Origin: Methanomassiliicoccus sp.
GTDB lineage: Archaea > Thermoplasmatota > Thermoplasmata > Methanomassiliicoccales > Methanomassiliicoccaceae
Reading direction: 5' to 3'
DNA: 64,000 nucleotides
NCBI GenBank assembly: GCA_012719175.1
Contig: JAAYAX010000005.1
Span: 248,001 to 312,000 of the forward strand
The notes under the pieces were generated by a model. It was not told the DNA's origin, searched no databases, and saw nothing but the letters and a program-made list of their open reading frames with translations. Positions 1-64,000 of the stretch are shown piece after piece (position 1 is the first letter of the stretch; every line of letters starts with the position of its first letter). Position numbers and translations under genes: made by a program.

Positions 1-537
1 AAGGTTAAGCATGGTCTCCTTCCTGACGATCTCCCCCTTGTCTAAGGCCATGAGATCGAAGTAACCGGCGGAATCTGAAGGTGCTGCCATGGGGTTGCCC
101 TGAGCGTCCACGTTGAACAGGAAGAACTCGAACTCAGGGCCAAGGTTGCATATGTAACCCTTCTCTTTGGCCTTATCGACCATCTTTTCCAGCACCCAGC
201 GGGGATCGCCCTTGAACCTGTTGCCAGAGTGATCGAAGATCTGGCAGAACAGGCGGGCGGTCTTCAGACGCCCGTTGCAGGTCCAGGGATATATCTGGAA
301 GGATGAGAGGATGGGGGTGGCCCTCATGTCTGATTCCTCTATGGTGGCGTAGCCTAGGATTGAGGAACCATCTATGAAGACCCCTTCATCGAGGGCCTTC
401 TCAAGGTTTGAGGAAGGAATGGCAACGGTCTTGATAGTGCCAAGTATGTCAGAGAATTGCATCTCTATGAACTTGATCTCTCTGTCTTTGACGATTCTGA
501 TAATATCCTCTTTTGAATAATCATGGTTGGCTGCCAT
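1..537 (-). CDS. glnA: Glutamine synthetase, type I (N-terminal part; cut by window edge)
   Basis: This is the first 179 codons of a glutamine synthetase, which makes glutamine from glutamate, ammonia and ATP in the cytoplasm. The N-terminal beta-grasp region is visible (FSDILGTIKTVAI, residues 28-40), followed by the conserved DGSSI loop (56-60) and the metal/glutamate-binding strand GPEFEFF (133-139). The start ATG at 537 has no Shine-Dalgarno sequence. An AT-rich TATA-like element lies about 25 bases upstream, so the mRNA is probably leaderless. The gene sits beside an amidotransferase (gatCAB) that consumes glutamine, and beside an Lrp/AsnC regulator. The family is certain; the C-terminal catalytic half lies outside the window. 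Confidence 0.96.
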   Translation of the reverse strand, partial: MAANHDYSKEDIIRIVKDREIKFIEMQFSDILGTIKTVAIPSSNLEKALDEGVFIDGSSILGYATIEESDMRATPILSSFQIYPWTCNGRLKTARLFCQIFDHSGNRFKGDPRWVLEKMVDKAKEKGYICNLGPEFEFFLFNVDAQGNPMAAPSDSAGYFDLMALDKGEIVRKETMLNL

Positions 538-556
538 AATTGGAGGATAAGTAACA

Positions 557-594
557 ACTTATTAAATGTTTTTCTAGTAATACCGATAATAAGT
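557..594. promoter_or_regulatory. glnA promoter region with 8-bp inverted repeat
   Basis: A perfect inverted repeat, ACTTATTA at 557-564 and TAATAAGT at 587-594, is separated by 22 bases. The proximal arm overlaps the TATA-like stretch (TTTAATAA on the minus strand) that would place transcription start close to the glnA ATG at 537. A repressor bound here could block TFB/TBP. It is not the GGAA-N6-TTCC operator described for NrpR, so the regulator is unknown; the Lrp-family protein encoded 1.4 kb away is one candidate. Confidence 0.45.
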
Positions 595-607
595 GTACAT
601 TTGTCGA

Positions 608-1804
608 TTATTCTTGCCATTTTTTCTCTATAGTCTTAGTAATCTCTGCAAGAGAGCTAGACATACATCTCTCCGCGTGATCCCTTCCTTGTACCCCGCC
701 TGTGGCGAATGTGCTCTTCCCTCCCCCCTTTCCGCCCACCACTTCCAATGTCCTCCTCAGTATGGAAGCGCAGTCCACTCTGATATCTGGATGGCAGGCG
801 ATCACCAACATGAAGTTGTCTCCTACAGAGCCAAGCGCGCATACCGAGGGTTCCTTGATCATTCTGTTGGCGGTGTCAATGAGGGCCTTCTTGTCCATGT
901 TCTCGAACAACCCCGAGTACAGTTTGATCCCCCGTATGTAGGATGGTACCAGGTCGGCCAGTACCTTCGTCTCATAGTGCTTGATGGTGGCCTTTCGTCT
1001 CTCATTCTCTTGCAGGAGGTTCTCCAACGCGCTGAGGAGGTCCTGTGGACGAGATCCAAGGGCATCCGAGGCACGTAGGGCAGCTACCGAGAGGTCCATG
1101 GCCTTCCGTATGGCCTTATCTCCCACTTCGAACTCCACCTCCAGGTCCGCCACGGGATGGGCGGATTTTAGCGATGGCACTAGGATCATGCCCAGCTCCC
1201 TGGTGTTGTGGACATGGACCCCTGCGCATGCCGCCCGATCAACGTCCCCGATCTCGATAATCCGGACCCCATCCTCATGGATACGTTCAAGTTTCACTCT
1301 GGACTCAGATATCAGGGGATCGTCCCTACCGACGATCTTCTCTTTTATCTCCAAGGAGGATTCGATCGCCTCCTGCGCCTTCCGCTGGGCCTGGGAGACC
1401 ATGTTCCAGTCCAATGGGCCGTTGACCATCAGGGCTTTCTTCTCCGGGGTGATGGAGATCTTTACCAGGTGCAGGTCCGGACACAGCTTCGAGAGCTGGG
1501 AGAACAGCAGGTGCTCGCCCGTATGGCCTTTCATCATTTCATAGCGTCGAACCCAATCGATCTTACCGGTCACAGCATCCCCGACGTTCCGCCCATGACC
1601 CGGGACCCGGTGCATTACCAGATTATTCTCTTTCTTGACCTCCGTGACAGGCAGGTCAGAGATCGTTCCAGTATCAGCGACCTGACCTCCTCCCCCCGGA
1701 TAGAACGCGCTCCGATCCAGAATGAGCCACTCACCATTTATCTCGGTGACCGCAGCTTCGAACTCCTGGCAGTAGGGATCGGAAAGATATAAGCGGGCCG
1801 TCAT
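608..1804 (-). CDS. alaX: Alanyl-tRNA editing protein, AlaX-L type with DHHA1 domain
   Basis: This is a free-standing trans-editing enzyme that hydrolyses Ser- or Gly-tRNA(Ala). The 398-residue product has the N-terminal FYPGGGGQ motif (34-41), the zinc/catalytic HxxxH motif HTGEH (94-98), a second zinc-site segment CAGVHVH (about 193-199), a coiled-coil linker, and a C-terminal DHHA1 domain ending in GGKGGGK (about 357-363). This is the long AlaX form resembling the C-terminal two-thirds of AlaRS. I chose the ATG at 1804 because AlaX proteins usually begin just before the xLYxxDPY motif; an upstream in-frame TTG at 1828 is possible. It ends 70 bases from glnA on the same strand. Confidence 0.92.
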   Translation of the reverse strand: MTARLYLSDPYCQEFEAAVTEINGEWLILDRSAFYPGGGGQVADTGTISDLPVTEVKKENNLVMHRVPGHGRNVGDAVTGKIDWVRRYEMMKGHTGEHLLFSQLSKLCPDLHLVKISITPEKKALMVNGPLDWNMVSQAQRKAQEAIESSLEIKEKIVGRDDPLISESRVKLERIHEDGVRIIEIGDVDRAACAGVHVHNTRELGMILVPSLKSAHPVADLEVEFEVGDKAIRKAMDLSVAALRASDALGSRPQDLLSALENLLQENERRKATIKHYETKVLADLVPSYIRGIKLYSGLFENMDKKALIDTANRMIKEPSVCALGSVGDNFMLVIACHPDIRVDCASILRRTLEVVGGKGGGKSTFATGGVQGRDHAERCMSSSLAEITKTIEKKWQE

Positions 1805-1961
1805 TAGATCGTCAAAGAGGTAAAACAATTAGAACACTTTAACGCTATCCAGAAGATTCTCAATTGGACACCCATTGACTGAAAGCCAGGACGGCCGTTT
1901 CTTTGCAAAGCTAATAGATTCAAATACTCTGTTAGATATTAGACATTTGTCCATTTGGTCG

Positions 1962-2441
1962 ATGTCCATGCTTGATGAGCTCGATAAGCGAATAATTGAA
2001 GAGCTTTGCATATCCAGTCAAGGCTCGTACCGGCAAATAGCGAAGAGGTTGGGCGTACACCCCACGACCCTTATCCAAAGGGTCAAGAGCCTGGAGGACA
2101 GGGGCATAGTAAAAGGTTACCGGGCCAATGTGGACTATCTCAAGCTGGGCTATGAGTTCATGGCTCTGGTCCACATATACACCGAGGGCGACATATTGGA
2201 CGTGCAAGCCAAGATCAAGGCCATGGACAACGTCCTGGCCATCTTCGATGTGACCGGCGAGTGCGATTCTATCGCCTGGGTGGCCTGCAAGAACCGTGAC
2301 CAGTTCTCCGATCTCATAAAAAGAATGCTTACCATCCACGGCATCAAGAAGACCAACACCTACGTTGTCCTAAACATGATCAAGGACCCTTACCAGTTCA
2401 TACCCGACCTCAATATCGCCGAGGAGGCTGTAAATGAGTGA
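1962..2441 (+). CDS. Lrp/AsnC family transcriptional regulator
   Basis: This 159-residue protein has the usual Lrp/AsnC size and layout. An N-terminal helix-turn-helix (LDELDKRIIEEL at the start, then GSYRQIAKRLGVHPTTLIQRVKSLEDRGIV) is followed by a RAM ligand-binding ferredoxin-like domain (about 65-145) containing the TGECDSIAWVACKN strand-loop. Such proteins sense amino acids and bind DNA as dimers or octamers. The start was taken at ATG 1962, with ATG 1968 equally possible; an in-frame upstream extension reaches 1875 but lies before the conserved domain. Its position between alaX/glnA and aspS/gatCAB suggests control of amino-acid or charging genes. The effector cannot be read from sequence. 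Confidence 0.9.
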   Translation: MSMLDELDKRIIEELCISSQGSYRQIAKRLGVHPTTLIQRVKSLEDRGIVKGYRANVDYLKLGYEFMALVHIYTEGDILDVQAKIKAMDNVLAIFDVTGECDSIAWVACKNRDQFSDLIKRMLTIHGIKKTNTYVVLNMIKDPYQFIPDLNIAEEAVNE

Positions 2442-2575
2442 TATGAGGTCGACCAAAACCGAACCCCTTGGTTCTATCTACGTTCCAAGTTTTCGCAATT
2501 GAAAGCCCCATACCGAATGGTTTATGTTGGGGCCGCATATTTGGAAAAAACCGCGACTTCTAGAGAGGTCTGGAA

Positions 2576-4405
2576 ATGATGAGGACACACACCTGCGGAG
2601 AGCTTAGGGCCGATCACCTGGGCAACGATGTACAGCTGGCCGGCTGGATAAGGTTCTCCCGAGACCATGGCGGAGTTCTCTTCTTTGATCTGGCGGATGC
2701 ATATGGGACCACGCAAGTGGTCTTCGATCCCGAGGCCATGTCGAAGAAGGACGACCGCGAGAGCCTGGAAAGGATGCTTAAGTCCTTCGGCCGAGAGTCT
2801 GTAATCTCGGTCGCCGGGAAGGTCAGGAATCGTGTCCCCGGCACCGAGGATGCCCGCAACCCCACTGGCCAGTTGGAGGTCCTGATAGAGGAAGCATCGC
2901 TCCTGAACTCGTCCCGACCCCTCCCCTTCGAGGTGGCGGACCAGAAGGGTTCGCTCCTTCCCTCAGAGGACCTTCGCCTCCGTTACCGCTTCCTGGACCT
3001 GAGGCGGACCCAGATGGCCAACAACCTCCGCTTCCGCCACCGTTTGGTGGCTGCGGCCAGGAGGGCTTTGGACGCTGAGGACTTCGTGGAGGTAGAGACC
3101 CCCATGCTGTGCCGCCAGACGCCCGAGGGCGCGAGGGACTTCATCGTCCCATCTAGGATATTCCCCAGCACCTTCTACGCCCTACCTCAGTCTCCCCAGT
3201 TATACAAGCAGATGTTGATGGTAGGAGGGCTCGACAAGTACTATCAGGTGGCACGCTGCTTCCGCGATGAGGACTCCCGCTCCGACCGGCAGCCGGAGTT
3301 CACGCAGCTCGATGTGGAGATGTCCTTCGTGGAGGACCATGACGTCCAGGCGTTGATCGAGAAAGTGCTTGCCAACGTTTGGAAATCGGTGTACGGCAAG
3401 GAACTGGTGACCCCGTTCCCACGCATCACCTTCTATGATGCCATGCACAGCTACGGGACCGATGCTCCTGATATACGCTACGGTCTCAAGCTCCAGGACG
3501 TCACTGATATCGTCAAGGCCGCGAGCTATGAGATATTCCAGCGGATCCTCTCGAAGGGCGGGAGGGTCGAGTGCATGAACGTCAAGGCCGAGCTCATGGC
3601 CACCACCTCCAACGACGAGACCGCGGTGGGACGGAACGAGGTCGACCGCCTCATAGAGTGGGCGAAGGCCCAAGGCATGGGCGGACTGACCTGGATGCGC
3701 ATGACCAAGGATGGGCTGCAGAGCAACATAGTCAAGTACTTCCCCAAGGCGGTCACCGAAGAGCTCGAGACCAAGATGGGCGCGGAAGAGGGAGACCTCT
3801 TGCTGTTCCTGGCCGGTTCCGAGATTGCTGCGCTCAAGGCGGGAGGGGAGCTGAGGCGCAAGCTCGCCAAGGACCTCCACCTCCTCGATGGCAAGGACCA
3901 TCAGTTCGTATGGCTGGTCGGCTGCCCCTTGTTCCAGAAGGACAGCGTGAGCGGTCAGCTGGAAGCGTTCCACCATGCCTTCGTAAAGCCGGTGAACGGT
4001 GACATCAAGGACGGGGAGGATGTCATGTGCATCTGCGGTATGAGCTATGATCTGGTCCTCGACGGGTCGGAGATAGGCTCGGGTTCCGTGAGATGCCACG
4101 ACCCTGATGTCCAGAGGAAGGTGTTCAAGATGCTGGGCATGTCCGATGAGAAGATCACGACAGACTTCGGCTTCTTCCTGGAGGCGTTGGGGTACGGAGC
4201 TCCGCCCCATGGGGGCATCGCCATAGGCATCGATCGCCTGACGGCCATCCTTCTGGGCTGCGAAACCATCCGAGAGGTCATCGCCTTCCCCAAGAACAAA
4301 AAGTTCCAATGCCTGATGGACGGTTCCCCCGCCAAGGTGGAGGAGGCAAAGCTCTCTGAGCTATCCCTCCTGTGCCTGGCAGGGGACGAGGACGTCGAGG
4401 AGTGA
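2576..4405 (+). CDS. aspS: Aspartyl-tRNA synthetase, bacterial type with GAD domain, probably non-discriminating
   Basis: This class II synthetase of 609 residues is longer than archaeal AspRS (about 430), because it has the bacterial GAD insertion between motifs 2 and 3 (about 290-420). An N-terminal OB anticodon-binding fold (1-110) precedes motif 1. Motif 2 reads CFRDEDSRSDRQPEFTQLD, and motif 3 is GGIAIGIDRLTAILLG near the C terminus. The OB loop reads RDHGG with His31. As I recall from bacterial AspRS work, His at this position marks non-discriminating enzymes that also charge tRNA(Asn), whereas Leu marks discriminating ones. The gatCAB operon, which would convert Asp-tRNA(Asn), is adjacent and convergent, with one base between the two stops. 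The gene was probably acquired from bacteria. Confidence 0.94.
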   Translation: MMRTHTCGELRADHLGNDVQLAGWIRFSRDHGGVLFFDLADAYGTTQVVFDPEAMSKKDDRESLERMLKSFGRESVISVAGKVRNRVPGTEDARNPTGQLEVLIEEASLLNSSRPLPFEVADQKGSLLPSEDLRLRYRFLDLRRTQMANNLRFRHRLVAAARRALDAEDFVEVETPMLCRQTPEGARDFIVPSRIFPSTFYALPQSPQLYKQMLMVGGLDKYYQVARCFRDEDSRSDRQPEFTQLDVEMSFVEDHDVQALIEKVLANVWKSVYGKELVTPFPRITFYDAMHSYGTDAPDIRYGLKLQDVTDIVKAASYEIFQRILSKGGRVECMNVKAELMATTSNDETAVGRNEVDRLIEWAKAQGMGGLTWMRMTKDGLQSNIVKYFPKAVTEELETKMGAEEGDLLLFLAGSEIAALKAGGELRRKLAKDLHLLDGKDHQFVWLVGCPLFQKDSVSGQLEAFHHAFVKPVNGDIKDGEDVMCICGMSYDLVLDGSEIGSGSVRCHDPDVQRKVFKMLGMSDEKITTDFGFFLEALGYGAPPHGGIAIGIDRLTAILLGCETIREVIAFPKNKKFQCLMDGSPAKVEEAKLSELSLLCLAGDEDVEE

Positions 4406-4406
4406 A

Positions 4407-5753
4407 CTAAACCCTTTTCCCCAATTCCTTCTTCATCTTTTCTGCGATGACCTTGGACGCGAACTGTCCCTTGGTCTCCTTCATCACCAGGCCGATCAGG
4501 AAGTTCGCCGCCTTCTCGTTCCCCTTATTGAAGTCCTTGACGACCTCTGGGTGCTGGTCAACGAGGCGTACGATGAGGCTGTCCAGGTCCGTGGAGGGGC
4601 CGTTGTTCGTCTCCTCTATCTCCTGACCTCCAGAAAGAGCCACGATGCGGAGACGGCCCTCGCTATCGGACATTCTCCCCTCGGAGACCGCCATAACGAT
4701 GTCCGTGACCTTCTCCCAGGCTCCATCGGCGTTGGCCTTCAAGACCTTCCACCCGGAGCTGATCGGTCCCATGGTCCAGCTCATCGCGGTCTCTCCCCCC
4801 ACCCGGCGGGACAACGATTCGAACAGATCTGCCAGTTCCCAGTCTGTGAGGACGATCTGCCGGGCCGCCTGAGCGCCTATTCCGTGCTCCTTCTGCATGC
4901 GGTTCGCCCGCACCAGTGGGGTCTCCGGGACCACCATGCTCACCGCTAGGGGGCCGATGAGATAGGTTCCCAGGTCCGGTTCGCCTATGTAGCCATAATC
5001 GGCCTCCTGCTCCTTCTCCCGGCCAGGGAGGGTCACACCCCGCGATTCGTCATAGTGACGGGTCTCGCGAACGATCCTCTTGCCCACGGCCAGGAGCTTG
5101 GTCTGGCGGGTGACCTCGGATTTCAGCCCCTTCTCCACGTTCTTGAGGCCGGTGATGTTCTTTATCTCCACCCTGTCCTCGCCCACGGAGATGTTGGCGT
5201 CCACACGCATGGTCTGGTCCTCGCCCGATACTCCTATCAGTCTCCTGAGCTCTATGATGAGGTCAGTAAGGAAGTCCCGGGCCTCTGCGGGGGAGGAGAG
5301 GTCCGGTGCGGTGACGATCTCCACGAGGGGAACGCCCGAGCGGTTGTAATCGATCAAGGATACCTCTTCGCCTGCGCGTCCGACCCTCTTGATCCTCCCC
5401 GGGTCCTCCTCGATGTGCACCCTCCAGATGCCGATGCGCTTCTCGCCCACCATGAAGTGACCGTCGAAGCCTAAAGCGCTCTCGTATTGTGTGATCTGGA
5501 AGTTCTTGGGCAGGTCGGGATAGAAGTAAGTTTTCCGGGAGAACCAGACCCGGTCGGTGATCTTGCAGTTGAGGAACTTGGTGATGAGGATCCCCATCTC
5601 CAGGGCCTTCCTGTTCAGAAATGGTCTCGAGCCAGGGAACCCCAGGCACACTGGACATACCATGCTGTTGGGGCCGTCCCCGCCTGTAGAGCAGCCGCAG
5701 AAGAGCTTGGAGCGGGTCGGCAGCTGTACGTGTATCTCTAGTCCGATCCTCAT
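4407..5753 (-). CDS. gatB: Asp/Glu-tRNA amidotransferase subunit B
   Basis: GatB is the tRNA-binding and kinase subunit of the GatCAB amidotransferase, which phosphorylates mischarged Asp-tRNA(Asn) (or Glu-tRNA(Gln)) and transfers ammonia to it. The family signature is clear: IGLEIHVQL (3-11), a CxC-x(n)-CPVCLG zinc site (19-41), the RKTYFYPDLPKNFQITQYE block (about 75-93), and a C-terminal YqeY-like helical tail. It has 448 residues, slightly short for the family (about 470-490). Its ATG overlaps the gatA stop in an ATGA junction, so translation is coupled in the order gatC-gatA-gatB. Archaea normally use GatDE for Gln-tRNA, so Asn-tRNA synthesis is the likelier role here. Confidence 0.96.
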   Translation of the reverse strand: MRIGLEIHVQLPTRSKLFCGCSTGGDGPNSMVCPVCLGFPGSRPFLNRKALEMGILITKFLNCKITDRVWFSRKTYFYPDLPKNFQITQYESALGFDGHFMVGEKRIGIWRVHIEEDPGRIKRVGRAGEEVSLIDYNRSGVPLVEIVTAPDLSSPAEARDFLTDLIIELRRLIGVSGEDQTMRVDANISVGEDRVEIKNITGLKNVEKGLKSEVTRQTKLLAVGKRIVRETRHYDESRGVTLPGREKEQEADYGYIGEPDLGTYLIGPLAVSMVVPETPLVRANRMQKEHGIGAQAARQIVLTDWELADLFESLSRRVGGETAMSWTMGPISSGWKVLKANADGAWEKVTDIVMAVSEGRMSDSEGRLRIVALSGGQEIEETNNGPSTDLDSLIVRLVDQHPEVVKDFNKGNEKAANFLIGLVMKETKGQFASKVIAEKMKKELGKRV

Positions 5754-7075
5754 TCCGCCACCTCCGGGAACCGATAGTGGAAGATACCCTCCCAGGAACG
5801 GGCCAGCGAGAGCAAGGTCCCTTCTTTCCAGTGGGGGGCCACGGCCTGCATTCCGATGGGCATGCTGTGAGCGTAGCCGCAGGGCATGGACAAGTGGGGC
5901 ATTCCTGTAAGATTAGGAGGGCAGGTCAGATAGTCCGCCTGATACATCTCCAGGGGTCTCATCATCTCGATCTCATCGAAACGGGGGGCCACGAAGGGCA
6001 TGGTGGGTGTGAGCACCACGTCGCAATCCTCCATGACCTTCTGATATTCTCCGATTATCTGTTTCCTTACCTGCAGGGCCTTGACATAGTACTTGTTCCG
6101 GAAGCCCACCATCCGCGAGAAGGTGCCTAGCAATATCCTCCTCTTGGCCTCTGTCCCGAAGTCACGGGAGCGCGTATCGGAAAAGAAGTCGTTGAAGCCC
6201 TGATCGAACTCCTCGTTCATGGCCCCGAAGCGCATACCGCAGTAGCGGGCCAGATTGGTGGAGGCCTCCGAGGTCGCCAGGATATAGTAGGTGGAAATGG
6301 CGAAGCGCAGGGACGGCATGCGGACCTCGCGCACCTTAATGCCAGTCCTCTGGAGTTCCCTGAGGGCCTCCTCGAAGGCCCCGGCAACCTCTGGGCTGAG
6401 GCCAGTGCGGGCCTCTGCAGGAACCCCGATGGTCCTGACCTCGCCGCGGAGATCGAGAGCTGGCTGAACCAGGGAGGTAGGGTCCCGGGGGTCCGGGCCC
6501 GCCATGACCGGGAGGTATTGCTCTATGTCCCTGACCGTCCTGGAGATGAGCCCCACCTTGTCCAGGGAATTGCCGTAGTCGATGAGGCCCCAACGCGAGA
6601 CCCTGCCATAGGTCGGGGTAAGGCCGACCACCCCGCAGAAGGAGGAGGGGCAGGATATGGAACCTCCGGTGCTCACTCCCAACGCCAAATGGTCAGGTAT
6701 CAGACAGGCCGCGGCAGCGGCGCCTCCCGAGGAGCCCCCACAGCACCTCTCGATGTCGAATGGATTGCGAGGGATACCGTAGGCGGAGTTCGTGGAGAAG
6801 CTGCCGAATCCAAACTCGTCCATGTTGGTCTTTCCCAGCAACAACCCGCCGTTCTCTCGCAGCCTCTTGATGGGGGTAGCATCGAACGGTGGGCGATAGC
6901 CCTTGAGGACAAGGCTCCCAGCCCGTGCCTGGAAGTCCCGGGCACAGAGATTGTCCTTCGCCGAAAAATGGAACTGCCCACCTTCGAACGCCAAAGGGTC
7001 CTCCAGACGTTCGGTGAACAACAAATGCCTCTCATCCAGATCCTTCAGCCAGGCGGCGCTGGGGAAGAAGCTCAT
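5750..7075 (-). CDS. gatA: Asp/Glu-tRNA amidotransferase subunit A
   Basis: This is the glutaminase subunit of GatCAB, an amidase-signature enzyme that releases ammonia from glutamine for GatB. The catalytic Lys lies in FSAKDNLC near residue 40. The Gly/Ser-rich signature CCGGSSGGAAAAA is followed by LGVSTGGSISCPSSFCGVVGL, which supplies the cis-Ser and nucleophile Ser. Start at ATG 7075 (MSFFPSAAW) is preferred because it forms an ATGA overlap with the gatC stop; an ORF extension to 7099 lies inside gatC. The product has 441 residues, a little shorter than bacterial GatA (about 480). Glutamine could come from the product of glnA at the window start. Confidence 0.95.
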   Translation of the reverse strand: MSFFPSAAWLKDLDERHLLFTERLEDPLAFEGGQFHFSAKDNLCARDFQARAGSLVLKGYRPPFDATPIKRLRENGGLLLGKTNMDEFGFGSFSTNSAYGIPRNPFDIERCCGGSSGGAAAAACLIPDHLALGVSTGGSISCPSSFCGVVGLTPTYGRVSRWGLIDYGNSLDKVGLISRTVRDIEQYLPVMAGPDPRDPTSLVQPALDLRGEVRTIGVPAEARTGLSPEVAGAFEEALRELQRTGIKVREVRMPSLRFAISTYYILATSEASTNLARYCGMRFGAMNEEFDQGFNDFFSDTRSRDFGTEAKRRILLGTFSRMVGFRNKYYVKALQVRKQIIGEYQKVMEDCDVVLTPTMPFVAPRFDEIEMMRPLEMYQADYLTCPPNLTGMPHLSMPCGYAHSMPIGMQAVAPHWKEGTLLSLARSWEGIFHYRFPEVAE

Positions 7076-7344
7076 GAGAGGCGCGGCCCCCTGACCCAAT
7101 CATCCTTGGTGCCCATGACCTCGCGCAGCTCTGAAGCATCGGCGTTCGTGGTAACCTCATCATCGCGGAGGACATCCTCCACCTTGATGGGCCCGAGGTC
7201 AAAGTCCTCAGCGCCGGGCGCCTCGTCCAGTACGGAGAAGGCCGTCAGGATGTCCTCGAGGTCGGCAGCAAAACGCTCCAGCTCTTCATCGGTGAGCTTC
7301 AACCTGGCCACCCTGGCCACCTTAAGAACGGTCTCCTTGTCCAT
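7072..7344 (-). CDS. gatC: Asp/Glu-tRNA amidotransferase subunit C
   Basis: GatC is the small clamp protein that wraps around GatA and contacts GatB. The 90 residues match the family: an N-terminal helix with VARVARLKLTDEELERFAADL (9-29), then an extended segment with PxxxVLRDDEV and a C-terminal tail. It is the first gene of the gatCAB operon. A weak AGGTCAGTG ribosome-binding sequence precedes ATG 7344, and a TATA-like box lies at 7392-7399. Confidence 0.92.
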   Translation of the reverse strand: MDKETVLKVARVARLKLTDEELERFAADLEDILTAFSVLDEAPGAEDFDLGPIKVEDVLRDDEVTTNADASELREVMGTKDDWVRGPRLS

Positions 7345-7391
7345 AACAGCACTGACCTGGCCTTGGTACGATTTTGGGCATTAAACGGAGG

Positions 7392-7399
7392 CTATATAA
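7392..7399 (-). promoter_or_regulatory. TATA-like box for gatCAB
   Basis: TTATATAG on the minus strand lies about 50 bases upstream of the gatC ATG. Transcription would start near 7370 and give a leader of roughly 25 bases. Confidence 0.5.
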
Positions 7400-7507
7400 C
7401 ATTTTGTTACAACCCATGTTCCTTGTGGGTCGCACCAGCCACGTCTCAAGCAATAAGGTTTATCTCATATTGGGGTTTACATCACGGCAGATAACGGAGG
7501 AAAAGAG

Positions 7508-8011
7508 ATGGCTGAAGAGACGGCTGACAAGCTCATGAAACAGGCTTATCAATTGCTCAACGAGGGCGATTATCAGAAGGCTTATTCCAAGTTCGATAAG
7601 GCGACCAAGGTCGATGCCGGCAACGCCGAGGCCTGGTTCGGAAAGGCCGAGGCCGCGGCCCTGGTGCCCAAGGTCAAGACCGAGGACATACTGGCCGCGT
7701 ACAAGAAGGCCGCCGAGCTGGACCCCAAGAACCCCCTGTACCATAGCTCCATGGGCTCGTTCTGCGTGGAGGCCGGACTGTTCAACGATGCCGAGGCCGC
7801 GTACAAGAAGGCCGCCGAGCTGGACCCCGAAAATGCGGCCTATTACTACTCGGAGTTCGGGGTGGAGTACTTCAAGCGCGCACCTGTGGTCATGGAGGCT
7901 TACATGGACGACAAGACCGAGGAGATGGTCATGAAGAAGTCCCTGAAGTATCTCCTGCTCTCCATCGGACTGACGGAGAGCGACGCGCTGGAGCTTCTGC
8001 AGAGGAAGTGA
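7508..8011 (+). CDS. Small TPR-repeat protein
   Basis: The 167-residue soluble protein is built of tetratricopeptide repeats. The recognisable units are ADKLMKQAYQLLNEGDYQKA (6-25), an alanine-rich unit around 38-65 with AYKKAAELDP, and a second AYKKAAELDP-containing unit (about 95-115). A helical C-terminal tail follows. TPR arrays are protein-interaction scaffolds, and the partner is unknown. A strong GGAGGA Shine-Dalgarno at 7496-7501 lies 6 bases before the ATG. A TATA-like AAGGTTTATC stretch is at about 7455-7464. It stands alone between divergent gatCAB and convergent phosphoglycolate phosphatase. Confidence 0.85.
   Translation: MAEETADKLMKQAYQLLNEGDYQKAYSKFDKATKVDAGNAEAWFGKAEAAALVPKVKTEDILAAYKKAAELDPKNPLYHSSMGSFCVEAGLFNDAEAAYKKAAELDPENAAYYYSEFGVEYFKRAPVVMEAYMDDKTEEMVMKKSLKYLLLSIGLTESDALELLQRK
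7694..7828 (+). repeat. 33-bp exact direct repeat inside the TPR gene
   Basis: The same 33 bases occur at 7694-7726 and 7796-7828. The offset is 102 bp, exactly 34 codons and one TPR unit. The identity extends to the wobble positions, which points to recent internal duplication or gene conversion rather than protein-level conservation. Confidence 0.85.
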
Positions 8012-8020
8012 TATTGGCCG

Positions 8021-8692
8021 CTACAACAGCCCCAATCTTCTTAGGCCATCAATGACCCCCGCGGCATGAGGAAAAGGGCTCACATACCGTGCCGCACTCT
8101 TTGCCGCCGGAGAGGCGTTGGCTACAGCAACGCTCTCTCCGCACTCCCTGAGCATCCCCGCGTCATTATCGGAGTCTCCGAAGGAAGCGATCTCCGACAG
8201 CTCTATACCCAGGATCTCAGCCACCTTACGCACCCCCGCCACCTTGCCGTGGCCTGGGTCCATTAGATGTATCGCAAATCCAGTGACCTCGATGGTTATG
8301 TTCCAACCTTCCAGCGCGGCCTTCACCTTCTCCACGTCCATGGTGCGGCGGAGGGCCACCTCGGTCCTCCTCCAGTTATCTGTGAACAGGCGTTCCACAG
8401 GCATCCTGGTGCGCAGGTGCTCGTAGGCCTGCTCGGGCAGGACCCCCTCGGAGAGCTGATAGATCCTCTCCTTATAACAGACCACTCCCCCGTTCTCCGC
8501 CACCATCGGTCCTCTGAGCCCCAGGTATGTTGAGAGCCCATAGGTGACGGGAAGCACGTTCCCGGAAGCGATGCTGACCGGGACGCCCCTACTCTGGACC
8601 TCCCGCAGAGCTTCGATCCCGGATGTGAACATCACCTTTTCCATATCCGTGAGCGTGCCATCGACGTCGACCACCACGGCCTTGATTGTCAT
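8021..8692 (-). CDS. pgp: Phosphoglycolate phosphatase, archaeal HAD type
   Basis: This is a HAD-superfamily phosphatase of the archaeal Ta0175-like phosphoglycolate phosphatase group, dephosphorylating 2-phosphoglycolate. HAD motif I is VVVDVDGTLTD (6-16) with nucleophile Asp9. A type IIB cap lies around 85-150 with a TDNWRRTEVALR segment, a Lys follows, and motif IV is ASFGDSDNDAGML (about 175-187). The 223-residue length from ATG 8692 fits the family exactly. The frame stays open to 8932, and the hydrophobic extension it would add is discussed separately. It is convergent with the TPR gene. Confidence 0.9.
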   Translation of the reverse strand: MTIKAVVVDVDGTLTDMEKVMFTSGIEALREVQSRGVPVSIASGNVLPVTYGLSTYLGLRGPMVAENGGVVCYKERIYQLSEGVLPEQAYEHLRTRMPVERLFTDNWRRTEVALRRTMDVEKVKAALEGWNITIEVTGFAIHLMDPGHGKVAGVRKVAEILGIELSEIASFGDSDNDAGMLRECGESVAVANASPAAKSAARYVSPFPHAAGVIDGLRRLGLL

Positions 8693-9041
8693 AAGAACAC
8701 CAAATCGGCGATCGAACGTCAGGCTTGCTATTAGCGTTTTCTCCATAGCATTTTTAAAAATTTTTAACCTGATGCGGGGCCGATGCTGCAGGTCAGGCAG
8801 CTGCCGTGATATTATTAATATATAGAAGAGGCCTATGATTGAGGCAACCATCTTTCCTAAAAGGCCCAGACGGTCCGACAGGCCAGCCAGTATGGTCCCA
8901 CCGACTGTCATGAGCAAGCGCCAGATGATCATCGGTCGAGCAGTGGGTCAGGTCAAAGGGCGATCCGGATGACCCTTAACGTGCGCCGGGGGACCGCTAA
9001 CGACGTCCCTAGCGTTGGCCTGCCCGAGGACGGCAGAGTGC
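8693..9041. other. Intergenic region with open hydrophobic reading frame
   Basis: These 349 bases separate the divergent phosphatase and histidine kinase genes. The AT-rich part at 8748-8780 contains a TTTTTAAAAATTTTTAA stretch that could be the phosphatase TATA box. At 8812-8825 a second AT-rich run (TATTATTAATATAT) occurs. On the minus strand the phosphatase frame remains open to 8932 and would encode a hydrophobic stretch (TVGGTILAG, then MVASIIGLFYILIIS). I see no ribosome-binding site for it and do not annotate it as a gene. No repeat or RNA gene was recognised. Confidence 0.5.
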
Positions 9042-11375
9042 ATGACAGGTATGACTATAAACAGGGAAAGGAGGAAGGATCCTCCATCGAAGGCCATCAA
9101 GGTCCTTCTTGTGGAGGATAATCCCGGAGATGTAGGTCTGATGCAGGCCATGTTCGAAGGGACCCGTTCAGCCCAGTTCGAGACACAGGTAGTGGGTCGA
9201 CTCCGGGATGCCATCGCTTCACTCGAGGAAGGCCGCCCTGACGTGATACTGCTGGACCTAGGACTGCCCGACTCTTTCGGTCTGAACACCCTCGAGCAGA
9301 TGCTTGGCCACACATCGAACGTTCCGGTGATAGTCCTCACCGGGACCAGCGACGAGGAGCTGGGAGACCTGGCCGTTTCCCTGGGGGCCCAAGACTACCT
9401 GGTTAAGGGGGAGGTGGACATCTTCGCCCTGGAACGCTCCCTCCGTTATGCTATTCAGAGAATGAAGACCTTAGAGGAACTGAGGGAGAGCAACGAGCGG
9501 TATGTCAGTCTCTTCAAGAAGAACCATGCTGTAATGTTCCTGGTAGATCCCCAGACCCATAAGGTGGTCGATGTCAACCAGGCCGCCATCGACTACTATG
9601 GCTTCCCCTCGGGGTCATTCATAGGCATGGACCTGGGAGAGATAGCCCCTCTGGAGATGCAGGGGGATACGAGGGAGGAGGGCATGGCCCTTCCCCCCTC
9701 TACCGGGGGAACCTTTGCGAAGCATCGTCTGGCCGATGGCCAGGTGCGGGACATCGAGGAGATGGTCGCGCCCATTCACCTCAACGGTCAGATGTACCTC
9801 TGCTCCATCGTGCACGATGTCACCGACCGTACACGCGCCGAGGAGGAGAGAGAGCGCCTGTCCGATGAGGTAAGGGAGCAGAAGTGGTTGCTGCAGAACG
9901 TCATCGAGAACGCTCCCGTGGGGATACTGGTATTGTCCGGTCCGGAGATGAGGATCAAGTGGGTCAACCAGGCCTTCGTGGATATATTTGATCAGCAACT
10001 GGTCGACGACATCCAGGACAAGAGGCTGGATGAGATATCTTTTCCCCTGCCCGAGATGAATGCCGAGATCAGGGAGATCATCAAGGAGAATATCCCCATC
10101 GAAAGGGACCTGGAAATGTGCGCCCAAAACGGGACCGTTCGCCATATCCACTTTTCAGCGGTCCCTTTTCCGCTGAAGGGCGAAGGCGGGGCCCTGGCAA
10201 TCATCACCGATATCTCTGAGCGGGTGAACGCCCGTAAGAGAATCGAGGACATGGCAGCACGCGCGGAGCTGGAAAAAAGGCGCGTCCAGACCATCCTCGA
10301 CAGCCTTCCGGTGGGGGTCATGGTGGCGGACCAAAGCGGGAAGGTCATCGAGAGGAACGTGATGGTGGACTCCATCTTGGGAGATAAGCTGTTGAAGCTT
10401 CCGCTGGGCAACGGGCACGCGGAGTTCAAGGCCTGGTGGTCGGACAACGGCCTGGTGGTTCGGAACGAGGACTGGCCGCTCATCCAGTCTGTGAAGAAGG
10501 GGAAGACCACCGTGGGAGCGGCGCTCGACATCATCCGCCTTGACGGTTCCAGAGGCACGATACTAAATTCCGCATCCCCCCTCCGGGACGGCCAGGGTAA
10601 GATAATCGGCGGGGTCACCGTTCTTCAGGACATAACGCGGCAGAGAATATTGGAGCATGATGCCATAGAGGCCAAGGAGCAGGCCGAGCTGTACATCGAC
10701 CTCCTGTCGCACGATATCAGCAATATGAATATGGCTATCTCCAGCTACCTGGAGACGGCGATGAACAAACTGGCCCTGGAGGGCAAGCACGCTCACCTGT
10801 TGACCGAACCTCAGGAGATCCTGAGGGACAGCAACCACCTTATTGAGAACGTTCGCAAGATTCAGCAGATCGACAGCCATGAGGTCAAGCACTCCCTGGT
10901 GGACCTCGGCTGGCTGCTGGAGGACGTCCGGGTGGAGTACGAGAAATTTGCCGAGGCGGGGGTCAAGATAACGTATCAGACCTCGATCAAGAAGTTCGTC
11001 CTGGCGAGCGGACTGCTCAAGGACGTCTTCTCCAACCTCATCATGAACGCCGTAAAGCATTCCGATGGTCAGGTGGAGATAGACATCACCCTCAGCAAGG
11101 TGTTCGAGGACGGCCGCGAATACTATAAGACGGCAGTCGAGGACAATGGACCGGGGATACCTGACGAGCAGAAGAGCAAGCTGTTCCAGAGGGCCCGCAA
11201 GGGCCGCAGCAAGACCAAGGGCGCAGGCCTAGGCCTTTACCTTGTGAAGAAGGTGGTCGAGGATATCAACGGCCGGGTATGGTTGGAGGACCGCGTGCCC
11301 GGGGACCATACCAAGGGGACGAGGTTCGTGGTCCTCCTGCCCGCCGTCACCAGCGACGCCAAACCTATGGCCTAA
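9042..11375 (+). CDS. Soluble hybrid histidine kinase: receiver, three PAS domains, HATPase
   Basis: This is a cytoplasmic sensor kinase of about 777 residues without membrane segments. It runs: an N-terminal response-regulator receiver (VLLVEDNPGD, phospho-acceptor Asp in ILLDLGLPD, Lys in YLVKGEV); PAS 1 beginning KNHAVMFLVDPQTHK; PAS 2 beginning NVIENAPVGILVL; PAS 3 beginning ILDSLPVGVMVADQSGK; a phosphotransfer helix with His in LLSHDISNMNM; and an HATPase domain with N-box NLIMNAVKHSD, G1 DNGPGIPD and G2 KGAGLGLYLVKK. A receiver ahead of PAS domains is common in archaeal kinases. ATG 9042 was chosen over upstream 9015 and downstream 9051. No cognate response regulator is adjacent. Confidence 0.9.
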   Translation: MTGMTINRERRKDPPSKAIKVLLVEDNPGDVGLMQAMFEGTRSAQFETQVVGRLRDAIASLEEGRPDVILLDLGLPDSFGLNTLEQMLGHTSNVPVIVLTGTSDEELGDLAVSLGAQDYLVKGEVDIFALERSLRYAIQRMKTLEELRESNERYVSLFKKNHAVMFLVDPQTHKVVDVNQAAIDYYGFPSGSFIGMDLGEIAPLEMQGDTREEGMALPPSTGGTFAKHRLADGQVRDIEEMVAPIHLNGQMYLCSIVHDVTDRTRAEEERERLSDEVREQKWLLQNVIENAPVGILVLSGPEMRIKWVNQAFVDIFDQQLVDDIQDKRLDEISFPLPEMNAEIREIIKENIPIERDLEMCAQNGTVRHIHFSAVPFPLKGEGGALAIITDISERVNARKRIEDMAARAELEKRRVQTILDSLPVGVMVADQSGKVIERNVMVDSILGDKLLKLPLGNGHAEFKAWWSDNGLVVRNEDWPLIQSVKKGKTTVGAALDIIRLDGSRGTILNSASPLRDGQGKIIGGVTVLQDITRQRILEHDAIEAKEQAELYIDLLSHDISNMNMAISSYLETAMNKLALEGKHAHLLTEPQEILRDSNHLIENVRKIQQIDSHEVKHSLVDLGWLLEDVRVEYEKFAEAGVKITYQTSIKKFVLASGLLKDVFSNLIMNAVKHSDGQVEIDITLSKVFEDGREYYKTAVEDNGPGIPDEQKSKLFQRARKGRSKTKGAGLGLYLVKKVVEDINGRVWLEDRVPGDHTKGTRFVVLLPAVTSDAKPMA

Positions 11376-12247
11376 CGAAGGTTGCGCAGGTCGCCGAGGG
11401 TGGCCACACGCTCCGCGAAGGCGTTGTGCTTGTGGATGGACTCCTCGCTCTCGCTGCGCACAGTAACCTGCACGGTGTCCGGAAGTTGGGGATACCGTTC
11501 GAGGACGAAGGACAGCATGGTCCGCACCACGTCCTCCACGAACTTGGGCCGCTGATGCGCCTGCAGGACCACCTTGGCCTCGTCGGAACGCTTGAGGACC
11601 TCGTAGGTCGCGGAGGAGAAGGACAGCTCGACAACATCGATCAGGTCGTTGGCCTCCACATCACAGTCCTCGGGTACCTCCACCATCAAGGTGGCCACGT
11701 TCCTCTGGTTATGACTGATCACTGGTAGGTCCCCTTCCATGATGACGTTGTTGCAGTACTGCTCCCTCACGGTCTCCATCGCGCAGGGACAGGCGGTCAT
11801 GCCCACAACTTCCACGCCCACCATCTTCTTAAGGCCATCGTCGTTCCGGCTGATGGCATCGGCCATGATCTTGAACGCTTCCAGGTTCCGCTTCCCACTG
11901 GGGCCCGGCCTCTCCAAGAAGTAGTCGGCTACCAGATGGACCTCAGCAAAGGTGGAATACTCATGCTTCTCCCGCAATGCTCGGCAGATGTTAGCGGCTA
12001 TGACCTCGATCCCGGATATGGGCTCCTTGATGCTCGCGCTCACGGCCTCATTGATAGCTTCCAGGTTTCGGGACAGGTGGGATCCCTTCTGGGTCGAGGG
12101 GAGGTCTACGAACACATCCAGGGTGCAGAAGAGCGTGGTCGTTCGGCCGCCTCGGGTGACCACCACAGGCTTCTTCACGCCAGTGACGCCCACTCTAGTG
12201 AGCATGAACCCGTTCTCCATCTTGCGGTTCTGTACGTCGCTTGGTAT
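11372..12247 (-). CDS. mptA: GTP cyclohydrolase MptA (archaeal FolE2/type IB family), apparent AUA start
   Basis: This is the Fe(II)-dependent GTP cyclohydrolase that opens the archaeal pterin pathway to tetrahydromethanopterin or related folates. Family features are LTRVGVTGVKKP near the N terminus, the VFVDLPSTQKGSHLSRN block, and the MTACPCAM motif with the metal-ligand Cys. The first ATG in frame (12220) starts inside conserved sequence. Upstream in frame is IPSDVQNRK, which matches the xPDVQ start of MptA homologues, but the nearest upstream stop leaves no ATG, GTG or TTG. A GGTGAT ribosome-binding sequence ends 3 bases before an ATA codon at 12247, the same spacing as in GGTGATTACATG at another gene in this window. 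I therefore place the start at ATA; a lost base in AAA is the alternative. Confidence 0.88.
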   Translation of the reverse strand: MPSDVQNRKMENGFMLTRVGVTGVKKPVVVTRGGRTTTLFCTLDVFVDLPSTQKGSHLSRNLEAINEAVSASIKEPISGIEVIAANICRALREKHEYSTFAEVHLVADYFLERPGPSGKRNLEAFKIMADAISRNDDGLKKMVGVEVVGMTACPCAMETVREQYCNNVIMEGDLPVISHNQRNVATLMVEVPEDCDVEANDLIDVVELSFSSATYEVLKRSDEAKVVLQAHQRPKFVEDVVRTMLSFVLERYPQLPDTVQVTVRSESEESIHKHNAFAERVATLGDLRNLR

Positions 12248-12293
12248 TTCATCACCTTCGATTGGAATTGCGCGACTATTGGTTCATAGTCAA

Positions 12294-12304
12294 TATATTT
12301 TTTG
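12294..12304 (-). promoter_or_regulatory. TATA-like box for mptA
   Basis: AAAAATATATT on the minus strand would start transcription near 12270. This gives a leader of about 20 bases to the proposed AUA start and supports coding upstream of the first ATG. Confidence 0.45.
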
Positions 12305-12331
12305 TAGGTACAACTGCTGTGCGTAGGTGCA

Positions 12332-13438
12332 TCATCTAACCTTGATCAGGTCGTAGCTCCTCTCGCCTAGCCCCAGCTCCTCGGCATACCGTAGCTGCGC
12401 GCTCCAATCCGCATCCACTATCTCCCGTAGCTTGTCGGAACCTGGTGAAAGATCACCCTTAAGCATGCTCCCCTGCATACCTGGAGCGGCCTTCACCAGG
12501 TCCGCCGCCGCCTGATCGATGGCCACGATATCCTTCGATGCCAGAATGCCAATGTCTGGCACTATGGGTACATCATTGAACTCATAGCAGTCGCACAGGG
12601 GGGACACGTCGATCACGAAGGTGATGAAACCATTCTTCCCTTCCTTTCCCTTGAGGATCCCGTAACAGTACTCGACGATCCTCTCCTGAAGGGCGATATA
12701 GTTGTTCCAGTCTCCCAGGTCGATGGCCCCGTAGCGGCAGGCCACGTTGCACTCGCCACAGCCTATGCACTTCTCAGGGTCCACCGTGGCCTTCCTCCCC
12801 TTTAGCCTTATGGCCCCGGGAGGGCAGCGGAGCAGGCACTGCCCGCATCCCTTGCAGCGCTCCTTCACGACCTGGGCCCGGACTAGCGCATGCATCTCCA
12901 TCTTCCCCCGTCTCGACCCCAACCCCATGCCCACGTTCTTGAGGGCCCCTCCGAATCCGGTTAGCCCATGGCCCTTGAAATGGGATACCGTGATGATTGC
13001 ATCGGCGTCCTGGACGACCGATCCCACTTTGACCGTGGTGCAGTGCTTCAGGTTCACGGGAACCTCCACATAGTCGGTTCCCTTCAGACCGTCGGCGATG
13101 ATTACGGGGGCGTTGACTACAGGATAGGTGTAACCGTGCCGTGCCGCCAGCCGAAGATGGTCCACGGCGTTGGTTCGCATGCCCTTGTAGAGGGTGCTGC
13201 TGTCGGTCAGGAAAGGTTTTCCTCCGCCCTTGATGACCATATCCACCACCTTGGACACCAGCTCCGGGCGGAGGTAGGCGGTGTTCCCTTCCTCCCCGAA
13301 GTGGGTCTTTACAGCGACAAGGTCCCCGGGTCGGAAGGTCTCCCCCAGCTTGGCCTTCCGGTACAGCCTTTGAACCTTGGTGAGAACGCTCTGGCTGGCC
13401 TGACCGGCCCTCAGATCGGCGAAAAAGACCTCTGACAT
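12332..13438 (-). CDS. DUF362 protein with two [4Fe-4S] clusters
   Basis: The 368-residue protein has an N-terminal DUF362 domain (about 1-190, with VAVKTHFGEEGNTAYLRP and SHFKGHGLTGFGGALKNVGMG). Two ferredoxin-like motifs follow: CKGCGQCLLRCPPGA (about 195-209) and CIGCGECNVACRYGA (about 224-238). The DUF362 segment then resumes to the C terminus. It is probably a soluble electron-transfer or Fe-S related protein; the substrate is unknown. DUF362 ferredoxin proteins are widespread in anaerobic archaea and bacteria. It is a single gene, divergent from rnhB and with no clear partner. Confidence 0.85.
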   Translation of the reverse strand: MSEVFFADLRAGQASQSVLTKVQRLYRKAKLGETFRPGDLVAVKTHFGEEGNTAYLRPELVSKVVDMVIKGGGKPFLTDSSTLYKGMRTNAVDHLRLAARHGYTYPVVNAPVIIADGLKGTDYVEVPVNLKHCTTVKVGSVVQDADAIITVSHFKGHGLTGFGGALKNVGMGLGSRRGKMEMHALVRAQVVKERCKGCGQCLLRCPPGAIRLKGRKATVDPEKCIGCGECNVACRYGAIDLGDWNNYIALQERIVEYCYGILKGKEGKNGFITFVIDVSPLCDCYEFNDVPIVPDIGILASKDIVAIDQAAADLVKAAPGMQGSMLKGDLSPGSDKLREIVDADWSAQLRYAEELGLGERSYDLIKVR

Positions 13439-13544
13439 GCGACCACGACGGTCAATGGGCTGTGGACGATGAAAAGTTTACCCAGCCTTTTCTCCGCCCC
13501 AATATGTCGATATTTCTAAATAGGGATAGAAAATAGGTTCGCCG

Positions 13545-14243
13545 ATGATCTGCGGCGTGGACGAGGCTGGCCGCGGTCCGGTCATGGGGCCGCTGGTGGT
13601 AGCAGCGGTCATGGTCAGGGACGATCAGTCCCTAAGAGAGCTGGGGGTCGCTGACTCCAAGCTCCTGACTCGTCGACGCCGGGAGGAGCTGGACGGCCAC
13701 ATCAGGGAACTGGCCAAGGTGGAGATGGTGGTGGTGAACGCCGCAGAGATAGATGAGTTCATGAGAAACAACAACCTGAACCTTCTGGAGGTGAAGCACT
13801 TCGCCGTGCTCATCGAGAGGCTTCGCCCCGGCAAAGTGTTCATCGACGCTGCGGACGTGGTCGAGGAGCGGTTCGGCAGGAGGGTCCAGGAACTCCTTAC
13901 CTGCAGGCCCGATATGGTCTGTGAGCATAAGGCGGACCTCACTTACCCGGTGGTCTCGGCAGCCTCCATAATCGCCAAGGTCGCCCGCGATAACATCATG
14001 GACCAGATCCAGGAGAGCATCGGCCGGCCCATCGGATCCGGTTATGCCCATGATGAGGTGACCATAGAGTTCATACGCACGTGGCTCAAGGAGACGGGCT
14101 CCTTGCCGCCCCACGTGAGGTCCTCTTGGAAGACGGCCAAGGACCTGATATCGATAAGCAAGGTAAGCAAACTGACGGATTGGATGGATAGTGATGACGG
14201 TAGAGCCACTGCTGCAGGACCTCGTAAGCAAGTTCAACGATAA
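13545..14243 (+). CDS. rnhB: Ribonuclease HII
   Basis: RNase HII cleaves the RNA strand of RNA-DNA hybrids and removes single ribonucleotides from DNA. The N-terminal motif ICGVDEAGRGPVMGPL (2-17) carries the first catalytic Asp and Glu. FIDAAD (about 98-103) supplies a third Asp, and EHKADLTYPVVSAASIIAKVARD the conserved region ending in the fourth carboxylate. At 232 residues it is standard archaeal size. The last 50 bases overlap the start of the SCP2-domain gene in another frame, suggesting coupled translation. Confidence 0.95.
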   Translation: MICGVDEAGRGPVMGPLVVAAVMVRDDQSLRELGVADSKLLTRRRREELDGHIRELAKVEMVVVNAAEIDEFMRNNNLNLLEVKHFAVLIERLRPGKVFIDAADVVEERFGRRVQELLTCRPDMVCEHKADLTYPVVSAASIIAKVARDNIMDQIQESIGRPIGSGYAHDEVTIEFIRTWLKETGSLPPHVRSSWKTAKDLISISKVSKLTDWMDSDDGRATAAGPRKQVQR

Positions 14244-14526
14244 GGTGGACAATGATGAGAAGCTCCGCAAGGAGATCGAGGGTATGGACAAACGGGTGCT
14301 GGTCGACCTGGAGAGCGAGAAGTACAGCTTCCACATGCACCATCAGAAGATCAACGACTTCAGAGAAGGGGTCATTGAGAACCCTGACATCACCCTGATC
14401 TCCGACCCTGAGACCATTGCGGGCATAATCGAGGGAAAGATCAAACCCATGAAGGCCTTCGCCCTGCGCAAGGTACGCGTGAAGGGGAACATCGAGGACA
14501 TCCTCCGCCTCCGCAAGCTGTTCTGA
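14194..14526 (+). CDS. SCP2 sterol-carrier-domain protein
   Basis: This soluble 110-residue protein resembles the SCP2 lipid-binding fold. It has an N-terminal helix (LLQDLVSKFNDKVDNDEKLRKE), a beta segment (KRVLVDLESEKYSFHMH), and the family-typical PDITLISDPETIAGIIEGKIKP stretch leading to a C-terminal helix (FALRKVRVKGNIEDILRL). Such proteins bind lipids or acyl-CoA in a hydrophobic tunnel. It begins within the rnhB 3' end (ATG 14194, with a GTG at 14191), so the two genes are probably co-transcribed. The ligand is unknown. Confidence 0.8.
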   Translation: MTVEPLLQDLVSKFNDKVDNDEKLRKEIEGMDKRVLVDLESEKYSFHMHHQKINDFREGVIENPDITLISDPETIAGIIEGKIKPMKAFALRKVRVKGNIEDILRLRKLF

Positions 14527-14564
14527 GACCTGAGACGCCCTCATTGAGAAGCTCCTCACAAAGG

Positions 14565-14572
14565 TTTATAAG
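14565..14572 (+). promoter_or_regulatory. TATA box for initiator tRNA gene
   Basis: TTTATAAG preceded by AAGG lies about 30 bases upstream of the mature tRNA 5' end at 14599, the usual archaeal distance. Confidence 0.7.
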
Positions 14573-14598
14573 GGGCATCGCAATAGTGGGGGCTACAT

Positions 14599-14673
14599 AG
14601 CGGGGTGGGGTAGCCAGGACATCCCGTCGGGCTCATAACCCGGAGACCGGTCGTTCAAATCGACCCCCCGCTA
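14599..14673 (+). tRNA. Initiator tRNA-Met (CAT)
   Basis: The sequence folds into a complete cloverleaf of 75 bases. The acceptor is AGCGGGG with CCCCGCT plus discriminator A. The anticodon arm is TCGGG-CTCATAA-CCCGG and the T arm GGTCG-TTCAAAT-CGACC. The anticodon is CAT. The A1-U72 pair and the three G-C pairs at the bottom of the anticodon stem are hallmarks of archaeal initiator tRNA rather than elongator Met or tRNA-Ile2. There is no intron, and CCA is not encoded. An ATTTTT run follows at 14678-14683 and may terminate transcription. Confidence 0.95.
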
Positions 14674-14677
14674 CTCA

Positions 14678-14684
14678 ATTTTTA
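14678..14684 (+). terminator. T-run terminator after tRNA-Met
   Basis: A five-T run about 6 bases beyond the discriminator base fits archaeal intrinsic termination at U-rich sequence. Confidence 0.5.
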
Positions 14685-14720
14685 GATACCATTATCTCTC
14701 CCTCCTTCAGTTCCAGGTGA

Positions 14721-15065
14721 GTGGACGTTTCCGACGTTATAAGTGCCACCGCTACGGTCCTTTCCTACTTCGGAGTAATCATCATCGCCTATGGCGGTAC
14801 CAAGGCCGTCTGGCAGCTGCTCTCGAGATTGTTTCCCCGGGGCAAGGGCATGACCTACGCCAGGGTCCGGGGGGAGTTCGCTCAACTGATCGTTCTGGGC
14901 CTGGACTTCTTCATAGCGTCCGACATCATCACCACCCTCTCCGTCCCCACCCTCGATGAGGTCCTGAGGCTTGGTGGAATAGTATTGATCCGTTCGGTAC
15001 TGACCTTCCTGCTGTCCAAGGAGACAGCAGAGCTACGGAAAGAGGAGATGGCGCCCGTTGGTTAG
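14721..15065 (+). CDS. DUF1622 family membrane protein
   Basis: This 114-residue protein has three predicted membrane helices: VLSYFGVIIIAYGGTKAVWQLL (about 13-34), LIVLGLDFFIASDIITTL (about 56-73) and GGIVLIRSVLTFLLSKETAEL (about 85-105). The FIASDIITT segment and overall size match the DUF1622 family, whose function is unknown. It begins with GTG directly behind AGGTGA. It lies alone between the tRNA and glpA. Confidence 0.75.
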   Translation: MDVSDVISATATVLSYFGVIIIAYGGTKAVWQLLSRLFPRGKGMTYARVRGEFAQLIVLGLDFFIASDIITTLSVPTLDEVLRLGGIVLIRSVLTFLLSKETAELRKEEMAPVG

Positions 15066-15092
15066 CTGCCAGGGAGCGGTCCGGCTGAAAAC

Positions 15093-15101
15093 GATATAAA
15101 T
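15093..15101 (+). promoter_or_regulatory. TATA box for glpABC
   Basis: GATATAAAT is centred about 28 bases before the glpA ATG at 15125, implying a very short or absent leader. Confidence 0.6.
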
Positions 15102-15124
15102 CACGTACCCGCTCACAGTGAGGG

Positions 15125-16681
15125 ATGAAGAGCTTGGATCGGCCAAGGCCTGAGGTTCTGGTGATAGGTGGGGGAGCTACCGGGACAGGGATCGCCAGGG
15201 ACCTGGCCATGCGAGGCGCGGACGTTCTGCTGGCGGAGGCAGGGGACCTCTCCACGGGGGCCTCGGGAGGGAACCACGGGATGCTGCACTCCGGGGCCCG
15301 CTATGCTGCCACCGACCCCGAGGCGGCCAGGGAGTGCGCCACCGAGGGCGAGGTGCTCAAGCGCATCGCCAGCTTTTGCATCGAGGACACAGGAGGGATG
15401 TTCGTCTCCCTTCCCGGGGACGACAATGCCTATCCGGACCGTTTCCGGAACGCGTGCTGCCTTTCAGGTGTGAGAGCGGAGGAGACGGGCGTAAATGAGG
15501 CCTTACGCTCGGAGCCGAACCTATCACGGGAGATCTGCGCTGCGTTCAGGGTTCCCGATGCATCCGTGGACCCTTTCTTCCTGGTCTGGGGAATGGCGGA
15601 GAGCGCCCGCGACGCCGGGGCCACGGTGCTCACCCACGCTCCGGTGACATCCCTGCAGGTAGAGGACGGCCGCATCATCAGAGCTATACTGGGCAGGGGC
15701 GGGGGCAGGACGACGGTGCGGCCGGAGGTCGTCGTCAACGCCTCGGGGGCATGGTGCGGTACGATCGCGGCCATGGCGGGGCAGAGGATCGATATGCAGC
15801 TGGACAAGGGAAGCATGGTGGTCTTCAACGGACGCGTGGTCAATGGCCTGGTGAACCGCCTGCGGCCGCCCGCGGACGGCGATATACTCGTCCCCCACCG
15901 GTCCTCCACGATCCTGGGGACGACGTGTGGACCCGGAAACCTGGAGGACGTGCGGGCGACGGTCACGGAGGTGGAGGCCTTGCTGCGAACGGCATCCGAG
16001 GTCCTGCCGGGCCTGTCCACGGCGCGGACGATACGCGCATACGCAGGAGTGCGTCCCCTGCTCAGCGGGAACGGATGTGGTCGTCAGACCTCCCGGGGCT
16101 TCAGCGTGATCGATCACCTGGATGGAGGAGTGGAGAACCTCCTCAGCGTGGCCGGGGGTAAGCTCACCACCTGCCGCCTGATGGCCGAGAAGGCATCGGA
16201 CGCAGTGATGGGCAGGCTGGGCCGGTCCGGTGCCTGCAGGACCATGGTGGAAGAGATAGCACCCCCAGCGTCCGGAGGGAGAGGTTTCCAGGAGGCGATC
16301 ATGAGGCGGAAGTACAGCGCGCACGCGGACGGGATCATGGCCGAGTGCATAACGTCGCCCCTGGGCCAGGAGGAGGCATGCTCCTGCGAGTCGGTCTCAG
16401 TTGGCGAGCTGGATCACTTCGCTGCCTCTCCCGATGTAAGAACTCTGTCGGACCTCATGCGCCGCACGCGAGCGGGCATGGGATACTGCCAGGCCGGCCT
16501 GTGCGTCTTCCGCATGGCGTCCGCCCTAGACGTCGGTGAACCGAGGGCAGAGATCGAACGCTACCTTGCGGAGAGGTGGAAAGGCATATCTCCAGTGCTC
16601 CGTGGTGAGCAGCTGCGCCAGGAGGCATTCAAGGCTCACCTGTTCAAGGTCCACGGCATGGACCATACCAGGGAGGGATAG
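15125..16681 (+). CDS. glpA: Anaerobic glycerol-3-phosphate dehydrogenase subunit A
   Basis: This is the FAD catalytic subunit that oxidises sn-glycerol-3-phosphate to dihydroxyacetone phosphate. The dinucleotide-binding motif is VLVIGGGATGTGIARDLA (11-28). The GNHGMLHSGARYA stretch (about 49-61) is the GlpA counterpart of the FAD-binding RSS-HGG region, and a second FAD-contact region contains SVAGGKLTTCRLMA. The C-terminal BFD-like domain has CSCESVS and GYCQAGLC, a likely [2Fe-2S] site. It has 518 residues, near the bacterial 540. It starts a three-gene operon with glpB two bases downstream. Archaeal lipids use glycerol-1-phosphate, so G3P oxidation suggests use of exogenous glycerol or bacterial/eukaryotic lipid glycerol. 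Confidence 0.9.
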   Translation: MKSLDRPRPEVLVIGGGATGTGIARDLAMRGADVLLAEAGDLSTGASGGNHGMLHSGARYAATDPEAARECATEGEVLKRIASFCIEDTGGMFVSLPGDDNAYPDRFRNACCLSGVRAEETGVNEALRSEPNLSREICAAFRVPDASVDPFFLVWGMAESARDAGATVLTHAPVTSLQVEDGRIIRAILGRGGGRTTVRPEVVVNASGAWCGTIAAMAGQRIDMQLDKGSMVVFNGRVVNGLVNRLRPPADGDILVPHRSSTILGTTCGPGNLEDVRATVTEVEALLRTASEVLPGLSTARTIRAYAGVRPLLSGNGCGRQTSRGFSVIDHLDGGVENLLSVAGGKLTTCRLMAEKASDAVMGRLGRSGACRTMVEEIAPPASGGRGFQEAIMRRKYSAHADGIMAECITSPLGQEEACSCESVSVGELDHFAASPDVRTLSDLMRRTRAGMGYCQAGLCVFRMASALDVGEPRAEIERYLAERWKGISPVLRGEQLRQEAFKAHLFKVHGMDHTREG

Positions 16682-16682
16682 G

Positions 16683-17813
16683 GTGGAACTACCGGAGACT
16701 CGCTGCGACGTGTTGGTGGTGGGCAACGGGGCCGCGGGCTGTCTTGCCTCCATCCTCCTGGCGAGGCGCGGGTACGATGTGTGCATGATCTCCCGAGGCA
16801 CCACCAGCACCTCCCTGTCCACCTCCCGGACCTCCCTGTCCGGGGTGTCCCGTCGTGATGACGTTGTCCAGCTCCTGAAGGGGCTGGGAGCGGCCCACGG
16901 CCTTTTTGGGTCTCCTCCCGGGATGGAGGAAGGAATCACATGCCTAGGTTCCACCATGCGGCAGGACCTGTCGTCCCCGCACGATTGGCTTCGCTCCGAC
17001 CCCGAGAGGACAGCGGTCCTGGGCCTCAAGGGGAACGCGGACCTGGACCCCGACCTCCTGTGCCGCATGGTGGAAAGAACCGGCTCGCTGGGGGAATGCC
17101 GTCCGTACTGGGCTGACCTGGGCCTGCCCATCTCCATCGATGCAGGCGGAGGACATACCCTAACCAGGGAGTCGAGGGTTGCGGTGGAGGGACTGGCAGA
17201 GGCCATCTCGGAGCTGGACGAGGAGATGGTGATAATCCCACCATTGTTCCTGGGACCCCGCTACGACCTGGCCCTTTCCATCCTGGAGAGGTCCTCGGGA
17301 CGTATCGTCAGGGAGGCGGCCACTCCTCTGTCCAACCCCGGTAGAAGGCTGCAGTCGTGCCTGGAGCAGGCGGCCCTGGACTCCGGCTGCCTTCCTTTGA
17401 GAGACCGGCAGATATGTGGATCGAAGGCCCAGGGAGATAACATGCTGGAGGTCAGGATGAGATCGGGTATGCGTGAAGGCACCATCAGGTTCGGAACCCT
17501 GGTCCTGGCCACGGGTAACATCGTCTCAGGCGGCCTTCAGGTGGGCTGCGATGGACCGTACGATCCCGTCTTCGATCTTGCCACAGACATGGCAGTGACC
17601 GGATCGCTGAGGTCTACCGCCCTGACCACAGCGCTGTCCGCGGGCATCCGCAACCACGAAGGAAGGGCCGTTCGTAGGGACGGCACCATTATGCAAAACG
17701 TCTGGGTCGCAGGCTCCGCCTGCCCCGGCCTGTCATATCCATTAGGTAGGGGGCTGGGGCATGTGGCCTCGTCCGCGCTGACGATATCCGAGCTGGTGGA
17801 GGGTCACCTATGA
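16683..17813 (+). CDS. glpB: Anaerobic glycerol-3-phosphate dehydrogenase subunit B
   Basis: This flavoprotein subunit contains a Rossmann motif, CDVLVVGNGAAGCLASILLA (near residues 8-27), and a C-terminal FAD segment (NVWVAGSACPGLSYPLGRGLGHVASSA, about 340-365). It has 376 residues, slightly below bacterial GlpB (about 420). The start is GTG at 16683 with GGAGGGATAGG directly upstream; the open frame extends back to 16536 but only inside glpA. It probably passes electrons from GlpA to GlpC. The stop overlaps the glpC start. Confidence 0.85.
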   Translation: MELPETRCDVLVVGNGAAGCLASILLARRGYDVCMISRGTTSTSLSTSRTSLSGVSRRDDVVQLLKGLGAAHGLFGSPPGMEEGITCLGSTMRQDLSSPHDWLRSDPERTAVLGLKGNADLDPDLLCRMVERTGSLGECRPYWADLGLPISIDAGGGHTLTRESRVAVEGLAEAISELDEEMVIIPPLFLGPRYDLALSILERSSGRIVREAATPLSNPGRRLQSCLEQAALDSGCLPLRDRQICGSKAQGDNMLEVRMRSGMREGTIRFGTLVLATGNIVSGGLQVGCDGPYDPVFDLATDMAVTGSLRSTALTTALSAGIRNHEGRAVRRDGTIMQNVWVAGSACPGLSYPLGRGLGHVASSALTISELVEGHL

Positions 17814-18850
17814 CCTCCCGGGCCATGGACGGGTGCATAAAGTGCGGAGCCTGTGTTAGAGAATGCCCTGTGCTCCTGCAGGAGGGACGGGACAGGTTCC
17901 CTGGCCCTCGCCGCCTGGCCGTTGAGGGTCCCCATTTCAACAAGGAGCTGTCGGCCCTGCGATCGCCGCTCGAGCTGTGCACCACCTGCGCCCGTTGCAC
18001 CACGGTCTGCCCCTCGTCTCTCCCTCTCCCCGAGGCATTGGTCGAGGTGAGGCGCCTGCTGTTCCGTGAGCACCCTCGCCCGGAGGGCCAGGAGCGCATG
18101 TTGGCAAACATCGATGGGACAATGAGGACGGTCCTGCCCTGTGGCCCTGTGACCGAGGTTTTGTCAACGGGGGACGTGCTGTTCTTCCCCGGATGTATAG
18201 GCCACGGACGCTATCCCGAGGGAATATCCAGCTCTCTGTCGCTGATAAGGGCGGCGGGGGGAAGGCCCTTCGCTCCCGCGGGGTGGGCCTGCTGCGGCTC
18301 ACCGCTGGAGAAGATCGGAGATGAGGGCCGGCTGGCTAGGGTGGAGGCCCACAACAAGGCCATCTTCCGGGGCTTCGATGCCGTGGTGACCTCCTGTCCT
18401 GGCTGCACCGTCCAGCTCCGAAAGCGTTACGGGATGGACCCCCAGCATATCATCGAGCACATCCATGGCAGCGGTCGCCTGGGTCGTAGCAGCTTCGATC
18501 CCCGTTCCCCGCCGATAAGGGTAGCGCTTCACAGCCCCTGTCACCTCGTACGGGTGGTGGGCCCCCACACTATGGAGATGGCCCGGGACCTGTTGGACAT
18601 GCTTCCGGGGGTCGAGGTGGTGAGCACCGGCCTCGAGGACGGGTGCTGCGGAGGTGGCGGCGGTGTGGCCTCGGCCCGGCCCGATGTCGCCGGGCGAATG
18701 GCCCGACAGAAGGTGCAGGCAGCGCTCCAAGAGGGGGCGGAGCTTCTCCTGGCACCCTGTCCGTTCTGCGTCCTGAACCTCGGCAGGAGCGGCCGGCTGA
18801 AGGTCCAGGACCTCACCGAGTTCTTAGCTAGCAGGCTACTCACGGCATAA
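17810..18850 (+). CDS. glpC: Anaerobic glycerol-3-phosphate dehydrogenase subunit C (Fe-S, CCG domains)
   Basis: This electron-transfer subunit has two [4Fe-4S] ferredoxin motifs, CIKCGACVRECP (9-20) and CTTCARCTTVCP (about 57-68). Two cysteine-rich CCG domains follow, the first with FFPGCIGHGRYPEG and CCGSP, the second with HSPCHL, DGCCGGGGG and CPFC. The same CCG fold makes up HdrB/HdrD, which handles heterodisulfide in methanogens. GlpC normally anchors the complex and reduces quinone in bacteria. In an archaeon the acceptor could differ, and this is open. It has 346 residues and an ATGA overlap with glpB. Confidence 0.87.
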   Translation: MTSRAMDGCIKCGACVRECPVLLQEGRDRFPGPRRLAVEGPHFNKELSALRSPLELCTTCARCTTVCPSSLPLPEALVEVRRLLFREHPRPEGQERMLANIDGTMRTVLPCGPVTEVLSTGDVLFFPGCIGHGRYPEGISSSLSLIRAAGGRPFAPAGWACCGSPLEKIGDEGRLARVEAHNKAIFRGFDAVVTSCPGCTVQLRKRYGMDPQHIIEHIHGSGRLGRSSFDPRSPPIRVALHSPCHLVRVVGPHTMEMARDLLDMLPGVEVVSTGLEDGCCGGGGGVASARPDVAGRMARQKVQAALQEGAELLLAPCPFCVLNLGRSGRLKVQDLTEFLASRLLTA

Positions 18851-18851
18851 G

Positions 18852-18859
18852 GAATATAT
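18852..18859 (+). promoter_or_regulatory. TATA box for the small Cys protein
   Basis: AATATATA lies 25-32 bases upstream of the GTG start at 18884, as expected for a leaderless archaeal gene. Confidence 0.6.
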
Positions 18860-18883
18860 AGCCCGATACCTTGAGTAGCCATA

Positions 18884-19096
18884 GTGTCAAACGACCACAG
18901 TGTTTGCTTTTCCTGCTTGTTCTCTGACAAGCGACCCGAGGCCGGTGTGAACGAAGGCATGGTCTACTGCCAGAAGAAAAAGCTGGTGGTCCGACCGAAG
19001 GTCCAGTGCGACCTCTACGTCCGCGCCACCGCCCAGAACATGGAGAGCTACAAAGCTTCCATATATGGTACCATGGCCGCTGAGGAATACGAGTAA
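18884..19096 (+). CDS. Small four-Cys hypothetical protein
   Basis: This 70-residue protein has CxxC (residues 8-11) plus Cys29 and Cys42, a possible zinc site. I recognise no family. The GTG start at 18884 lies about 30 bases after a clear TATA box (AATATATA at 18852-18859), so the transcript is probably leaderless, which supports this being a real gene. It follows glpC by 33 bases but has its own promoter. A run of A then T (19096-19110) follows and may end transcription. Confidence 0.6.
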   Translation: MSNDHSVCFSCLFSDKRPEAGVNEGMVYCQKKKLVVRPKVQCDLYVRATAQNMESYKASIYGTMAAEEYE

Positions 19097-19202
19097 AAAA
19101 GGTTTTTATTAAAGTGCACCGAGAGTGAGGTCCCACGCGCTTCATGGGAGCACCTCCCACCTCGATATTTTCTTCGAGGATTTAAGAAAAAGGGCAGAGG
19201 GT

Positions 19203-19886
19203 CTATCTCCATTCCAGCAACGACAGGCCTTCCCTGGACTGCTGGACCTGCCTTATCTCGTAAGGTATCCACTGAGATGATGTGATGCATCCCCTCATGT
19301 TCCTAATGCGCATGCGCCGGTTCAGCTCCTCGTCGAACCGAAGCTCCAGGACCCCGTCGGCAATGGCCATGAGGTGGTTCACCGTCTTCTCGTCATGAAC
19401 ACCCTCATGTATGGTGAAGAACGCCGTCCCCAGCCCGTTCCGTATGCGGGACGATGATATTTGGAAGAACTTCAGGACCACGTTCGCCTGGTTATACAGG
19501 AAGAGCGTGGACAGGGAATGGATAATGATCTTCACTGGTCGATCGGTGCTGTCGGCAATGGTGGAGATGTTGAACATTATCCCTTCCAGGTCCGAGACCT
19601 TCCTGATTTCGGTACCCTGGCATTTCGTGGAGTTGTCGAAGGACCCCAGCAGGGAGGAGTGATAGTCTATGATGAACAGGTTCTTGCCCAGGACCTCCTT
19701 GTCCACCCCGAACGAGTTCATTATGTCCAGGAGGTCCGAGGGCAGGAGGTCCACGGTCACGAACAGCACCATGTTGTTCGCCTCCATCCAGTCCTTGGCG
19801 ATGCTCACCGCGAACTCCAGCATCCCGATGCCGGGGCTGCCGATCATCAGCATGGAGGAGTGGTCGGGGAAGGTGGCCTTTAGCAT
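19203..19886 (-). CDS. RecA/KaiC-fold protein with degenerate Walker A
   Basis: This 227-residue protein has the RAD55/KaiC-type fold order. A P-loop position reads MLMIGSPGIGMLEFAV (about 12-27), where the Lys-Ser/Thr of Walker A are replaced by Met-Leu. A strand VLFVTVDLLPSDLLD follows, then LFIIDYHSSLLG, the Walker-B-like strand KIIIHSLSTLFLY, and an AFFTIHEGVHDE strand. The catalytic Lys is missing, so ATP hydrolysis is doubtful and a regulatory or adaptor role is likelier. It lies 9 bases downstream of a larger KaiC/GvpD-like ATPase on the same strand, and the two probably act together. I cannot name a pathway. Confidence 0.75.
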   Translation of the reverse strand: MLKATFPDHSSMLMIGSPGIGMLEFAVSIAKDWMEANNMVLFVTVDLLPSDLLDIMNSFGVDKEVLGKNLFIIDYHSSLLGSFDNSTKCQGTEIRKVSDLEGIMFNISTIADSTDRPVKIIIHSLSTLFLYNQANVVLKFFQISSSRIRNGLGTAFFTIHEGVHDEKTVNHLMAIADGVLELRFDEELNRRMRIRNMRGCITSSQWIPYEIRQVQQSREGLSLLEWR

Positions 19887-19895
19887 GCTCTCACC

Positions 19896-21374
19896 TCAGA
19901 GGATAGGAGTAAGGGATACACTGCCTCCCACCTCCTTCTGGTCGAAATTCAGAGCATAGCACTCAGTGAACGGTTCCTCCCCGTATAGCAGGACCGTCCC
20001 GCCTATGCGGTCTATCTTCAAGCGGGTGGTGGCCAGGTCCTCCAATCTGGAGGTGGAGGCGCTTGAGGTGGGCGCCAAGGCCACGAAGATGCCCTGGTTC
20101 CTGCGGACCAAGGCCAGGAAGTCCATGAGCTGGTCGCAGATGTCGTTTCCGTAGAGAGAGTGCATGGTGTCGAAGCCCATGACCGTAAGCAGAGGTTTCT
20201 TCGATGTGGCGAGAGAGAACTCGATGTTCTGCCACTTGAAATCGAAAGAGGCGCTGGCACCCTCTATGGGCAGCACGTAGGAGGCACCGACCGAGGTGAT
20301 CTGGTCGGCCTTCTCGGGTATGCGCACGAGATGATCGAACTCCTCCGCCTGTATCGACTGAGCGATCCTGGCCCGCACGATGTCCGCAGAGGCCTTGCGC
20401 ATGGGTACCCACAATACTCCCCGGCCCAAGGCGATGAAGTTCGTCACCAGTGAGGACTCCAGGGCGTTGCTCACCGTCGTCGGGACCCCCTGTCCCAGCT
20501 CTATGAGGGTGATGGACCCGCGCTCCAGCCCCCCGGTCAGTGTGGCGTCAAGATCCTTGATGCCACAGGAGACACGATCATTGATATCCGGTATGGACCT
20601 CCATGGCGTCTTGGGTATCTGTGATTCCAGGAGCCTCTGGTAGCCGAAGGTCTGTATGCGGCCCTTGTCAAGGGTGAATATGTATTTGGGTTGCTGTATC
20701 TCGCAACCTCTGAGCTTTAGGATCTCCAGTTCCCGGATGCGCCGGCGATTGAACTCGTTGCGGGAGAAGTTCACAACCCCGTCGCCGAGGTAGTCCAGGT
20801 CCATATTGCTGCTCTCCAGGACGAAGAGGACGTTGGATCCATAGCCTTCCACGATATCACATTGGATGGTGGACAGGAGCTTGGAGCAGGAGATATTGTA
20901 CTTCTCGGCCAGGGCGTCTATGGAGTCGATGACCACCAGGCTCTTCTCTGGCAGGTGTCTCTCGATGCCCTGGTAAAGGCCTTCGAGCTCTCCCAGGTCC
21001 TTGCCGATGGAGATGGACAACCCCCCTCCCTTCGCTACCTCCAAGGGAACGCTCTTGATGCCCTTGAGGTTGCTGAGGCCGAGCCGCCTCGCCGCGGGCG
21101 GAGTGCTCTGTTGAACGTTGGAGAAGCTGTCGCTGCGCTCGATACCTTCCATCTTGTCCTTGAGCCAACCGAACTGGGTCAGCAGGCTCATGTCCGAGAC
21201 CCGGGTGGAGTGATAGAAGCTCTTCTCTATCGCCGACAGCTCCTCTATGGTCTGCAGTGCAAATGTGGTCTTACCGGTACCGGCATTGCCCCTGACGATG
21301 AGGGAGTGACCACCTGGATTGGTGAAGAACTGGTAAACCTCTATCGGTATCTTGATCTTGGGTTCCTTCCCCAT
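19896..21374 (-). CDS. Double KaiC-like (GvpD/RAD55 superfamily) ATPase
   Basis: The 492-residue protein has two RecA-like halves. The first has an intact Walker A, SLIVRGNAGTGKTTFAL (24-40), and a Walker B-like SLVVIDSIDAL (about 146-156). The second starts near residue 265 with CGIKDLDATLTGGLERGSITLIELG, typical of KaiC-domain entry, but its P-loop reads ELGQGVPTTVSNA without Gly-Lys-Thr, and its Walker B region is LLTVMGFDTMHSL. One active and one degenerate half resembles GvpD-like archaeal proteins. No gas-vesicle structural genes are nearby. It is first in a two-gene unit with the 227-residue RecA-fold protein. Confidence 0.8.
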   Translation of the reverse strand: MGKEPKIKIPIEVYQFFTNPGGHSLIVRGNAGTGKTTFALQTIEELSAIEKSFYHSTRVSDMSLLTQFGWLKDKMEGIERSDSFSNVQQSTPPAARRLGLSNLKGIKSVPLEVAKGGGLSISIGKDLGELEGLYQGIERHLPEKSLVVIDSIDALAEKYNISCSKLLSTIQCDIVEGYGSNVLFVLESSNMDLDYLGDGVVNFSRNEFNRRRIRELEILKLRGCEIQQPKYIFTLDKGRIQTFGYQRLLESQIPKTPWRSIPDINDRVSCGIKDLDATLTGGLERGSITLIELGQGVPTTVSNALESSLVTNFIALGRGVLWVPMRKASADIVRARIAQSIQAEEFDHLVRIPEKADQITSVGASYVLPIEGASASFDFKWQNIEFSLATSKKPLLTVMGFDTMHSLYGNDICDQLMDFLALVRRNQGIFVALAPTSSASTSRLEDLATTRLKIDRIGGTVLLYGEEPFTECYALNFDQKEVGGSVSLTPIL

Positions 21375-21558
21375 TCAACTGACCTCTGTCGAATACTATA
21401 AGAGATTAAAATAAAATAATTAAGATTTTGTTTAAATGTTTGCTGCCGATTACTATCGCTGATAATGTGCGACCTCGACGGGCATGATTCTCATCTGGAC
21501 TATGCGACCAAAAAGTTATAAGAAGGGAGAGCCGAATCGACCAGGGGAGGCAGAGGCT

Positions 21559-22752
21559 TTGAAGGCGGTAGTGTTGGCTGCGGGAGAAGGGACACGGTTG
21601 CGACCTTTCACCACATCGAGGCCGAAAGGCATGATACCGGTGGGGAACCGTCCTATCCTGGAATACATCGTGGAGGCCTTGGTCCAGAACGGGGTCAAGG
21701 ACATAATCATGGTCGTTGGCTACCGCGAGGACACCATCCTCTCGCATTTCGAGAACGGTCGCCGCTTCGGTGCCAGGATCGAGTATGTCGAGCAGGAGAA
21801 GCAACTGGGAACCTCCCACGCCCTGGCACTGGCGTCCAAGTTACTGAGCAACGAAGGTTTCCTCGTGGTCGCGGGGGACAACCTCATCGACTCCCGCCTG
21901 ATCGGCGACCTCTTGGAGAAGAGGGAGGGGACTTCCATGGTGGTCACCCAGAGCGAGATCCCATCCAAGTATGGGGTGGTGATGCTCGACAAGGGAAAGG
22001 TCGCCAGTATCGTGGAGAAGCCGGAGTCCCGTGTGGGGAACATCATCAACACCGGCGTCTACTACTTCGAGAGCAAAGTCCTCCGATATTTCCAGGACAG
22101 GGAGCCTTCGGTGGAGCTGGGGATCACTCAGACACTATCTCCTATCGCCCAGGAGCTGGGGATCACTCCTATCAAGACCGCGGGCAAGTGGATCGATGCC
22201 GTATACCCCTGGGACCTTCTCAGGGTCAATTCCGTGGCCCTGGAGTTCCACGGCCAAGGGATAAACGGGACCATCGAGAACGGGGTGACCATAAAGGGAC
22301 CGGTCTCCATAGGCACTGGGACCAGGATCCGTTCCGGTTGCTACATCGAGGGACCGGTGGCCATCGGGGAAGGATGCGATATCGGGCCCAACGTGGTCAT
22401 CATGCCCTCTACCAGCATCGGCAACGGAACCATCATCGAGCCGATGAGCTACCTCAATAATTGCTTGATAATGAGCAGCGTCCGCGTGGGCTCTCATTCT
22501 CACCTCTCGCATGCGGTCCTGGACGATGGCGTCAGGGCCAAAGCAGGCCTTATGGCCCCGGTCGGGGTCTCCTACTCCCGGGTGGACCGGGAGCTGTTCA
22601 AGCTCACCGATGTGGGAGCCCTCGTGGGGCAGGACACATTGATAGGGTCCAGAGTGGTCATCTCCTCAGGATCGGTCATAGGCGCAGCATGCCGGATCGA
22701 GGACGGAGTGAAGGTAAGCGGTAATCTCGAAAACAGGAGCGTTGTGGTCTAA
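21559..22752 (+). CDS. Bifunctional sugar-1-phosphate nucleotidylyltransferase/acetyltransferase (GlmU-like)
   Basis: The enzyme likely converts glucosamine-1-phosphate to UDP-GlcNAc, as in characterised archaeal ST0452/MJ1101-type enzymes. The N-terminal nucleotidyltransferase has VLAAGEGTRLRPFTTSRPKGM (5-25, broken here as LAAGEGTRLRPF and RPKGM), the uridylyl site NTGVYYF, and GKWIDAVYPWDLL. The C-terminal left-handed beta-helix is built of hexapeptide repeats (IENGVTIKGPVSIG, IGEGCDIGPNVVI, and others). The start is TTG at 21559, chosen for the strong GGGGAGG 8-14 bases upstream and because it begins the conserved LKAVVLAAG. The product has 397 residues. It lies one base before glmS, so the two make consecutive steps. 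Confidence 0.88.
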   Translation: MKAVVLAAGEGTRLRPFTTSRPKGMIPVGNRPILEYIVEALVQNGVKDIIMVVGYREDTILSHFENGRRFGARIEYVEQEKQLGTSHALALASKLLSNEGFLVVAGDNLIDSRLIGDLLEKREGTSMVVTQSEIPSKYGVVMLDKGKVASIVEKPESRVGNIINTGVYYFESKVLRYFQDREPSVELGITQTLSPIAQELGITPIKTAGKWIDAVYPWDLLRVNSVALEFHGQGINGTIENGVTIKGPVSIGTGTRIRSGCYIEGPVAIGEGCDIGPNVVIMPSTSIGNGTIIEPMSYLNNCLIMSSVRVGSHSHLSHAVLDDGVRAKAGLMAPVGVSYSRVDRELFKLTDVGALVGQDTLIGSRVVISSGSVIGAACRIEDGVKVSGNLENRSVVV

Positions 22753-22753
22753 A

Positions 22754-24544
22754 ATGTGCGGTATCATCGGATATGCCGGCCCCCGGAACGCCCAAGAGGT
22801 CATTCTTGACGGTTTGAAGAGATTGGAGTACCGAGGCTACGACTCCGCGGGCGTGGCCATCGTGGGCAGCTCCCTGGAGATATTCAAGGAGAAGGGGGAG
22901 ATATCGAAGCTGGCCTCCACCATGCCTTCCATAGAAGGTCACCTGGGTGTAGGGCACACCCGCTGGGCCACCTGTGGAAAGCCGTCGAAGGAGAACGCCC
23001 ACCCCTTCCTGGACTGCGAGGGTCGCATCGCGGTGGTGCACAACGGGATCATCGAGAACTACCAGGCTCTAAAGAAACAGCTCATAGATGAAGGCCACGT
23101 GTTCACCTCCGAGACCGACACCGAGGTGTTGGTGCACCTGCTGGAGAAGCACTATAAGGGGGACCTCCACGCAGCGCTCAGGGAGACCCTGAAGGAAGTG
23201 AAGGGTACCTACGCTACCGTAGCCCTGCATGTGGACAGCAACCAGCTGGTCGCCGGCCGCAAGGAGAACCCTCTGGTGGTGGGCCTGGGACACGGGGAGA
23301 ACCTCTTCGCCTCCGACGTCACCGCCATCCTCAACTACACCAATAAAGCGCTTTACATCATGGACGGCGAGACCGTGGTCCTCGATCCTCAGAACGTGAC
23401 CATCTATGATAATGAGGGCAGGATCGTGCAGCGGGAGCCGCATGTGGTCACGTGGACGGTGGAGGATGCCCAGAAGGGCGGTTACGAGCATTACATGCTC
23501 AAGGAGATATTCGAGCAGCCCACAGCCATCCACAATTCCCTCCTCGGCAGCCTGGAGGAGCTGGAGAACGGAAGCCTGATGGTGGACCAGGACGTCCCCT
23601 CGGTGAAGCTGGTGGCATGCGGCACGTCCTACCATGCCTCCATGGTGGGGAAGTACATCATCGAGGCCCTGGCCAAGATACCCACCACCGTGGAACTGGC
23701 CTCCGAATACCGCTACTCCCCGGGTACGGGGGAGAACCCCCTCACCGTGATGCTGACCCAGTCAGGAGAGACAGCGGACACCCTGGCCGCGGCCCGTGAG
23801 GCCCGCCGGAGGGGATGCCGCACCTTGGCCGTCACCAACGTCGTAGGCAGCACCATCGCTCGAGAGGTCGACAGCGTGTTCTATACCAACGCCGGTCCGG
23901 AGATCGGCGTGGCCGCTACCAAGACCTACACCGCCCAGCTCATGGCCATGTATCTTCTGGGGATCCGTCTGGCACAGATACGTCATACGATGGGCAGGGA
24001 TGAGGTGCGGGAACTTATGTCAGACCTCCGGGGAATGCCCCGGTACGTCGGAAGTGTCCTCGACAGGTCACAGCAGGTGAACGAGGCCATCGATATGCTG
24101 GTGCCCGCCCAGGACGTGTTCTTCCTAGGGCGCAACATCAACTATCCCACGATGCTCGAGGGGGCATTGAAGCTCAAGGAGATCTCTTACATCCATGCGG
24201 AGGGATATGCCGCAGGTGAGCTGAAGCACGGCCCCCTGGCGCTGCTGACGAAGTCCACGCCTGTGGTGGCCGCCTGCGTCAAGGACCACACCTATGAGAA
24301 GATGATCTCCAACATCTCCGAGGTGGCCGCGCGCAACAGCCCCATCTTGGCGATCGGCGTGGAGGGCGATAGTGACCTTGCGGCGGTGTCGGACGCCATC
24401 GTCTACATACCCCCCATAAGTCCCATTCTGTCCCCGGTGCCTCTCACAGTTATGGTCCAGCTCATATCATACTACACTGCCAAGAAGCGTGGCTGCCCCA
24501 TAGACAAGCCCCGGAACCTCGCCAAGAGTGTGACCGTCGACTAG
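22754..24544 (+). CDS. glmS: Glutamine-fructose-6-phosphate aminotransferase (isomerizing)
   Basis: GlmS makes glucosamine-6-phosphate from fructose-6-phosphate and glutamine. The N-terminal Ntn glutaminase starts MCGIIGYAG, with Cys2 as nucleophile after Met removal, and contains HTRWATCGKPS and a HNGIIENY loop. Two SIS domains follow, with CGTSYHAS, LTQSGETADT and GRNINYPTMLEGALKLKEISY. The C-terminal DKPRNLAKSVTVD ending is characteristic. It has 596 residues, near the family's 600-610. ATG 22754 is fixed by the need for Cys at position 2; a 12-base upstream extension would not work. It is co-transcribed with the upstream GlmU-like gene. Confidence 0.97.
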   Translation: MCGIIGYAGPRNAQEVILDGLKRLEYRGYDSAGVAIVGSSLEIFKEKGEISKLASTMPSIEGHLGVGHTRWATCGKPSKENAHPFLDCEGRIAVVHNGIIENYQALKKQLIDEGHVFTSETDTEVLVHLLEKHYKGDLHAALRETLKEVKGTYATVALHVDSNQLVAGRKENPLVVGLGHGENLFASDVTAILNYTNKALYIMDGETVVLDPQNVTIYDNEGRIVQREPHVVTWTVEDAQKGGYEHYMLKEIFEQPTAIHNSLLGSLEELENGSLMVDQDVPSVKLVACGTSYHASMVGKYIIEALAKIPTTVELASEYRYSPGTGENPLTVMLTQSGETADTLAAAREARRRGCRTLAVTNVVGSTIAREVDSVFYTNAGPEIGVAATKTYTAQLMAMYLLGIRLAQIRHTMGRDEVRELMSDLRGMPRYVGSVLDRSQQVNEAIDMLVPAQDVFFLGRNINYPTMLEGALKLKEISYIHAEGYAAGELKHGPLALLTKSTPVVAACVKDHTYEKMISNISEVAARNSPILAIGVEGDSDLAAVSDAIVYIPPISPILSPVPLTVMVQLISYYTAKKRGCPIDKPRNLAKSVTVD

Positions 24545-25527
24545 TCCAAGCGCTCTGGGCACATCTCCCTGCGGGAGCAGGAACGGCACTTACCCGGTCG
24601 GTCGTGGTTACGGTGCGCCTCGCCCGAGGCCATGACCTCTCGCATCTCCGCCATCTTCGACATCAGGGTGGACCGCAGGCGATCGTCGAAGGCGATGATG
24701 TGCTCCATATCGCCGTACTTCAGTATCCCGTAGCTGACCTTTCCTTCCTTTTCCAGGAGAAGGCAGTAGGCCGCCAGCTGGATCACGTGGGAGAAGAGGG
24801 GACCGCGGGGCACCCTGCCGGTCTTGACCTCCACCGGGACCAGGTCCCCACCTATGTCCAGGATGTAATCGGGACGCCCTGATAGGCCGTGCTCCTCGGA
24901 ATGAAGGAGCCGGGGGGAGCCGGACTCACCTATGTAAGCGATGCGTCCCCTGACATGGGTCCGGTCCCTCACCGCCCTCGCCCCTTCGGCCTGGTGCTGT
25001 GACATGTACAGGGCGACGGTGGCCCCCATAAGGAGCACCAGGGCCACAGCCTGTGCCAGGAGGCCCTGGTCAAAGCTGATCCCGAAGAAGGGGACGGCAT
25101 TTATGGCGAGGACCATGGCAAGAATGGCAAGCGTACCCACGATGAGGTCGCTCTTCTCTCCCTCCAGGCGGAGGCGGGCCCGTGCCGAGCCGTACAAGAT
25201 GAAGATGGCCAGTATGATCCACAGGACAGCAATGATGCTGAGGACCCGGTAGCGTAGGACATAGTCGGGGGATGCGAAGACGAACACCCCTACCAGCGCC
25301 AGGGCCGTGGCCACCATGGAGGTGACTATGACCACTTTGTCATAGGAGGAGGCGAGTCGCTCCTTCTTGACGATGTCCTCCAGCTCTCCGGCCATGCGGT
25401 CGTGCTGGTCCCTGCCGGCGACCAGAGCGGGGTCTTCGGTGACCTCATCCCTGAGACTCCAGCTCAAAGGACAGTAGCAAAACTTTTCCAGGTCCCCGGC
25501 CGATATGCCCTCCACGGCCACGCCCAT
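24541..25527 (-). CDS. Membrane-anchored Cas4-like PD-(D/E)XK nuclease with Fe-S cysteines
   Basis: This 328-residue protein looks like a Cas4/RecB-type nuclease interrupted by membrane segments. The N-terminal FCYCPLSWSLR (16-26) resembles the first Cys region of Cas4. Four hydrophobic stretches follow (about 66-86, 95-112, 126-146, 152-172). The catalytic core comes next: GRPDYILDIGGDLVPVEVKTG (about 218-238) supplies Asp and Glu-x-Lys, then QLAAYCLLLEKE the QxxxY motif, and C-terminal CRSCSRREMC closes a four-Cys [4Fe-4S] site. No CRISPR array or cas gene is present, so it is probably a housekeeping or DNA-repair Cas4 relative. It is convergent with glmS and lies 58 bases downstream of the CDIN1-like nuclease. 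Confidence 0.82.
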   Translation of the reverse strand: MGVAVEGISAGDLEKFCYCPLSWSLRDEVTEDPALVAGRDQHDRMAGELEDIVKKERLASSYDKVVIVTSMVATALALVGVFVFASPDYVLRYRVLSIIAVLWIILAIFILYGSARARLRLEGEKSDLIVGTLAILAMVLAINAVPFFGISFDQGLLAQAVALVLLMGATVALYMSQHQAEGARAVRDRTHVRGRIAYIGESGSPRLLHSEEHGLSGRPDYILDIGGDLVPVEVKTGRVPRGPLFSHVIQLAAYCLLLEKEGKVSYGILKYGDMEHIIAFDDRLRSTLMSKMAEMREVMASGEAHRNHDRPGKCRSCSRREMCPERLD

Positions 25528-25585
25528 GCTGTCGGAGTATCTATTGCTGTCTGCCTGAATCGCAAATCCAGGACCCGGAGAGGCT

Positions 25586-26392
25586 CTAGATCTGGCGGTT
25601 ATCGACGATCTCTTCCGGGCAGAAGTCTTCTACGGTCTGGCTCTCGCAATTGAGGCCGCACAGCCCGGCATCGATGATCTCGATCCCCTGGGGGCAGTCC
25701 ATATCCTCCACGTGGCCGAACCAGTAGACGACCAGCCCATGACCGAACATGTCGTAGTACTGGCTCAACTGCCCGCGGACGTTCTTGTTGAACTCGGTGC
25801 GGTCCCCAAAGGAGGCCTTGGACTCGATCCAGTTGATCGTCCAGCCGTTGATCTTGAGAGGCTCATCGAGGAGGCAGTCGGGGGTCTTGGCGAACTTGCC
25901 CCTGAGGTCCTTCTCGGTGCGGTAGCTGATGTTGTGGGAGTCTAGCCACTCATGCAGCTTCTCCTCCCCCCAGGCTCCGCGCTTGTACTGTATCTCGTTG
26001 CCCCATGGGGAGTATATGCTGTCCGCCTCGGTGATCTCGATGATCTCCTTCTTCGTTCGGGGGTTGGCGATGCACTCCGGTTCCCGGACGTACTTCCAGA
26101 ACTCCTTCTTGGAGAAACCGTCCTCCTGGAACAGAATCAGCGCGGTGAGGATGGGAGGGAACCGCCACTTCCTGGCGATCTCCAGCAAGCTGGTCCCGGC
26201 CTTCCATTCCCTGAGCATGCGGGGAGCGTTGCGCTTCACGACGTGATATTTCTTGGTGGCCTCACGCACCGTTCGCTGGGTGTATATGACGTTGAGCAGC
26301 TCCTCGTCCAGGCCTGTTTCTTTGGACAAGGCTTTCACATCATCATAAGTATCGAGGCGGTCATAAATAGCCTTGAAATCGTTAAACTTCAT
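25586..26392 (-). CDS. Archaeal CDIN1/C15orf41 homologue, TPD-motif nuclease with helix-turn-helix region
   Basis: The 268-residue protein appears to belong to the TPD family, whose human member CDIN1 (C15orf41) binds codanin-1 and is mutated in congenital dyserythropoietic anaemia type I. The N-terminal half is helical, with two helix-turn-helix-like units (ALSKETGLDEELLNVIYTQ and LLEIARKWRFPPILTALIL). The C-terminal half is a PD-(D/E)XK fold: AKTPDCLLDEPLKI (about 169-182) gives the TPD motif and INWIESKASFGD the Glu-x-Lys. Late CxxxC/C residues may bind metal. The substrate is unknown in archaea. It is probably co-transcribed with the Cas4-like gene. Confidence 0.82.
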   Translation of the reverse strand: MKFNDFKAIYDRLDTYDDVKALSKETGLDEELLNVIYTQRTVREATKKYHVVKRNAPRMLREWKAGTSLLEIARKWRFPPILTALILFQEDGFSKKEFWKYVREPECIANPRTKKEIIEITEADSIYSPWGNEIQYKRGAWGEEKLHEWLDSHNISYRTEKDLRGKFAKTPDCLLDEPLKINGWTINWIESKASFGDRTEFNKNVRGQLSQYYDMFGHGLVVYWFGHVEDMDCPQGIEIIDAGLCGLNCESQTVEDFCPEEIVDNRQI

Positions 26393-26524
26393 GTGAACTT
26401 CAACCTATAGTTGCACTCTAAGATTTCGTAATCCATGAAAGCTCTTAAACATATCGCCATTAAATACGTAAGCCAATGACTCCATCTGACCTTTGGATGA
26501 CGGTACACGGCGAAACATGAATAG

Positions 26525-26534
26525 GTTATATATC
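26525..26534 (+). promoter_or_regulatory. TATA box for the zinc-ribbon membrane protein
   Basis: GTTATATATC lies about 55-65 bases upstream of ATG 26590, giving a leader of about 35 bases that contains the strong GAGGAGGG ribosome-binding site at 26577-26584. Confidence 0.55.
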
Positions 26535-26589
26535 ACGGACAAGCATTTATCATCCAATATACTAAGCCAGCCATTTGAGGAGGGAAAAC

Positions 26590-27252
26590 ATGACAGAAAT
26601 GCCGAAGAACATACCATTCCTAGCAAACAGCACGGGCCCCGCATGGCTCCCCGCGGCGGCAAAAGATGCTCGTCAGTTCGCATACTGGGGACAGCTGATC
26701 ATGCTGCTCATGCTCCTGATCGCCTTCATCGGTGCCATAGCGAGCATAGCCACGGGAAGCTGGGGGACCGCAATCTACCTATTGATCTCCATGGTGGTCA
26801 TCGCGTTCCTTTATTACATGATGGTCCCAAGTGTGTTCACTCCTCTGGACCAGGGGAAGTTCAAGGAGGCCAGTGACCGCCTCATAATCTGGGGTATCAT
26901 CGGCCTGATCTTCGGCGGCGTCATACCCGGTATCCTGCTGCTCATCGCCTTCATCAGACTGCAGGAGGTGTTCCAGCCGCAGTACCAGCAGTATCCGACG
27001 CAGTACTACCAGCAGCCTCAGCAGTATCCTCAGCAGGCTCCTCCAGTACCGCCTCAGCAGACTCAGCAGTACCAGGCGCCGCCCGCCCAGTACCAGGCGC
27101 CGCCGGTGCCTGTACCCCCGCCGGCACAACCCGCACCCGCCCCGGAACAGCACAACTCATCGAGGGCTGAGATGATCAAGTGCAAGAACTGCGGCGTCCA
27201 GTACCCGGCGTTCATGAGGAACTGTCCCAACTGCGGCACCCCTCGGCAGTAA
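26590..27252 (+). CDS. Membrane protein with Gln/Pro-rich linker and C-terminal zinc ribbon
   Basis: The 220-residue protein has an N-terminal cytoplasmic segment, then three hydrophobic helices (about 33-53, 57-77 and 98-120). A low-complexity linker rich in Gln, Pro and Tyr (about 125-190) follows, then a zinc ribbon with CKNCG and CPNCG near the C terminus. Zinc ribbons on membrane proteins of this kind are common in archaea and of unknown role; the linker is reminiscent of adhesive or scaffold segments. The start at ATG 26590 has GAGGAGGG 5 bases upstream; the frame extends back to 26575 without better support. Confidence 0.75.
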   Translation: MTEMPKNIPFLANSTGPAWLPAAAKDARQFAYWGQLIMLLMLLIAFIGAIASIATGSWGTAIYLLISMVVIAFLYYMMVPSVFTPLDQGKFKEASDRLIIWGIIGLIFGGVIPGILLLIAFIRLQEVFQPQYQQYPTQYYQQPQQYPQQAPPVPPQQTQQYQAPPAQYQAPPVPVPPPAQPAPAPEQHNSSRAEMIKCKNCGVQYPAFMRNCPNCGTPRQ

Positions 27253-27271
27253 ACACCTTAACGCTCATTTT

Positions 27272-27514
27272 TTATTGGGCCGGGGGACGGTCCACGTACA
27301 CCAGGATCCCCCGGTGCTCTATGGCGCGGATCCGATGGTATGGTATCTTGCTATCGGCGGTTACAAAGAACGAACGCTCCAGCTCCACAATGTCCTCCCC
27401 CTTGACGGCCGACAGGTCGCCGGGGGCTCCCCGGTGAAGGTAAGTGATCACCACATCCTTCAGCCCTTCCCTTTCCTTCCATTTTATCCTGTTCAGGACC
27501 TCTCGTGGATAGAC
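27272..27514 (-). CDS. MJ1316/DUF504 family protein (RNA end-recognition domain); start codon not evident
   Basis: This small protein of about 80 residues reads PREVLNRIKWKE at the N terminus, then TYLHRGAPGDLSAVKGEDIVE, and KIPYHRIRAIEHRG near the C terminus. These are the conserved blocks of DUF504/UPF0248, whose Pfam name is MJ1316 RNA cyclic group end recognition domain. A GTG at 27454 would cut off the conserved first third. The frame upstream to the stop at 27530-27532 has no ATG, GTG or TTG, so the true start is unclear (near-cognate codon or sequence error). I give the extent from the valine codon at 27514. It is convergent with the zinc-ribbon gene, 19 bases away. Confidence 0.72.
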   Translation of the reverse strand, partial: VYPREVLNRIKWKEREGLKDVVITYLHRGAPGDLSAVKGEDIVELERSFFVTADSKIPYHRIRAIEHRGILVYVDRPPAQ

Positions 27515-27577
27515 CGTTCGTCTCGCCCCCTAGCGAATCTCGAAAGTAGCATCTATTCTGTGGTCAATGTGAATACC

Positions 27578-29248
27578 ATGAATGCTCTAGCTATTAGTGA
27601 TTACGTTACCTCCGGCCCGGTCCTGCAGCTTCGCGGCAGAATGGTGGATGTGCAGGGAGGTTCTGTCCACCCGGTCCGTCTGAGGATAAGGGGGAGTAGG
27701 ATATTGAGCATCGAGAGGGACCCCTCAGCGCCCTCCCGGTTCATTCTGCCCGGCCTTATAGACGCCCATATTCACATAGAATCATCCCTTCTGACACCAG
27801 CACGCTTCGCGGAGAAGGCGGTGGTGCACGGCACCACTGCAGTGGTTGCCGATCCTCACGAGATCGCCAATGTAGCGGGGATGGAGGGGATCAAGTATAT
27901 GCTGGATAACGCGGCCTCGGTTCCCCTGAGGTTCCACTTCACGGTCCCGTCGTGCGTGCCCGTGTCCCCGCTGGAAACGACCGGAGGGGTGATAACCGCC
28001 CGTGACGCGAGCATGCTCTTCCAGGACCCTCGATTTGTGGCCTTGGGAGAGGTGATGGACCACAACAAGGTCCTGAACGACGATCCCGACACCATGGCCA
28101 AGATCGATGCCGCGGTCAGGGCGGGGAGGCCGGTGGACGGCCACTGCCCCGGTCTGCGTGGAGAGGACCTGGACCGCTACATAATGGTGGGAATCACCAC
28201 CGAACACGAGGCCGCCTCGTTGGAGGAGGCGGAGGAGAAGGCAAGGAAGGGCATGACCATTATGGTGCGGGAAGGGTCCGCAGCGCAGAATTTCAAGGCC
28301 CTGCTGCCGTTCGCCCGCAACAACCCTCATTTCCTGGTGACCGACGACCTGGAAGCGGAGGACCTTGTCCAAGGACATATGGATGCCATCCTGCGTAAGG
28401 CCGTGGCCGAGGGTATGGACGCGGTCCAGGCCATTAGAGCGGTGACCATGTGGCCTGCCCAACACTATGGGGTCCCCGGAGGATGGATCCGTCCCGACGG
28501 TCCTGCGGACCTGGTGGTGGTGAGCGACCTCCAGGAGTTCAAGGTGGAGGAGACGTGGATCAGGGGGATACCCGTCGCCAGGAACGGCCAGCCCCTGTTC
28601 ACCGGGGGTCCTATGGCCTTCCCCCGGACGATAGGTGCGAGTGAGGTCCAAGGTGGTGACATGACCATTCCGGCCAAAGGTTCCAGGCTCCGGGTGCGGG
28701 TCATCGTGGCCAAGGAGGGCGAGATCGACAGCGGTTCGGCGATGGCGGAGCTGGACGTCATCGACGGGAGGATCGCCTCCGACCATGACTGCGACTGTCT
28801 CCACCTGGCGGTGGTGAACCGCTATCGCCCCGCGCCCCCAGCGCTGGCCTTCATCCGCGGGTTCTGCCTTAAGGAAGGGGCGCTGGCATCCTCGGTGGCG
28901 CACGATGCCCACAACATCATCGCCGTGGGAGTGGACGGGGAGAGCATGGCCCACGCCGTCAACGAGATAATCCGCATGGGGGGAGGCATGTACGCTGGCA
29001 GCGGGCAGCGGAAGGCAGTGCTGCCTCTGCCGGTGGCCGGCCTGATGAGCGATCTCCCGGTGGACGAGGTGGTGCGAAAGGAGAGAGAGCTCCACGAGCT
29101 CGCCCGGGAAATGGGATGCCCCCTCCGCCGACCGTTCATGACCCTGTCCTTCCAGTCTCTGCTCGTCGTTCCCTCCCTGAAGTTGGGGGACCGAGGGCTG
29201 ATGGACACCCTCCGCTCGGAGGCGGTGGAAGCGATAATAGCCACCTAG
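27578..29248 (+). CDS. ade: Adenine deaminase
   Basis: This amidohydrolase deaminates adenine to hypoxanthine. The metal motif is LIDAHIHIESS (about 60-70), followed by HGTTAVVADPHEIANV. A GHCPGL histidine follows, then EHE, and the C-terminal block typical of Ade includes AHDAHNIIAVG and GGGMYAG. It has 556 residues, normal for the family. The start at ATG 27578 precedes the first beta strand; the open frame extends back to 27275 across the antisense DUF504 gene, which I reject. The next gene encodes hypoxanthine phosphoribosyltransferase, so the pair salvages adenine to IMP. Confidence 0.94.
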   Translation: MNALAISDYVTSGPVLQLRGRMVDVQGGSVHPVRLRIRGSRILSIERDPSAPSRFILPGLIDAHIHIESSLLTPARFAEKAVVHGTTAVVADPHEIANVAGMEGIKYMLDNAASVPLRFHFTVPSCVPVSPLETTGGVITARDASMLFQDPRFVALGEVMDHNKVLNDDPDTMAKIDAAVRAGRPVDGHCPGLRGEDLDRYIMVGITTEHEAASLEEAEEKARKGMTIMVREGSAAQNFKALLPFARNNPHFLVTDDLEAEDLVQGHMDAILRKAVAEGMDAVQAIRAVTMWPAQHYGVPGGWIRPDGPADLVVVSDLQEFKVEETWIRGIPVARNGQPLFTGGPMAFPRTIGASEVQGGDMTIPAKGSRLRVRVIVAKEGEIDSGSAMAELDVIDGRIASDHDCDCLHLAVVNRYRPAPPALAFIRGFCLKEGALASSVAHDAHNIIAVGVDGESMAHAVNEIIRMGGGMYAGSGQRKAVLPLPVAGLMSDLPVDEVVRKERELHELAREMGCPLRRPFMTLSFQSLLVVPSLKLGDRGLMDTLRSEAVEAIIAT

Positions 29249-29288
29249 GCCGGAAAGTAAGAAAATACCCCCCATGCATTCCGGGAAC

Positions 29289-29846
29289 ATGCTGGATAAG
29301 CTGAAGCAGAGCCTCCGGGAGTCGCCCGTGGTCCGCATGGGCGACTACTCCTATTTCGTTCATCCCATCACCGACGGCATCCCCCGCATGGACCCCGCCC
29401 TCCTGCAGGAGGTGGTGGACCGCATGATGGAGATCACCGATCTCCGCTGCGACCTCCTGGTGGCCGCAGAGGCCATGGGCATCCATCTGGTCGTCCCCAT
29501 CTCCCTGCGCACGGGTATCCCGTACGTGATCGTCCGCAAGAGACGCTATGGGCTTCCAGGAGAGGTGAGCGTGACGCAGGTCACCGGCTACTCGCGGAAG
29601 GAGCTGTACATCAACGGGCTGGCCAGAGGGGACCGGGTAGTGATCATGGACGATGTCATCAGCACCGGGGGGACCCTGCGCGCCATCATCCACGCGTTCC
29701 AGGAGATGGGTGTGGAGATCGCCGATATCGTCGTGGTGGTGGAGAAAGGAGAAGGTAGAGAGCTGCTGGAGCGCGAGCTAGGCATCAGGATCAAGACCCT
29801 GGTCAAGGTGGATGTCCGCGAAGGCAGGACCACAGTCCTGGATTGA
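29289..29846 (+). CDS. hpt: Hypoxanthine/guanine phosphoribosyltransferase, archaeal type
   Basis: The 185-residue enzyme transfers ribose-5-phosphate from PRPP to hypoxanthine or guanine. The MLDKLKQSLRESPVV start and the YFVHPITDGIP segment match methanogen Hpt. The PRPP loop VVIMDDVISTGGTLRA (about 115-130) carries the paired Asp and Thr-Gly. ATG 29289 was preferred over 29274 because homologues start with MLDKL. It follows ade by 40 bases. A T-rich run (29859-29864, after GAAAGC) may terminate the transcript. Confidence 0.93.
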   Translation: MLDKLKQSLRESPVVRMGDYSYFVHPITDGIPRMDPALLQEVVDRMMEITDLRCDLLVAAEAMGIHLVVPISLRTGIPYVIVRKRRYGLPGEVSVTQVTGYSRKELYINGLARGDRVVIMDDVISTGGTLRAIIHAFQEMGVEIADIVVVVEKGEGRELLERELGIRIKTLVKVDVREGRTTVLD

Positions 29847-29950
29847 AGGCGAAAGCTTTTTTGTCGATAGCGCGCTGACGCGTTAGCACCGAGGGATGGG
29901 CACAGCTCCTCTATGGACGGTGAACGCTCCCTCGACGGGAGCGATGTAGG

Positions 29951-30610
29951 ATGGCCGACCCTGAGAGCTTCAGATGCAAGCTGGTAACCTGGAACGAGAT
30001 AGCGGAGTGGACGACAGACCTGGCCAATGAGCTGCAGGAGAACGGCGTTCAGCCGACCGTGGTCGTAGGTCTGACGCGAGGGGGCTGGGTCCCGGCCAGG
30101 CTCCTCTGTGACCATCTGATGGTGAAGAAGCTGTACGCGGTGAAGACCGAGCACTGGGGAGTAACAGCCAACCAGAACGGAAAGGCCCTGCTGACCCAGG
30201 AGCTCAGTGTGAACATCGCGGGAGAGAGCGTGCTGGTGGTCGATGACATCACCGACACTGGGGAGAGCCTCACTCTGGCGATGGCCCACCTCAGCTCATT
30301 GGGGGCCAAGAACACCCGCAGCGCGACGCTCCTGCACTTCAACCATTCCAAGTTCGTGCCCGATCACTGCTCCCGCAAGCTTCCCGATGACCCATGGATA
30401 TGGTTCATCTTCCCCTGGAACCTGCATGAGGACCTGAGGACGCTGCTTCCCAAGACCCTCACCGAGCCCCGCACCGAGGAGGGCATCCGCCAGGCCTTCC
30501 GCGACCAGTTCTTCATCGATGTGCCGGAGGAACTGTTGCCCATCACCCTGAGGGACCTGGAGAAAAGCGGAAAGATCGTCATGGACGGCAATATCGTCAG
30601 AATGAGGTAA
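29951..30610 (+). CDS. Phosphoribosyltransferase, probable purine (xanthine/guanine) type
   Basis: The 219-residue protein belongs to the archaeal Gpt/Hpt-like phosphoribosyltransferases (COG2236-type). It has VVVGLTRGGWVPARLL (about 37-52) for pyrophosphate binding, an EHWG loop, the PRPP motif VLVVDDITDTGES (about 94-106), and a C-terminal WIWFIFPWN hood. The last helical segment (DLEKSGKIVMDGNIVRM) resembles a small winged-helix tail. It probably salvages a purine base distinct from the Hpt substrate. ATG 29951 follows GATGTAGG, a weak ribosome-binding match. Confidence 0.82.
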   Translation: MADPESFRCKLVTWNEIAEWTTDLANELQENGVQPTVVVGLTRGGWVPARLLCDHLMVKKLYAVKTEHWGVTANQNGKALLTQELSVNIAGESVLVVDDITDTGESLTLAMAHLSSLGAKNTRSATLLHFNHSKFVPDHCSRKLPDDPWIWFIFPWNLHEDLRTLLPKTLTEPRTEEGIRQAFRDQFFIDVPEELLPITLRDLEKSGKIVMDGNIVRMR

Positions 30611-30637
30611 CGGACCAATTGACCTGCGGTCCTTCCC

Positions 30638-31441
30638 TCATTTCACCAACCTTTTTTTCATGATGATTATGGCGAGGAGGAAGGTCACCACGGTAAGGAC
30701 CACGATGTAGAGCGTCGCCCACAGGTCCATCCATCCCACCGTTCCGAAGCTCAGATTCCTCATCAGCAGGCTGGTGTGAGTGAGGGGTAGAGCATACGCC
30801 ACCGGCTCTATCACGCCGAGGGATGAGGTGGGGAAGAACGTGCCCCCGAACAGGAACATGGGCGTGACCAGGAGGTAGAACGGGTAGTTGAACGAATCTA
30901 TGTTGGGCACCAGGCCGGTGAAGATCATGGCTATGGATGAGAACATGATGCCCCCGAGGAAGGATATCGCCGGTATCAGCAGCATGGTGGGGGCGGTGAA
31001 CAGCACCTCAGGTATGAACGTGGCGCCCAGGACGATGATCACCAGCAGTACGATGGCGGAGTTCACGAAGCTCTTGGTGGCGCCCCACAGGATCTCCCCG
31101 GCGATGACATCCTCGATGCTCACGGGCGTGGCCACGATGGCATCGAACGTCTTTTGGTAATGCATGCGCACGAACGAGCCGTAGGTGCACTCGAAGAAGC
31201 CGCCGTACATGATGGAGATGGCCACCAGGCCAGGGGCCAGGAATCGTATGTACTCGATCTCCTGTCCGGCGTATTGCAGGTTCATTACCAGGCTGCCCAG
31301 CCCCGCCCCCATCGCCACCAGGTACAGCAGGGGCTCCAGTATGGAAGGGAGGAAGTTCGTCTTCCAAGTCTTGAAGAACACATCGGCGTTCCTCCTCCAC
31401 ACATAGATGGCCCCCCGGTCGATGTTGCTGATGAGGCTCAA
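30638..31441 (-). CDS. ABC-2 type transporter permease
   Basis: The 267-residue integral membrane protein has six predicted helices, with a cytoplasmic N terminus (RGAIYVWRRNADVFFKTWKTNFLP) and the ABC-2 segment ILEPLLYLVAMGAGLG. The YGGFFECTYGSF and LPLTHTSLLMRNL segments are typical of NodJ/DrrB-like exporters. It pairs with the ATPase immediately upstream (ATGA overlap) and probably exports a small hydrophobic compound, drug or polysaccharide. The substrate cannot be predicted. Confidence 0.9.
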   Translation of the reverse strand: MSLISNIDRGAIYVWRRNADVFFKTWKTNFLPSILEPLLYLVAMGAGLGSLVMNLQYAGQEIEYIRFLAPGLVAISIMYGGFFECTYGSFVRMHYQKTFDAIVATPVSIEDVIAGEILWGATKSFVNSAIVLLVIIVLGATFIPEVLFTAPTMLLIPAISFLGGIMFSSIAMIFTGLVPNIDSFNYPFYLLVTPMFLFGGTFFPTSSLGVIEPVAYALPLTHTSLLMRNLSFGTVGWMDLWATLYIVVLTVVTFLLAIIIMKKRLVK

Positions 31442-32352
31442 TCCTTCAGCCTCCTGCCGGTGAGCTTGAGGTATACGTCCTCGAGGGTCGACGGCCTTAC
31501 TGTGGAGTACACGTCAGGGTACCTACGCTTGAACTCCGACTGTATCGTCTGACACTGCCGGGAGTACAAGTAGATGCGGTCCGCCGAGCGCTCTACCTGC
31601 CCTCCTGTAGCAGCCAGGTAGTCCTCGATGCCCTGCCCGTGGGGGTCTATGACCTCCATGACGCAGGAGCCCACCTGGTCCTCGATGAGCTCCTTGGGAA
31701 CACCCTCCAGGAGGAACTTCCCTTTCTCCATTATGACCAGGCGGTCGCACAGCTGCTCGGCCTCATCCATGTAGTGGGTGGTGAGGATGATCGTCGTCCC
31801 TCTCTTCCGGAGGTCCCTGATCTTCTCCCAGATGAGGTGCCGGGCCTGGGGATCAAGACCGGTCGTGGGCTCGTCCAGGATGAGGAGCTGGGGGTCGTTG
31901 ATGAGGGCCCGGGCCATTATGAGGCGCCGCTTCATGCCACCGGACAGATGTTCGATCTCGGTGTCCTTCTTCTCCGTGAGCTGCATCATGTCTAGCAGCT
32001 CCAGCGCACGCTTCTTGGCCTGGGCCGGGGGGATGCCAAAGTAGCGGGCGTAGGAGGTGAGATTACGGAGGACGGTGAAGTCAGGGTCCAGATTGTTCTC
32101 CTGGGGCGCCACGCCGATAAGGGCCTTGACCTCCTTGGCACGGGCAGTGATGTCCATTCCCAGAACCTCCAGGCGTCCCGCGGTCAGAGGGGAGGTGCCC
32201 TGTATCATGTGCATGGCGGTGCTCTTCCCCGCACCGTTGGGCCCCAGGAACCCGAACACCTCTCCTTTGTCGATCTGAAGGTCGATATGGTCCACCGCCA
32301 CCAGATCGCCGTACCTCTTCACCAAACCCCGTGCGGAGACCACTGCCGGCAT
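31438..32352 (-). CDS. ABC transporter ATP-binding protein (NodI/DrrA-like)
   Basis: This 304-residue ATPase energises the adjacent ABC-2 permease. Walker A is GPNGAGKST (about 39-47), the Q-loop lies in APQENNLD, the signature motif is HLSGGMKRRL, Walker B is LLILDEPTTGLD, and the switch His is in TTHYMDEAEQL. The C-terminal domain (about 215-304) is the extension typical of DrrA/NodI. It starts with ATG at 32352. Confidence 0.95.
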   Translation of the reverse strand: MPAVVSARGLVKRYGDLVAVDHIDLQIDKGEVFGFLGPNGAGKSTAMHMIQGTSPLTAGRLEVLGMDITARAKEVKALIGVAPQENNLDPDFTVLRNLTSYARYFGIPPAQAKKRALELLDMMQLTEKKDTEIEHLSGGMKRRLIMARALINDPQLLILDEPTTGLDPQARHLIWEKIRDLRKRGTTIILTTHYMDEAEQLCDRLVIMEKGKFLLEGVPKELIEDQVGSCVMEVIDPHGQGIEDYLAATGGQVERSADRIYLYSRQCQTIQSEFKRRYPDVYSTVRPSTLEDVYLKLTGRRLKD

Positions 32353-32443
32353 CTGAGCACACTTATGGGTCTTATGGCATTAGACCCTGACGCAAGCTAA
32401 CGGTAGCCGCGCCCCTTTTTCCCCCTGCCGAGCAAGGCCTATT

Positions 32444-34015
32444 GTGGACCCTTCCCTGATCCTCGCCGTCATCTACCTCTCCCTTCTGGGCACGGCCCTG
32501 GGGTCGCTGACCGGCCTGGCCCCGGGCATCCACGTCAACACCCTGGCATTGCTCCTGGTCTCCGCGTCTGCCATCATCCTCCCCGGTCTGGCAACGATAG
32601 CGACGGCGGCGGGCGGGGAAGAAGGGGACGCCCCCCTGCTGCTGGTTGTGATCATCGTCTCCGCGGCGGTGGCCCACTCCTTCCTCGACGTCCTTCCCTC
32701 CATCTTCCTGGGGGCAGCGGAGGAGGACACGGCGCTCAGCACACTTCCCGGGCACCGCCTCCTCCTTGACGGTAAGGGTAACGAGGCCGCCGGCTGCTCC
32801 GCATACGGTGCCCTGGTGGGCGGGACCGCGGCCATCTGCCTGTGCCTCCCCCTCACCATGGTCCTGGGCCCTCCCCTGGACCTCATGCTCCTAGTGGAGC
32901 AGGCCGCCCCCTTGTTGGTGGCCGCCGCCCTGATCGCCCTTCCGCTCTCGGAGAAAGGGGTCCGAACACGCGCATCGCTGCGTGTCAGGGATGCCTCCAG
33001 AGAGGAAGGGTGCTTAAGCCTGGTCCGGCCGGTGCCGGTGGACGGGCAGGAGGCTATCATGGTGGGGAGGGTTCAGCGGGACTGTTGCAGCGGGCCGTGG
33101 CTGGTCACCCCTTATGGGAGGTGGCGGCTTAGGGGGAGGGTGCCCTTGGGAACGGTGCGCGTGCACGGCGTGTGGCGGGTGCGGAGGACGGCGCTCCGCG
33201 AGAGGACCGCGGCCCTGGTGCTCCTGCTGCTCTCGGGCATGCTGGGCCTTACCTGCATGGAGTCCCGTCTTCCGCTCTCCGAGGTGTGGGAGGGCATGGG
33301 GCAGAGCGTGCTGTTCCCCCTGCTCACGGGTCTTTTCGGCATGCCCGCGGTCCTCGCCTCCGCGCGCGGCTCCCCTATTCCGCCCCAGGAGGACACTGGG
33401 GAGGTACCACGTGACCTGCGCTCAGGGCTGCTGGGAGCGCTCTCGGGAGCGGTGGTGGGGTGGTTCCCGGGCATCTCCTCGACCACCGGGGTCATCATGG
33501 CCTCGCCCCTAGTGCGGGACAAGGACGGGAGCTCCCGCCGCTACCTTACAATGGTCTCGGCCGTGGGAACATCCTCCACCATCCTCGGCCTCCTGGCCCT
33601 CGCATTGGCCTTTAAGGGCAGGTCGGGCGCGATGATCGCCGCCAAAGAGGTGCTGGGGCCAGACGGCGCCGTCCTCCTGGCACCTCCCTCGGCATGGTTC
33701 CCCGTACTTCTTCTCGCCTCCCTGGTGTCCATGGGGGCCAGTTACTACCTCACCCTGCACTTGGGCCGCTGGCTCTCGCGATTGGCGGGAGGCACGGACC
33801 TCCGCCCCCTCAACCGTGCGGTCATGGTCCTGATGGTCGTCCTGGTGACATTGTTCTGCGGCCTCCCTGGCCTGATAGTGCTGGCCACGTCCACCCTGCT
33901 GGGCCTGGTGCCCCCGCGCCTGGGCGTGGCCCGCGTGCACCTCACCGGATGCATGCTCCTGCCCACCGCCCTATATCTGTCTGGCCTGGACGCAGCTCTC
34001 CTGGCGGTGCTTTGA
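32444..34015 (+). CDS. TctA/DUF112-like membrane permease with soluble insertion
   Basis: This 523-residue protein begins SLLGTALGSLTGLAPGIHVNTLAL, the TctA-like signature found in archaeal DUF112 proteins (COG1784). A matching second half has SGAVVGWFPGISSTTGVIMA, so the two inverted halves both carry the GxxPGxxxxT motif. About ten hydrophobic helices are visible. Between the halves lies a soluble, beta-rich segment (about 185-255, with EAIMVGRVQRDCCSGPWLVTPYG), perhaps a small OB-type fold. The start is GTG 32444. The last 45 bases overlap the 3' end of the convergent polB gene. The substrate is unknown. Confidence 0.82.
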   Translation: MDPSLILAVIYLSLLGTALGSLTGLAPGIHVNTLALLLVSASAIILPGLATIATAAGGEEGDAPLLLVVIIVSAAVAHSFLDVLPSIFLGAAEEDTALSTLPGHRLLLDGKGNEAAGCSAYGALVGGTAAICLCLPLTMVLGPPLDLMLLVEQAAPLLVAAALIALPLSEKGVRTRASLRVRDASREEGCLSLVRPVPVDGQEAIMVGRVQRDCCSGPWLVTPYGRWRLRGRVPLGTVRVHGVWRVRRTALRERTAALVLLLLSGMLGLTCMESRLPLSEVWEGMGQSVLFPLLTGLFGMPAVLASARGSPIPPQEDTGEVPRDLRSGLLGALSGAVVGWFPGISSTTGVIMASPLVRDKDGSSRRYLTMVSAVGTSSTILGLLALALAFKGRSGAMIAAKEVLGPDGAVLLAPPSAWFPVLLLASLVSMGASYYLTLHLGRWLSRLAGGTDLRPLNRAVMVLMVVLVTLFCGLPGLIVLATSTLLGLVPPRLGVARVHLTGCMLLPTALYLSGLDAALLAVL

Positions 34016-36178
34016 TCGCATCCCCTTGTCCCGCTCCCGCAGGCGCTCGATGTTCCATCCGAAGGGGGAGAGGAGCTCGGCGGCGCCGCGGAGGCTGAGG
34101 TCCACATAGCGCTCGGCGTCGTACCTCTCATCGCCGTCCAGGAAGGGGGCGACCCTGACCCTCTGCCACGAGCTCCTGCTGGCGGAGTCCATGATGAGGT
34201 ACTCCACCGCCTGCCCGGGCTGTAGCTCGAAGCCCTGGTCGTGCAGCTGCTGCAGCGCGGCCACCGAGTCGTTGTACTGCACATACTCCTCCAGGCGCCG
34301 GGAGATGCTCTTCCTCATTATCAGGCGCGCCCTCTCCACGGTCCCGGAGCGCACCTCCTCGACGTAGCGATCCAGTACCTCCAAGGAGGAAGGTACCAGC
34401 TCCAGGAACGCGCTCCGGTCGGCGGCAACGGAGAGGTGGCGGAGCATGTCCTGCTGGAGGTCCTCCACCAGCAGGGGCGTGTCCTTGCGCCGCACCGCGA
34501 TCCCCCGGAGCTTCAGTTCCCCGTCCTCGAACTTCCCGTAGTAGCGGTTCAACGCACCCACCCCCGTGGATATGTTGGGCAGGAAGACGATCCAGGCGTA
34601 CCGCCCTTCCAGGTTGAGAGGTATGCCCATCTCCCGGGTGATCTCCTCGCAGTAGGACGCCACGTCGCCGTCCCCCCGCAGCCACAGCGAGTCCACGATC
34701 CCATGCAGCACATCGAAGCCGCGCCTCTCCGCAAGGTCTGCAGACCGCACCAGGATGTCCCTCCCGAAGGCGGTGATGGACTCATGGCACTCGATCCTTC
34801 CGAAACGTGCGTTCCTGTATCCAGTGTAGCCGAAGCAGGTGACCAGCACCCACTTGAGGGCCTTGGCCCGCTGCTCGTACATCTCCCCCTTACGCCCGCC
34901 CTGACCCTTGATCTGCTTATACACCCGCCGGCGGTTGAGGATGGGGACCAGCACCTTGGGGACCAGTCCCTGCCGCTTCTCGCAGATGTGGTACCCCAGC
35001 TCCGGCACCGTCCTCGAGGAGCGGGAGCAGCAGGGACACATCACCGTCTCCGGGGAGATGTTATGCCGCACCATGATGCTGGGGTACAGGGAGAAGAAGT
35101 CCACCTCCCACACCTGGTCATGCACTCCCACCTTGGGCTCGTAGATGAACCCCCCGCGGTCCGAGACTATCAACGCCCCGGCGGTCTTGAAGTCCTCGGG
35201 GAGGTTCTTCTTCCACAGCACCACGTGCCCGCTGCGCACGGCCTCATTCACCTGCATGGCGCTTATGGCGCTGCCCGGGGAGAGGCGGGAAAGGTCCTGC
35301 AGAGGTATCATGGAAAGGCGCGACATCTCGATCAGCCCGTGCAGGCCGCTCTCCCGGAAGGTGAAGGAGGACTCGCGGTCGATGTGCACCCGGCCGCGTA
35401 ACTTGTGGCCAGGGGGCTTGTACACGATGCGGCCGTAGGTGAAGAAGCTCTTCCCCCGGGAGGTCCTCTCCCCCCTCTCGCGCCCCAGCTCCAGGGTGAC
35501 GTCGTTAACCTGCGCCCGGTGGTGAAGATAGGGGAGGTAGAAGCTGTCCCCCTTGGAGGTGTAGATGATGTCCGGGTCCTGCTCCCTCATCAAGGATTGC
35601 AGGTCTATGATGATCCCGTCCTCAGGTCCGTCGAGGACCACGTCACCGACCTCCACCGAGGCGATGGGATCATCTAAGGTAGGGATCCCCGCTCCCTCGG
35701 TCCGGACCTTCAGCTCCGCCGAGGTCAGCGCAGGGATGGGGTAGTCGAGGCGCAGGTTCGAGTCCAGGCTGTGCAGGGAGGGGAGCTCCACCAGACCCAT
35801 GGCGAAGATCCCCTTGGCCAAGAAGTAGCGCTGGTCCATCCTCAGGTCCACGTTGTACAAGAGGTGGTCGCGGTAGCCTCCCCAGGAGTCGATGGTCACG
35901 GCCAGGGGCTGTATGGCCGCGTAGTCCCGCACCGCCACCGAGAGCACCTCCCGTTCCTCTCCGCCCAGCTCCGTCCGGCGGCGCACCAACGATACATCCT
36001 TCACCCCCAGGAGGGCAAGGTCCCGTGTCAGCTTCTCCAGCCTGTCCCTGGAGGCGAGCACGTAGATGCGGGGTATGAAATCCTCGACCACACGTTCCAC
36101 CCCTCGGTTGGTCCACACCCAGGTGACCATGCGGTTCTCGGCCATGTCCGCATAGCAGTCCAGGACCCATCCTCTCAC
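33971..36178 (-). CDS. polB: Divergent family-B DNA polymerase, PolB2 (Dpo2)-like
   Basis: The 735-residue polymerase keeps motif A (VDFFSLYPSIM, metal-binding Asp360) and a motif B-like helix (LKWVLVTCFGYTGYRNARFG, 441-460). In motif C the canonical GDTDS reads GIVDS (493-497), so the first Asp is lost but the metal-binding Asp496 remains. The exonuclease is eroded: the Exo I D-x-E is not recognisable, Exo II reads GDSFYLPYL with Tyr where Asp is expected, and Exo III lacks its Asp. It is shorter than replicative PolB (about 780 or more). It is the last gene of a tight three-gene operon with a small helical protein and a RecA-fold protein, the arrangement I recall for PolB2. Translesion synthesis is the likely role. 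The 3' end overlaps the TctA-like gene by 45 bases. Confidence 0.85.
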   Translation of the reverse strand: MRGWVLDCYADMAENRMVTWVWTNRGVERVVEDFIPRIYVLASRDRLEKLTRDLALLGVKDVSLVRRRTELGGEEREVLSVAVRDYAAIQPLAVTIDSWGGYRDHLLYNVDLRMDQRYFLAKGIFAMGLVELPSLHSLDSNLRLDYPIPALTSAELKVRTEGAGIPTLDDPIASVEVGDVVLDGPEDGIIIDLQSLMREQDPDIIYTSKGDSFYLPYLHHRAQVNDVTLELGRERGERTSRGKSFFTYGRIVYKPPGHKLRGRVHIDRESSFTFRESGLHGLIEMSRLSMIPLQDLSRLSPGSAISAMQVNEAVRSGHVVLWKKNLPEDFKTAGALIVSDRGGFIYEPKVGVHDQVWEVDFFSLYPSIMVRHNISPETVMCPCCSRSSRTVPELGYHICEKRQGLVPKVLVPILNRRRVYKQIKGQGGRKGEMYEQRAKALKWVLVTCFGYTGYRNARFGRIECHESITAFGRDILVRSADLAERRGFDVLHGIVDSLWLRGDGDVASYCEEITREMGIPLNLEGRYAWIVFLPNISTGVGALNRYYGKFEDGELKLRGIAVRRKDTPLLVEDLQQDMLRHLSVAADRSAFLELVPSSLEVLDRYVEEVRSGTVERARLIMRKSISRRLEEYVQYNDSVAALQQLHDQGFELQPGQAVEYLIMDSASRSSWQRVRVAPFLDGDERYDAERYVDLSLRGAAELLSPFGWNIERLRERDKGMRSKHRQESCVQARQI

Positions 36179-36414
36179 CCCTTCCCCCCCAGCCTCCGGA
36201 TCTCCTTCTCCTGCTCCAGGAGTATGGACAGGAGAGCGCCCTCCACGGGGTCGGAGAAGGCCGCATAGGTGGAGGCCGAGGCATGCGCCCGCGCCCGGTT
36301 GACCATGTGATCGAACACTTCCCGGTCCTCCTTGGGTAGCGCCCTGCGGAAATCGCTCCAGCTGTTGATGATCGATTCCAGGGTCATCCGGTAGGTGGGC
36401 ACCGTCCTTCCCAT
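36175..36414 (-). CDS. Small helical protein of the polB cassette
   Basis: The 79-residue protein is predicted all-helical (TLESIINSWSDFRRAL, REVFDHMVNRARAHAS, PVEGALLSILLEQEKEIRRL), with no catalytic motif. It lies between the RecA-fold gene (one base gap) and polB (ATGA overlap), so it is certainly co-translated with them. By analogy with the three-gene PolB2 cassette of Sulfolobales, it could bridge the polymerase and the RecA-like partner. That is inference from position. Confidence 0.78.
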   Translation of the reverse strand: MGRTVPTYRMTLESIINSWSDFRRALPKEDREVFDHMVNRARAHASASTYAAFSDPVEGALLSILLEQEKEIRRLGGKG

Positions 36415-36415
36415 G

Positions 36416-37153
36416 TCACCGCCTCAAGAACTCTTCCAAGGTGGTCTGGTTATGCGGCACGGCATGGTAGTACATGGTCTCCTGGCGGTTGGGCAGGGTT
36501 ATGCGCAGGCAGCGGGAGGCGTTCTCGATGCGCACGATGTCGTCCGCCATGCCGTACAGGAGGTTCTTCAGGCTTTTCCTCTGAAGTATCTTCATCAGGC
36601 CGTAGTTGGTGATCAGCGTGGCCACCCCGCGGTCGTGCGAGAGGTCCCGCAGGCGCTCCACGCACCGCCTTATCAGCTGGTACGATTCGGACCACCGCAT
36701 CTCCTTGTCCTGGAACATGTCCGGAAGGCAGGACACGATCACCATGCCGGCCCCGGTGCGCCTCACCTCTTCCTCCAAACGCTCGTCGATAAGGGATACC
36801 AGTTGGTAGGCGGTGAACGCCCGGGCCACGCTGATGCTGTCCAGCACCTCGGTGCGGTCCAGGCCGAAGCGCCTGCATATCCTCCCCAGCTCGTAGGGGT
36901 TCACGGAGTTGCCCCCGTCCACCCACACCACATCCTGGCCCAGGGTGCTGACCCCGTTAACGCACAGGATATGGGTCAGGTCGAAGAGCATGCGATCAGA
37001 GGAGTCCAGAAGGGTCATGCTACCAGGCCTCAGGCCCCCGAAGAAGGCGTCCAGGGTGGGAATGGAGGTGCGGACGGTCCGCTCCCCGTGCATCGTCAGC
37101 TCCCGCTGCGGCGCAATGGCCAGCGAGTCCGCTTCCCTGGTCGATAGGCTCAT
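36416..37153 (-). CDS. RecA-fold protein lacking Walker A (polB cassette, ImuA-like role suggested)
   Basis: The 245-residue protein has the RAD55/RecA entry VRTSIPTLDAFFGGLRPGSMTLLD (about 27-50), but where Walker A should follow it reads SSDRMLFDLTHI, with no Gly-Lys-Thr/Ser. The Walker B position is GAGMVIVSCLPDMF without the usual Asp at its end. A LITNYGLM strand and a C-terminal ENASRCLRITLPNR beta pair complete the fold. It is therefore probably an inactive RecA paralogue. It heads the operon with the 79-residue protein and divergent PolB. This mirrors bacterial ImuA, a degenerate RecA that partners error-prone polymerases. Confidence 0.8.
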   Translation of the reverse strand: MSLSTREADSLAIAPQRELTMHGERTVRTSIPTLDAFFGGLRPGSMTLLDSSDRMLFDLTHILCVNGVSTLGQDVVWVDGGNSVNPYELGRICRRFGLDRTEVLDSISVARAFTAYQLVSLIDERLEEEVRRTGAGMVIVSCLPDMFQDKEMRWSESYQLIRRCVERLRDLSHDRGVATLITNYGLMKILQRKSLKNLLYGMADDIVRIENASRCLRITLPNRQETMYYHAVPHNQTTLEEFLRR

Positions 37154-37320
37154 ACTCTCCTATCCGGCATTCGACCCGCGGATTATATGAACCTGAGAGG
37201 GAGAGTTGCCCGAAAGTAGCCCTTCGTTTCCAGTGGGCTGGGCGTTAAAAATCGCGCCGCAAGCCGCGCCGGACGTCCATGCGACGGTCTCTAAGACCGC
37301 TCACGTCGCGCCTGGGCGGG
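37154..37320. other. Intergenic segment with GC-rich hairpins
   Basis: The segment between the polB cassette and a small minus-strand gene holds a stem around 37282-37310: GCGAC pairing with GTCGC outside and GGTC pairing with GACC around TCTAA inside. On the minus strand GC-rich sequence is followed by ATTTTTAA at 37246-37253, so it may be the terminator of the small gene upstream. It does not fold as a tRNA. The cassette promoter should lie near 37165-37200 (TATATGAA-like on the plus strand at 37183-37190), but no strong TATA box is visible on the minus strand. Confidence 0.35.
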
Positions 37321-37524
37321 TCACCTTCTCCCCATGGAATACCTGGCATCGGTGCAGGCCTTCGAACCCCGGGCCACGCCGGCCTTGGTGCATTCCCTTT
37401 TCAGTTCGCAGAAGATGCATCTTTCCCATGCTCGCGGCGTCCCTCTCCAAACATTGGTCGGCCGTTCGCTCTCAACCTGTACCTCTGCTTCCTTGATCTC
37501 GGTCTGAGGTTCCATGAATACCAT
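37321..37524 (-). CDS. Small Cys-rich hypothetical protein
   Basis: The 67-residue product has an acidic N-terminal tail and a C-terminal cysteine cluster, CIFCELKREC (about 36-45) and a further Cys near residue 57, consistent with a metal site. The codon choice is like that of the neighbouring genes (G/C in third positions). ATG at 37524 or 37515 may be the start, and GGGG precedes the first. I recognise no family. It may be independent of the polB cassette because a hairpin and T-run lie between them. Confidence 0.45.
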   Translation of the reverse strand: MVFMEPQTEIKEAEVQVESERPTNVWRGTPRAWERCIFCELKRECTKAGVARGSKACTDARYSMGRR

Positions 37525-37700
37525 CCCCGGCGGTCATCATGTCACAGTCTATTGTTCCCTTCTGTCTGAGTTGCATGTCCCAGGAATGAGCGGAGGACAC
37601 GGAAGGGGGCGGAAAGGATGTGGCTAGCAGTAGAGAGCACGCCTGCCGGGAACAGTTTTAATAACGGCCAGCTGACATAGGTCGTAATGAGGTATCCATT

Positions 37701-37868
37701 ATGCCCAGCTGCCACGAGATGAAGATGGACCAGGTCTACGTATGCAAGGACTGTGGCCTAGAGCTGCAGGTCGTTAAGGAGTGCAAGGAGTGCGGTGCGG
37801 AATCGTGTGGTTGCGTGCAAAGCTGCTCTTTTGAATGCTGTGGTAGTCCCATGGCGCTGCGTGAATGA
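37701..37868 (+). CDS. 55-residue Cys-rich zinc-ribbon-like protein
   Basis: This short gene encodes MPSCHEMKMDQ, then YVCKDCGLELQVVKECKECG, then closely spaced cysteines (SCGC, SCSFECCG), and ends SPMALRE. CxxCGLELxVxxxCxxCG plus a final CCGxPM resembles small metal-binding proteins of anaerobic archaea related to the desulforedoxin-like N-terminal domain. It has 10 Cys in 55 residues. GAGGT at 37688-37692 lies 8 bases before the ATG, and a TTTTAATAA TATA-like box at 37653-37661 lies about 40-48 bases upstream. It probably binds zinc or iron; its role is unknown. Confidence 0.75.
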   Translation: MPSCHEMKMDQVYVCKDCGLELQVVKECKECGAESCGCVQSCSFECCGSPMALRE

Positions 37869-38088
37869 GCATCATAGGGTAATCAAGCTGAAACATCAGC
37901 ATAGGTGCGCGGTCAAACCACTTCAATATTTTTCACCTTCCTACCTGGAGGTCACGAGCCTATCAGATATCTTCTGCCTGTCGACGGACATGCTAGATGG
38001 CACGGGGGCGCGACATTAAGGAGGAACAACGTGGGCCAGGCTGGAAAGTCCGATACCTTTAACTATGATATCCAGCATCGAAACCGAG
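37869..38088. other. Intergenic region with an unused strong Shine-Dalgarno/GTG
   Basis: The region contains AAGGAGGAAC at 38018-38027 followed by GTG at 38031. That GTG opens a frame running antiparallel in codon sense to the nuclease frame (not in frame with it) to 38387, and its product has no recognisable features. A TTTAACTAT stretch at 38057-38065 looks like a TATA box for the beta-lactamase-fold gene. Otherwise I see nothing. Confidence 0.4.
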
Positions 38089-39069
38089 ATGTCGGGGAGA
38101 GAGCTAGCGGTTCGGCTGGGCAATGGGGTGGAGGTCCTCGGGAGCAGGGAGTACTACTTCGACGCCGAGACCATAGGGCCCAAGGGCACCTTCTGCATTT
38201 CTCACGCTCACTCCGACCACATGCCCAAGCGGATAGTGGGGCAGAGCGTGACCTGCTCCGACATAACCCTCCGCTGCCTCAACAATCGGAGCAAGAAGAA
38301 GCAGGTGGTGCGGTCCCCTCCCGATGGCGTCCGCATGCTCGACGCCGGCCATATGGCCGGATCGCGGATGTTCCAGGTGGAGGTTGATGGCCGTGAGGTC
38401 CTGTACACCGGCGATCTGTGCACGCGGGACCGCTGTGGCAACAAGGGCGCGAGACCGGTGAGGACGGACGTCCTGATCATCGAGTCCACCTACGGAAAGC
38501 CGAAGTACGTTTTCCCGCCCAGCGATATAATCGCCGGCCTCATACGCGATGAGGTGGAGGACAACTTCTCTCAGGGACGTTCGGTGTCCCTGTATTCCTA
38601 CCCCCTCGGCAAGTCCCAGGACATGCTGCGTGTCCTCCAGGAGTTCTGCCCCTACACCGATGAGGCGGTGTTCAACGCCACCTCCCTGGTCCGCAGCGAC
38701 GATGACCCCCTGGAATGCCAGCTGTGGAAGGAGGACGAGCCTGGGGATCCGTTCCTCGTCATATGCTCCCCATGGCTGAAGCGCACTGCCCAGGAAGAGG
38801 TGCTCCGCCGCAAGTGCGTGAAGCGCCTGGCGGTATCGGGATGGGCCTTGGACAGCGGATACCGGGCGAGGATGGGGGTGCACGAGGCCTTCCCCTTCTC
38901 GGACCATGCGGACTTCAACGACCTCATTGCCTTTGTCAAGGCCTGCGAGCCGGAGGTGGTGCTCACCCACCACGGGTTCGCCGAGTCGCTGGCAGTGGAG
39001 ATAAAGGCCCGGCTGGGGATCGATGCCCGCCCCCTGATCCGTGGGCAGCGGTCGCTGCTGGAGTTCTAG
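38089..39069 (+). CDS. Metallo-beta-lactamase-fold nuclease (COG1236-like)
   Basis: The soluble 326-residue protein has the zinc motif SHAHSDHMPKR (about 36-46), HMAGSRMFQVE with a metal His, YTGDLCTRD with the bridging Asp, and IIESTYGKP. C-terminal AFPFSDHADFNDLI and LTHHG complete the site. These are the beta-CASP-type motifs of RNA-processing or DNA-ligase-associated exonucleases (COG1236). It is shorter than archaeal CPSF-type nucleases and lacks KH domains. ATG 38089 was preferred over 38065 because a TATA-like box at 38057-38065 would make it leaderless. Either RNA or DNA could be the substrate. Confidence 0.83.
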   Translation: MSGRELAVRLGNGVEVLGSREYYFDAETIGPKGTFCISHAHSDHMPKRIVGQSVTCSDITLRCLNNRSKKKQVVRSPPDGVRMLDAGHMAGSRMFQVEVDGREVLYTGDLCTRDRCGNKGARPVRTDVLIIESTYGKPKYVFPPSDIIAGLIRDEVEDNFSQGRSVSLYSYPLGKSQDMLRVLQEFCPYTDEAVFNATSLVRSDDDPLECQLWKEDEPGDPFLVICSPWLKRTAQEEVLRRKCVKRLAVSGWALDSGYRARMGVHEAFPFSDHADFNDLIAFVKACEPEVVLTHHGFAESLAVEIKARLGIDARPLIRGQRSLLEF

Positions 39070-39125
39070 TGGGGGGCACGATCGGGAATGCTCTATATAC
39101 TAAGTCCAGAGAGCAGTATGATCGC

Positions 39126-40598
39126 TCAGATGCCGTTCAGGCGGTGGTCGTACTTCCCGCTAGCCATCCGCTCCATCACAGTATCGCCTATCCTATCGAG
39201 CTGCTCCTCGGAGAACAGTCCGGAGGAGATGCTCTTGGAGCCGGTGGACGACAGCAAATGAACGGTCCCGCGAGATACGCCGAACCTCCTGGCGATGGGA
39301 CCTTTGGTGACCCGTACCATCTGCACCTTATCGTAGCTCATCACGACGGTCTCACGGTCAAGGATGCCGTTGACGAACGTGAACAGTTCCTCCCCCAGAT
39401 CGATCTCCCGGACGCGATAGGAAACGCGCGCCGCGTAGACGGCGGCCAGTATGGCCAGCGCTGTGAGGAGGGGCAGCAAGTAAGCAGCCAGGTTCAAGAG
39501 CCCCTCCTGGGAGGCGTTCTCGCGGAAGAGGACGGCCGATGGGTACGCCATCGCCAGGACGAGGAGGACGGAGGCGATGAGCGTCCTTATGCGCAGCACG
39601 CTCCAAGCACCTACAGGCTGTTTCCCTGGAGTGCGCTCGTAAACGAACTCCGGAACCAGCTCGCCGAGGACCTTCTTGATGGTCTCATCATCCTTGAGCA
39701 GGCATATCACCGGGCGCGAGCTGCCTTCGCTGTCCCCGGAGGCGATGCCCACCACCTCCGCCTCGATGCAGGAACGATGCAGGAGCCTCGAGGCGAGGGT
39801 GCTCTTGACCCGCACCGCGTTTATCTTGGAGATGCGGAACGAGGTCTTGTACGTCCTTATCAGGCCGTGCTGCAGGTGGATGAACTCGCCCTGGCGGTGA
39901 ACCTTGAAGTTGTAGTATCGGAAGAGCTGTGTTATCGACGGGACCATCTGGATCAGGAAGAACATGAACAGCGAGGGAAGGGCCGTGCCGCCGGCACCCA
40001 TCTCCGTGGTCACGGAGTTATACATCTCCACGATGGAGTTGGCCAGGAACACTCCTCCCAGCAGGGTCTGGGACGTGGGAACGCTGAACAGGCTGTGAAC
40101 GACCACGTCCTTGGTGGAAAAGGATACTATCGACCTCATTTCCTCCTCTGCCGGAAGGCTCTGATCATAAAGATGCCGTGACATCTCGCCCCTCAGCCGC
40201 TCTGCCAATTCCCGCTTGAACGTGAGCGATGCCTCTGGAAGTATGGCGTTGTGCCCGGAGTTGATGTTGATCATGAGCTTGGACGTCCCGAAGATCCTGT
40301 TCAGAAGGCCCTGGCTAATGTTCACGGCGGCGATCTTGGAGTACGGAAGGACCTTCTTGAACTTGAACAAGGTGTCCCTCTCGATAACCACCTCCTTTTC
40401 GCTGAAGCGGATGAGGGTCCTCTTCCATCGGCGGTAGCTGAAGAGGAGGGTCAGGGCCAGGGCGCCCACGCCCAAGGCCGCCACCAGGCTCATGTCCAGA
40501 CGCCCGAAAATGAATAGGAACAACGCCATGACCACGATGATGTGCAGCGTGTCCTCCACGATGATCGTGGGATGGCAACGGAGAGGCTCCCCGGTCAC
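39126..40598 (-). CDS. YdbT-like membrane protein with bacterial PH (bPH2/DUF304) domains
   Basis: The 490-residue protein has paired hydrophobic helices at about 15-55, 165-225 and 340-395, each followed by a bPH2 domain. The repeats have the YRR/YRxRE-V-ERDTLFKF type strand, then V-x-YSKIAAVNISQG, ISKINAVRVKST or YDKVQMVRVTKG, typical of DUF304. Three repeats make it YdbT-like. The function of these membrane-edge beta proteins is uncertain. It overlaps its partner YdbS-like gene upstream in an ATGA junction. Confidence 0.85.
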   Translation of the reverse strand: MTGEPLRCHPTIIVEDTLHIIVVMALFLFIFGRLDMSLVAALGVGALALTLLFSYRRWKRTLIRFSEKEVVIERDTLFKFKKVLPYSKIAAVNISQGLLNRIFGTSKLMININSGHNAILPEASLTFKRELAERLRGEMSRHLYDQSLPAEEEMRSIVSFSTKDVVVHSLFSVPTSQTLLGGVFLANSIVEMYNSVTTEMGAGGTALPSLFMFFLIQMVPSITQLFRYYNFKVHRQGEFIHLQHGLIRTYKTSFRISKINAVRVKSTLASRLLHRSCIEAEVVGIASGDSEGSSRPVICLLKDDETIKKVLGELVPEFVYERTPGKQPVGAWSVLRIRTLIASVLLVLAMAYPSAVLFRENASQEGLLNLAAYLLPLLTALAILAAVYAARVSYRVREIDLGEELFTFVNGILDRETVVMSYDKVQMVRVTKGPIARRFGVSRGTVHLLSSTGSKSISSGLFSEEQLDRIGDTVMERMASGKYDHRLNGI

Positions 40599-41107
40599 GT
40601 TGATTCCCTGTCCCGAAGCATGGTGCCGATCAGCCTGTTAAGCCTTTCCGCCATCTTCTCCGCCTCCGCTATCTCCAGGTAGCTCACGGTGGCTATGCCC
40701 CCGGCGGTGGTTACATTGACATGTCCCAGGCCCAACATGTTATCTATCGGGCCTCTGGAGACCTCCACTTGATGGATCCTCTCGATGGGCACCATCACAT
40801 GCTTTAAGAACAGGATGCCGGAGCGGACGTCCACTCGGTCCTCGGTGATCTTGTAGCGGTATCGAGAATAGAACACCGGAGGGGCCGCCAGCATGTAGGC
40901 GAGGACGATCACCAGGAATGCGAGGCCGATGAGCTGCACCATGCTGCGGGCATCGCCGAGGCTCTCTCCAAATAGGCTCATGAGCAGGATGAACCCCACC
41001 AGGAGCACGGCGTAGGTTATGGCGTAGCCCAGGTACATGGACCACATGCACTTCTTGTTCAATCTTAGATAGCTGGCCGTGCCGTCCTTCTCCTCCCCAT
41101 CTGTCAT
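40595..41107 (-). CDS. YdbS-like membrane protein with bPH2 (DUF304) domain
   Basis: This 170-residue protein has a short cytoplasmic N terminus, two membrane helices (about 24-46 and 57-78), and one bPH2 domain with YRYKITEDRVDVRSGILFLKH, IPIERIHQVEVSRGPI and GLGHVNVTTAGG. The ydbS-ydbT gene pair is conserved in bacteria and some archaea. It is translationally coupled to the larger YdbT-like gene. Confidence 0.87.
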   Translation of the reverse strand: MTDGEEKDGTASYLRLNKKCMWSMYLGYAITYAVLLVGFILLMSLFGESLGDARSMVQLIGLAFLVIVLAYMLAAPPVFYSRYRYKITEDRVDVRSGILFLKHVMVPIERIHQVEVSRGPIDNMLGLGHVNVTTAGGIATVSYLEIAEAEKMAERLNRLIGTMLRDREST

Positions 41108-41197
41108 CTAGACACCTGAGAACGGGGAGGAGGATGAGCCTTCAGGGCTTTAATCTATCCAGTGTGGGCGGCCGCCCTCGATCGGCTCCTCGACGCC

Positions 41198-41689
41198 TCA
41201 CCTTCCCAGGGCGATATGGTAGTCCTTGGAGTTGAGACGGAAGAGCACCCAGTCCAGCTTGATCGCTCCCCTGCCCTCGTAAAAGTCGTGGGCCGGAGTA
41301 TTCCAGTCCAGGGCGGTCCACTCCATCCTTCCGCATCCACGACGCTCGGCCTCCTGGACGCAGAAGCGGAACATCTCCTTCCCCAGCCCCTTCTTGCGGT
41401 GCTCCTCCAGCACGAAGATGTCCTCCAGGAACAAAGAGGGCCGGGCCAGGAAGGTGGAGTAGGTGAAGTAGAAGGCTAGGTATCCCACGGGGACGCCGTC
41501 GAGCATGGCCAGGTACGCTTGGAACAATGGCGGGTCGGAGGTTACGTCCCGGACCAGTCGGGCCTTGCCGTCCTCGTCGGGAGGGTCCAGGGACTCGAAG
41601 TCGGCCAATGCCTTGATCAAAGACACGTAGTGCTCCACGTTGGTCCGGTCCACCTTCACGATCCGCAAGTCCTCCGCCGCCTGGGCCAT
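41198..41689 (-). CDS. GNAT family N-acetyltransferase
   Basis: The 163-residue protein has the GNAT order: an N-terminal RIVKVDRTNVEHYVSLIKAL segment, VPVGYLAFYFTYSTF strand (about 70-85), the acetyl-CoA loop VLEEHRKKGLGKEMFRF (about 100-116; R/Q-x-x-G-x-G/A), and a final AHDFYEGRGA motif. It resembles diamine (spermidine-type) acetyltransferases, which commonly have LEDIFVLEEHRKKGLG. The substrate is not determinable. ATG 41689 is preceded by AGGGACC. Confidence 0.88.
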   Translation of the reverse strand: MAQAAEDLRIVKVDRTNVEHYVSLIKALADFESLDPPDEDGKARLVRDVTSDPPLFQAYLAMLDGVPVGYLAFYFTYSTFLARPSLFLEDIFVLEEHRKKGLGKEMFRFCVQEAERRGCGRMEWTALDWNTPAHDFYEGRGAIKLDWVLFRLNSKDYHIALGR

Positions 41690-41722
41690 GGTCCCTGGGA
41701 ACGGCGATGAGGGTAAAATGCG

Positions 41723-41947
41723 TTACGGCCCTTTGGCGTCCGATGTCCCCGTCTCGTCGTCGAAGAAGAAGAGGTCATCTATCTTCATGCCCAGGGCCTC
41801 GGCGACATCATGGGCAAGGCGAAGGGAGGGGTTGTACTTCCCCTTCTCCAGGAACACGATGGTCTCCCTTCTCACCCCGACCTTCTGGGCCAGGTCCTCC
41901 TGCGTCAGGTCGAGACGGGCGCGGTGCTCCTTAATGGTGGTCCTCAT
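41723..41947 (-). CDS. XRE-type helix-turn-helix regulator
   Basis: The 74-residue DNA-binding protein reads [20 protein letters not shown] then [28 protein letters not shown], the small YozG-like Cro/CI fold. The C-terminal tail after IDDLFFF is acidic. It is third in an operon with two small membrane proteins (ATGA overlap with the DUF2178 gene). Small XRE proteins of this kind usually autoregulate their operon, and the inverted repeat at 42580-42607 is a candidate site. Confidence 0.93.
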
Positions 41948-42336
41948 TCCACGTCTCCCTTGCGTCCCAGGTACCAGTTGAATCCGAAGATGGACACCAC
42001 TATCACGATGAGAGTGGTACCCACCGCCTGGGCCATGGTCACCTTATACCCCCCGCCGAAGCCGAATATCATAGCGATGGTCGCCACCCACAGCAGGACA
42101 GTGTACCACGAATATGTCATGGCCAGGGTCCCTATGCGGGCGGCCCTCTCGTCCTTGAGCGGCTGCTTCAGCCCTATGAATTCACCCATCCCGCCCATGA
42201 ACAGCCCCATACCTAGCATGACCTGCAGCCAAAGGATGCCGTCCAGGGTGTCACCGATGATCATCAGGATCCCGCAGCCGATGAGAAGCAGACCCCCCAG
42301 GGCCACGCTTATGGTCCTTGCCTTGACCATGTCCAT
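41944..42336 (-). CDS. DUF2178-like membrane protein
   Basis: This 130-residue protein has four hydrophobic helices (about 8-28, 33-54, 77-98 and 105-124). The motif [23 protein letters not shown] after the second helix fits the DUF2178 signature (DER…A…T). Such proteins are often encoded beside small XRE regulators in archaea and bacteria. ATG 42336 is preferred because GGTGACC lies 8 bases upstream; an in-frame TTG at 42342 is an alternative. Confidence 0.78.
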
Positions 42337-42338
42337 GC

Positions 42339-42536
42339 TCAAGCGGTCACCCCCCGTTCCACATCGATCTCATCGTACCAAATCTTATAGCTCAGCATAA
42401 TCACGGCCATCGCGCAGATCACACCAAGGCTAAGCTCCATTCCTTTCTCTAATGCCAGAAGCAGGTCGATGATGAAGACGATCCCTGTGCCGATGATAGC
42501 CACCCGGGTCATTTTAAAGTTGCTTTTCTTGTTCAT
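42339..42536 (-). CDS. Small two-helix membrane protein
   Basis: The 65-residue protein starts MNKKSNFKMTR, then has helices at about 10-30 and 33-50, and ends in an acidic DEIDVER segment. ATG 42536 is preceded by GGTGAT at 3 bases. It opens the operon with DUF2178 and XRE genes. I recognise no named family beyond similarity in layout to the small partner of DUF2178/HTH operons. Confidence 0.7.
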   Translation of the reverse strand: MNKKSNFKMTRVAIIGTGIVFIIDLLLALEKGMELSLGVICAMAVIMLSYKIWYDEIDVERGVTA

Positions 42537-42579
42537 GTAATCACCAATGTTATTATATTCTAACTTTATGTGTGATATA

Positions 42580-42607
42580 CATAACATAGATAATAAACTT
42601 TGTTATG
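42580..42607. promoter_or_regulatory. Inverted repeat upstream of the XRE/DUF2178 operon
   Basis: CATAACA at 42580-42586 and TGTTATG at 42601-42607 form a perfect 7-bp inverted repeat with 14-base spacing. The AT-rich spacer (TAGATAATAAACTT) includes a possible TATA element for the minus strand. It lies 44 bases upstream of the operon's first ATG and so is positioned as an operator, most simply for the operon's own XRE protein. Confidence 0.55.
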
Positions 42608-42669
42608 TTTTTCTAACATTCCCCATCGTCAAATATCGTGTATAAAGATCCATTCCCTGCGGTAACAGA

Positions 42670-43965
42670 TCATTCAGCGGAGAGCGTCCGCTCCTTTGAC
42701 AGGAAGACCATGGCAGTGGCAAGCACCATGCAGACCAGCATGAACAGCCAGATCCCCTGATAGGATGCCACAGAGCGGTCTATCAGCATAAGACCGGTCA
42801 CCTGCTGTAGGATGGCGCCGCCTGCGAAGGGGAATATGTTCAAGGCCGCGGTGGTAGTGCCCACGATGGCGATGGGAAACAGCTCCTTGACCTGAGCATA
42901 GCTAACAATGAAGAATCCTCCAAAGAAGCCGAACAAGAAGTTGACGACCATATACGCCTCGACACTGTCGGTGTGCCCCGCCATGAGCCATATGGCAGCC
43001 CAGACGATGGTATAGGTCACTGCGCCGATGATCAGGACCTTCCTCCGTGACCGAAGGATCTTGTCCGAGATATAGCCAGATATGGGGCAGCTTACGATCA
43101 TCCCAATCCCGATGAACGTAAGGACCGTACCGATGGTAGCATTGTCCCAGCCCATGACGTCTTTGAAGAACGGTCCTGCCCACAGACCCTGATACACCAT
43201 CATGCTCCCGTAGGTGAAGAAGAACCAGATGGCCAAAGGCCAGAACCTTCTCCCGGAGCCGAAGGTCATCCTCAGCGCCTGCTTCATGGATAAAGTCTCT
43301 GAGGTCGAGGGGTTCGAATCCATACGGCCACTTTCCTCGTCCTCGATCTCCTGTATGGTAGGAAGACTCAGTTCAGAAGGACGGTCCCTGGTGATGATCC
43401 AGGCTGCTGCCGCTATGATCGTTGTAATGATTCCCAGTATTATGAACACCTGCTGCCATCCGAAGGCCTCGGACATCAGCACCAATGGTCCCGCCGCGCT
43501 CAGACCGCCCAGATTGCCCACGGCCAGGAGGATGCCGGAGAGAGAGGCGAACTCGTTCTTACGGTACCAGGTGGCCAGTATCTTCATTATGGGGATGTAC
43601 ACTGCCGCCACCCCTATCCCGATTAACAGCCGGCCCAGCATGACCAGCTCAAAGTTGGTGGCCACACCGGTGAGAAACGCCCCGGTCGCCGCCAAAAGCG
43701 TGAACGCGCTGACGGTCCTGCGAGGTCCCCATTTGTCAGCCAGCAGTCCTGAGGGTAGCTGCATCACAGTGTAAGCGTAGAAGTATATGGAGCTGAGCAC
43801 GGCGATCGAGGCCGCTCCCACACCCAAGCTGATCTGCAAAAAGTTTGAGACCACGGCGGGGGACACCCGATGGAAGTAAACGAAGAAGTACGCGAAGGCC
43901 AGTATTCCGAACACCGCCCATCGGTATCTAAGAGTTCTTCTTACAGCGTCCTTGTTCAAAGCCAT
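42670..43965 (-). CDS. Major facilitator superfamily transporter
   Basis: The 431-residue protein has twelve predicted helices. Motif A between helices 2 and 3 is GLLADKWGPRRT (about 73-84), and the halves are joined by a cytoplasmic loop near 200-225. It resembles anion/cation or sugar-phosphate-type MFS proteins (the FAYFFVYFHRVSPAVV first helix is typical of the OPA/GudP-like group). The substrate is unknown. A TATA-like CCATATAGG on the minus strand (about 43993-44001) would make it nearly leaderless. Confidence 0.88.
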   Translation of the reverse strand: MALNKDAVRRTLRYRWAVFGILAFAYFFVYFHRVSPAVVSNFLQISLGVGAASIAVLSSIYFYAYTVMQLPSGLLADKWGPRRTVSAFTLLAATGAFLTGVATNFELVMLGRLLIGIGVAAVYIPIMKILATWYRKNEFASLSGILLAVGNLGGLSAAGPLVLMSEAFGWQQVFIILGIITTIIAAAAWIITRDRPSELSLPTIQEIEDEESGRMDSNPSTSETLSMKQALRMTFGSGRRFWPLAIWFFFTYGSMMVYQGLWAGPFFKDVMGWDNATIGTVLTFIGIGMIVSCPISGYISDKILRSRRKVLIIGAVTYTIVWAAIWLMAGHTDSVEAYMVVNFLFGFFGGFFIVSYAQVKELFPIAIVGTTTAALNIFPFAGGAILQQVTGLMLIDRSVASYQGIWLFMLVCMVLATAMVFLSKERTLSAE

Positions 43966-44109
43966 GTCTTCAATCGATCGGGACCGGTCGACCTATATGG
44001 CCCAGGAGTGGATGAGCTTTGTCCATAACACGTCCATCGTGCCTAACAAAACATCTGGCAGGAGTTGAGCTGCTCCATCGGAAAACGCGGGTCTTCCATA
44101 ATGGGCGGA

Positions 44110-45063
44110 CTACCACATCTTGGGATACGTGCCTGAGGGCATGTACACGCGGTCGGTGGTGCAGCCGATCCCTTCCTTGGCCTTTACCATCTCCTCGGCC
44201 GTCATCTTGGCAGTCCCCACGGCCACGACCTCGCCCTTGAGCGTGAAGAACGCCACCATCGTCTCCTTCACGACCGTCTCGTCGACCTGGGCCACACCAA
44301 CCACGGCTAGGTCGGCCCCGTGGCAGATGGCGTCCACGGCACTGTCCTTTACGATCACCCGGGGCAGGGGATCGAACAGCACCTCGAAGGGCATTAGCAT
44401 GGAACGCAGCCATTTCTCATCCCCGGCCTTCCAATCCACGTAGGCGTCCTTTATGTCCTGGAGCGTGACCGAGCGGTCCTCGCTCATGTTTCCGGAGCGC
44501 ACCCGGCGCAGGTCTTCCATACTGGCGCCCACGCCCAAGGCGTCCCCTATATCCACGCATAGCGTGCGGATGTAGGTTCCGGCATCGCACTCCACGCGGA
44601 ACAGCACGTCCCGTCCCTTTATCTCTAAAATGTCCAAACGGTGAACGGTCCGGATACGCATCTGCCGCTTCACCGCAGAGCGCACAGGCGGAGTCTGATA
44701 GATGCGGCCTATGAACGTTCCTATAATCCGGCGTACGTCCTCCTCCTTGCGGTCGCGGTGGAGGCGCATGAGGCAGACGTACTCCTTGTCGGAACGCAGC
44801 ACCAGGTTCAATGCCCTTACGGCTCGGCCGGTGGCTATGGGGAGAACGCCAGAGACCTTGGGGTCGAGGGTTCCGCCGTGACCGATCTTCTCAGTCTGCA
44901 GGATCTCCCGAACCCACGCCGTGGCCTGGTGCGAGGTCGGGCCCATGGGCTTGTCCATGTTGATAACCCCTGCCTCCAGCAGCTCCTCCACGGTGCGGTC
45001 CTGAGGTCTCTTCCCCGCACCAACGCTCAAGGGGCTCTTGTCACGGACCAACATATTAGCCAT
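44110..45063 (-). CDS. cbf5: tRNA/rRNA pseudouridine synthase Cbf5
   Basis: This is the catalytic subunit of archaeal H/ACA RNPs. The TruB catalytic motif is HGGTLDPKVSGVLPIATGRA (about 60-79) with catalytic Asp66. An NMDKPMGPTSH segment precedes it, and CDAGTYIRTLCVDIG follows. The C-terminal PUA domain is about 230-310, with VMPSGTYPKMW-like ending. The start at ATG 45063 overlaps the cmk stop by 8 bases; an upstream TTG (45072) is also in frame. It is the last gene of the ribosomal-secY operon. Confidence 0.94.
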   Translation of the reverse strand: MANMLVRDKSPLSVGAGKRPQDRTVEELLEAGVINMDKPMGPTSHQATAWVREILQTEKIGHGGTLDPKVSGVLPIATGRAVRALNLVLRSDKEYVCLMRLHRDRKEEDVRRIIGTFIGRIYQTPPVRSAVKRQMRIRTVHRLDILEIKGRDVLFRVECDAGTYIRTLCVDIGDALGVGASMEDLRRVRSGNMSEDRSVTLQDIKDAYVDWKAGDEKWLRSMLMPFEVLFDPLPRVIVKDSAVDAICHGADLAVVGVAQVDETVVKETMVAFFTLKGEVVAVGTAKMTAEEMVKAKEGIGCTTDRVYMPSGTYPKMW

Positions 45064-45592
45064 ATTGCTCAACCGCCGCTTCGCATATCCTGTCCGCCAC
45101 CTCGCTCGGTGTCAAGAAGGTGGTGTCGACGATAAGGTCGTATATGCTGCGGTCACGGATGTCGATGTCATAGTATTTGAGGTATCGCCTGACCTCGCAC
45201 TCCTCCCGCTGCATGATCTCCTCCCTTCTCTGCTCCACCGTTCCCCCCTCCCGCTCCGCGACCCTTGCGGAGCGAACGTCAAGGTCGGCATCCATGTACA
45301 CCCGGAATGCGGAGATGTCGTTGCGGGTGAGCATGTAGGCGGTGAGGCGCCCCTCTAGAATGATATCGTCCTGGCAGCGGGCGATCTGCACCATGCGGTC
45401 ATCGAGCATCCGATCGGCCTCGGGGTCGGTCTCGCACATGCGGCCGAAGTCGGCCAGGGACATGCGCGATTCCCTTGCCATTTGGCGGAAGATGTTCCCG
45501 GAGATTATGACCTCCAGGTCAAGCCTCTCCGCCACTAGCTTGCAGACCGTCGTCTTCCCCGAACCTGGGGGCCCGCTGATAGTGATCCTCAT
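45056..45592 (-). CDS. cmk: Cytidylate kinase, archaeal type
   Basis: The 178-residue enzyme phosphorylates CMP and dCMP. The P-loop is ITISGPPGSGKTTVCKLVA (3-21). ISGNIFRQMA and the LEGRLTAYML segment form the nucleotide site, and the R-x-A-x-R lid lies near VRSARVAERE. It sits between the DUF106 gene and cbf5 in the conserved archaeal order and overlaps both. Confidence 0.94.
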   Translation of the reverse strand: MRITISGPPGSGKTTVCKLVAERLDLEVIISGNIFRQMARESRMSLADFGRMCETDPEADRMLDDRMVQIARCQDDIILEGRLTAYMLTRNDISAFRVYMDADLDVRSARVAEREGGTVEQRREEIMQREECEVRRYLKYYDIDIRDRSIYDLIVDTTFLTPSEVADRICEAAVEQYG

Positions 45593-46260
45593 ACGGCTGG
45601 AGCCTCGATGGTCCTCAGCCGCTTACGGAACTGGACGTACCTGAGGGCCCGGCCCAGTATCTGGCCGAAGGGGATGGAGATCAGCGAGTACAGAAGCACC
45701 CAGTTGGGGAACACGTTGAGGGCGTTGAGGTCCACGTTCGATGCCCAGGGGACGTTGACCACAGCAGCCGGTCCCAGCCCAGCCATCCATACTGAAAGCC
45801 ATGCGAATATGGGGATGACCACGAGCATGGTCAGGGGCATGAGCTTCATTTGGGTGGTGGACATGTCCATCGACTTCTTCATGATCTTGGGCTGCTCTTC
45901 GGTGAGCTTCTTGATCTTGTACTTGTTGTTCTCCAGCCTTGCCTTCTGCAGCTCCTTGTTGAAGGCGTTCACGATCTTCTGGCTCTCTGCCTGTCCAACA
46001 TAGTCGGTGAAGAAGTGCCGGACCAGTATGGTGGCGGCGGTCATGAGGATGCCCGTCAGGAACAGGGTCACCACTGGCATGCTGTTACCTAAGCCCACTG
46101 TAGGCTCGAACGCGTATCCGACCATCGTTCCCAACCAGTGACGAAGGTCCTGGTCGAAAAGGATGAACATTGCGAGCACGAAGGTGAACATGGTGATGAA
46201 CGTGCTTATCTGCTTCTTAGGGTCAGGCGCGGGCCTGGCACTGGGTACGTTAGCGTCCAT
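45589..46260 (-). CDS. DUF106 membrane protein (EMC3/YidC-like insertase)
   Basis: The 223-residue protein has three membrane helices (about 18-38, 60-82, 130-180 region as two). Between the first pair and the last lies a cytosolic coiled coil with NAFNKELQKARLENNKYKIKKL. The MKLMPLTMLVVIPIFAWLSVWM helix matches DUF106, the archaeal Oxa1/EMC3 relative that inserts membrane proteins. Its place next to secY supports that role. It overlaps cmk by an ATGA junction, and GGTGAGTGA precedes the ATG. Confidence 0.92.
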   Translation of the reverse strand: MDANVPSARPAPDPKKQISTFITMFTFVLAMFILFDQDLRHWLGTMVGYAFEPTVGLGNSMPVVTLFLTGILMTAATILVRHFFTDYVGQAESQKIVNAFNKELQKARLENNKYKIKKLTEEQPKIMKKSMDMSTTQMKLMPLTMLVVIPIFAWLSVWMAGLGPAAVVNVPWASNVDLNALNVFPNWVLLYSLISIPFGQILGRALRYVQFRKRLRTIEAPAV

Positions 46261-46263
46261 TTA

Positions 46264-47850
46264 TCACTCACCTCCGAAGAACCCTCTTAGCATGGGGTGC
46301 ATTTCCATCATCTGCTCTCTGCCTAATGCCTCATAGAACTGTATAAGGATACCTACTGCTAGGAGCACACCGGTACCGGAGGCGTTACCCACCGTACCTA
46401 TGAGATCGGCTCCCGCTGCCAGTCCACCCACCAGCGCACCGGAGATGACCGTGACCACTGGAATGTATCGTTCCAATACTCTCTTGAGGACACGGGGATC
46501 ACGCCTGAAACCGGGTATCTGCAGGCCGGAGTTCTCTATCTGCCGAGCCACCGCCTCCGGTCCCATGTTGGTGGTCATGATCCAGAACTTTGCGAACATG
46601 ATCGAGCCACCGATCATCACTCCTGTATAGGCCAACACCCTGATCAGGATCTGCAGTGAGCTGTGGCCGAATACCATATCAGAGTATTGTTCCGGGTTCA
46701 GCATTGGCAACAGCCAACCGGCGAGACCGTTCGGTGTGGACAGATACCACGCCAAACCTCCTGCGGGGGACGAACCGGACTCTGCCGTGAAATATCCCAG
46801 CCAGGGGTTGTGGCCCAGTATCGGCACTTGCTGCAACGTGGGATTGGTATAGAAAAGGAGTGCGAACATGCTGATGTTGGCCAGGACCGCCGCCATCAGG
46901 ATGACCGGGATGTTAGAGGCATACAGCAGCTTGATGGGGTATCGTCCTCTCGCACCACGTGCAGTACCGTGGGCCAGGGGGAGCTCGATCCTCGATGACT
47001 CAACGTACGCCACGAACAGGAAGATGATGATCGTTCCCACCAGCGCTATAATGGGATTGGGTGGCTGCAGCAATAAGGATTCATAGCCACCTGACGCCAT
47101 CGTGCTCGATGGCACGTTCAATAGGTAGAATATGGTCCTTGGAATGGTTCCTGCCGGCGGATTGCTGGTGCTCACCGGAAGGCTACCATCTACGGGGTTC
47201 CAGTTCACTGTTCCTGTGAATATGGCTTGCGCTACGCCAGCTGCTATGAACAGCGAAATGCCGCTCCCTATGCCCCATTTGGAGACGACCTCGTCCATCA
47301 GGAACACTAGGTACGAGCCTAAGAACAGCTGTATGATGATTATCGAACGGGCGATGTTCTCGCCGCTGAAGGCTCCGGTAGCGCCCATGACACTGTCCAG
47401 GCCGGTCACTAGGGCGTCCGAGGGTACCAGGTATCCGAAAACCTGGGGGATCGACTCGACCAGGATCATCACGATGACCAGGAACTTCTGGGTTCCCTGG
47501 TATACCGCCTTGTCCTCATCATTGGTGAGGTCCAGCTTGATGATCTTGGCGCCGACGAACAACTGCATTATGATCGAGGCGGTGACTATCGGACCAATGC
47601 CCAGGTGCATCAGGGAGCCTTGGGCCCCCGCGAGGATCGCCCTGTAAGGGCCGAACAGATCTATGACGTTCTCTTGATCCAGCCCATACAGGTATACATT
47701 GGTCATGACGAAGTAGAAGACCAACATCAGGATGACCCACAGGAGCTTGGTCCGGAAGTGCACGTGCCCTTCCGGACGCTTCACTGCTGGGAGCCTGTCC
47801 GTCAGCGGTTTCAACTTGTACAGTCTACTTGTGCTATGCTCGTCGGCCAT
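46264..47850 (-). CDS. secY: Preprotein translocase subunit SecY
   Basis: The channel-forming subunit of the SecYEG translocon is 528 residues with ten helices. The N-terminal RLPAVKRPEGHVHFRTKLLWVI region, the plug area after LGIGPIVTASIIMQL, and the cytosolic loop ELPLAHGTARGARGRYPIKLLYASNIPVIL match archaeal SecY. A large external loop around 320-400 (GHNPWLGYFTAESGSSPAGG) is longer than usual. ATG 47850 is chosen with GAGTGAT upstream. Adenylate kinase, which often follows secY in archaea, is absent here. Confidence 0.96.
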   Translation of the reverse strand: MADEHSTSRLYKLKPLTDRLPAVKRPEGHVHFRTKLLWVILMLVFYFVMTNVYLYGLDQENVIDLFGPYRAILAGAQGSLMHLGIGPIVTASIIMQLFVGAKIIKLDLTNDEDKAVYQGTQKFLVIVMILVESIPQVFGYLVPSDALVTGLDSVMGATGAFSGENIARSIIIIQLFLGSYLVFLMDEVVSKWGIGSGISLFIAAGVAQAIFTGTVNWNPVDGSLPVSTSNPPAGTIPRTIFYLLNVPSSTMASGGYESLLLQPPNPIIALVGTIIIFLFVAYVESSRIELPLAHGTARGARGRYPIKLLYASNIPVILMAAVLANISMFALLFYTNPTLQQVPILGHNPWLGYFTAESGSSPAGGLAWYLSTPNGLAGWLLPMLNPEQYSDMVFGHSSLQILIRVLAYTGVMIGGSIMFAKFWIMTTNMGPEAVARQIENSGLQIPGFRRDPRVLKRVLERYIPVVTVISGALVGGLAAGADLIGTVGNASGTGVLLAVGILIQFYEALGREQMMEMHPMLRGFFGGE

Positions 47851-47875
47851 ATTTATCACTCGTAGCGAACCACGA

Positions 47876-48301
47876 CTACGGTTGGGCTACCGAGCCCCCA
47901 GCAGCCTCGAGCTTTTCCTTCGCTCGGGCCGAGGACTCGGCAACCACTACTTCGAACGAGTTTGAGACCTTCCCGAATCCCAGGAGCTTGTCCACGCCCA
48001 TATTGGCAAGGTTGATTTTTACTTTACCGTCCTGGTTCACAGCGAAGCCCTGTTTCAGGAGCTCTTCGAGACGCTCCTCAAGGTCACCGACGTTGAGGGT
48101 GATCTTGGCGGAAACGACCTTCTGCGGGCGCTTGAAGCCGTGGCGGCCGAAGTGCAGCGGGTCGTATTTGAGCACGGATATTGTCTTGTGTTTGTGTAGG
48201 CCGGCGTTCCCGTGACCTCCGATCTTGCCCGCTCCTCTGCCGCTCTTCTTCCCACGCCCATGGGTCCTGCTCCCTCTGAACTTGTTAGTTCTGCTTGGCA
48301 T
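47876..48301 (-). CDS. rpl15p: Ribosomal protein uL15
   Basis: This large-subunit protein of 141 residues carries the Gly/Arg-rich start TNKFRGSRTHGRGKKSGRGAG that threads into 23S rRNA. A C-terminal globular part with INLANMGVDKLLGFGKVS follows. It is the last ribosomal gene before secY, with a 25-base gap. Confidence 0.95.
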   Translation of the reverse strand: MPSRTNKFRGSRTHGRGKKSGRGAGKIGGHGNAGLHKHKTISVLKYDPLHFGRHGFKRPQKVVSAKITLNVGDLEERLEELLKQGFAVNQDGKVKINLANMGVDKLLGFGKVSNSFEVVVAESSARAKEKLEAAGGSVAQP

Positions 48302-48310
48302 TTTTACACC

Positions 48311-48775
48311 TCACAGCATTCTCTCGATTAGGGCGTTGATCTTATCGCCCCTATACCCCAGGGACCCATGGGTCTTGAGGTCCTTCTTCACAGCCTCGTA
48401 TCCCTTGGCGGGAGGATGCAGCCTGAACAGGGGCTTGACGTCCTTCAGCTCGGAGTACTTGGTCTCGTCCTTGACCACGCTCTTGGCGAAATCGTCCACC
48501 GTGGCGAAACGGGAGCTAGCTCCCATGTAATCGTCGTCGATGGGCTTGTCACCCATGAGCCGGCCGCGGGTCCTGATCATCTTGACGAGGGTTTCCTCGG
48601 AAACCTCCCCCCAGGTGATGAAGTCCTTGGCCTTCTGCAGCATTCCCTTCATAGCATCGTTCTCGGGGATGATGACGCAGTGGTTGACGCGGGTGAGGCG
48701 GAGCATGCACATCGTGTCCTCGATGTCCTTGTTTATCTTCCTGTGTCCGCGTACTCTGATTACCGCGAATGCCAT
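48311..48775 (-). CDS. rpl30p: Ribosomal protein uL30
   Basis: The product is the 154-residue archaeal/eukaryotic-length uL30. It begins MAFAVIRVRGHRKINKD, has the L30 core TMCMLRLTRVNHCVII, and a C-terminal FRLHPPAKGYEAVKKDLK extension. ATG 48775 was chosen with GTGAT upstream; an in-frame start at 48784 lies in the uS5 gene. Confidence 0.95.
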   Translation of the reverse strand: MAFAVIRVRGHRKINKDIEDTMCMLRLTRVNHCVIIPENDAMKGMLQKAKDFITWGEVSEETLVKMIRTRGRLMGDKPIDDDYMGASSRFATVDDFAKSVVKDETKYSELKDVKPLFRLHPPAKGYEAVKKDLKTHGSLGYRGDKINALIERML

Positions 48776-48780
48776 ATCAA

Positions 48781-49476
48781 TCACGCTTCCTTGAGCGCGG
48801 CGGGGTCCCCCTCGATGGGGGAACCGGCCACATGGACCTGGGTAGGTCCGCTGATGATCTTGAGGCGCTTCTCCTGCTCCTCGGTAACTCTGACCTCAGA
48901 GGTCCTCTTCAGAGCATCGAACGTCGCCAGCGCATAGTTGACGGTGGTCTTGGTGTGCCCTCGGGCGAAGCCCCAGGAGTCCTTTACCCCGGCCAGGCCG
49001 AGGATGCTCTTGGCGACGTCACCGACGGCCAGTCCGATACCGCGAGGCGCCGGCTTCAAGGTGACCTCGACCGAGCCGGTGGTTCCGGTTACGGTCATAG
49101 GCAGGGAGTGGGCCGTTCCGCAGCCGCATTCCCAGGACCCGCAGCCCCTCTTGATCTCTATCATGTTGAGCTTGGCATTGTCGATGGCCTTCCGGATGGT
49201 AGGCCCGACCTCCTTACCCTTCGCACGGCCCAGGCCGACGAAGCCGTCGCCGTTGCCGACGCAGCTGGTGACCGCGAACCGGACCCTACGCCCGGAGTCG
49301 GTCATTCTCTGGACCATGTTGAGGTCGATGACCTCGTCCTTAAGTTCCGGCAGGAGGATGTCGACGATCTCCGGCTCCCTCAGCGGAAGCTTGGTGGCCA
49401 GGGCCTGGCTCATGGTGGTGATCTCACCGCTCAGGACCATCTTGCCCAGTTTTGTCTTCGGATTCCATTCTGCCAT
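48781..49476 (-). CDS. rps5p: Ribosomal protein uS5
   Basis: This 231-residue small-subunit protein is involved in decoding accuracy. The dsRBD-like N-terminal domain contains [26 protein letters not shown] (split here as [19 protein letters not shown]). The C-terminal domain has [21 protein letters not shown]. It has standard archaeal length and lies 5 bases before uL30. Confidence 0.96.
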
Positions 49477-49477
49477 C

Positions 49478-49978
49478 TCAGTTCGCCTCCATCCGGCTCT
49501 TGACCTCTTCTATAGTCTTGCTCAAGTTCTCATCGATGTGGGCACCGTTGATCCTATCCTGGGTGGGGAGAACCTCCTCGCCATGGGGGATGTTGATGCC
49601 CGCGTCGAGCATGCCCTTCAGGGCGGCGAAGACCGCTGAGCCTCTCGCCGGTCCCTTCAGGCCTATGTCCAGGACCGCATTCTCGACCCCGTTCTGGGAA
49701 GCCCTCTTGCCGGCCAGGTAGCCGGTGAGGTAGGCTGCGGGAAGGTTTCCGGTGGCACCGGTCCACCCGAGCTTTACCAGCTCCTTAGCGGTGGCGGTGG
49801 CCAGGACCTTGTCCCCGACCTCGTCGTAGGTGATGAACTGGACGTTGGCGTTCCTGTGGGAGATGCGTACTACTGCTCTGGGGACACGGCCCCTGAGAAG
49901 CCTCTGCCTCTGCCTGTAATCTGTCCTTCCCTCCCTGCGCCTGCGGAAGGGCACTCTGTATCTCGGTCCGTCTGCCAT
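49478..49978 (-). CDS. rpl18p: Ribosomal protein uL18
   Basis: This 5S rRNA-binding protein of 166 residues starts [21 protein letters not shown] and has the [14 protein letters not shown] segment typical of the archaeal/eukaryotic L5e-like form. It is followed one base later by uS5. Confidence 0.95.
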
Positions 49979-50440
49979 TTACTTGGCCTCCTGCAGATGA
50001 CCCTCGCTCTTAAGGTGGGTCAGCAGGTGCGCGCGGCTCTTGAACACGCCACCCTTGGCCTTCATGTAGAACTCGCGGTAGATATGCTTGGATATCTTGC
50101 CGCTGTCCCTAAGCTCTCTCAGCTCAGCCCTCAAGGGTCTGATGGTCTGTATCCAGTCCCTCTTGGTGGGGCTACGGGCGCCTGCCCTGCCCTTCCTGCT
50201 GCCAGGTCCGCGTTGGCGTCCCTTCTTGCGCTGGGCCTTGTTGTACCTGGTCCTGCCCTGGGAGATCCCTGCCTTGGGCAGGGCCTTGATAGTGCCTGAC
50301 TCGATCGCCGTGCGGATATCCGCCCTGGTGATGGCGTCGGACAGGTCCTCTGCCCTGTTGGGATCGATCCAGACACGGTTCTCCCCGCAATCCAGGATCT
50401 CTGCGGCCATGCGCCTTTGGTTCTTAAGGTCCATTTTCAT
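49979..50440 (-). CDS. rpl19e: Ribosomal protein eL19
   Basis: This 153-residue protein, absent from bacteria, has LKNQRRMAAEILDCGENRVWIDPN at the N terminus (shown here as RRMAAEILDCGENRVWIDP) and the basic AQRKKGRQRGPGSRKGRAGAR stretch. ATG 50440 overlaps the eL32 stop; a second ATG at 50434 is possible. Confidence 0.95.
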   Translation of the reverse strand: MKMDLKNQRRMAAEILDCGENRVWIDPNRAEDLSDAITRADIRTAIESGTIKALPKAGISQGRTRYNKAQRKKGRQRGPGSRKGRAGARSPTKRDWIQTIRPLRAELRELRDSGKISKHIYREFYMKAKGGVFKSRAHLLTHLKSEGHLQEAK

Positions 50441-51177
50441 CCCGTCCTGTTCAGGACACGAATGCCCAGTTCATCGGCCTTCTTCTCGATGGCCTGACGC
50501 TTCTTGAATCCCACACTGCCGCCGACCCTTACCGCCTGGACCTTGGGGTCCACCTTGTCGAGCTGGTCGGGGTTCCACACCATTACCTCCTGGAATCCGG
50601 AGGGGTGCAGACAGCGGACCTTGGCCGGTCCGCGATAGCCGATGCTGACCACGTTGGGTCGATACTGGATGTGCCGGCGCATCTTGCTGTGCATGCCCCG
50701 AGGCCTTCTCCACTTCTCGCCGAGTCGGGGGAAGCGGAACCACTCCTGCCGAAGGAAGGCGATACGGTCATGGCTCATCTCATAGCGGAGGGCCAGGAGC
50801 TTCTTGGTCTCCTCATCGAGCTCCGGCTTCTTCTTGACCACGTAACCGTCCTTTTCGACGATCTGGGTCTCGGCCTGCTCGACTATCTCCACGTCCTCCT
50901 TGGCCTTCTTGGTAACCTTCTTCGCAGAAGCATGTGCCAGGGCCTTCTCATCAACATCGGGAACTGCGTCCAGAAGTTCCTTCCAGTTCGCCATGATCTT
51001 GGGACCGACCCCAACGAGGTCGTCCACGATCTTCTTTGAAGTCTCCTTGTTCTGGAGAGCCTTCTTCAGGTCAGGAAGGGTCTTGATGCCCATGTCCTCG
51101 AGCTGCTCGGTGTACTCCGCCTTGTAGTGAGGCAGGTCCGCCAGCTCGTTCAACACTACCTTCTTCTCCTTGCTCAT
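50437..51177 (-). CDS. rpl32e: Ribosomal protein eL32 with N-terminal helix-hairpin-helix extension
   Basis: The 246-residue protein carries the eL32 core in its C-terminal half (RFPRLGEKWRRPRGMHSKMRR, then NVVSIGYRGPAKVRCLHPSGF). The N-terminal 110 residues add a helix-hairpin-helix-like domain (DDLVGVGPKIMANWKELL) and a charged linker rich in Lys and Glu. Such extensions occur in several euryarchaeal eL32 proteins and may bind nucleic acid. Confidence 0.93.
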   Translation of the reverse strand: MSKEKKVVLNELADLPHYKAEYTEQLEDMGIKTLPDLKKALQNKETSKKIVDDLVGVGPKIMANWKELLDAVPDVDEKALAHASAKKVTKKAKEDVEIVEQAETQIVEKDGYVVKKKPELDEETKKLLALRYEMSHDRIAFLRQEWFRFPRLGEKWRRPRGMHSKMRRHIQYRPNVVSIGYRGPAKVRCLHPSGFQEVMVWNPDQLDKVDPKVQAVRVGGSVGFKKRQAIEKKADELGIRVLNRTG

Positions 51178-51725
51178 GAGCTCACCTTCTTGGCCTTCTC
51201 AGTGATGTATATGCCATCCTGGAACACCCGGGGATCGTAGCCCCAGATCTTGGTGGCATATTCGATGTTGGCTGCCGTCTGACCGACCGCCTCGACATTG
51301 ATCCCTGTGAGCACAACATCGTTTCCCTTTACCACGATCTTGGTGTCACCAAGGATCTTGGCCATACGGGGAGAGCGCTCTCCGAGAAAGTTCTCGATGA
51401 CGAACTTGTCGCCCTTGACGGCCGTCTTCATGGGGAAGTGGGAGTACACGATCTTCATATGGTACTCGAATCCCACGGTAACACCCTCTATCATGTTTGT
51501 CAGGTGGGATGAAAAGGTGCCTATCATGGCCTTGTCCTTCACGCGTGGTAGCTCGCACCTGATGACGAAGTGGTCTCCGTCCACTGTGACCTTGGTCTTA
51601 GGGTTGCTGAAGTCCCGGGCGAGCTTGCCCTTGGGACCCTTGATCTCCACGATGGCTCCGTTGACGGTTACGGTGACCCCCTTGGGGATGGCCACCCTTT
51701 CCTCTAGATGTCCGCTTAGTGTCAT
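51174..51725 (-). CDS. rpl6p: Ribosomal protein uL6
   Basis: The 183-residue product has the duplicated L6 fold. The first repeat begins VAIPKGVTVTVNGAIVEIKGPKG, shown by its KGPKGKLARDFSN block. The second contains FLGERSPRMAKILGDTKIVVKG. It overlaps the eL32 ATG. Confidence 0.95.
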   Translation of the reverse strand: MTLSGHLEERVAIPKGVTVTVNGAIVEIKGPKGKLARDFSNPKTKVTVDGDHFVIRCELPRVKDKAMIGTFSSHLTNMIEGVTVGFEYHMKIVYSHFPMKTAVKGDKFVIENFLGERSPRMAKILGDTKIVVKGNDVVLTGINVEAVGQTAANIEYATKIWGYDPRVFQDGIYITEKAKKVSS

Positions 51726-51734
51726 CGCAGTCCC

Positions 51735-52124
51735 TCAGTACACATAGGCCAGAAGCTTTCCGCCTACCCCTAGCTCCTTGGCCCGGGTATGGCTCACGAC
51801 GCCCGCGGTGGTCGTCATGATGAGCACCCCAAAGTCCTGAGCGGGGAGGTATCTGGCCTCAAACCTTTCCAGGTCGTTCTTCTGCACCGAGTATCTCGGC
51901 TTGATCACGCCGCAGTTGTTGATCTTGCCCTGTATCATTACCTTGAACACGCCAGCCTTGCCATCCTCGATGAACTCGAACTGGTTGATGTAGCCGTGCT
52001 CCTGCATGACCTTCAGAACCCTTCCGATCAGCTTCGAGGAGGGGCGTATCATGCACTCGCTCTTACCTACTGAGGCCGCGTTCTTTATGGTCGACATGGC
52101 GTCGTTAAGTGGGTCGCTCTGCAT
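51735..52124 (-). CDS. rps8p: Ribosomal protein uS8
   Basis: This 129-residue 16S rRNA-binding protein starts [18 protein letters not shown] and ends in the [20 protein letters not shown] block typical of archaeal uS8. It begins 9 bases after uS14. Confidence 0.95.
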
Positions 52125-52133
52125 GTCATCACC

Positions 52134-52280
52134 TCAGCTATACTTCTTGAACCCGATCTCCGGGGCGATCTCGCGGAAGCACTGCCGGCAGACGTGCATA
52201 CCGTACCGGCGCACGATGCCACGCTTTCTTCCGCAGCGCAGGCATCCCTTCTTCCTTCCAAACTCTTTCTTAGTCTTCAC
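52134..52280 (-). CDS. rps14p: Ribosomal protein uS14, zinc-binding form
   Basis: A 48-residue protein starts with GTG at 52280 inside a GTGA overlap with the uL5 stop. It contains two CxxC pairs, CLRC and CRQC, around [13 protein letters not shown], and ends [14 protein letters not shown], the conserved zinc-ribbon uS14. Its position between uL5 and uS8 is the standard one. Confidence 0.94.
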
Positions 52281-52786
52281 TCGACCACCTCGACTTTGTA
52301 TTGCTCCCTCATGAAGCTGATGGCCTCATCTCTGGTCATGCGGTGCTCATGGGGTATCTTCCTGGACATGATGCGCCGCTTGGCCACCCGGTACCCTGGC
52401 CTCATGAAGACCACGTTGACATCCATACCGAAAATCCCGATCTCTGGGTCGTATTTCATTCCCTCGAAGTCGGTGTAGTCGGGCAATCCGAAGGAGAGGT
52501 TCCCCTCCTTGTCAAAGGAATAGCTGGCCACCCGGTTATCGCGGATGGACAGCGCCTTCTGCAGGAATTCCTGGGCCTTCGCTCCCCTCATGGTGACCTT
52601 GCATCCGATGGGCATGCCGTGCCTGACGCCCAGGTCACGGTTGGTGACCTTGGCGGTGGTGACCACCGGCTTCTGCTTGGTGACCATGTTCAGGACCTTG
52701 AGGGCCTTGTTCAGGCGTTCCCCGGCCTCGCCAACGCCGATGTTGACGACGACCTTCTCGATCCTCGGCTGCCTCATGTCGCTCAT
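52277..52786 (-). CDS. rpl5p: Ribosomal protein uL5
   Basis: The 169-residue 5S rRNA-binding protein has [21 protein letters not shown] at the N terminus ([19 protein letters not shown]), then [20 protein letters not shown], and [18 protein letters not shown] near the end. Start and stop overlap eS4 and uS14 by four bases each. Confidence 0.95.
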
Positions 52787-53493
52787 ATCGCGGCCTCCTC
52801 TGGCAGCTCTATCTCGGGCGCCTTGGCGCCGATCACGAAGACATTGGATTTGACGGTGGAGGTGCCGTTCTTGAACTTCACCAAGTTCTCTGAGGTGAGC
52901 CTTGTGATCATGTACTCCTCCACGATGGCGATCTCCCCTACGTGGGCACCCGATGTGATCAGGGCCACGCTTCCCTTGTTCAGGTCGTAGTGTTCCAGTA
53001 TCTTCTGGCTGGGGACCTCGATCTTGAGAACATCGCCGGTCTTGTACTCTCCCCCGTCGATGAGGATGTTCCTCCCATCGTGCAGGTTGAGCTGGGTCTT
53101 ACCACCGGGAACGGTCGTCTTGTTCTCGATGCGGCACAGCTTCCAGGCCGCCTTGGCCTCGGGTATCCTGACGAGCTCCAGCTTGCCGCGGCGGTTTATC
53201 ACCATGCGGTAGGTCGCGCCCATCTTGGGCAGGGAGACGATGTCCATAAGGCCAACGCCCTGCTTGAGGCTGGTGACTATTTTGCCGTCCACTAGGAGCC
53301 CCTTCTCGAACAGAACCGCCCTGACCTCGCTGGCGGTGTTGCAGACCTTTAGCAGGTCACGCAGAACAACGTTCACCGGAATGCTGTCCTCCAGGGCGTG
53401 AGCGCCGGGGGATGGCTTGGTGATCCAGGCGTTGCTCTTCCTCTTCACGGGCCAGCTGCGGGGTGCGGTCAACCTCTTGATCTCATTGCTCAT
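52783..53493 (-). CDS. rps4e: Ribosomal protein eS4
   Basis: This 236-residue protein begins LTAPRSWPVKRKSNAWITKP, followed by an S4-like RNA-binding region (about 42-105), a central domain, and a C-terminal KOW-type segment with GAHVGEIAIVEEYMI. It is found only in archaea and eukaryotes. Confidence 0.95.
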   Translation of the reverse strand: MSNEIKRLTAPRSWPVKRKSNAWITKPSPGAHALEDSIPVNVVLRDLLKVCNTASEVRAVLFEKGLLVDGKIVTSLKQGVGLMDIVSLPKMGATYRMVINRRGKLELVRIPEAKAAWKLCRIENKTTVPGGKTQLNLHDGRNILIDGGEYKTGDVLKIEVPSQKILEHYDLNKGSVALITSGAHVGEIAIVEEYMITRLTSENLVKFKNGTSTVKSNVFVIGAKAPEIELPEEAAI

Positions 53494-53867
53494 TGTGAAA
53501 CCTCCTTGGCCTTGGCGAGCTTCTCCTTCCTCTTAGGGTCGGAGAGGTCCAACTTGATGATCTCTACCTTGGACGCATGTACGGGTCGGGCGGTCTGGGT
53601 GCCGTCGGCCTTGGCTATGGTGACCCCATCCACGGATACCCTACCGGTCCTGGTGAAGACGGCAGCAACCCTGCCTTCCATGCCGAGGATGTCCTCATCT
53701 CCCCGCATGATCCGGATAGTGTCTCCCTTCCGTACCTGGAGCGAGCGGAGCCCATACTCCTTGCTGAGCTCCTTGCTTAGGTGGGAGGAGACGTTCTTCC
53801 TCCGGATGTGTAAGGGAGCGTTATAGAAGGCCTTCCTCTGCTTCCTTGCTTTCTTGCTCTGTACCAT
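53490..53867 (-). CDS. rpl24p: Ribosomal protein uL24
   Basis: The 125-residue product has an archaeal N-terminal extension (KKARKQRKAFYNAPLHIRRK) and a KOW motif, VRKGDTIRIMRGDEDILGMEG. It initiates 50S assembly. It overlaps the eS4 start. Confidence 0.95.
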   Translation of the reverse strand: MVQSKKARKQRKAFYNAPLHIRRKNVSSHLSKELSKEYGLRSLQVRKGDTIRIMRGDEDILGMEGRVAAVFTRTGRVSVDGVTIAKADGTQTARPVHASKVEIIKLDLSDPKRKEKLAKAKEVSQ

Positions 53868-53877
53868 TTTCTCACCT

Positions 53878-54276
53878 TCATATGATGGTAGAGGCGGTTG
53901 CCGCTATTCGGGGCCACCTCTCCGCCGCTTCCCTCGCTACGGGTCCCTTGATGTCCGTTCCCTTGGTCTCCCCCTCCTCTGTGGTAATGACCGCGGCGTT
54001 GTCCTCGAACGAGATCATGACCCCGTCAGCGCGGCGGAAAGGCCTGCGCTGCCGGACTATGACGGCGTAGACGACCTGCCTCCTCATCTCGGGGGAACCC
54101 TTCTTGACTGAAGCGATGACGATGTCACCGACACCGGCCTTGGGGTACCTGCGGGCGGTCCCGTGGTAACCGGGGACGGTGATGATGGATATCGTCTTTG
54201 CTCCCGTGTTATCGATAACGTTGAGCACGGTGCCGGTCTGGACACCGCGTGACTGCTTGCCAGCGATTCCCTTCAT
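53878..54276 (-). CDS. rpl14p: Ribosomal protein uL14
   Basis: The product has 132 residues and contains VQTGTVLNVIDNTGAKTISI and VGDIVIASVKKGSPEMRRQ, with RRPFRRADGV and the final GPVAREAAERWPRIAATAS block. ATG 54276 is preferred with GAGGTGA 5 bases upstream; a GTG at 54285 that overlaps the uS17 stop is an alternative. Confidence 0.95.
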   Translation of the reverse strand: MKGIAGKQSRGVQTGTVLNVIDNTGAKTISIITVPGYHGTARRYPKAGVGDIVIASVKKGSPEMRRQVVYAVIVRQRRPFRRADGVMISFEDNAAVITTEEGETKGTDIKGPVAREAAERWPRIAATASTII

Positions 54277-54281
54277 CGTGG

Positions 54282-54611
54282 TCACCTCTTCTCAACGATA
54301 ACGAAGGAGACGGTCTTGCTCAGTGGGCGACACTCCATTATCTTGACCTGGTCGCCAGCCTTGATCCCCAAGCAGGGGGGGTTGTGCACTGAGTAGTGGC
54401 TCGTCCTCTTCTCATAACGTTCGTACTTCTCCTGGTATTTCAGATAGTTGCGCTCCACCACCGCGGTCTTATCCATCTTCGTGGAAATGACAACCCCTTC
54501 GATGGTCATCCCCTTAACCGACAGTTCCCCATGGAAGGGGCAATGCCTGTCGGTGCAGGCGGACTCCGGCGCTTTAACATCGATTCCAATATCCTTGACT
54601 TCGTTAGCCAT
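54282..54611 (-). CDS. rps17p: Ribosomal protein uS17
   Basis: The 109-residue archaeal uS17 has the N-terminal extension EVKDIGIDVKAPESACTDRHCP and the OB-fold core GVVISTKMDKTAVVERNYLK. It ends in KIMECRPLSKTVSFVIVEKR. ATG 54611 has GGTGAT four bases upstream. Confidence 0.94.
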   Translation of the reverse strand: MANEVKDIGIDVKAPESACTDRHCPFHGELSVKGMTIEGVVISTKMDKTAVVERNYLKYQEKYERYEKRTSHYSVHNPPCLGIKAGDQVKIMECRPLSKTVSFVIVEKR

Positions 54612-54616
54612 TGGGA

Positions 54617-54880
54617 TCACCTAATCTTCTTGATACGATCCTCAGGTCGGTGCTGGATCTCCGAACCGTGAATCAGGACCTTTTCTCCCTGGTATGTGAA
54701 CAAGAAATCATGAGCGGCCTTGGGCACGGTGACCTCGCGGTCAGTCCGGCGCAGAACAAAGGTGTTCTTGGTCTCGTCCACTATGGTGCCGCTGATATTA
54801 CCGCAGCCCGCATTGGGCAAGACCTCCACCTCCAATCCTATCAGTTCCGATCTCATGAAATCCCTCTTGTTCAAGCTCAT
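54617..54880 (-). CDS. rnp1: RNase P protein component 1 (Rpp29/Pop4)
   Basis: This 87-residue protein is the archaeal Rpp29 subunit of RNase P, which aids tRNA 5' processing. It reads ELIGLEVEVLPNAGCGNISGTIVDETKNT (ELIGLEVEVLPNAGCGN, then GTIVDETKNTFVL), with KAAHDFLFTYQGEKVLIHGSE closing the Sm-like barrel. It lies in the usual place between aIF1 and uS17. Confidence 0.93.
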   Translation of the reverse strand: MSLNKRDFMRSELIGLEVEVLPNAGCGNISGTIVDETKNTFVLRRTDREVTVPKAAHDFLFTYQGEKVLIHGSEIQHRPEDRIKKIR

Positions 54881-55176
54881 CTGACATCCGTCTTGAAGCC
54901 CATCTGTTCGAGGACCTCTTTGACCTTCTTCTTGTGGTCACCCTGCAGCTCAATGCGGCCCTCTTTGGCCGTACCGCCGGCGGCGCATTTGCTCTTCAAT
55001 TTCTTTGCCAGATCGTCCATGTCTATGTCGTTCTCGTCGATGCCTTCGACCACGGTCACGATCTTTCCGTATCGCCTGCTGTCGGTGCTGATCCTAACTG
55101 TCTGCTGCTCACGTGCGATCTCCTCGCACATGCACAGTTCCTTGGGTAGTCCACATACCGGGCAGATTTCAGCCAT
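54877..55176 (-). CDS. Translation initiation factor aIF1 (SUI1)
   Basis: The 99-residue factor promotes start-codon selection. It has an N-terminal zinc knuckle CPVCGLPKELCMC (5-17) and the SUI1 core RRYGKIVTVVEGID, GGTAKEGRIELQGDHKKKV. Its location in the S10 operon beside uL29 and Rnp1 is characteristic of euryarchaea. Stop and start overlap its neighbours. Confidence 0.93.
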   Translation of the reverse strand: MAEICPVCGLPKELCMCEEIAREQQTVRISTDSRRYGKIVTVVEGIDENDIDMDDLAKKLKSKCAAGGTAKEGRIELQGDHKKKVKEVLEQMGFKTDVR

Positions 55177-55379
55177 TAGTGCTTCTCCTCCTCCTTCTGG
55201 ATGGTCTCGATCCTAGCTATGTTGGTCCTGAGGGCCCGTATCTTGCCGGGGTTGGCGGGCGCTCCGCCCATTGCGGCGGTGCCTCTCTCATGCATGAGAT
55301 CGTCGCGGAGCTCGCGTAGTTTCTTGACGCGCTCCTCGCCGCTCATGGTCTTGATCTCTGACGTGCGTAGAAGGGCCAT
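55176..55379 (-). CDS. rpl29p: Ribosomal protein uL29
   Basis: This is a 67-residue two-helix protein at the exit tunnel, reading LRTSEIKTMSGEERVKKLRE, then AANPGKIRALRTNIARIETI-like helix. Start and stop each overlap a neighbour by one base. Confidence 0.92.
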   Translation of the reverse strand: MALLRTSEIKTMSGEERVKKLRELRDDLMHERGTAAMGGAPANPGKIRALRTNIARIETIQKEEEKH

Positions 55380-56122
55380 TACTGCTCTCCCTCCTTCACG
55401 CCTTCGCCCTCATCGATAGGGGCGGGTTCCTCAGCTGTGCTGCTGTCCTCCAAGGGGACAATAGGGGAAGGCTCCTCCTTCTTCACCATCAACGGTGCGA
55501 TCTCGGGGAACTTCTCCATTGCCTCCGCCGGGGCAGTGATGTCGATCTCGTCCGGAAGCTTCGCATCCGGATGCATGATCTCCACTGTGACGCCGATGAC
55601 GCCGGGCTTGAGCTTCGCGACCGCGTAGCCCTTGTCCACGTTCTTCAGCTTGGTCTCGCCGCAGAACTTGATGTAGCCATCCTTGAACTTCTCGGTCCTG
55701 TGCCTCTGCCCAGTGAGCTTGCCTGCGATGACGATGTGGCAGCCCCGGGCGCCGGACTCCATGACCCTGCGGATGGTGCTGTGACCCGCGCGGCGGAAGT
55801 GCCACCCCCTCTCCAGGGCAAAGGCCAGCTTCTCGGCCATGATCTGGGCGTTGAGGTTGGGATTAGCTACCTCCTGGACCTCCACCTGAGGGTTGTCGAA
55901 CTTGAAGTCCTCCTCGATCGCTCGGGTGAGGTTCTTGATGGCCGCACCGCGGCGACCGATCACGATCCCGGGGCGCTCGGTGATGAGCGTAACCCTTGTC
56001 CCCATGGGGGTCCTCTGCACGTCTAGCCCGCCGAACCCTGCCCTGGTGACCTCCTTCATCAAGTATTCCTTGAGGAGGACCCTGCGGACGTTCTCGGCTA
56101 TGAACTTCCTTTCGTTTGCCAT
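55379..56122 (-). CDS. rps3p: Ribosomal protein uS3
   Basis: The product has 247 residues. The KH domain includes TERPGIVIGRRGAAIKNLTR (about 47-66). The C-terminal domain has GARGCHIVIAGKLTGQRH, followed by an acidic, Pro- and Glu-rich tail of about 50 residues typical of archaeal uS3. It begins two bases after the uL22 stop. Confidence 0.95.
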   Translation of the reverse strand: MANERKFIAENVRRVLLKEYLMKEVTRAGFGGLDVQRTPMGTRVTLITERPGIVIGRRGAAIKNLTRAIEEDFKFDNPQVEVQEVANPNLNAQIMAEKLAFALERGWHFRRAGHSTIRRVMESGARGCHIVIAGKLTGQRHRTEKFKDGYIKFCGETKLKNVDKGYAVAKLKPGVIGVTVEIMHPDAKLPDEIDITAPAEAMEKFPEIAPLMVKKEEPSPIVPLEDSSTAEEPAPIDEGEGVKEGEQ

Positions 56123-56124
56123 AT

Positions 56125-56571
56125 TTACTGTGCCTCCTCCAGGATGACCTCGATGTTGACGGTCTGCTGGTTCCAGGGCGTGCTCCTGCCATAGGCACGG
56201 GGCATGTGTCCCGGAATGGTCCGTCCGAGGTTCGCGGTGATGACCTTGACCTTCATGTTCTCAGAGTCAAGGCCCTTGTACTCTGCATTGTGCTTAGCGC
56301 TCTGGATGACCTCCAGGATAGCCTCGGCGGACTTCTTGGGGAACCTTCCGGGGCCCACGCCAATCTTGTGGGCGACCCCGGTGTTGTAACGTCCGAAAGG
56401 TACCGGCCTCTTGAGGTCGATGACCTCCTCTAGCATCCTGATAGCCACGGTGACGCTCTTGCCTCTGACCATGCGGCAGATCTCGCGTGAGTCCTTGGGG
56501 GAGACAGGTTTCTCCTTGCCAATGGCCTTCGCGGTCTTGTCCGGATCGGTGTATTGAGTGTATCCAGCCAT
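56125..56571 (-). CDS. rpl22p: Ribosomal protein uL22
   Basis: The 148-residue protein has SRQ-like AKAIGKEKPVSPKDSREICR, VIDLKRPVPFGRYNTGVAHK, and the hairpin end IPGHMPRAYGRSTPWNQQT, matching the archaeal form with a long beta-hairpin lining the tunnel. Confidence 0.95.
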   Translation of the reverse strand: MAGYTQYTDPDKTAKAIGKEKPVSPKDSREICRMVRGKSVTVAIRMLEEVIDLKRPVPFGRYNTGVAHKIGVGPGRFPKKSAEAILEVIQSAKHNAEYKGLDSENMKVKVITANLGRTIPGHMPRAYGRSTPWNQQTVNIEVILEEAQ

Positions 56572-56580
56572 GTAACCACC

Positions 56581-57042
56581 TTACTTAAGCGGCAGGAACT
56601 TGGAACCCCTGGTGGCACCGACGCCTGGTCCAGAGTGCTTCACTTCATGCCTGGTCATGGCGAACTCGCCAGTGAAATGTCCTATCATCTCCGGCTTGAT
56701 CTCGAACTCAAAGAACTCCTTGCCGTTGTGAACGGCCACCCTCTTCCCTACGAACTGGGGGATGATGGGGACGTCACGGCGGTGGGTCCTGGTGATCTCG
56801 CGGTTACCGGACTTGAGAACCTCGAAGGCGGTCCTCTGCTCATCATTCATTCCCCGGGCCAGGGTCCTCCGGGCACGGGACGGGAGCAAAGTGACCATCT
56901 CGTCAAAGGGCATCTCCAGCAGCTCCTCCATCGTGAAGCCACGGTAGGTGAACTCCTTCTTGCGCCGGGCGGTGATGCCGCCCTTCTTCTTGCGCTGCTT
57001 CCTGCGCGCGGCTTTCTGGCCGCCAATCTTCTCCTTTGCCAT
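56581..57042 (-). CDS. rps19p: Ribosomal protein uS19
   Basis: The 153-residue archaeal/eukaryotic uS19 carries a basic N-terminal extension (QKAARRKQRKKKGGITARRK). The core has THRRDVPIIPQFVGKRVAVH and GHFTGEFAMTRHEVKHSGPG. Confidence 0.95.
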   Translation of the reverse strand: MAKEKIGGQKAARRKQRKKKGGITARRKKEFTYRGFTMEELLEMPFDEMVTLLPSRARRTLARGMNDEQRTAFEVLKSGNREITRTHRRDVPIIPQFVGKRVAVHNGKEFFEFEIKPEMIGHFTGEFAMTRHEVKHSGPGVGATRGSKFLPLK

Positions 57043-57047
57043 CTAGA

Positions 57048-57743
57048 TCACTTCCTCCGCTTGGGGGATAGGCGACCGACCTTTCTTCCAGGCGGCGCGT
57101 TCCTTCCTACAGTGCTGGGCTTACCCACATGGGGGTGGCCACCGCCACCGTGAGGGTGGTTGACCGGGTTCATGGCCACTCCCTTCACCTTCAGGTAGGC
57201 CTTGCTCTTGCTGCGGTAAGCGTGGAACTTATTGCCCGACTTACCGAACGGCTTCTCTCTCTGACCTCCGCCAGCGACCACGCCCAAGGAGGCGCGGCAG
57301 CGGGGGTTGAAGGTCTTGAACGAACCAGAGGGCATGAGGAGCACTACCTTGTCTCCTCTGCTGACCACGGTCGCGGACGTGCCGGCAGTGCGGACGAACT
57401 TACCGCCGTCGCCGGGTTGTCCCTCTACATTGTAAACATAGCTTCCCTCAGGAACGGAACTGAGAGGGACCACGTTCCCGGGGCTGAGGTCCGCGGCGGA
57501 CATGTCGTAGGTGACGTTCTTGCCCACCACCATGCCCTCTGCGGCGATCATCAATACGTTCTCACCGGAGAAATCGATCTTGGCCAAAGGTCCGCTGCGA
57601 CCGGGGGCGTGTATGAGATCGACTATCTTGCCAGTGCCGGCATCGACATTGGGATACCGAATGTTACCGATCTGCCTGTGGCCAGGGTTGCGGTAGACCG
57701 CGCCGCCCTTTCCACGTCTCTGCTGTCTGAGCTGTTTTCCCAT
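57048..57743 (-). CDS. rpl2p: Ribosomal protein uL2
   Basis: The protein has 231 residues, with LRQQRRGKGGAVYRNPGHRQ at the N terminus and the catalytic-centre block AMNPVNHPHGGGGHPHVGKP (written here as MNPVNHPHGGGGHPHVG) containing the conserved histidine of the peptidyl transferase region. Confidence 0.96.
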   Translation of the reverse strand: MGKQLRQQRRGKGGAVYRNPGHRQIGNIRYPNVDAGTGKIVDLIHAPGRSGPLAKIDFSGENVLMIAAEGMVVGKNVTYDMSAADLSPGNVVPLSSVPEGSYVYNVEGQPGDGGKFVRTAGTSATVVSRGDKVVLLMPSGSFKTFNPRCRASLGVVAGGGQREKPFGKSGNKFHAYRSKSKAYLKVKGVAMNPVNHPHGGGGHPHVGKPSTVGRNAPPGRKVGRLSPKRRK

Positions 57744-57752
57744 ATTATCGCC

Positions 57753-58034
57753 TCAGAACACTCCTATTCTCATCCCGATGTCCTCAGCCGAGTATCCCTC
57801 GGCGAGCTGGATGGTCGCTCGCTTTCCCTCCTTGGTTCTCTTGGTCCATACCTTTACGACCTTCACCTGGAAGTACTCCTCGAAGGCCTCCTTGATCTCC
57901 TTCTTGGTCGCTTCCTTGAGGACCACGAACTCGATCCGGTTGCCGTCCTTGTAATCCTGGGTGGGAGTTCCCGACATGTGATTCATAGTTTTTTCAGTTA
58001 CATAGGGGTGCAGCAGTATGTCCGTGTTGACCAT
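57753..58034 (-). CDS. rpl23p: Ribosomal protein uL23
   Basis: The protein has 93 residues. It reads ILLHPYVTEKTMNHM then RIEFVVLKEATKKEIKEAFE and VVKVWTKRTKEGKR, the conserved tunnel-exit protein that docks SRP and chaperones. ATG 58034 is two bases after the uL4 stop; a GTG at 58043 lies inside uL4. Confidence 0.94.
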   Translation of the reverse strand: MVNTDILLHPYVTEKTMNHMSGTPTQDYKDGNRIEFVVLKEATKKEIKEAFEEYFQVKVVKVWTKRTKEGKRATIQLAEGYSAEDIGMRIGVF

Positions 58035-58036
58035 GC

Positions 58037-58807
58037 CTACCACTCTCCTACCTTCTTGAGGGCGGACTCAGAGAAGACCGCAAGCCTTCCAGCTACTCCG
58101 CCTGGGGCCAGCACTCCTGCGTTCAGCCCCTCGGTCGCTACGATCTCTACTCCGGGCAGGTTGTTGGCGCCCATGAAGACCGGTGCTTCCTGTGCAGAAA
58201 CGACCAGCAGGACGCTCCTGGGGGTCTTGTACTTCCTGCTCCTCATCTTGCCCCGGCCGGCCCGTATCTTCTTCCCGTCCTTTGCTCGATCGAGGTCAGG
58301 GGAAACGCCCAGTTTCTCCAGGGCGGACACGACATCGCTGGTGGTGGAGAGCTTCTCGAAGTCGTCCTCCACGATCACCGGCATGGTGATACCTTCCTCG
58401 AACTGATGGCCCCGAAGCTTTACCATCTCCGGGTCAGCGAGGGCGGCCAGAGCGGACAGCTTGGCCTTGTTCTTCTCCTTTCTGTTGATCTTCTTGGAGT
58501 AGTCCTTCTCTGGCTTGGGCGGGAAGGCCCTGCGTCCGCCGACGTTGTTGGGCGATTCCGCAGCCTTGTTGCCCTGGGTGAGCCTCTGGACACGCGATGT
58601 TCCTCGGCCTTTGCCCCACTGGGACACTGCATGCCTCATGCCTGCCTTGGGGGAAGGCCCGTAGGGCTGACGTCTGTTCGCCTGTTCCGCGATCGCGGCC
58701 CTGTGGATGATGTCAGGGCGGTAATCAGCGGAGAAGGCGCTCGGGAGCTCCACGCTCTTCACTATGTCGCCTTTTACAGAATAGATGTTAACGCTGTTCT
58801 TGGCCAT
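58037..58807 (-). CDS. rpl4p: Ribosomal protein uL4
   Basis: This 256-residue archaeal uL4 (formerly L1e) has the globular start SADYRPDIIHRAAIAEQANR and the long extended loop SQWGKGRGTSRVQRLTQGNK, GGRRAFPPKPEKDYSKKINR. The Rossmann-like C-terminal half ends near NAGVLAPGGVAGRLAVFSE. Confidence 0.95.
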   Translation of the reverse strand: MAKNSVNIYSVKGDIVKSVELPSAFSADYRPDIIHRAAIAEQANRRQPYGPSPKAGMRHAVSQWGKGRGTSRVQRLTQGNKAAESPNNVGGRRAFPPKPEKDYSKKINRKEKNKAKLSALAALADPEMVKLRGHQFEEGITMPVIVEDDFEKLSTTSDVVSALEKLGVSPDLDRAKDGKKIRAGRGKMRSRKYKTPRSVLLVVSAQEAPVFMGANNLPGVEIVATEGLNAGVLAPGGVAGRLAVFSESALKKVGEW

Positions 58808-58812
58808 TTTCT

Positions 58813-59814
58813 TCAGGCCCCCTGCTTGGACTCTGTGGAGACATACACCATGTTAGGCGCCTCCTTGAGCATAGTGCCAGCCGGTCTTACTGGGTCCCTC
58901 AGGCGGATCAGCCTCTTGGTAGGGCCCGGTACGGAGCCGTGGATGAGCACGTAGTTATTTCTTACATTCCCATAGTGGACGAACCCGCCCTTGGGGTTGA
59001 CCTCTTCCCCCTTCTCGCCGATCTTGATGATCCGCTTGTTGAACTCGGTCCTCTGATGGTAGCCCATCTGACCGGCCTGGGGGACCTGGGGTCTGACGAA
59101 CCCGGGCCTCTTGGGCCCTAGGGTCCCGATCATCCTGCGGTGCTTGGAGTTCTTGTGGGAGAGCAGCTTGACACCCCATCTCTTGACGGCTCCCTGGAAC
59201 CCCTTGCCCTTGGTGACCGCGGACACATCGATGATGGCCCCGTCCTTGGCGAACTCGGTGATAGTGATCTCCTTTCCCAACAATCCCTTCGCATATTCCA
59301 GGCGCTGCTCCATGGAGCCACCGCCGACGCGGGTCTCCATCAGGTCGGGGACCTTCTTGGGCACTCCGGTTATGAACTTGGGCTGGGTGTAGGTAAGAAC
59401 CCGGACATCCTCGATGTCATTCTTGTTCAGCTGGCCCCAGGCCTTCTCAGCATCCTGGTTCTTGGGGATCGGTAGCTTACGAGCGAGGGCGTTGTCGACA
59501 CCGCTGGCCCAGATCTCACCAACGGTCCGCAGGCCATATCGGGAGCTCTCGTAGAACCTCACGGCCGCTACCTTCATGGGGGGGACCTCGAGAACGGTAA
59601 CGGGCACCTGCACTTCCTGCCCCGTGGTCAGGCTGGTCTTTCGGTAGTCCACGATGAACGCGTGGGTCATCCCGGCCTTGTATCCTGCGAAGCCTTGTAG
59701 CTTAGGGCCTTCACTGATCTCGGGCCAGGAATCCAACCTGGGCGTTTGGCTGACTGCTCGCTTCCTAGGCGAATATGCTTTTGAACCCTGTCTTGGACGT
59801 CTCTTGTTTGGCAT
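58813..59814 (-). CDS. rpl3p: Ribosomal protein uL3
   Basis: The 333-residue protein is the first gene of the operon. It starts MPNKRRPRQGSKAYSPRKRA, has GFAGYKAGMTHAFIVDYRKT, and VTKGKGFQGAVKRWGVKLL, then the tryptophan-finger region and HGSVPGPTKRLIRLRDPVRP. ATG 59814 is preceded by GGGAGAATC, so the Shine-Dalgarno GGGAG lies 4 bases upstream. Confidence 0.96.
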   Translation of the reverse strand: MPNKRRPRQGSKAYSPRKRAVSQTPRLDSWPEISEGPKLQGFAGYKAGMTHAFIVDYRKTSLTTGQEVQVPVTVLEVPPMKVAAVRFYESSRYGLRTVGEIWASGVDNALARKLPIPKNQDAEKAWGQLNKNDIEDVRVLTYTQPKFITGVPKKVPDLMETRVGGGSMEQRLEYAKGLLGKEITITEFAKDGAIIDVSAVTKGKGFQGAVKRWGVKLLSHKNSKHRRMIGTLGPKRPGFVRPQVPQAGQMGYHQRTEFNKRIIKIGEKGEEVNPKGGFVHYGNVRNNYVLIHGSVPGPTKRLIRLRDPVRPAGTMLKEAPNMVYVSTESKQGA

Positions 59815-60185
59815 GATTCTCCCTCTCTTCTCCTGAGAGAATCCACTCTCTGTGCTTGCGCCTCTTCAGACTCGATCGCTCGAGGTCAGCACCTTCGACC
59901 GTGACGCGTTATCCACCCTCCGAGAATGGAGTTAGAGGGGAAGTTGGGATGTCAAAGCATTGCCCATGGCGTCTGGTCGAACGTCCTCAGCGCTTATAGC
60001 GTACGGGTGGCATTATAGTTGTTGTATTTAAACTTACCGTGAGGGGAAATCACCCATCTGGATGCCCCATATTCCCTCCTCATAGAATGCGTTCCCAGAA
60101 TACTTGCACAGCCTCGCCGAGTGCTAATCAACAGGCAAATTATATGATGTTATATGTTCTCATCATCAATAACGGTGAGATGGTC
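59815..60185. other. Divergent promoter region and 5' leader of the ribosomal operon
   Basis: These 371 bases contain no convincing gene. On the minus strand a TATA box (TTTAAATA) at 60024-60031 would start the ribosomal operon near 60000, leaving a leader of about 185 bases. Directly before uL3 the leader has GAGAG/CTCTC/GAGAG blocks (59846-59850, 59835-59839 and 59823-59827 on the plus strand as CTCTC/GAGAG/CTCTC). These can form two mutually exclusive hairpins, one of which takes in the ribosome-binding site. On the plus strand AATTATATG at 60138-60146 is a TATA candidate for the small gene at 60186. Confidence 0.55.
60024..60031 (-). promoter_or_regulatory. TATA box for the ribosomal protein operon
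   Basis: TTTAAATA, preceded on the minus strand by GGTAAG (a possible B recognition element), is the only strong TATA match upstream of uL3. It would serve the whole uL3-cbf5 unit unless internal promoters exist. Confidence 0.6.
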
Positions 60186-60395
60186 ATGGATAAGGTGAAG
60201 GGAAAGGAACGAACACAGAGGACCCTGTTGAACTTTGATGTGACCGATCCTTTCGAGGCTCCCACCATCGAGGCCTTCAAGGACCAGTACCGGCGGCTTC
60301 ATGGTCACAACCCTTCAGCGGTGGACCTCAGCTCCTATTATCGCCAGCACCCCCAAGAACTGGTCCGACGCCAAGGATCCCTCAAGAAAGGCTGA
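60186..60395 (+). CDS. Small hypothetical protein
   Basis: The 69-residue hydrophilic protein starts MDKVKGKERTQRTLLNFDVTD and has a YRRLHGHNPSAVDLSSYYRQ segment. I recognise no family. GGTGAG lies 6 bases before ATG 60186 and a TATA-like AATTATATG about 40-48 bases upstream, which argues that it is expressed. The frame is open back to 60126 with other ATG codons, but those lie in the AT-rich promoter. It is convergent with the DUF5611-like gene, 15 bases away. Confidence 0.55.
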   Translation: MDKVKGKERTQRTLLNFDVTDPFEAPTIEAFKDQYRRLHGHNPSAVDLSSYYRQHPQELVRRQGSLKKG

Positions 60396-60410
60396 GGCCG
60401 GCCTCTGGCG

Positions 60411-60731
60411 TCAGAGCTTGCCTTCCTTGGCCTTCTTCTGCAGGCGCTTGGAACGTTCTTTGGTGGTGAAACCCGTTGCCCTCTCCATGAATTCGTTGTA
60501 CTTCTGATTGGACTGCTTCATGGCGTCCAAGCTTGCTCCCTTGTCCGAGGTGCTGGCGACCGATAGGATGCTCTTGCTGATGAGCTTGACCTCGAACCTG
60601 CTAGTAGCACCGAAGGAGGTCACATAGGCTCCGTTCTCCTCGGTGACCTTGCCGAAGATATCCTTCATCAGGTTCTTCAGTCCGTCCCCTTCCAATGCGG
60701 CACCCTTGCCCTTCTTGATATCGAATTCCAT
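60411..60731 (-). CDS. DUF5611-like small protein
   Basis: The 106-residue protein starts MEFDIKKGKG, has a central beta-rich SFGATSRFEVKLISKSILSV part and a basic C-terminal helix (NEFMERATGFTTKERSKRLQ). It resembles the DUF5611 family, which I associate with Thermoplasmatota including Methanomassiliicoccales. That assignment is from memory and supports the lineage guess. It lies 12 bases downstream of the RaSEA gene and is probably co-transcribed. Confidence 0.65.
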   Translation of the reverse strand: MEFDIKKGKGAALEGDGLKNLMKDIFGKVTEENGAYVTSFGATSRFEVKLISKSILSVASTSDKGASLDAMKQSNQKYNEFMERATGFTTKERSKRLQKKAKEGKL

Positions 60732-60743
60732 GTGATTATCCTC

Positions 60744-61742
60744 CTAATCGAACTCCAGCTCATCGCTGAGGTATCTGTCAACGTCCACGCTCGTGCCCAA
60801 CGCATCCTGAAGGTCCATCAGCGCCAACCAGTGCTGGCGGCAACCGCATTCCGGCACTTCAAGGTGGTCTAGGTCCTGGCTGAAGGAAAAGTGTTGGACC
60901 GCATCAAGTATCTTTCTGTCACAACGGTCGCAATTGTGAACACCCCTGACGGTCCCTCCCCCGGACGGGGAGGAAATGAGGCGGGTATCGGTCATCCTAC
61001 GACCCATCCTCAGTACCTCTACGAGGGACCACGCCCATGGGGGACGGTAACTGCCTTTCCTCCATAGGGCGTCCACCACCGTGTCCCTCTGAACATTGAC
61101 CGGGTTGATGCTCACGCTCTCCGACAGCGGGGCAGCGTAGGCGATCGAGGCGATGGTGTCCTCCACTGCCGCCCTTTCGGTGAGGTACGGAGGTTTCAGC
61201 AGCAGGTAGGTCCTCAGGGGAAGCCTTGCCTCACGGAGGACGTTGGCGGCGGCGGTGTAATCCTTCACCGTGAAGCCCTTGCGGACGCACTTCCTAAGGA
61301 CCTCCTCGTTCGCTGACTCCAGCCCAATGGCCACGGCCGCCCGGGGGTCCACGCCCTGCAAGTTCTCCTCCGTGATGAACTCTGGACGGCTCTCTACCAG
61401 CACCCTATCCGCGCCCTGAAAGGTGGAGAAGATCTCACCCCTTATGTCCAAGGGCACCTCCCGAGGATCAAGGAACGACCCAGATGTGTAGATCTTCACC
61501 ATCTTCTCTCCCTTGTACCGTTGTGAGGCCTGGGCCAGTTGTGAGCGGAGATGCTGGGATGTGACCTGCCGGGAGCTGGCGGAGTTGTACCCGCACATCA
61601 GGCAACCCTTCTGCCACGACCACCAGCAACCTGTCGTTCTCAAGATCGCCACGAAGGCGTCCACTCTTTCACCATCGATGACATCCTGTTCCTTCCAGAT
61701 GCTCACCGGACTTTGCAGGTCTTCCAAGCTCAAACGTGCCAT
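60744..61742 (-). CDS. Archaeosine biosynthesis radical SAM protein RaSEA
   Basis: The 332-residue enzyme carries the radical-SAM cysteine motif TTGCWWSWQKGCLMCGYNS (about 36-54; C-x6-C-x2-C spacing), like the Elp3-related COG1244 proteins. RaSEA converts a lysine-adduct preQ0 base in tRNA position 15 into archaeosine. KIYTSGSFLDPREVP and AVAIGLESANEEVLRKCVRKG are the SAM-binding and glycyl strands, and the C-terminal CDRCD and ECGC cysteines may bind a second metal. ATG 61742 is preceded by GGACGTTGTGAG; an open frame to 61844 lacks homology. Its partner ArcS is not in the window. Confidence 0.87.
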   Translation of the reverse strand: MARLSLEDLQSPVSIWKEQDVIDGERVDAFVAILRTTGCWWSWQKGCLMCGYNSASSRQVTSQHLRSQLAQASQRYKGEKMVKIYTSGSFLDPREVPLDIRGEIFSTFQGADRVLVESRPEFITEENLQGVDPRAAVAIGLESANEEVLRKCVRKGFTVKDYTAAANVLREARLPLRTYLLLKPPYLTERAAVEDTIASIAYAAPLSESVSINPVNVQRDTVVDALWRKGSYRPPWAWSLVEVLRMGRRMTDTRLISSPSGGGTVRGVHNCDRCDRKILDAVQHFSFSQDLDHLEVPECGCRQHWLALMDLQDALGTSVDVDRYLSDELEFD

Positions 61743-61936
61743 CTCACAACGTCCTTGATGGACATCGCCTCCTTGATAATTACCTTTGCCTGAGGTCCCA
61801 TCTTGGAAAGGAACTGAGGGATCCAGCCATGGTGAACGGTGCATCGGTGAAGCATAAGGCTGGATGCTGAGTTACATGCCGACACCACATCGCCCCTTCT
61901 CTGGATGCGGAAAGGATACGCCGCCTACATACCCTC

Positions 61937-62386
61937 ACATCAGGCCGAGCCGTCTCACCATACCTTTGACGTTGTAGAACAGACGCTCCTAAACGATCTC
62001 GCCGTCCCGCCATGTGGCGACCGTGCGAACTCGAGGTGCGCGGTCTTCCCGGGCTGGACCACATTTCCATCAACACCCTTCATCGGCCTCTTCAATGAGG
62101 CCATCCAATCGGCCACGGTGCACGCGTGGTCCCCGTAACCGAAAGCGATCTTGTAGGGGGTCGTTAAGAAGACTGTGTTGAAGTTCTTGAAGAACTCCAC
62201 CGCCTGGAGATAGTGATCATAGCGTCCCTTCGTCGGTTCAGGTTGATTAGGCCAGTAGACCTTGACGTCCTCCTTATGCCTCTTCCTGAAGGTCTCCCAC
62301 CGGGGGCTATAGGGACCGGCGTTCCAAGCATCATCCAAGGTCTTCATCAATCGCAAGTTCCCCTCAGCGCTCGTCAGAATCACCAT
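61937..62386 (-). pseudogene. Broken ester cyclase / SnoaL-like (NTF2-fold) gene
   Basis: The frame from ATG 62386 encodes a polyketide-cyclase-like SnoaL protein (LDDAWNAGPYSPRWETFRKRH, YWPNQPEPTKGRYDHY, VEFFKNF, then GKTAHLEFA). After LEFA the frame shifts: the expected continuation TVATWRDGEIV…ERLFYNVKGMVRRLGLM is found one base out of frame. That frame has TAG where homologues have Glu before ERLFY, then ends at TGA 61937. The gene therefore has at least one frameshift near 62032 and one nonsense mutation. Without them the protein would be about 150 residues, the normal size. Sequencing error could explain one change but hardly both. Confidence 0.75.
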
Positions 62387-62492
62387 CTATCGTTTCATCA
62401 GAACACTATGTAACAATTGTCTAGCGCCCGGCCAGTGCGGCCGCGGGTAATGAACATGCCACCCTTGGGACCTTCGACCGAGTGCCGTCTCC

Positions 62493-62520
62493 TAATCCTT
62501 TAATATGGAGGGATTAATCC
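62493..62520. promoter_or_regulatory. Palindromic element around the flavoprotein promoter
   Basis: TAATCC at 62493-62498, GGATTA at 62511-62516 and the full palindrome GGATTAATCC at 62511-62520 surround a TATA-like TTTAATATGG at 62500-62509. The arms flank the TATA box exactly as expected for a repressor site. The flavoprotein ATG follows at 62540. Confidence 0.55.
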
Positions 62521-62539
62521 GTGACGCGAAGGATTGGGC

Positions 62540-63889
62540 ATGGCCAAGAAAATAATAGTCATTGGTTCAGGTGCAGCAGGAATGACCGCGGCGTCCGCAG
62601 CGAGGGAGACGGACAGCGAGGCGGAGATAACAGTGTTCACCGAGGAGGAGCACATCTCGTACTCGCCCTGCGCGATCCCCTTCGTCCTGGAGGGGCGGAT
62701 CAAGGACTTCTCATCGATCATCATGCACGATCCCGAGTTCTACCGCCGGGATAGGAACATCAGTGTTCGAACGCGTACTAAGGTCGTGGCCGCCGATGCG
62801 GACAAGCATACGGTCACTCTGGCCGATGGAGAGACCCTGCCCTACGACTCCCTGGTTCTGGCGACAGGGGGCACGGTGTTCGTTCCGCCCATAGCGGGCA
62901 TCGACCTCCCAGGAGTTTTCCGGGTGCGCTTCATCAAGGATGGGATGGACATACAGGCCGCGCTGCCCTCGGTGCGTTCGGTCGTGGTCGCGGGGGCGGG
63001 GGTCATCGGCCTGGAGGTCGCAGTGGCACTGCGGCACGCGGGCAAGGAGGTCACGGTGGTGGAGATGTTCCCGCAGATCATCCCCCGTATCTGCGATCAG
63101 GATGTGGCCAAGGAGGTCCAGTCATACTGTGAGGGCCTGGGCATAAAGTTCCGCATGGGCACGCCCCTGGGCTCCGTATGTGGTGAGAACAAGGTGGAGA
63201 AGGTGGTCGTGGGGAAGGAGGAGATATTCTGTGACATGGTCATCATGGCCACAGGCGTGAGGGCCAACCTCGAGCTCCCGAACCTCCTAGGCCTGGAGAT
63301 CGGGGCTTTGGGTGCCGTCAGGACCTCTCCCACCCTTCAGCCGTACAAGAAGGGCAGATTAGTAAAGGACATCTATCTCGCGGGCGACGTCGTCATGTGC
63401 CAAAGTGCGGCCGTTCCTGGACCAACCATGAGCCAGTTGGGGGCCACGGCAGTGAGGCAGGGGCGGGTCGCGGGGATGAATGCCGCCGGTGGTCGCGCCC
63501 TGTTCCCTGAGGTCTTGAGCGCCTGGATCTCTCAGATTGGCGACCTTCAGGTGGGCGGCACAGGCCTGTCGCGGGGATTGGCCGACTACTACGGCCTGGA
63601 CGTGGTGGAGGCCAAGGCGGAGGGTCTCACGCGTGCCCGTTACTACCCCGGAGGAATGCCTCTCACTGTTAAGCTCATCGCGGAGCGCGAGAGCCATCGC
63701 ATCGTAGGAGGGCAGATAGTTGCGGGGGAGGAGGTCACCGGACGAGTGAACTGGCTGACCGCGGCCATCTTCAAGGGGACCACTGTGGAGGAGTTCGTCA
63801 CCTCTTTCGAGAACGCCTACTGTCCGCCGACGTCCATGGTCAAGGATGTGGTCAATGTCGCGGCAGAGAGGCTCCTTGAGAGGCTTTGA
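62540..63889 (+). CDS. FAD-dependent NAD(P)H oxidoreductase, CoA-disulfide reductase / NADH oxidase family
   Basis: The 449-residue protein has FAD motif IIVIGSGAAGMTAASAA (4-20), the active-site SYSPCAIPFVLEGRI with the redox Cys (about 45), NAD motif VVVAGAGVIGLEVAVAL (about 150-166), and FAD-binding YLAGDVVMCQS. The single Cys in SPCAIP matches CoA-disulfide reductase and NADH oxidase; substrate choice between CoA disulfide, O2 and polysulfide cannot be read. A C-terminal dimerisation domain follows. ATG 62540 is 20 bases beyond the palindrome. The stop precedes a MoaD-like start by one base, so the two are co-transcribed. Confidence 0.88.
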   Translation: MAKKIIVIGSGAAGMTAASAARETDSEAEITVFTEEEHISYSPCAIPFVLEGRIKDFSSIIMHDPEFYRRDRNISVRTRTKVVAADADKHTVTLADGETLPYDSLVLATGGTVFVPPIAGIDLPGVFRVRFIKDGMDIQAALPSVRSVVVAGAGVIGLEVAVALRHAGKEVTVVEMFPQIIPRICDQDVAKEVQSYCEGLGIKFRMGTPLGSVCGENKVEKVVVGKEEIFCDMVIMATGVRANLELPNLLGLEIGALGAVRTSPTLQPYKKGRLVKDIYLAGDVVMCQSAAVPGPTMSQLGATAVRQGRVAGMNAAGGRALFPEVLSAWISQIGDLQVGGTGLSRGLADYYGLDVVEAKAEGLTRARYYPGGMPLTVKLIAERESHRIVGGQIVAGEEVTGRVNWLTAAIFKGTTVEEFVTSFENAYCPPTSMVKDVVNVAAERLLERL

Positions 63890-63890
63890 G

Positions 63891-64000
63891 ATGACCAAGG
63901 TCCTCTTCCGCACCTACGGTCATCCAACGCACATCGTGGGCGGAGGACAGACGGACATCGAGTTCCCGGGAGTCACCGTGAAGGACCTCCTCGATCAGTT
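63891..64000 (+). CDS. MoaD/ThiS-like beta-grasp protein (5' part; cut by window edge)
   Basis: Thirty-six codons read MTKVLFRTYGHPTHIVGGGQ then TDIEFPGVTVKDLLDQ, the strand-loop-strand-helix start of MoaD-type ubiquitin-like sulfur carriers (RTYG in place of xFA/G, then TVKDLL). It lies one base after the oxidoreductase stop. It could be a MoaD or SAMP-like carrier; the C-terminal Gly-Gly lies outside the window. Confidence 0.65.
   Translation, partial: MTKVLFRTYGHPTHIVGGGQTDIEFPGVTVKDLLDQ

Follow-up and report, generated by a model that had tools for sequence, protein, structure and literature searches.

A three-gene operon, iRadA–PPB2–PolB2, found in a window of 64,000 nucleotides (the whole stretch of DNA that was analyzed), was identified as the PolB2 mutasome, that is, a described family in a new host, a Methanomassiliicoccus-like methanogen, and the published three-subunit translesion polymerase is thereby confirmed in and extended to such methanogens. 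The new element lies in the promoter of the iRadA operon, which carries a short box common to the main DNA-repair genes; in sequence this box looks like the damage switch of distant archaea. This promoter result weighs more than the protein identity, and it is the part that a specialist would want to test.

iRadA Retains the RadA Fold and Has Lost the ATPase Site

The first gene and its altered nucleotide site are located as follows.

36416..37153, minus strand: iRadA, a RadA/Rad51-fold protein without an ATPase site, 245 aa (profile, alignment, model and homologues)
36971..37003, minus strand: SSDRMLFDLTH, replacing the Walker A P-loop, residues 51–61 (no G-x4-GK[ST] in any homologue)

The iRadA open reading frame is genuine, lies on the minus strand and starts with the ATG at 37153, while the 250-aa plus-strand ORF covering it is an antisense shadow and not a separate gene. 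Residues 27–50 read VRTSIPTLDAFFGGLRPGSMTLLD, and SSDRMLFDLTH follows at the place expected for G-x4-GK[TS]; the sequence-only reading had correctly located both this RecA-type motif and the segment that replaces the P-loop. The Pfam Rad51 model matched with an E-value of 4e-10, above the model cut-off, and only from residue 39 onward, indicating that the RadA N-terminal helical domain is missing. Searched by sequence against solved structures, iRadA matched DMC1, RAD51, and RadA (phmmer against DMC1, 2e-7). The AlphaFold2 model had a pLDDT of 85.7 and a pTM of 0.83, with residues 1–22 disordered (pLDDT <50), and its top Foldseek matches were DMC1/RAD51/RadA (E about 1e-14, probability 1.00), the RadA–FHTA and BRCA2–DMC1 complexes being among the matches. 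The modeled fold is RecA-like, as had been proposed.

The earlier claim of a lost ATPase site was right about the P-loop and incomplete, as alignment to DMC1 revealed VDGGN in place of IDTEN, with loss of the catalytic Glu, and MVIVSC in place of LLIIDS, with loss of the Walker B Asp. No Walker A pattern was found anywhere in about 95 iRadA homologues from Thermoplasmatota, ANME-1, and Bathyarchaeota, which rules out a relict or relocated P-loop and speaks against the nucleotide site elsewhere that could have overturned the earlier claim. In these homologues the former P-loop position varies freely between lineages, in contrast to VDGGN and RAFTAYQ, which hardly vary. The invariant residues are W-x-D-G-G, L104, and RAFTAxQ, together with D79-G80-G81 and D149/E156. 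The first three align to the RAD51/DMC1 stretch with the FxxA pocket, away from the ATP site, the pocket being the one known from RAD51–BRC4. That iRadA is a nucleotide-sensing switch, binding nucleotide at a relocated non-Walker site, could draw on D79-G80-G81 and D149/E156, which are invariant and have no proven role; given that a P-loop is found nowhere, that the Glu and the Walker B Asp are lost, and that the P-loop position is freely variable, this is extremely improbable.

Compared with three relatives, iRadA had dN/dS values of 0.08–0.19, a purifying selection shared by PPB2 and PolB2, which rules out a decaying pseudogene. The own genome carries a separate normal RadA (495.7 bits), so that iRadA is not the recombinase; further, weaker RadA matches were found besides. 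By alignment and structure model, iRadA is a RadA/Rad51-family protein that has kept the fold and lost the ATPase site.

PolB2 Carries an FxxA-Type Motif and an Altered Motif C

The 79-residue protein and the PolB polymerase that the sequence-only reading had seen beside iRadA are both present.

36175..36414, minus strand: PPB2 (arCOG07300-type), small partner, 79 aa, starting MGRTVPTYR (sequence, alignment, and an MGRT arm as in PMC11791011)
33971..36178, minus strand: PolB2, 735-aa DNA polymerase of family B, with IVD for DTD in motif C (motifs, context and fold)
35180..35191, minus strand: PolB2 FKTA (FxxA-type), residues 330–333, followed by the SDRGG (D[K/R]) motif (alignment across archaea)
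34691..34699, minus strand: Ile-Val-Asp as motif C of PolB2, with another residue for the first catalytic Asp (alignment)

The operon has the order iRadA–PPB2–PolB2, with iRadA first, and neighboring genes overlap or lie 1 nt apart, the end of PPB2 (36414..36175) overlapping the start of PolB2. The closest fold to the PolB2 model was archaeal PolB; NCBIfam PolB models matched below their cut-offs, and the PolB2 label comes from motifs and context. Linkage of an inactive RadA, arCOG07300, and PolB2 was described in 2014 (Makarova et al., PMC4104785), and inactivation together with a link to origin proteins was proposed there. In line with that proposal, PolB2 and iRadA could both be catalytically dead, and the operon a replication or recombination regulator that blocks or marks stalled forks. 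The IVD motif C and the degenerate exonuclease of PolB2 suit such a regulator; however, motifs A (DFxSLYPS) and B (KWxLVTCFGYTGYRNARFG) are strongly conserved, and Dpo2 of Sulfolobus, with the same first Asp of motif C missing, is an active extender needed for targeted mutagenesis (PMC8764526, PMC7390963), which leaves the dead regulator very unlikely. That our PolB2 would be active with one catalytic Asp missing is an extrapolation from the Sulfolobus enzyme.

The PEDFKTA...SDRGG segment is kept in PolB2 across Thermoplasmatota, ANME-1, and Bathyarchaeota. Its FxxA part varies as F/W/L-K-x-A/G, and [F/W/L]Kx[A/G] followed by DRGG was found in nearly all PolB2, with Gly for Ala in some Bathyarchaeota and Leu at the first position in one lineage. 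When PolB2 was modeled alone, residues 328–334 and 337–339 had pLDDT <50, a low confidence of the isolated FKTA loop that is expected of a motif ordering on its partner. FKTA resembles the Rad51 FxxA polymerization/BRC motif, and such a role would fit the polymerization pocket region conserved in iRadA. The 2025 paper describes the segment as a beta-alpha oligomerization-like motif and does not use the term FxxA (PMC11791011), so the explicit FxxA reading is ours.

The Triad Is Conserved Across Archaea

The order, assigned as Methanomassiliicoccales by named relatives, was surveyed in 147 genomes for clear iRadA (E <= 1e-20), and 42 carried one. All 31 loci of the order that were examined (4.7–11.5 kb) kept the triad in the same order and on the same strand, most with start/stop overlaps. 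The triad was also present in most named archaeal loci on long enough contigs from Thermoplasmatota, ANME-1/Methanophagales, and Bathyarchaeota. Extra sequence separated iRadA from PPB2 in L041, L042, L043, L047, L048, and L049; the inserts of L041 and L049 encode a common Cys-rich protein family, and that of L043 carries, by eye, a UspA-like and a flavodoxin-like ORF.

A candidate PCNA-binding motif lies near the iRadA C-terminus.

36428..36448, minus strand: PCNA-binding-type (PIP) motif QTTLEEF, iRadA residues 236–242 (conservation)

PIP motifs are short, a caveat that applies to QTTLEEF, and a PIP motif on iRadA is a described family feature (PMC11791011). The form Q..L..[FY] is kept at the C-terminus of almost every full-length iRadA examined from Methanomassiliicoccales and in most Thermoplasmatota, while Bathyarchaeota iRadA mostly lack a C-terminal motif of this form. 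In L051–L055 the PolB2 C-termini show a PIP-like motif (such as QDRLRDF) with iRadA also having one, a combination reported to be rare (PMC11791011).

In L056, L057, L059, and L060, all of one genus in family f5, and in L131, iRadA is only about 190–210 aa, with the C-terminal strands and the PIP motif gone, and in the same loci the PolB2 FKTA is changed to FKTL or FKSV. By alignment, shortening of iRadA and loss of FKTA are a correlated change, seen in one clade only. No compensating PIP motif was found in the aligned PolB2 sequences where iRadA had lost its own. This joint change, together with the strict linkage of iRadA to PolB2/PPB2, bears on whether iRadA instead modulates filaments of the true RadA as a Rad51 paralogue would, capping or blocking them at damage, with the PolB2 operon incidental. 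The conserved pocket region would allow it and radA belongs to the same predicted regulon (see below); yet published models place PolB2 at the pocket and score PolB2 with active RadA poorly (PMC11791011), and with the linkage and the joint change this makes a RadA modulator unlikely.

DNA Polymerases of iRadA-Bearing Genomes

Two PolB genes are present in the own genome, which is 99.6% complete, and a PF00817 search of it gave no Y-family polymerase. The same search found none in the 42 iRadA-bearing Methanomassiliicoccales genomes (0/42), while Y-family polymerases occurred in 25 genomes of the order, all of family f5 and all without iRadA; as these presences are clustered by clade, the distribution is a pattern and not a test on independent samples. 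PolB2 is known in vitro as an extender, and mutasome genomes lacking a Y-family polymerase offer a clean setting for the question of whether it can insert opposite lesions as well. The main PolB, outside the window (G000 C14:51445-53898; L172, L174), lies within an open frame of 1366 codons whose PF00136 match is split by about 1.3 kb, possibly by an intein.

A Conserved Box Precedes the TATA Element of the Operon

Two elements were recognized upstream of iRadA.

37200..37217, minus strand: promoter box ACTTTCGGGCAACTCTCC, core ANTTTC at 37212-37217 (upstream alignments and scans)
37182..37189, minus strand: TATA-like CATATAAT, with the first base of the box 28 nt upstream of it (upstream alignments)

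Aligned iRadA upstream regions share a conserved block that ends in the TATA box and has the core ANTTTC[A/G] on the coding strand. This core was present in 41 of the 42 upstream regions of the order, where shuffling gave on average 10.7 regions with ANTTTC and 3.8 with the longer form. YANTTTCR was present in 38/42 vs. a shuffle mean of 2.4, and in 40 of 62 upstream regions from other archaea (mean 4.4). The reverse complement occurred in the upstream regions at chance level only.

A strict form, the box with a TATA-like W4 from 29 nt after its first base, was scanned over 774,424 strand-bases of 32 loci and gave 35 sites, 30 at iRadA promoters and five directly upstream of PPB2. The iRadA promoters had served to define the pattern, which makes the 30 sites partly circular; no such circularity affects the five PPB2 sites or the lack of sites elsewhere. 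The five lie 65–70 nt before the PPB2 start in L041, L042, L043, L047, and L049, where PPB2–PolB2 is split from iRadA. In the sixth split locus, L048 (gap 324 nt), no strict-form site precedes PPB2. A chance promoter motif is ruled out by the shuffles, the locus-wide scarcity of the box, and an orc2 control given below.

Proposed Mechanism of the PolB2 Mutasome

As a whole, the operon is very probably explained by a PolB2 mutasome in which iRadA is docked on PolB2 via FKTA, a PIP motif leads to PCNA, and the box confers damage induction. The operon would thus encode a multi-subunit translesion DNA polymerase. Its iRadA would be a RadA paralogue in which ATP binding was lost while the pocket for gripping another RadA subunit was retained; PolB2 FKTA would enter this pocket and hold iRadA on the polymerase in the way that RadA subunits hold one another; a PPB2 trimer would reach, close to the DNA, between PolB2 and iRadA with its MGRT arm; the QTTLEEF tail of iRadA would bind PCNA, bringing the polymerase to stalled forks; and DNA damage probably switches the operon on through the ANTTTC box. 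The published model is a heteropentamer with a trimeric PPB2, in which PolB2 binds iRadA in the RadA–RadA manner, the MGRT arm lies between them, and iRadA carries PCNA motifs (Timinskas 2025, PMC11791011). In Sulfolobus, Dpo2 is induced by damage, actively extends mismatches, and gives rise to damage-targeted mutations (PMC8764526, PMC7390963), and NQO induces three genes of its locus, SiRe_0614-0616, about 20-fold (PMC10470591). The fold, the three lost ATPase elements, the triad, the conserved FKTA, MGRT, and PIP motifs, and the conserved promoter box were observed in the present analysis. Complex geometry, extender activity, and damage induction (in Sulfolobus) are taken from published models of, or experiments on, relatives, and for the present organism we infer the binding events, PCNA recruitment, and damage induction.

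The operon resembles the Sulfolobus Dpo2 operon and the published mutasome in its three genes, with an inactive RadA and a small MGRT protein, and in the altered PolB2 motif C, the D(K/R) motif, and the PIP motif at the iRadA C-terminus. It differs from the published mutasome in a host without a Y-family polymerase, in the FxxA reading, and in the promoter box and its spacing. The scaffold or recruiter role for the neighboring polymerase, suggested from sequence at the outset, is the best-supported reading and agrees with the published view of iRadA (PMC4104785, PMC11791011). The ImuA pattern invoked with it holds as an analogy, the actual family being iRadA of the PolB2 mutasome: as in ImuA-ImuB-DnaE2, a RecA-like accessory protein that has no role as a normal recombinase stands beside a mutagenic polymerase, whereas that system is bacterial with another polymerase family, and iRadA is linked to PolB2/PPB2. 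The nearer functional parallel is E. coli Pol V (UmuD'2C-RecA), in which UmuC binds RecA, a RecA-family protein docking there on a translesion polymerase via an oligomerization-type motif; in contrast, that RecA is an active ATPase shared with recombination, the polymerase is Y-family, and the small subunits are different.

The Box Also Precedes radA and RPA and Resembles the Sulfolobales Damage Element

Of 29 non-f5 genomes, 28 carried a relaxed form of the box at a constant position ahead of radA, and 26/32 carried it ahead of RPA. The f5 genomes had it less regularly (radA 10/20, RPA 9/18), some with tandem copies, and it was absent before orc2 (0/12). The background rate was about one per 20 kb of strand, nearly all at mutasome promoters. 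In the own genome, box matches were found at radA, an RPA-like protein, an Lhr-like helicase, a GyrI-like protein, two TnpB-like genes, and a 73-aa ORF. A genome-wide regulon defined by the strict pattern was rejected, as it gave five perfect sites only, and 21 sites with one mismatch vs. 15 in a reversed-pattern control. Because the one-mismatch list is mostly noise, only the radA and RPA sites, which have orthologue support, are claimed. Presence of Orc2 was discarded as a predictor of the box, since an Orc2-like gene occurs in 134 of the 147 genomes, nearly universally in the order, including genomes without the box at radA/RPA.

In Sulfolobales, ANTTTC, written A(N)TTTC, is the damage element required at UV-induced promoters, in a paper that makes no mention of Euryarchaeota (PMC5817253), and Orc1-2 leaves a footprint on it (PMC9738581). 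We found no literature report of an ANTTTC box outside Sulfolobales, which is not proof of absence. The box described here is the same hexamer, lies likewise upstream of TATA, and precedes a damage-polymerase operon and repair genes. The Sulfolobus element lies beside the BRE, at -44 to -39 relative to the start site (PMC5817253), while the first base of the present box is about 28 nt upstream of TATA, farther away by roughly one helical turn. With no more than five bases of the hexamer fixed, and with a TATA distance unlike that in Sulfolobus, common descent of its regulator with that of Sulfolobales is a hypothesis.

Taken jointly, ANTTTC may be an ancient archaeal 'SOS box' upstream of TATA, and in Methanomassiliicoccales the PolB2 mutasome, RadA, RPA, and perhaps an Lhr-type helicase would make up a damage regulon; the box at the PolB2 operon would extend to other Thermoplasmatota and Bathyarchaeota, its regulator would recognize the Sulfolobales Orc1-2 hexamer, and the mutasome would be the only dedicated translesion polymerase of these methanogens. 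We give this combined reading about an even chance. For the transcriptional damage response of archaea outside Sulfolobales, a rare, position-fixed box before the mutasome, radA, and RPA makes a concrete and cheap test.

Two minor observations concern box copies elsewhere. The radA upstream regions of the f5 relatives L303, L313, and L317 carry tandem ACTTTCGG at a spacing of about 9–10 nt. The TnpB-like genes at G000 C11:72910 and C11:15365 (L222, L239) apparently lie behind the promoter box in this single genome, and such transposon genes could be tied to the damage response.
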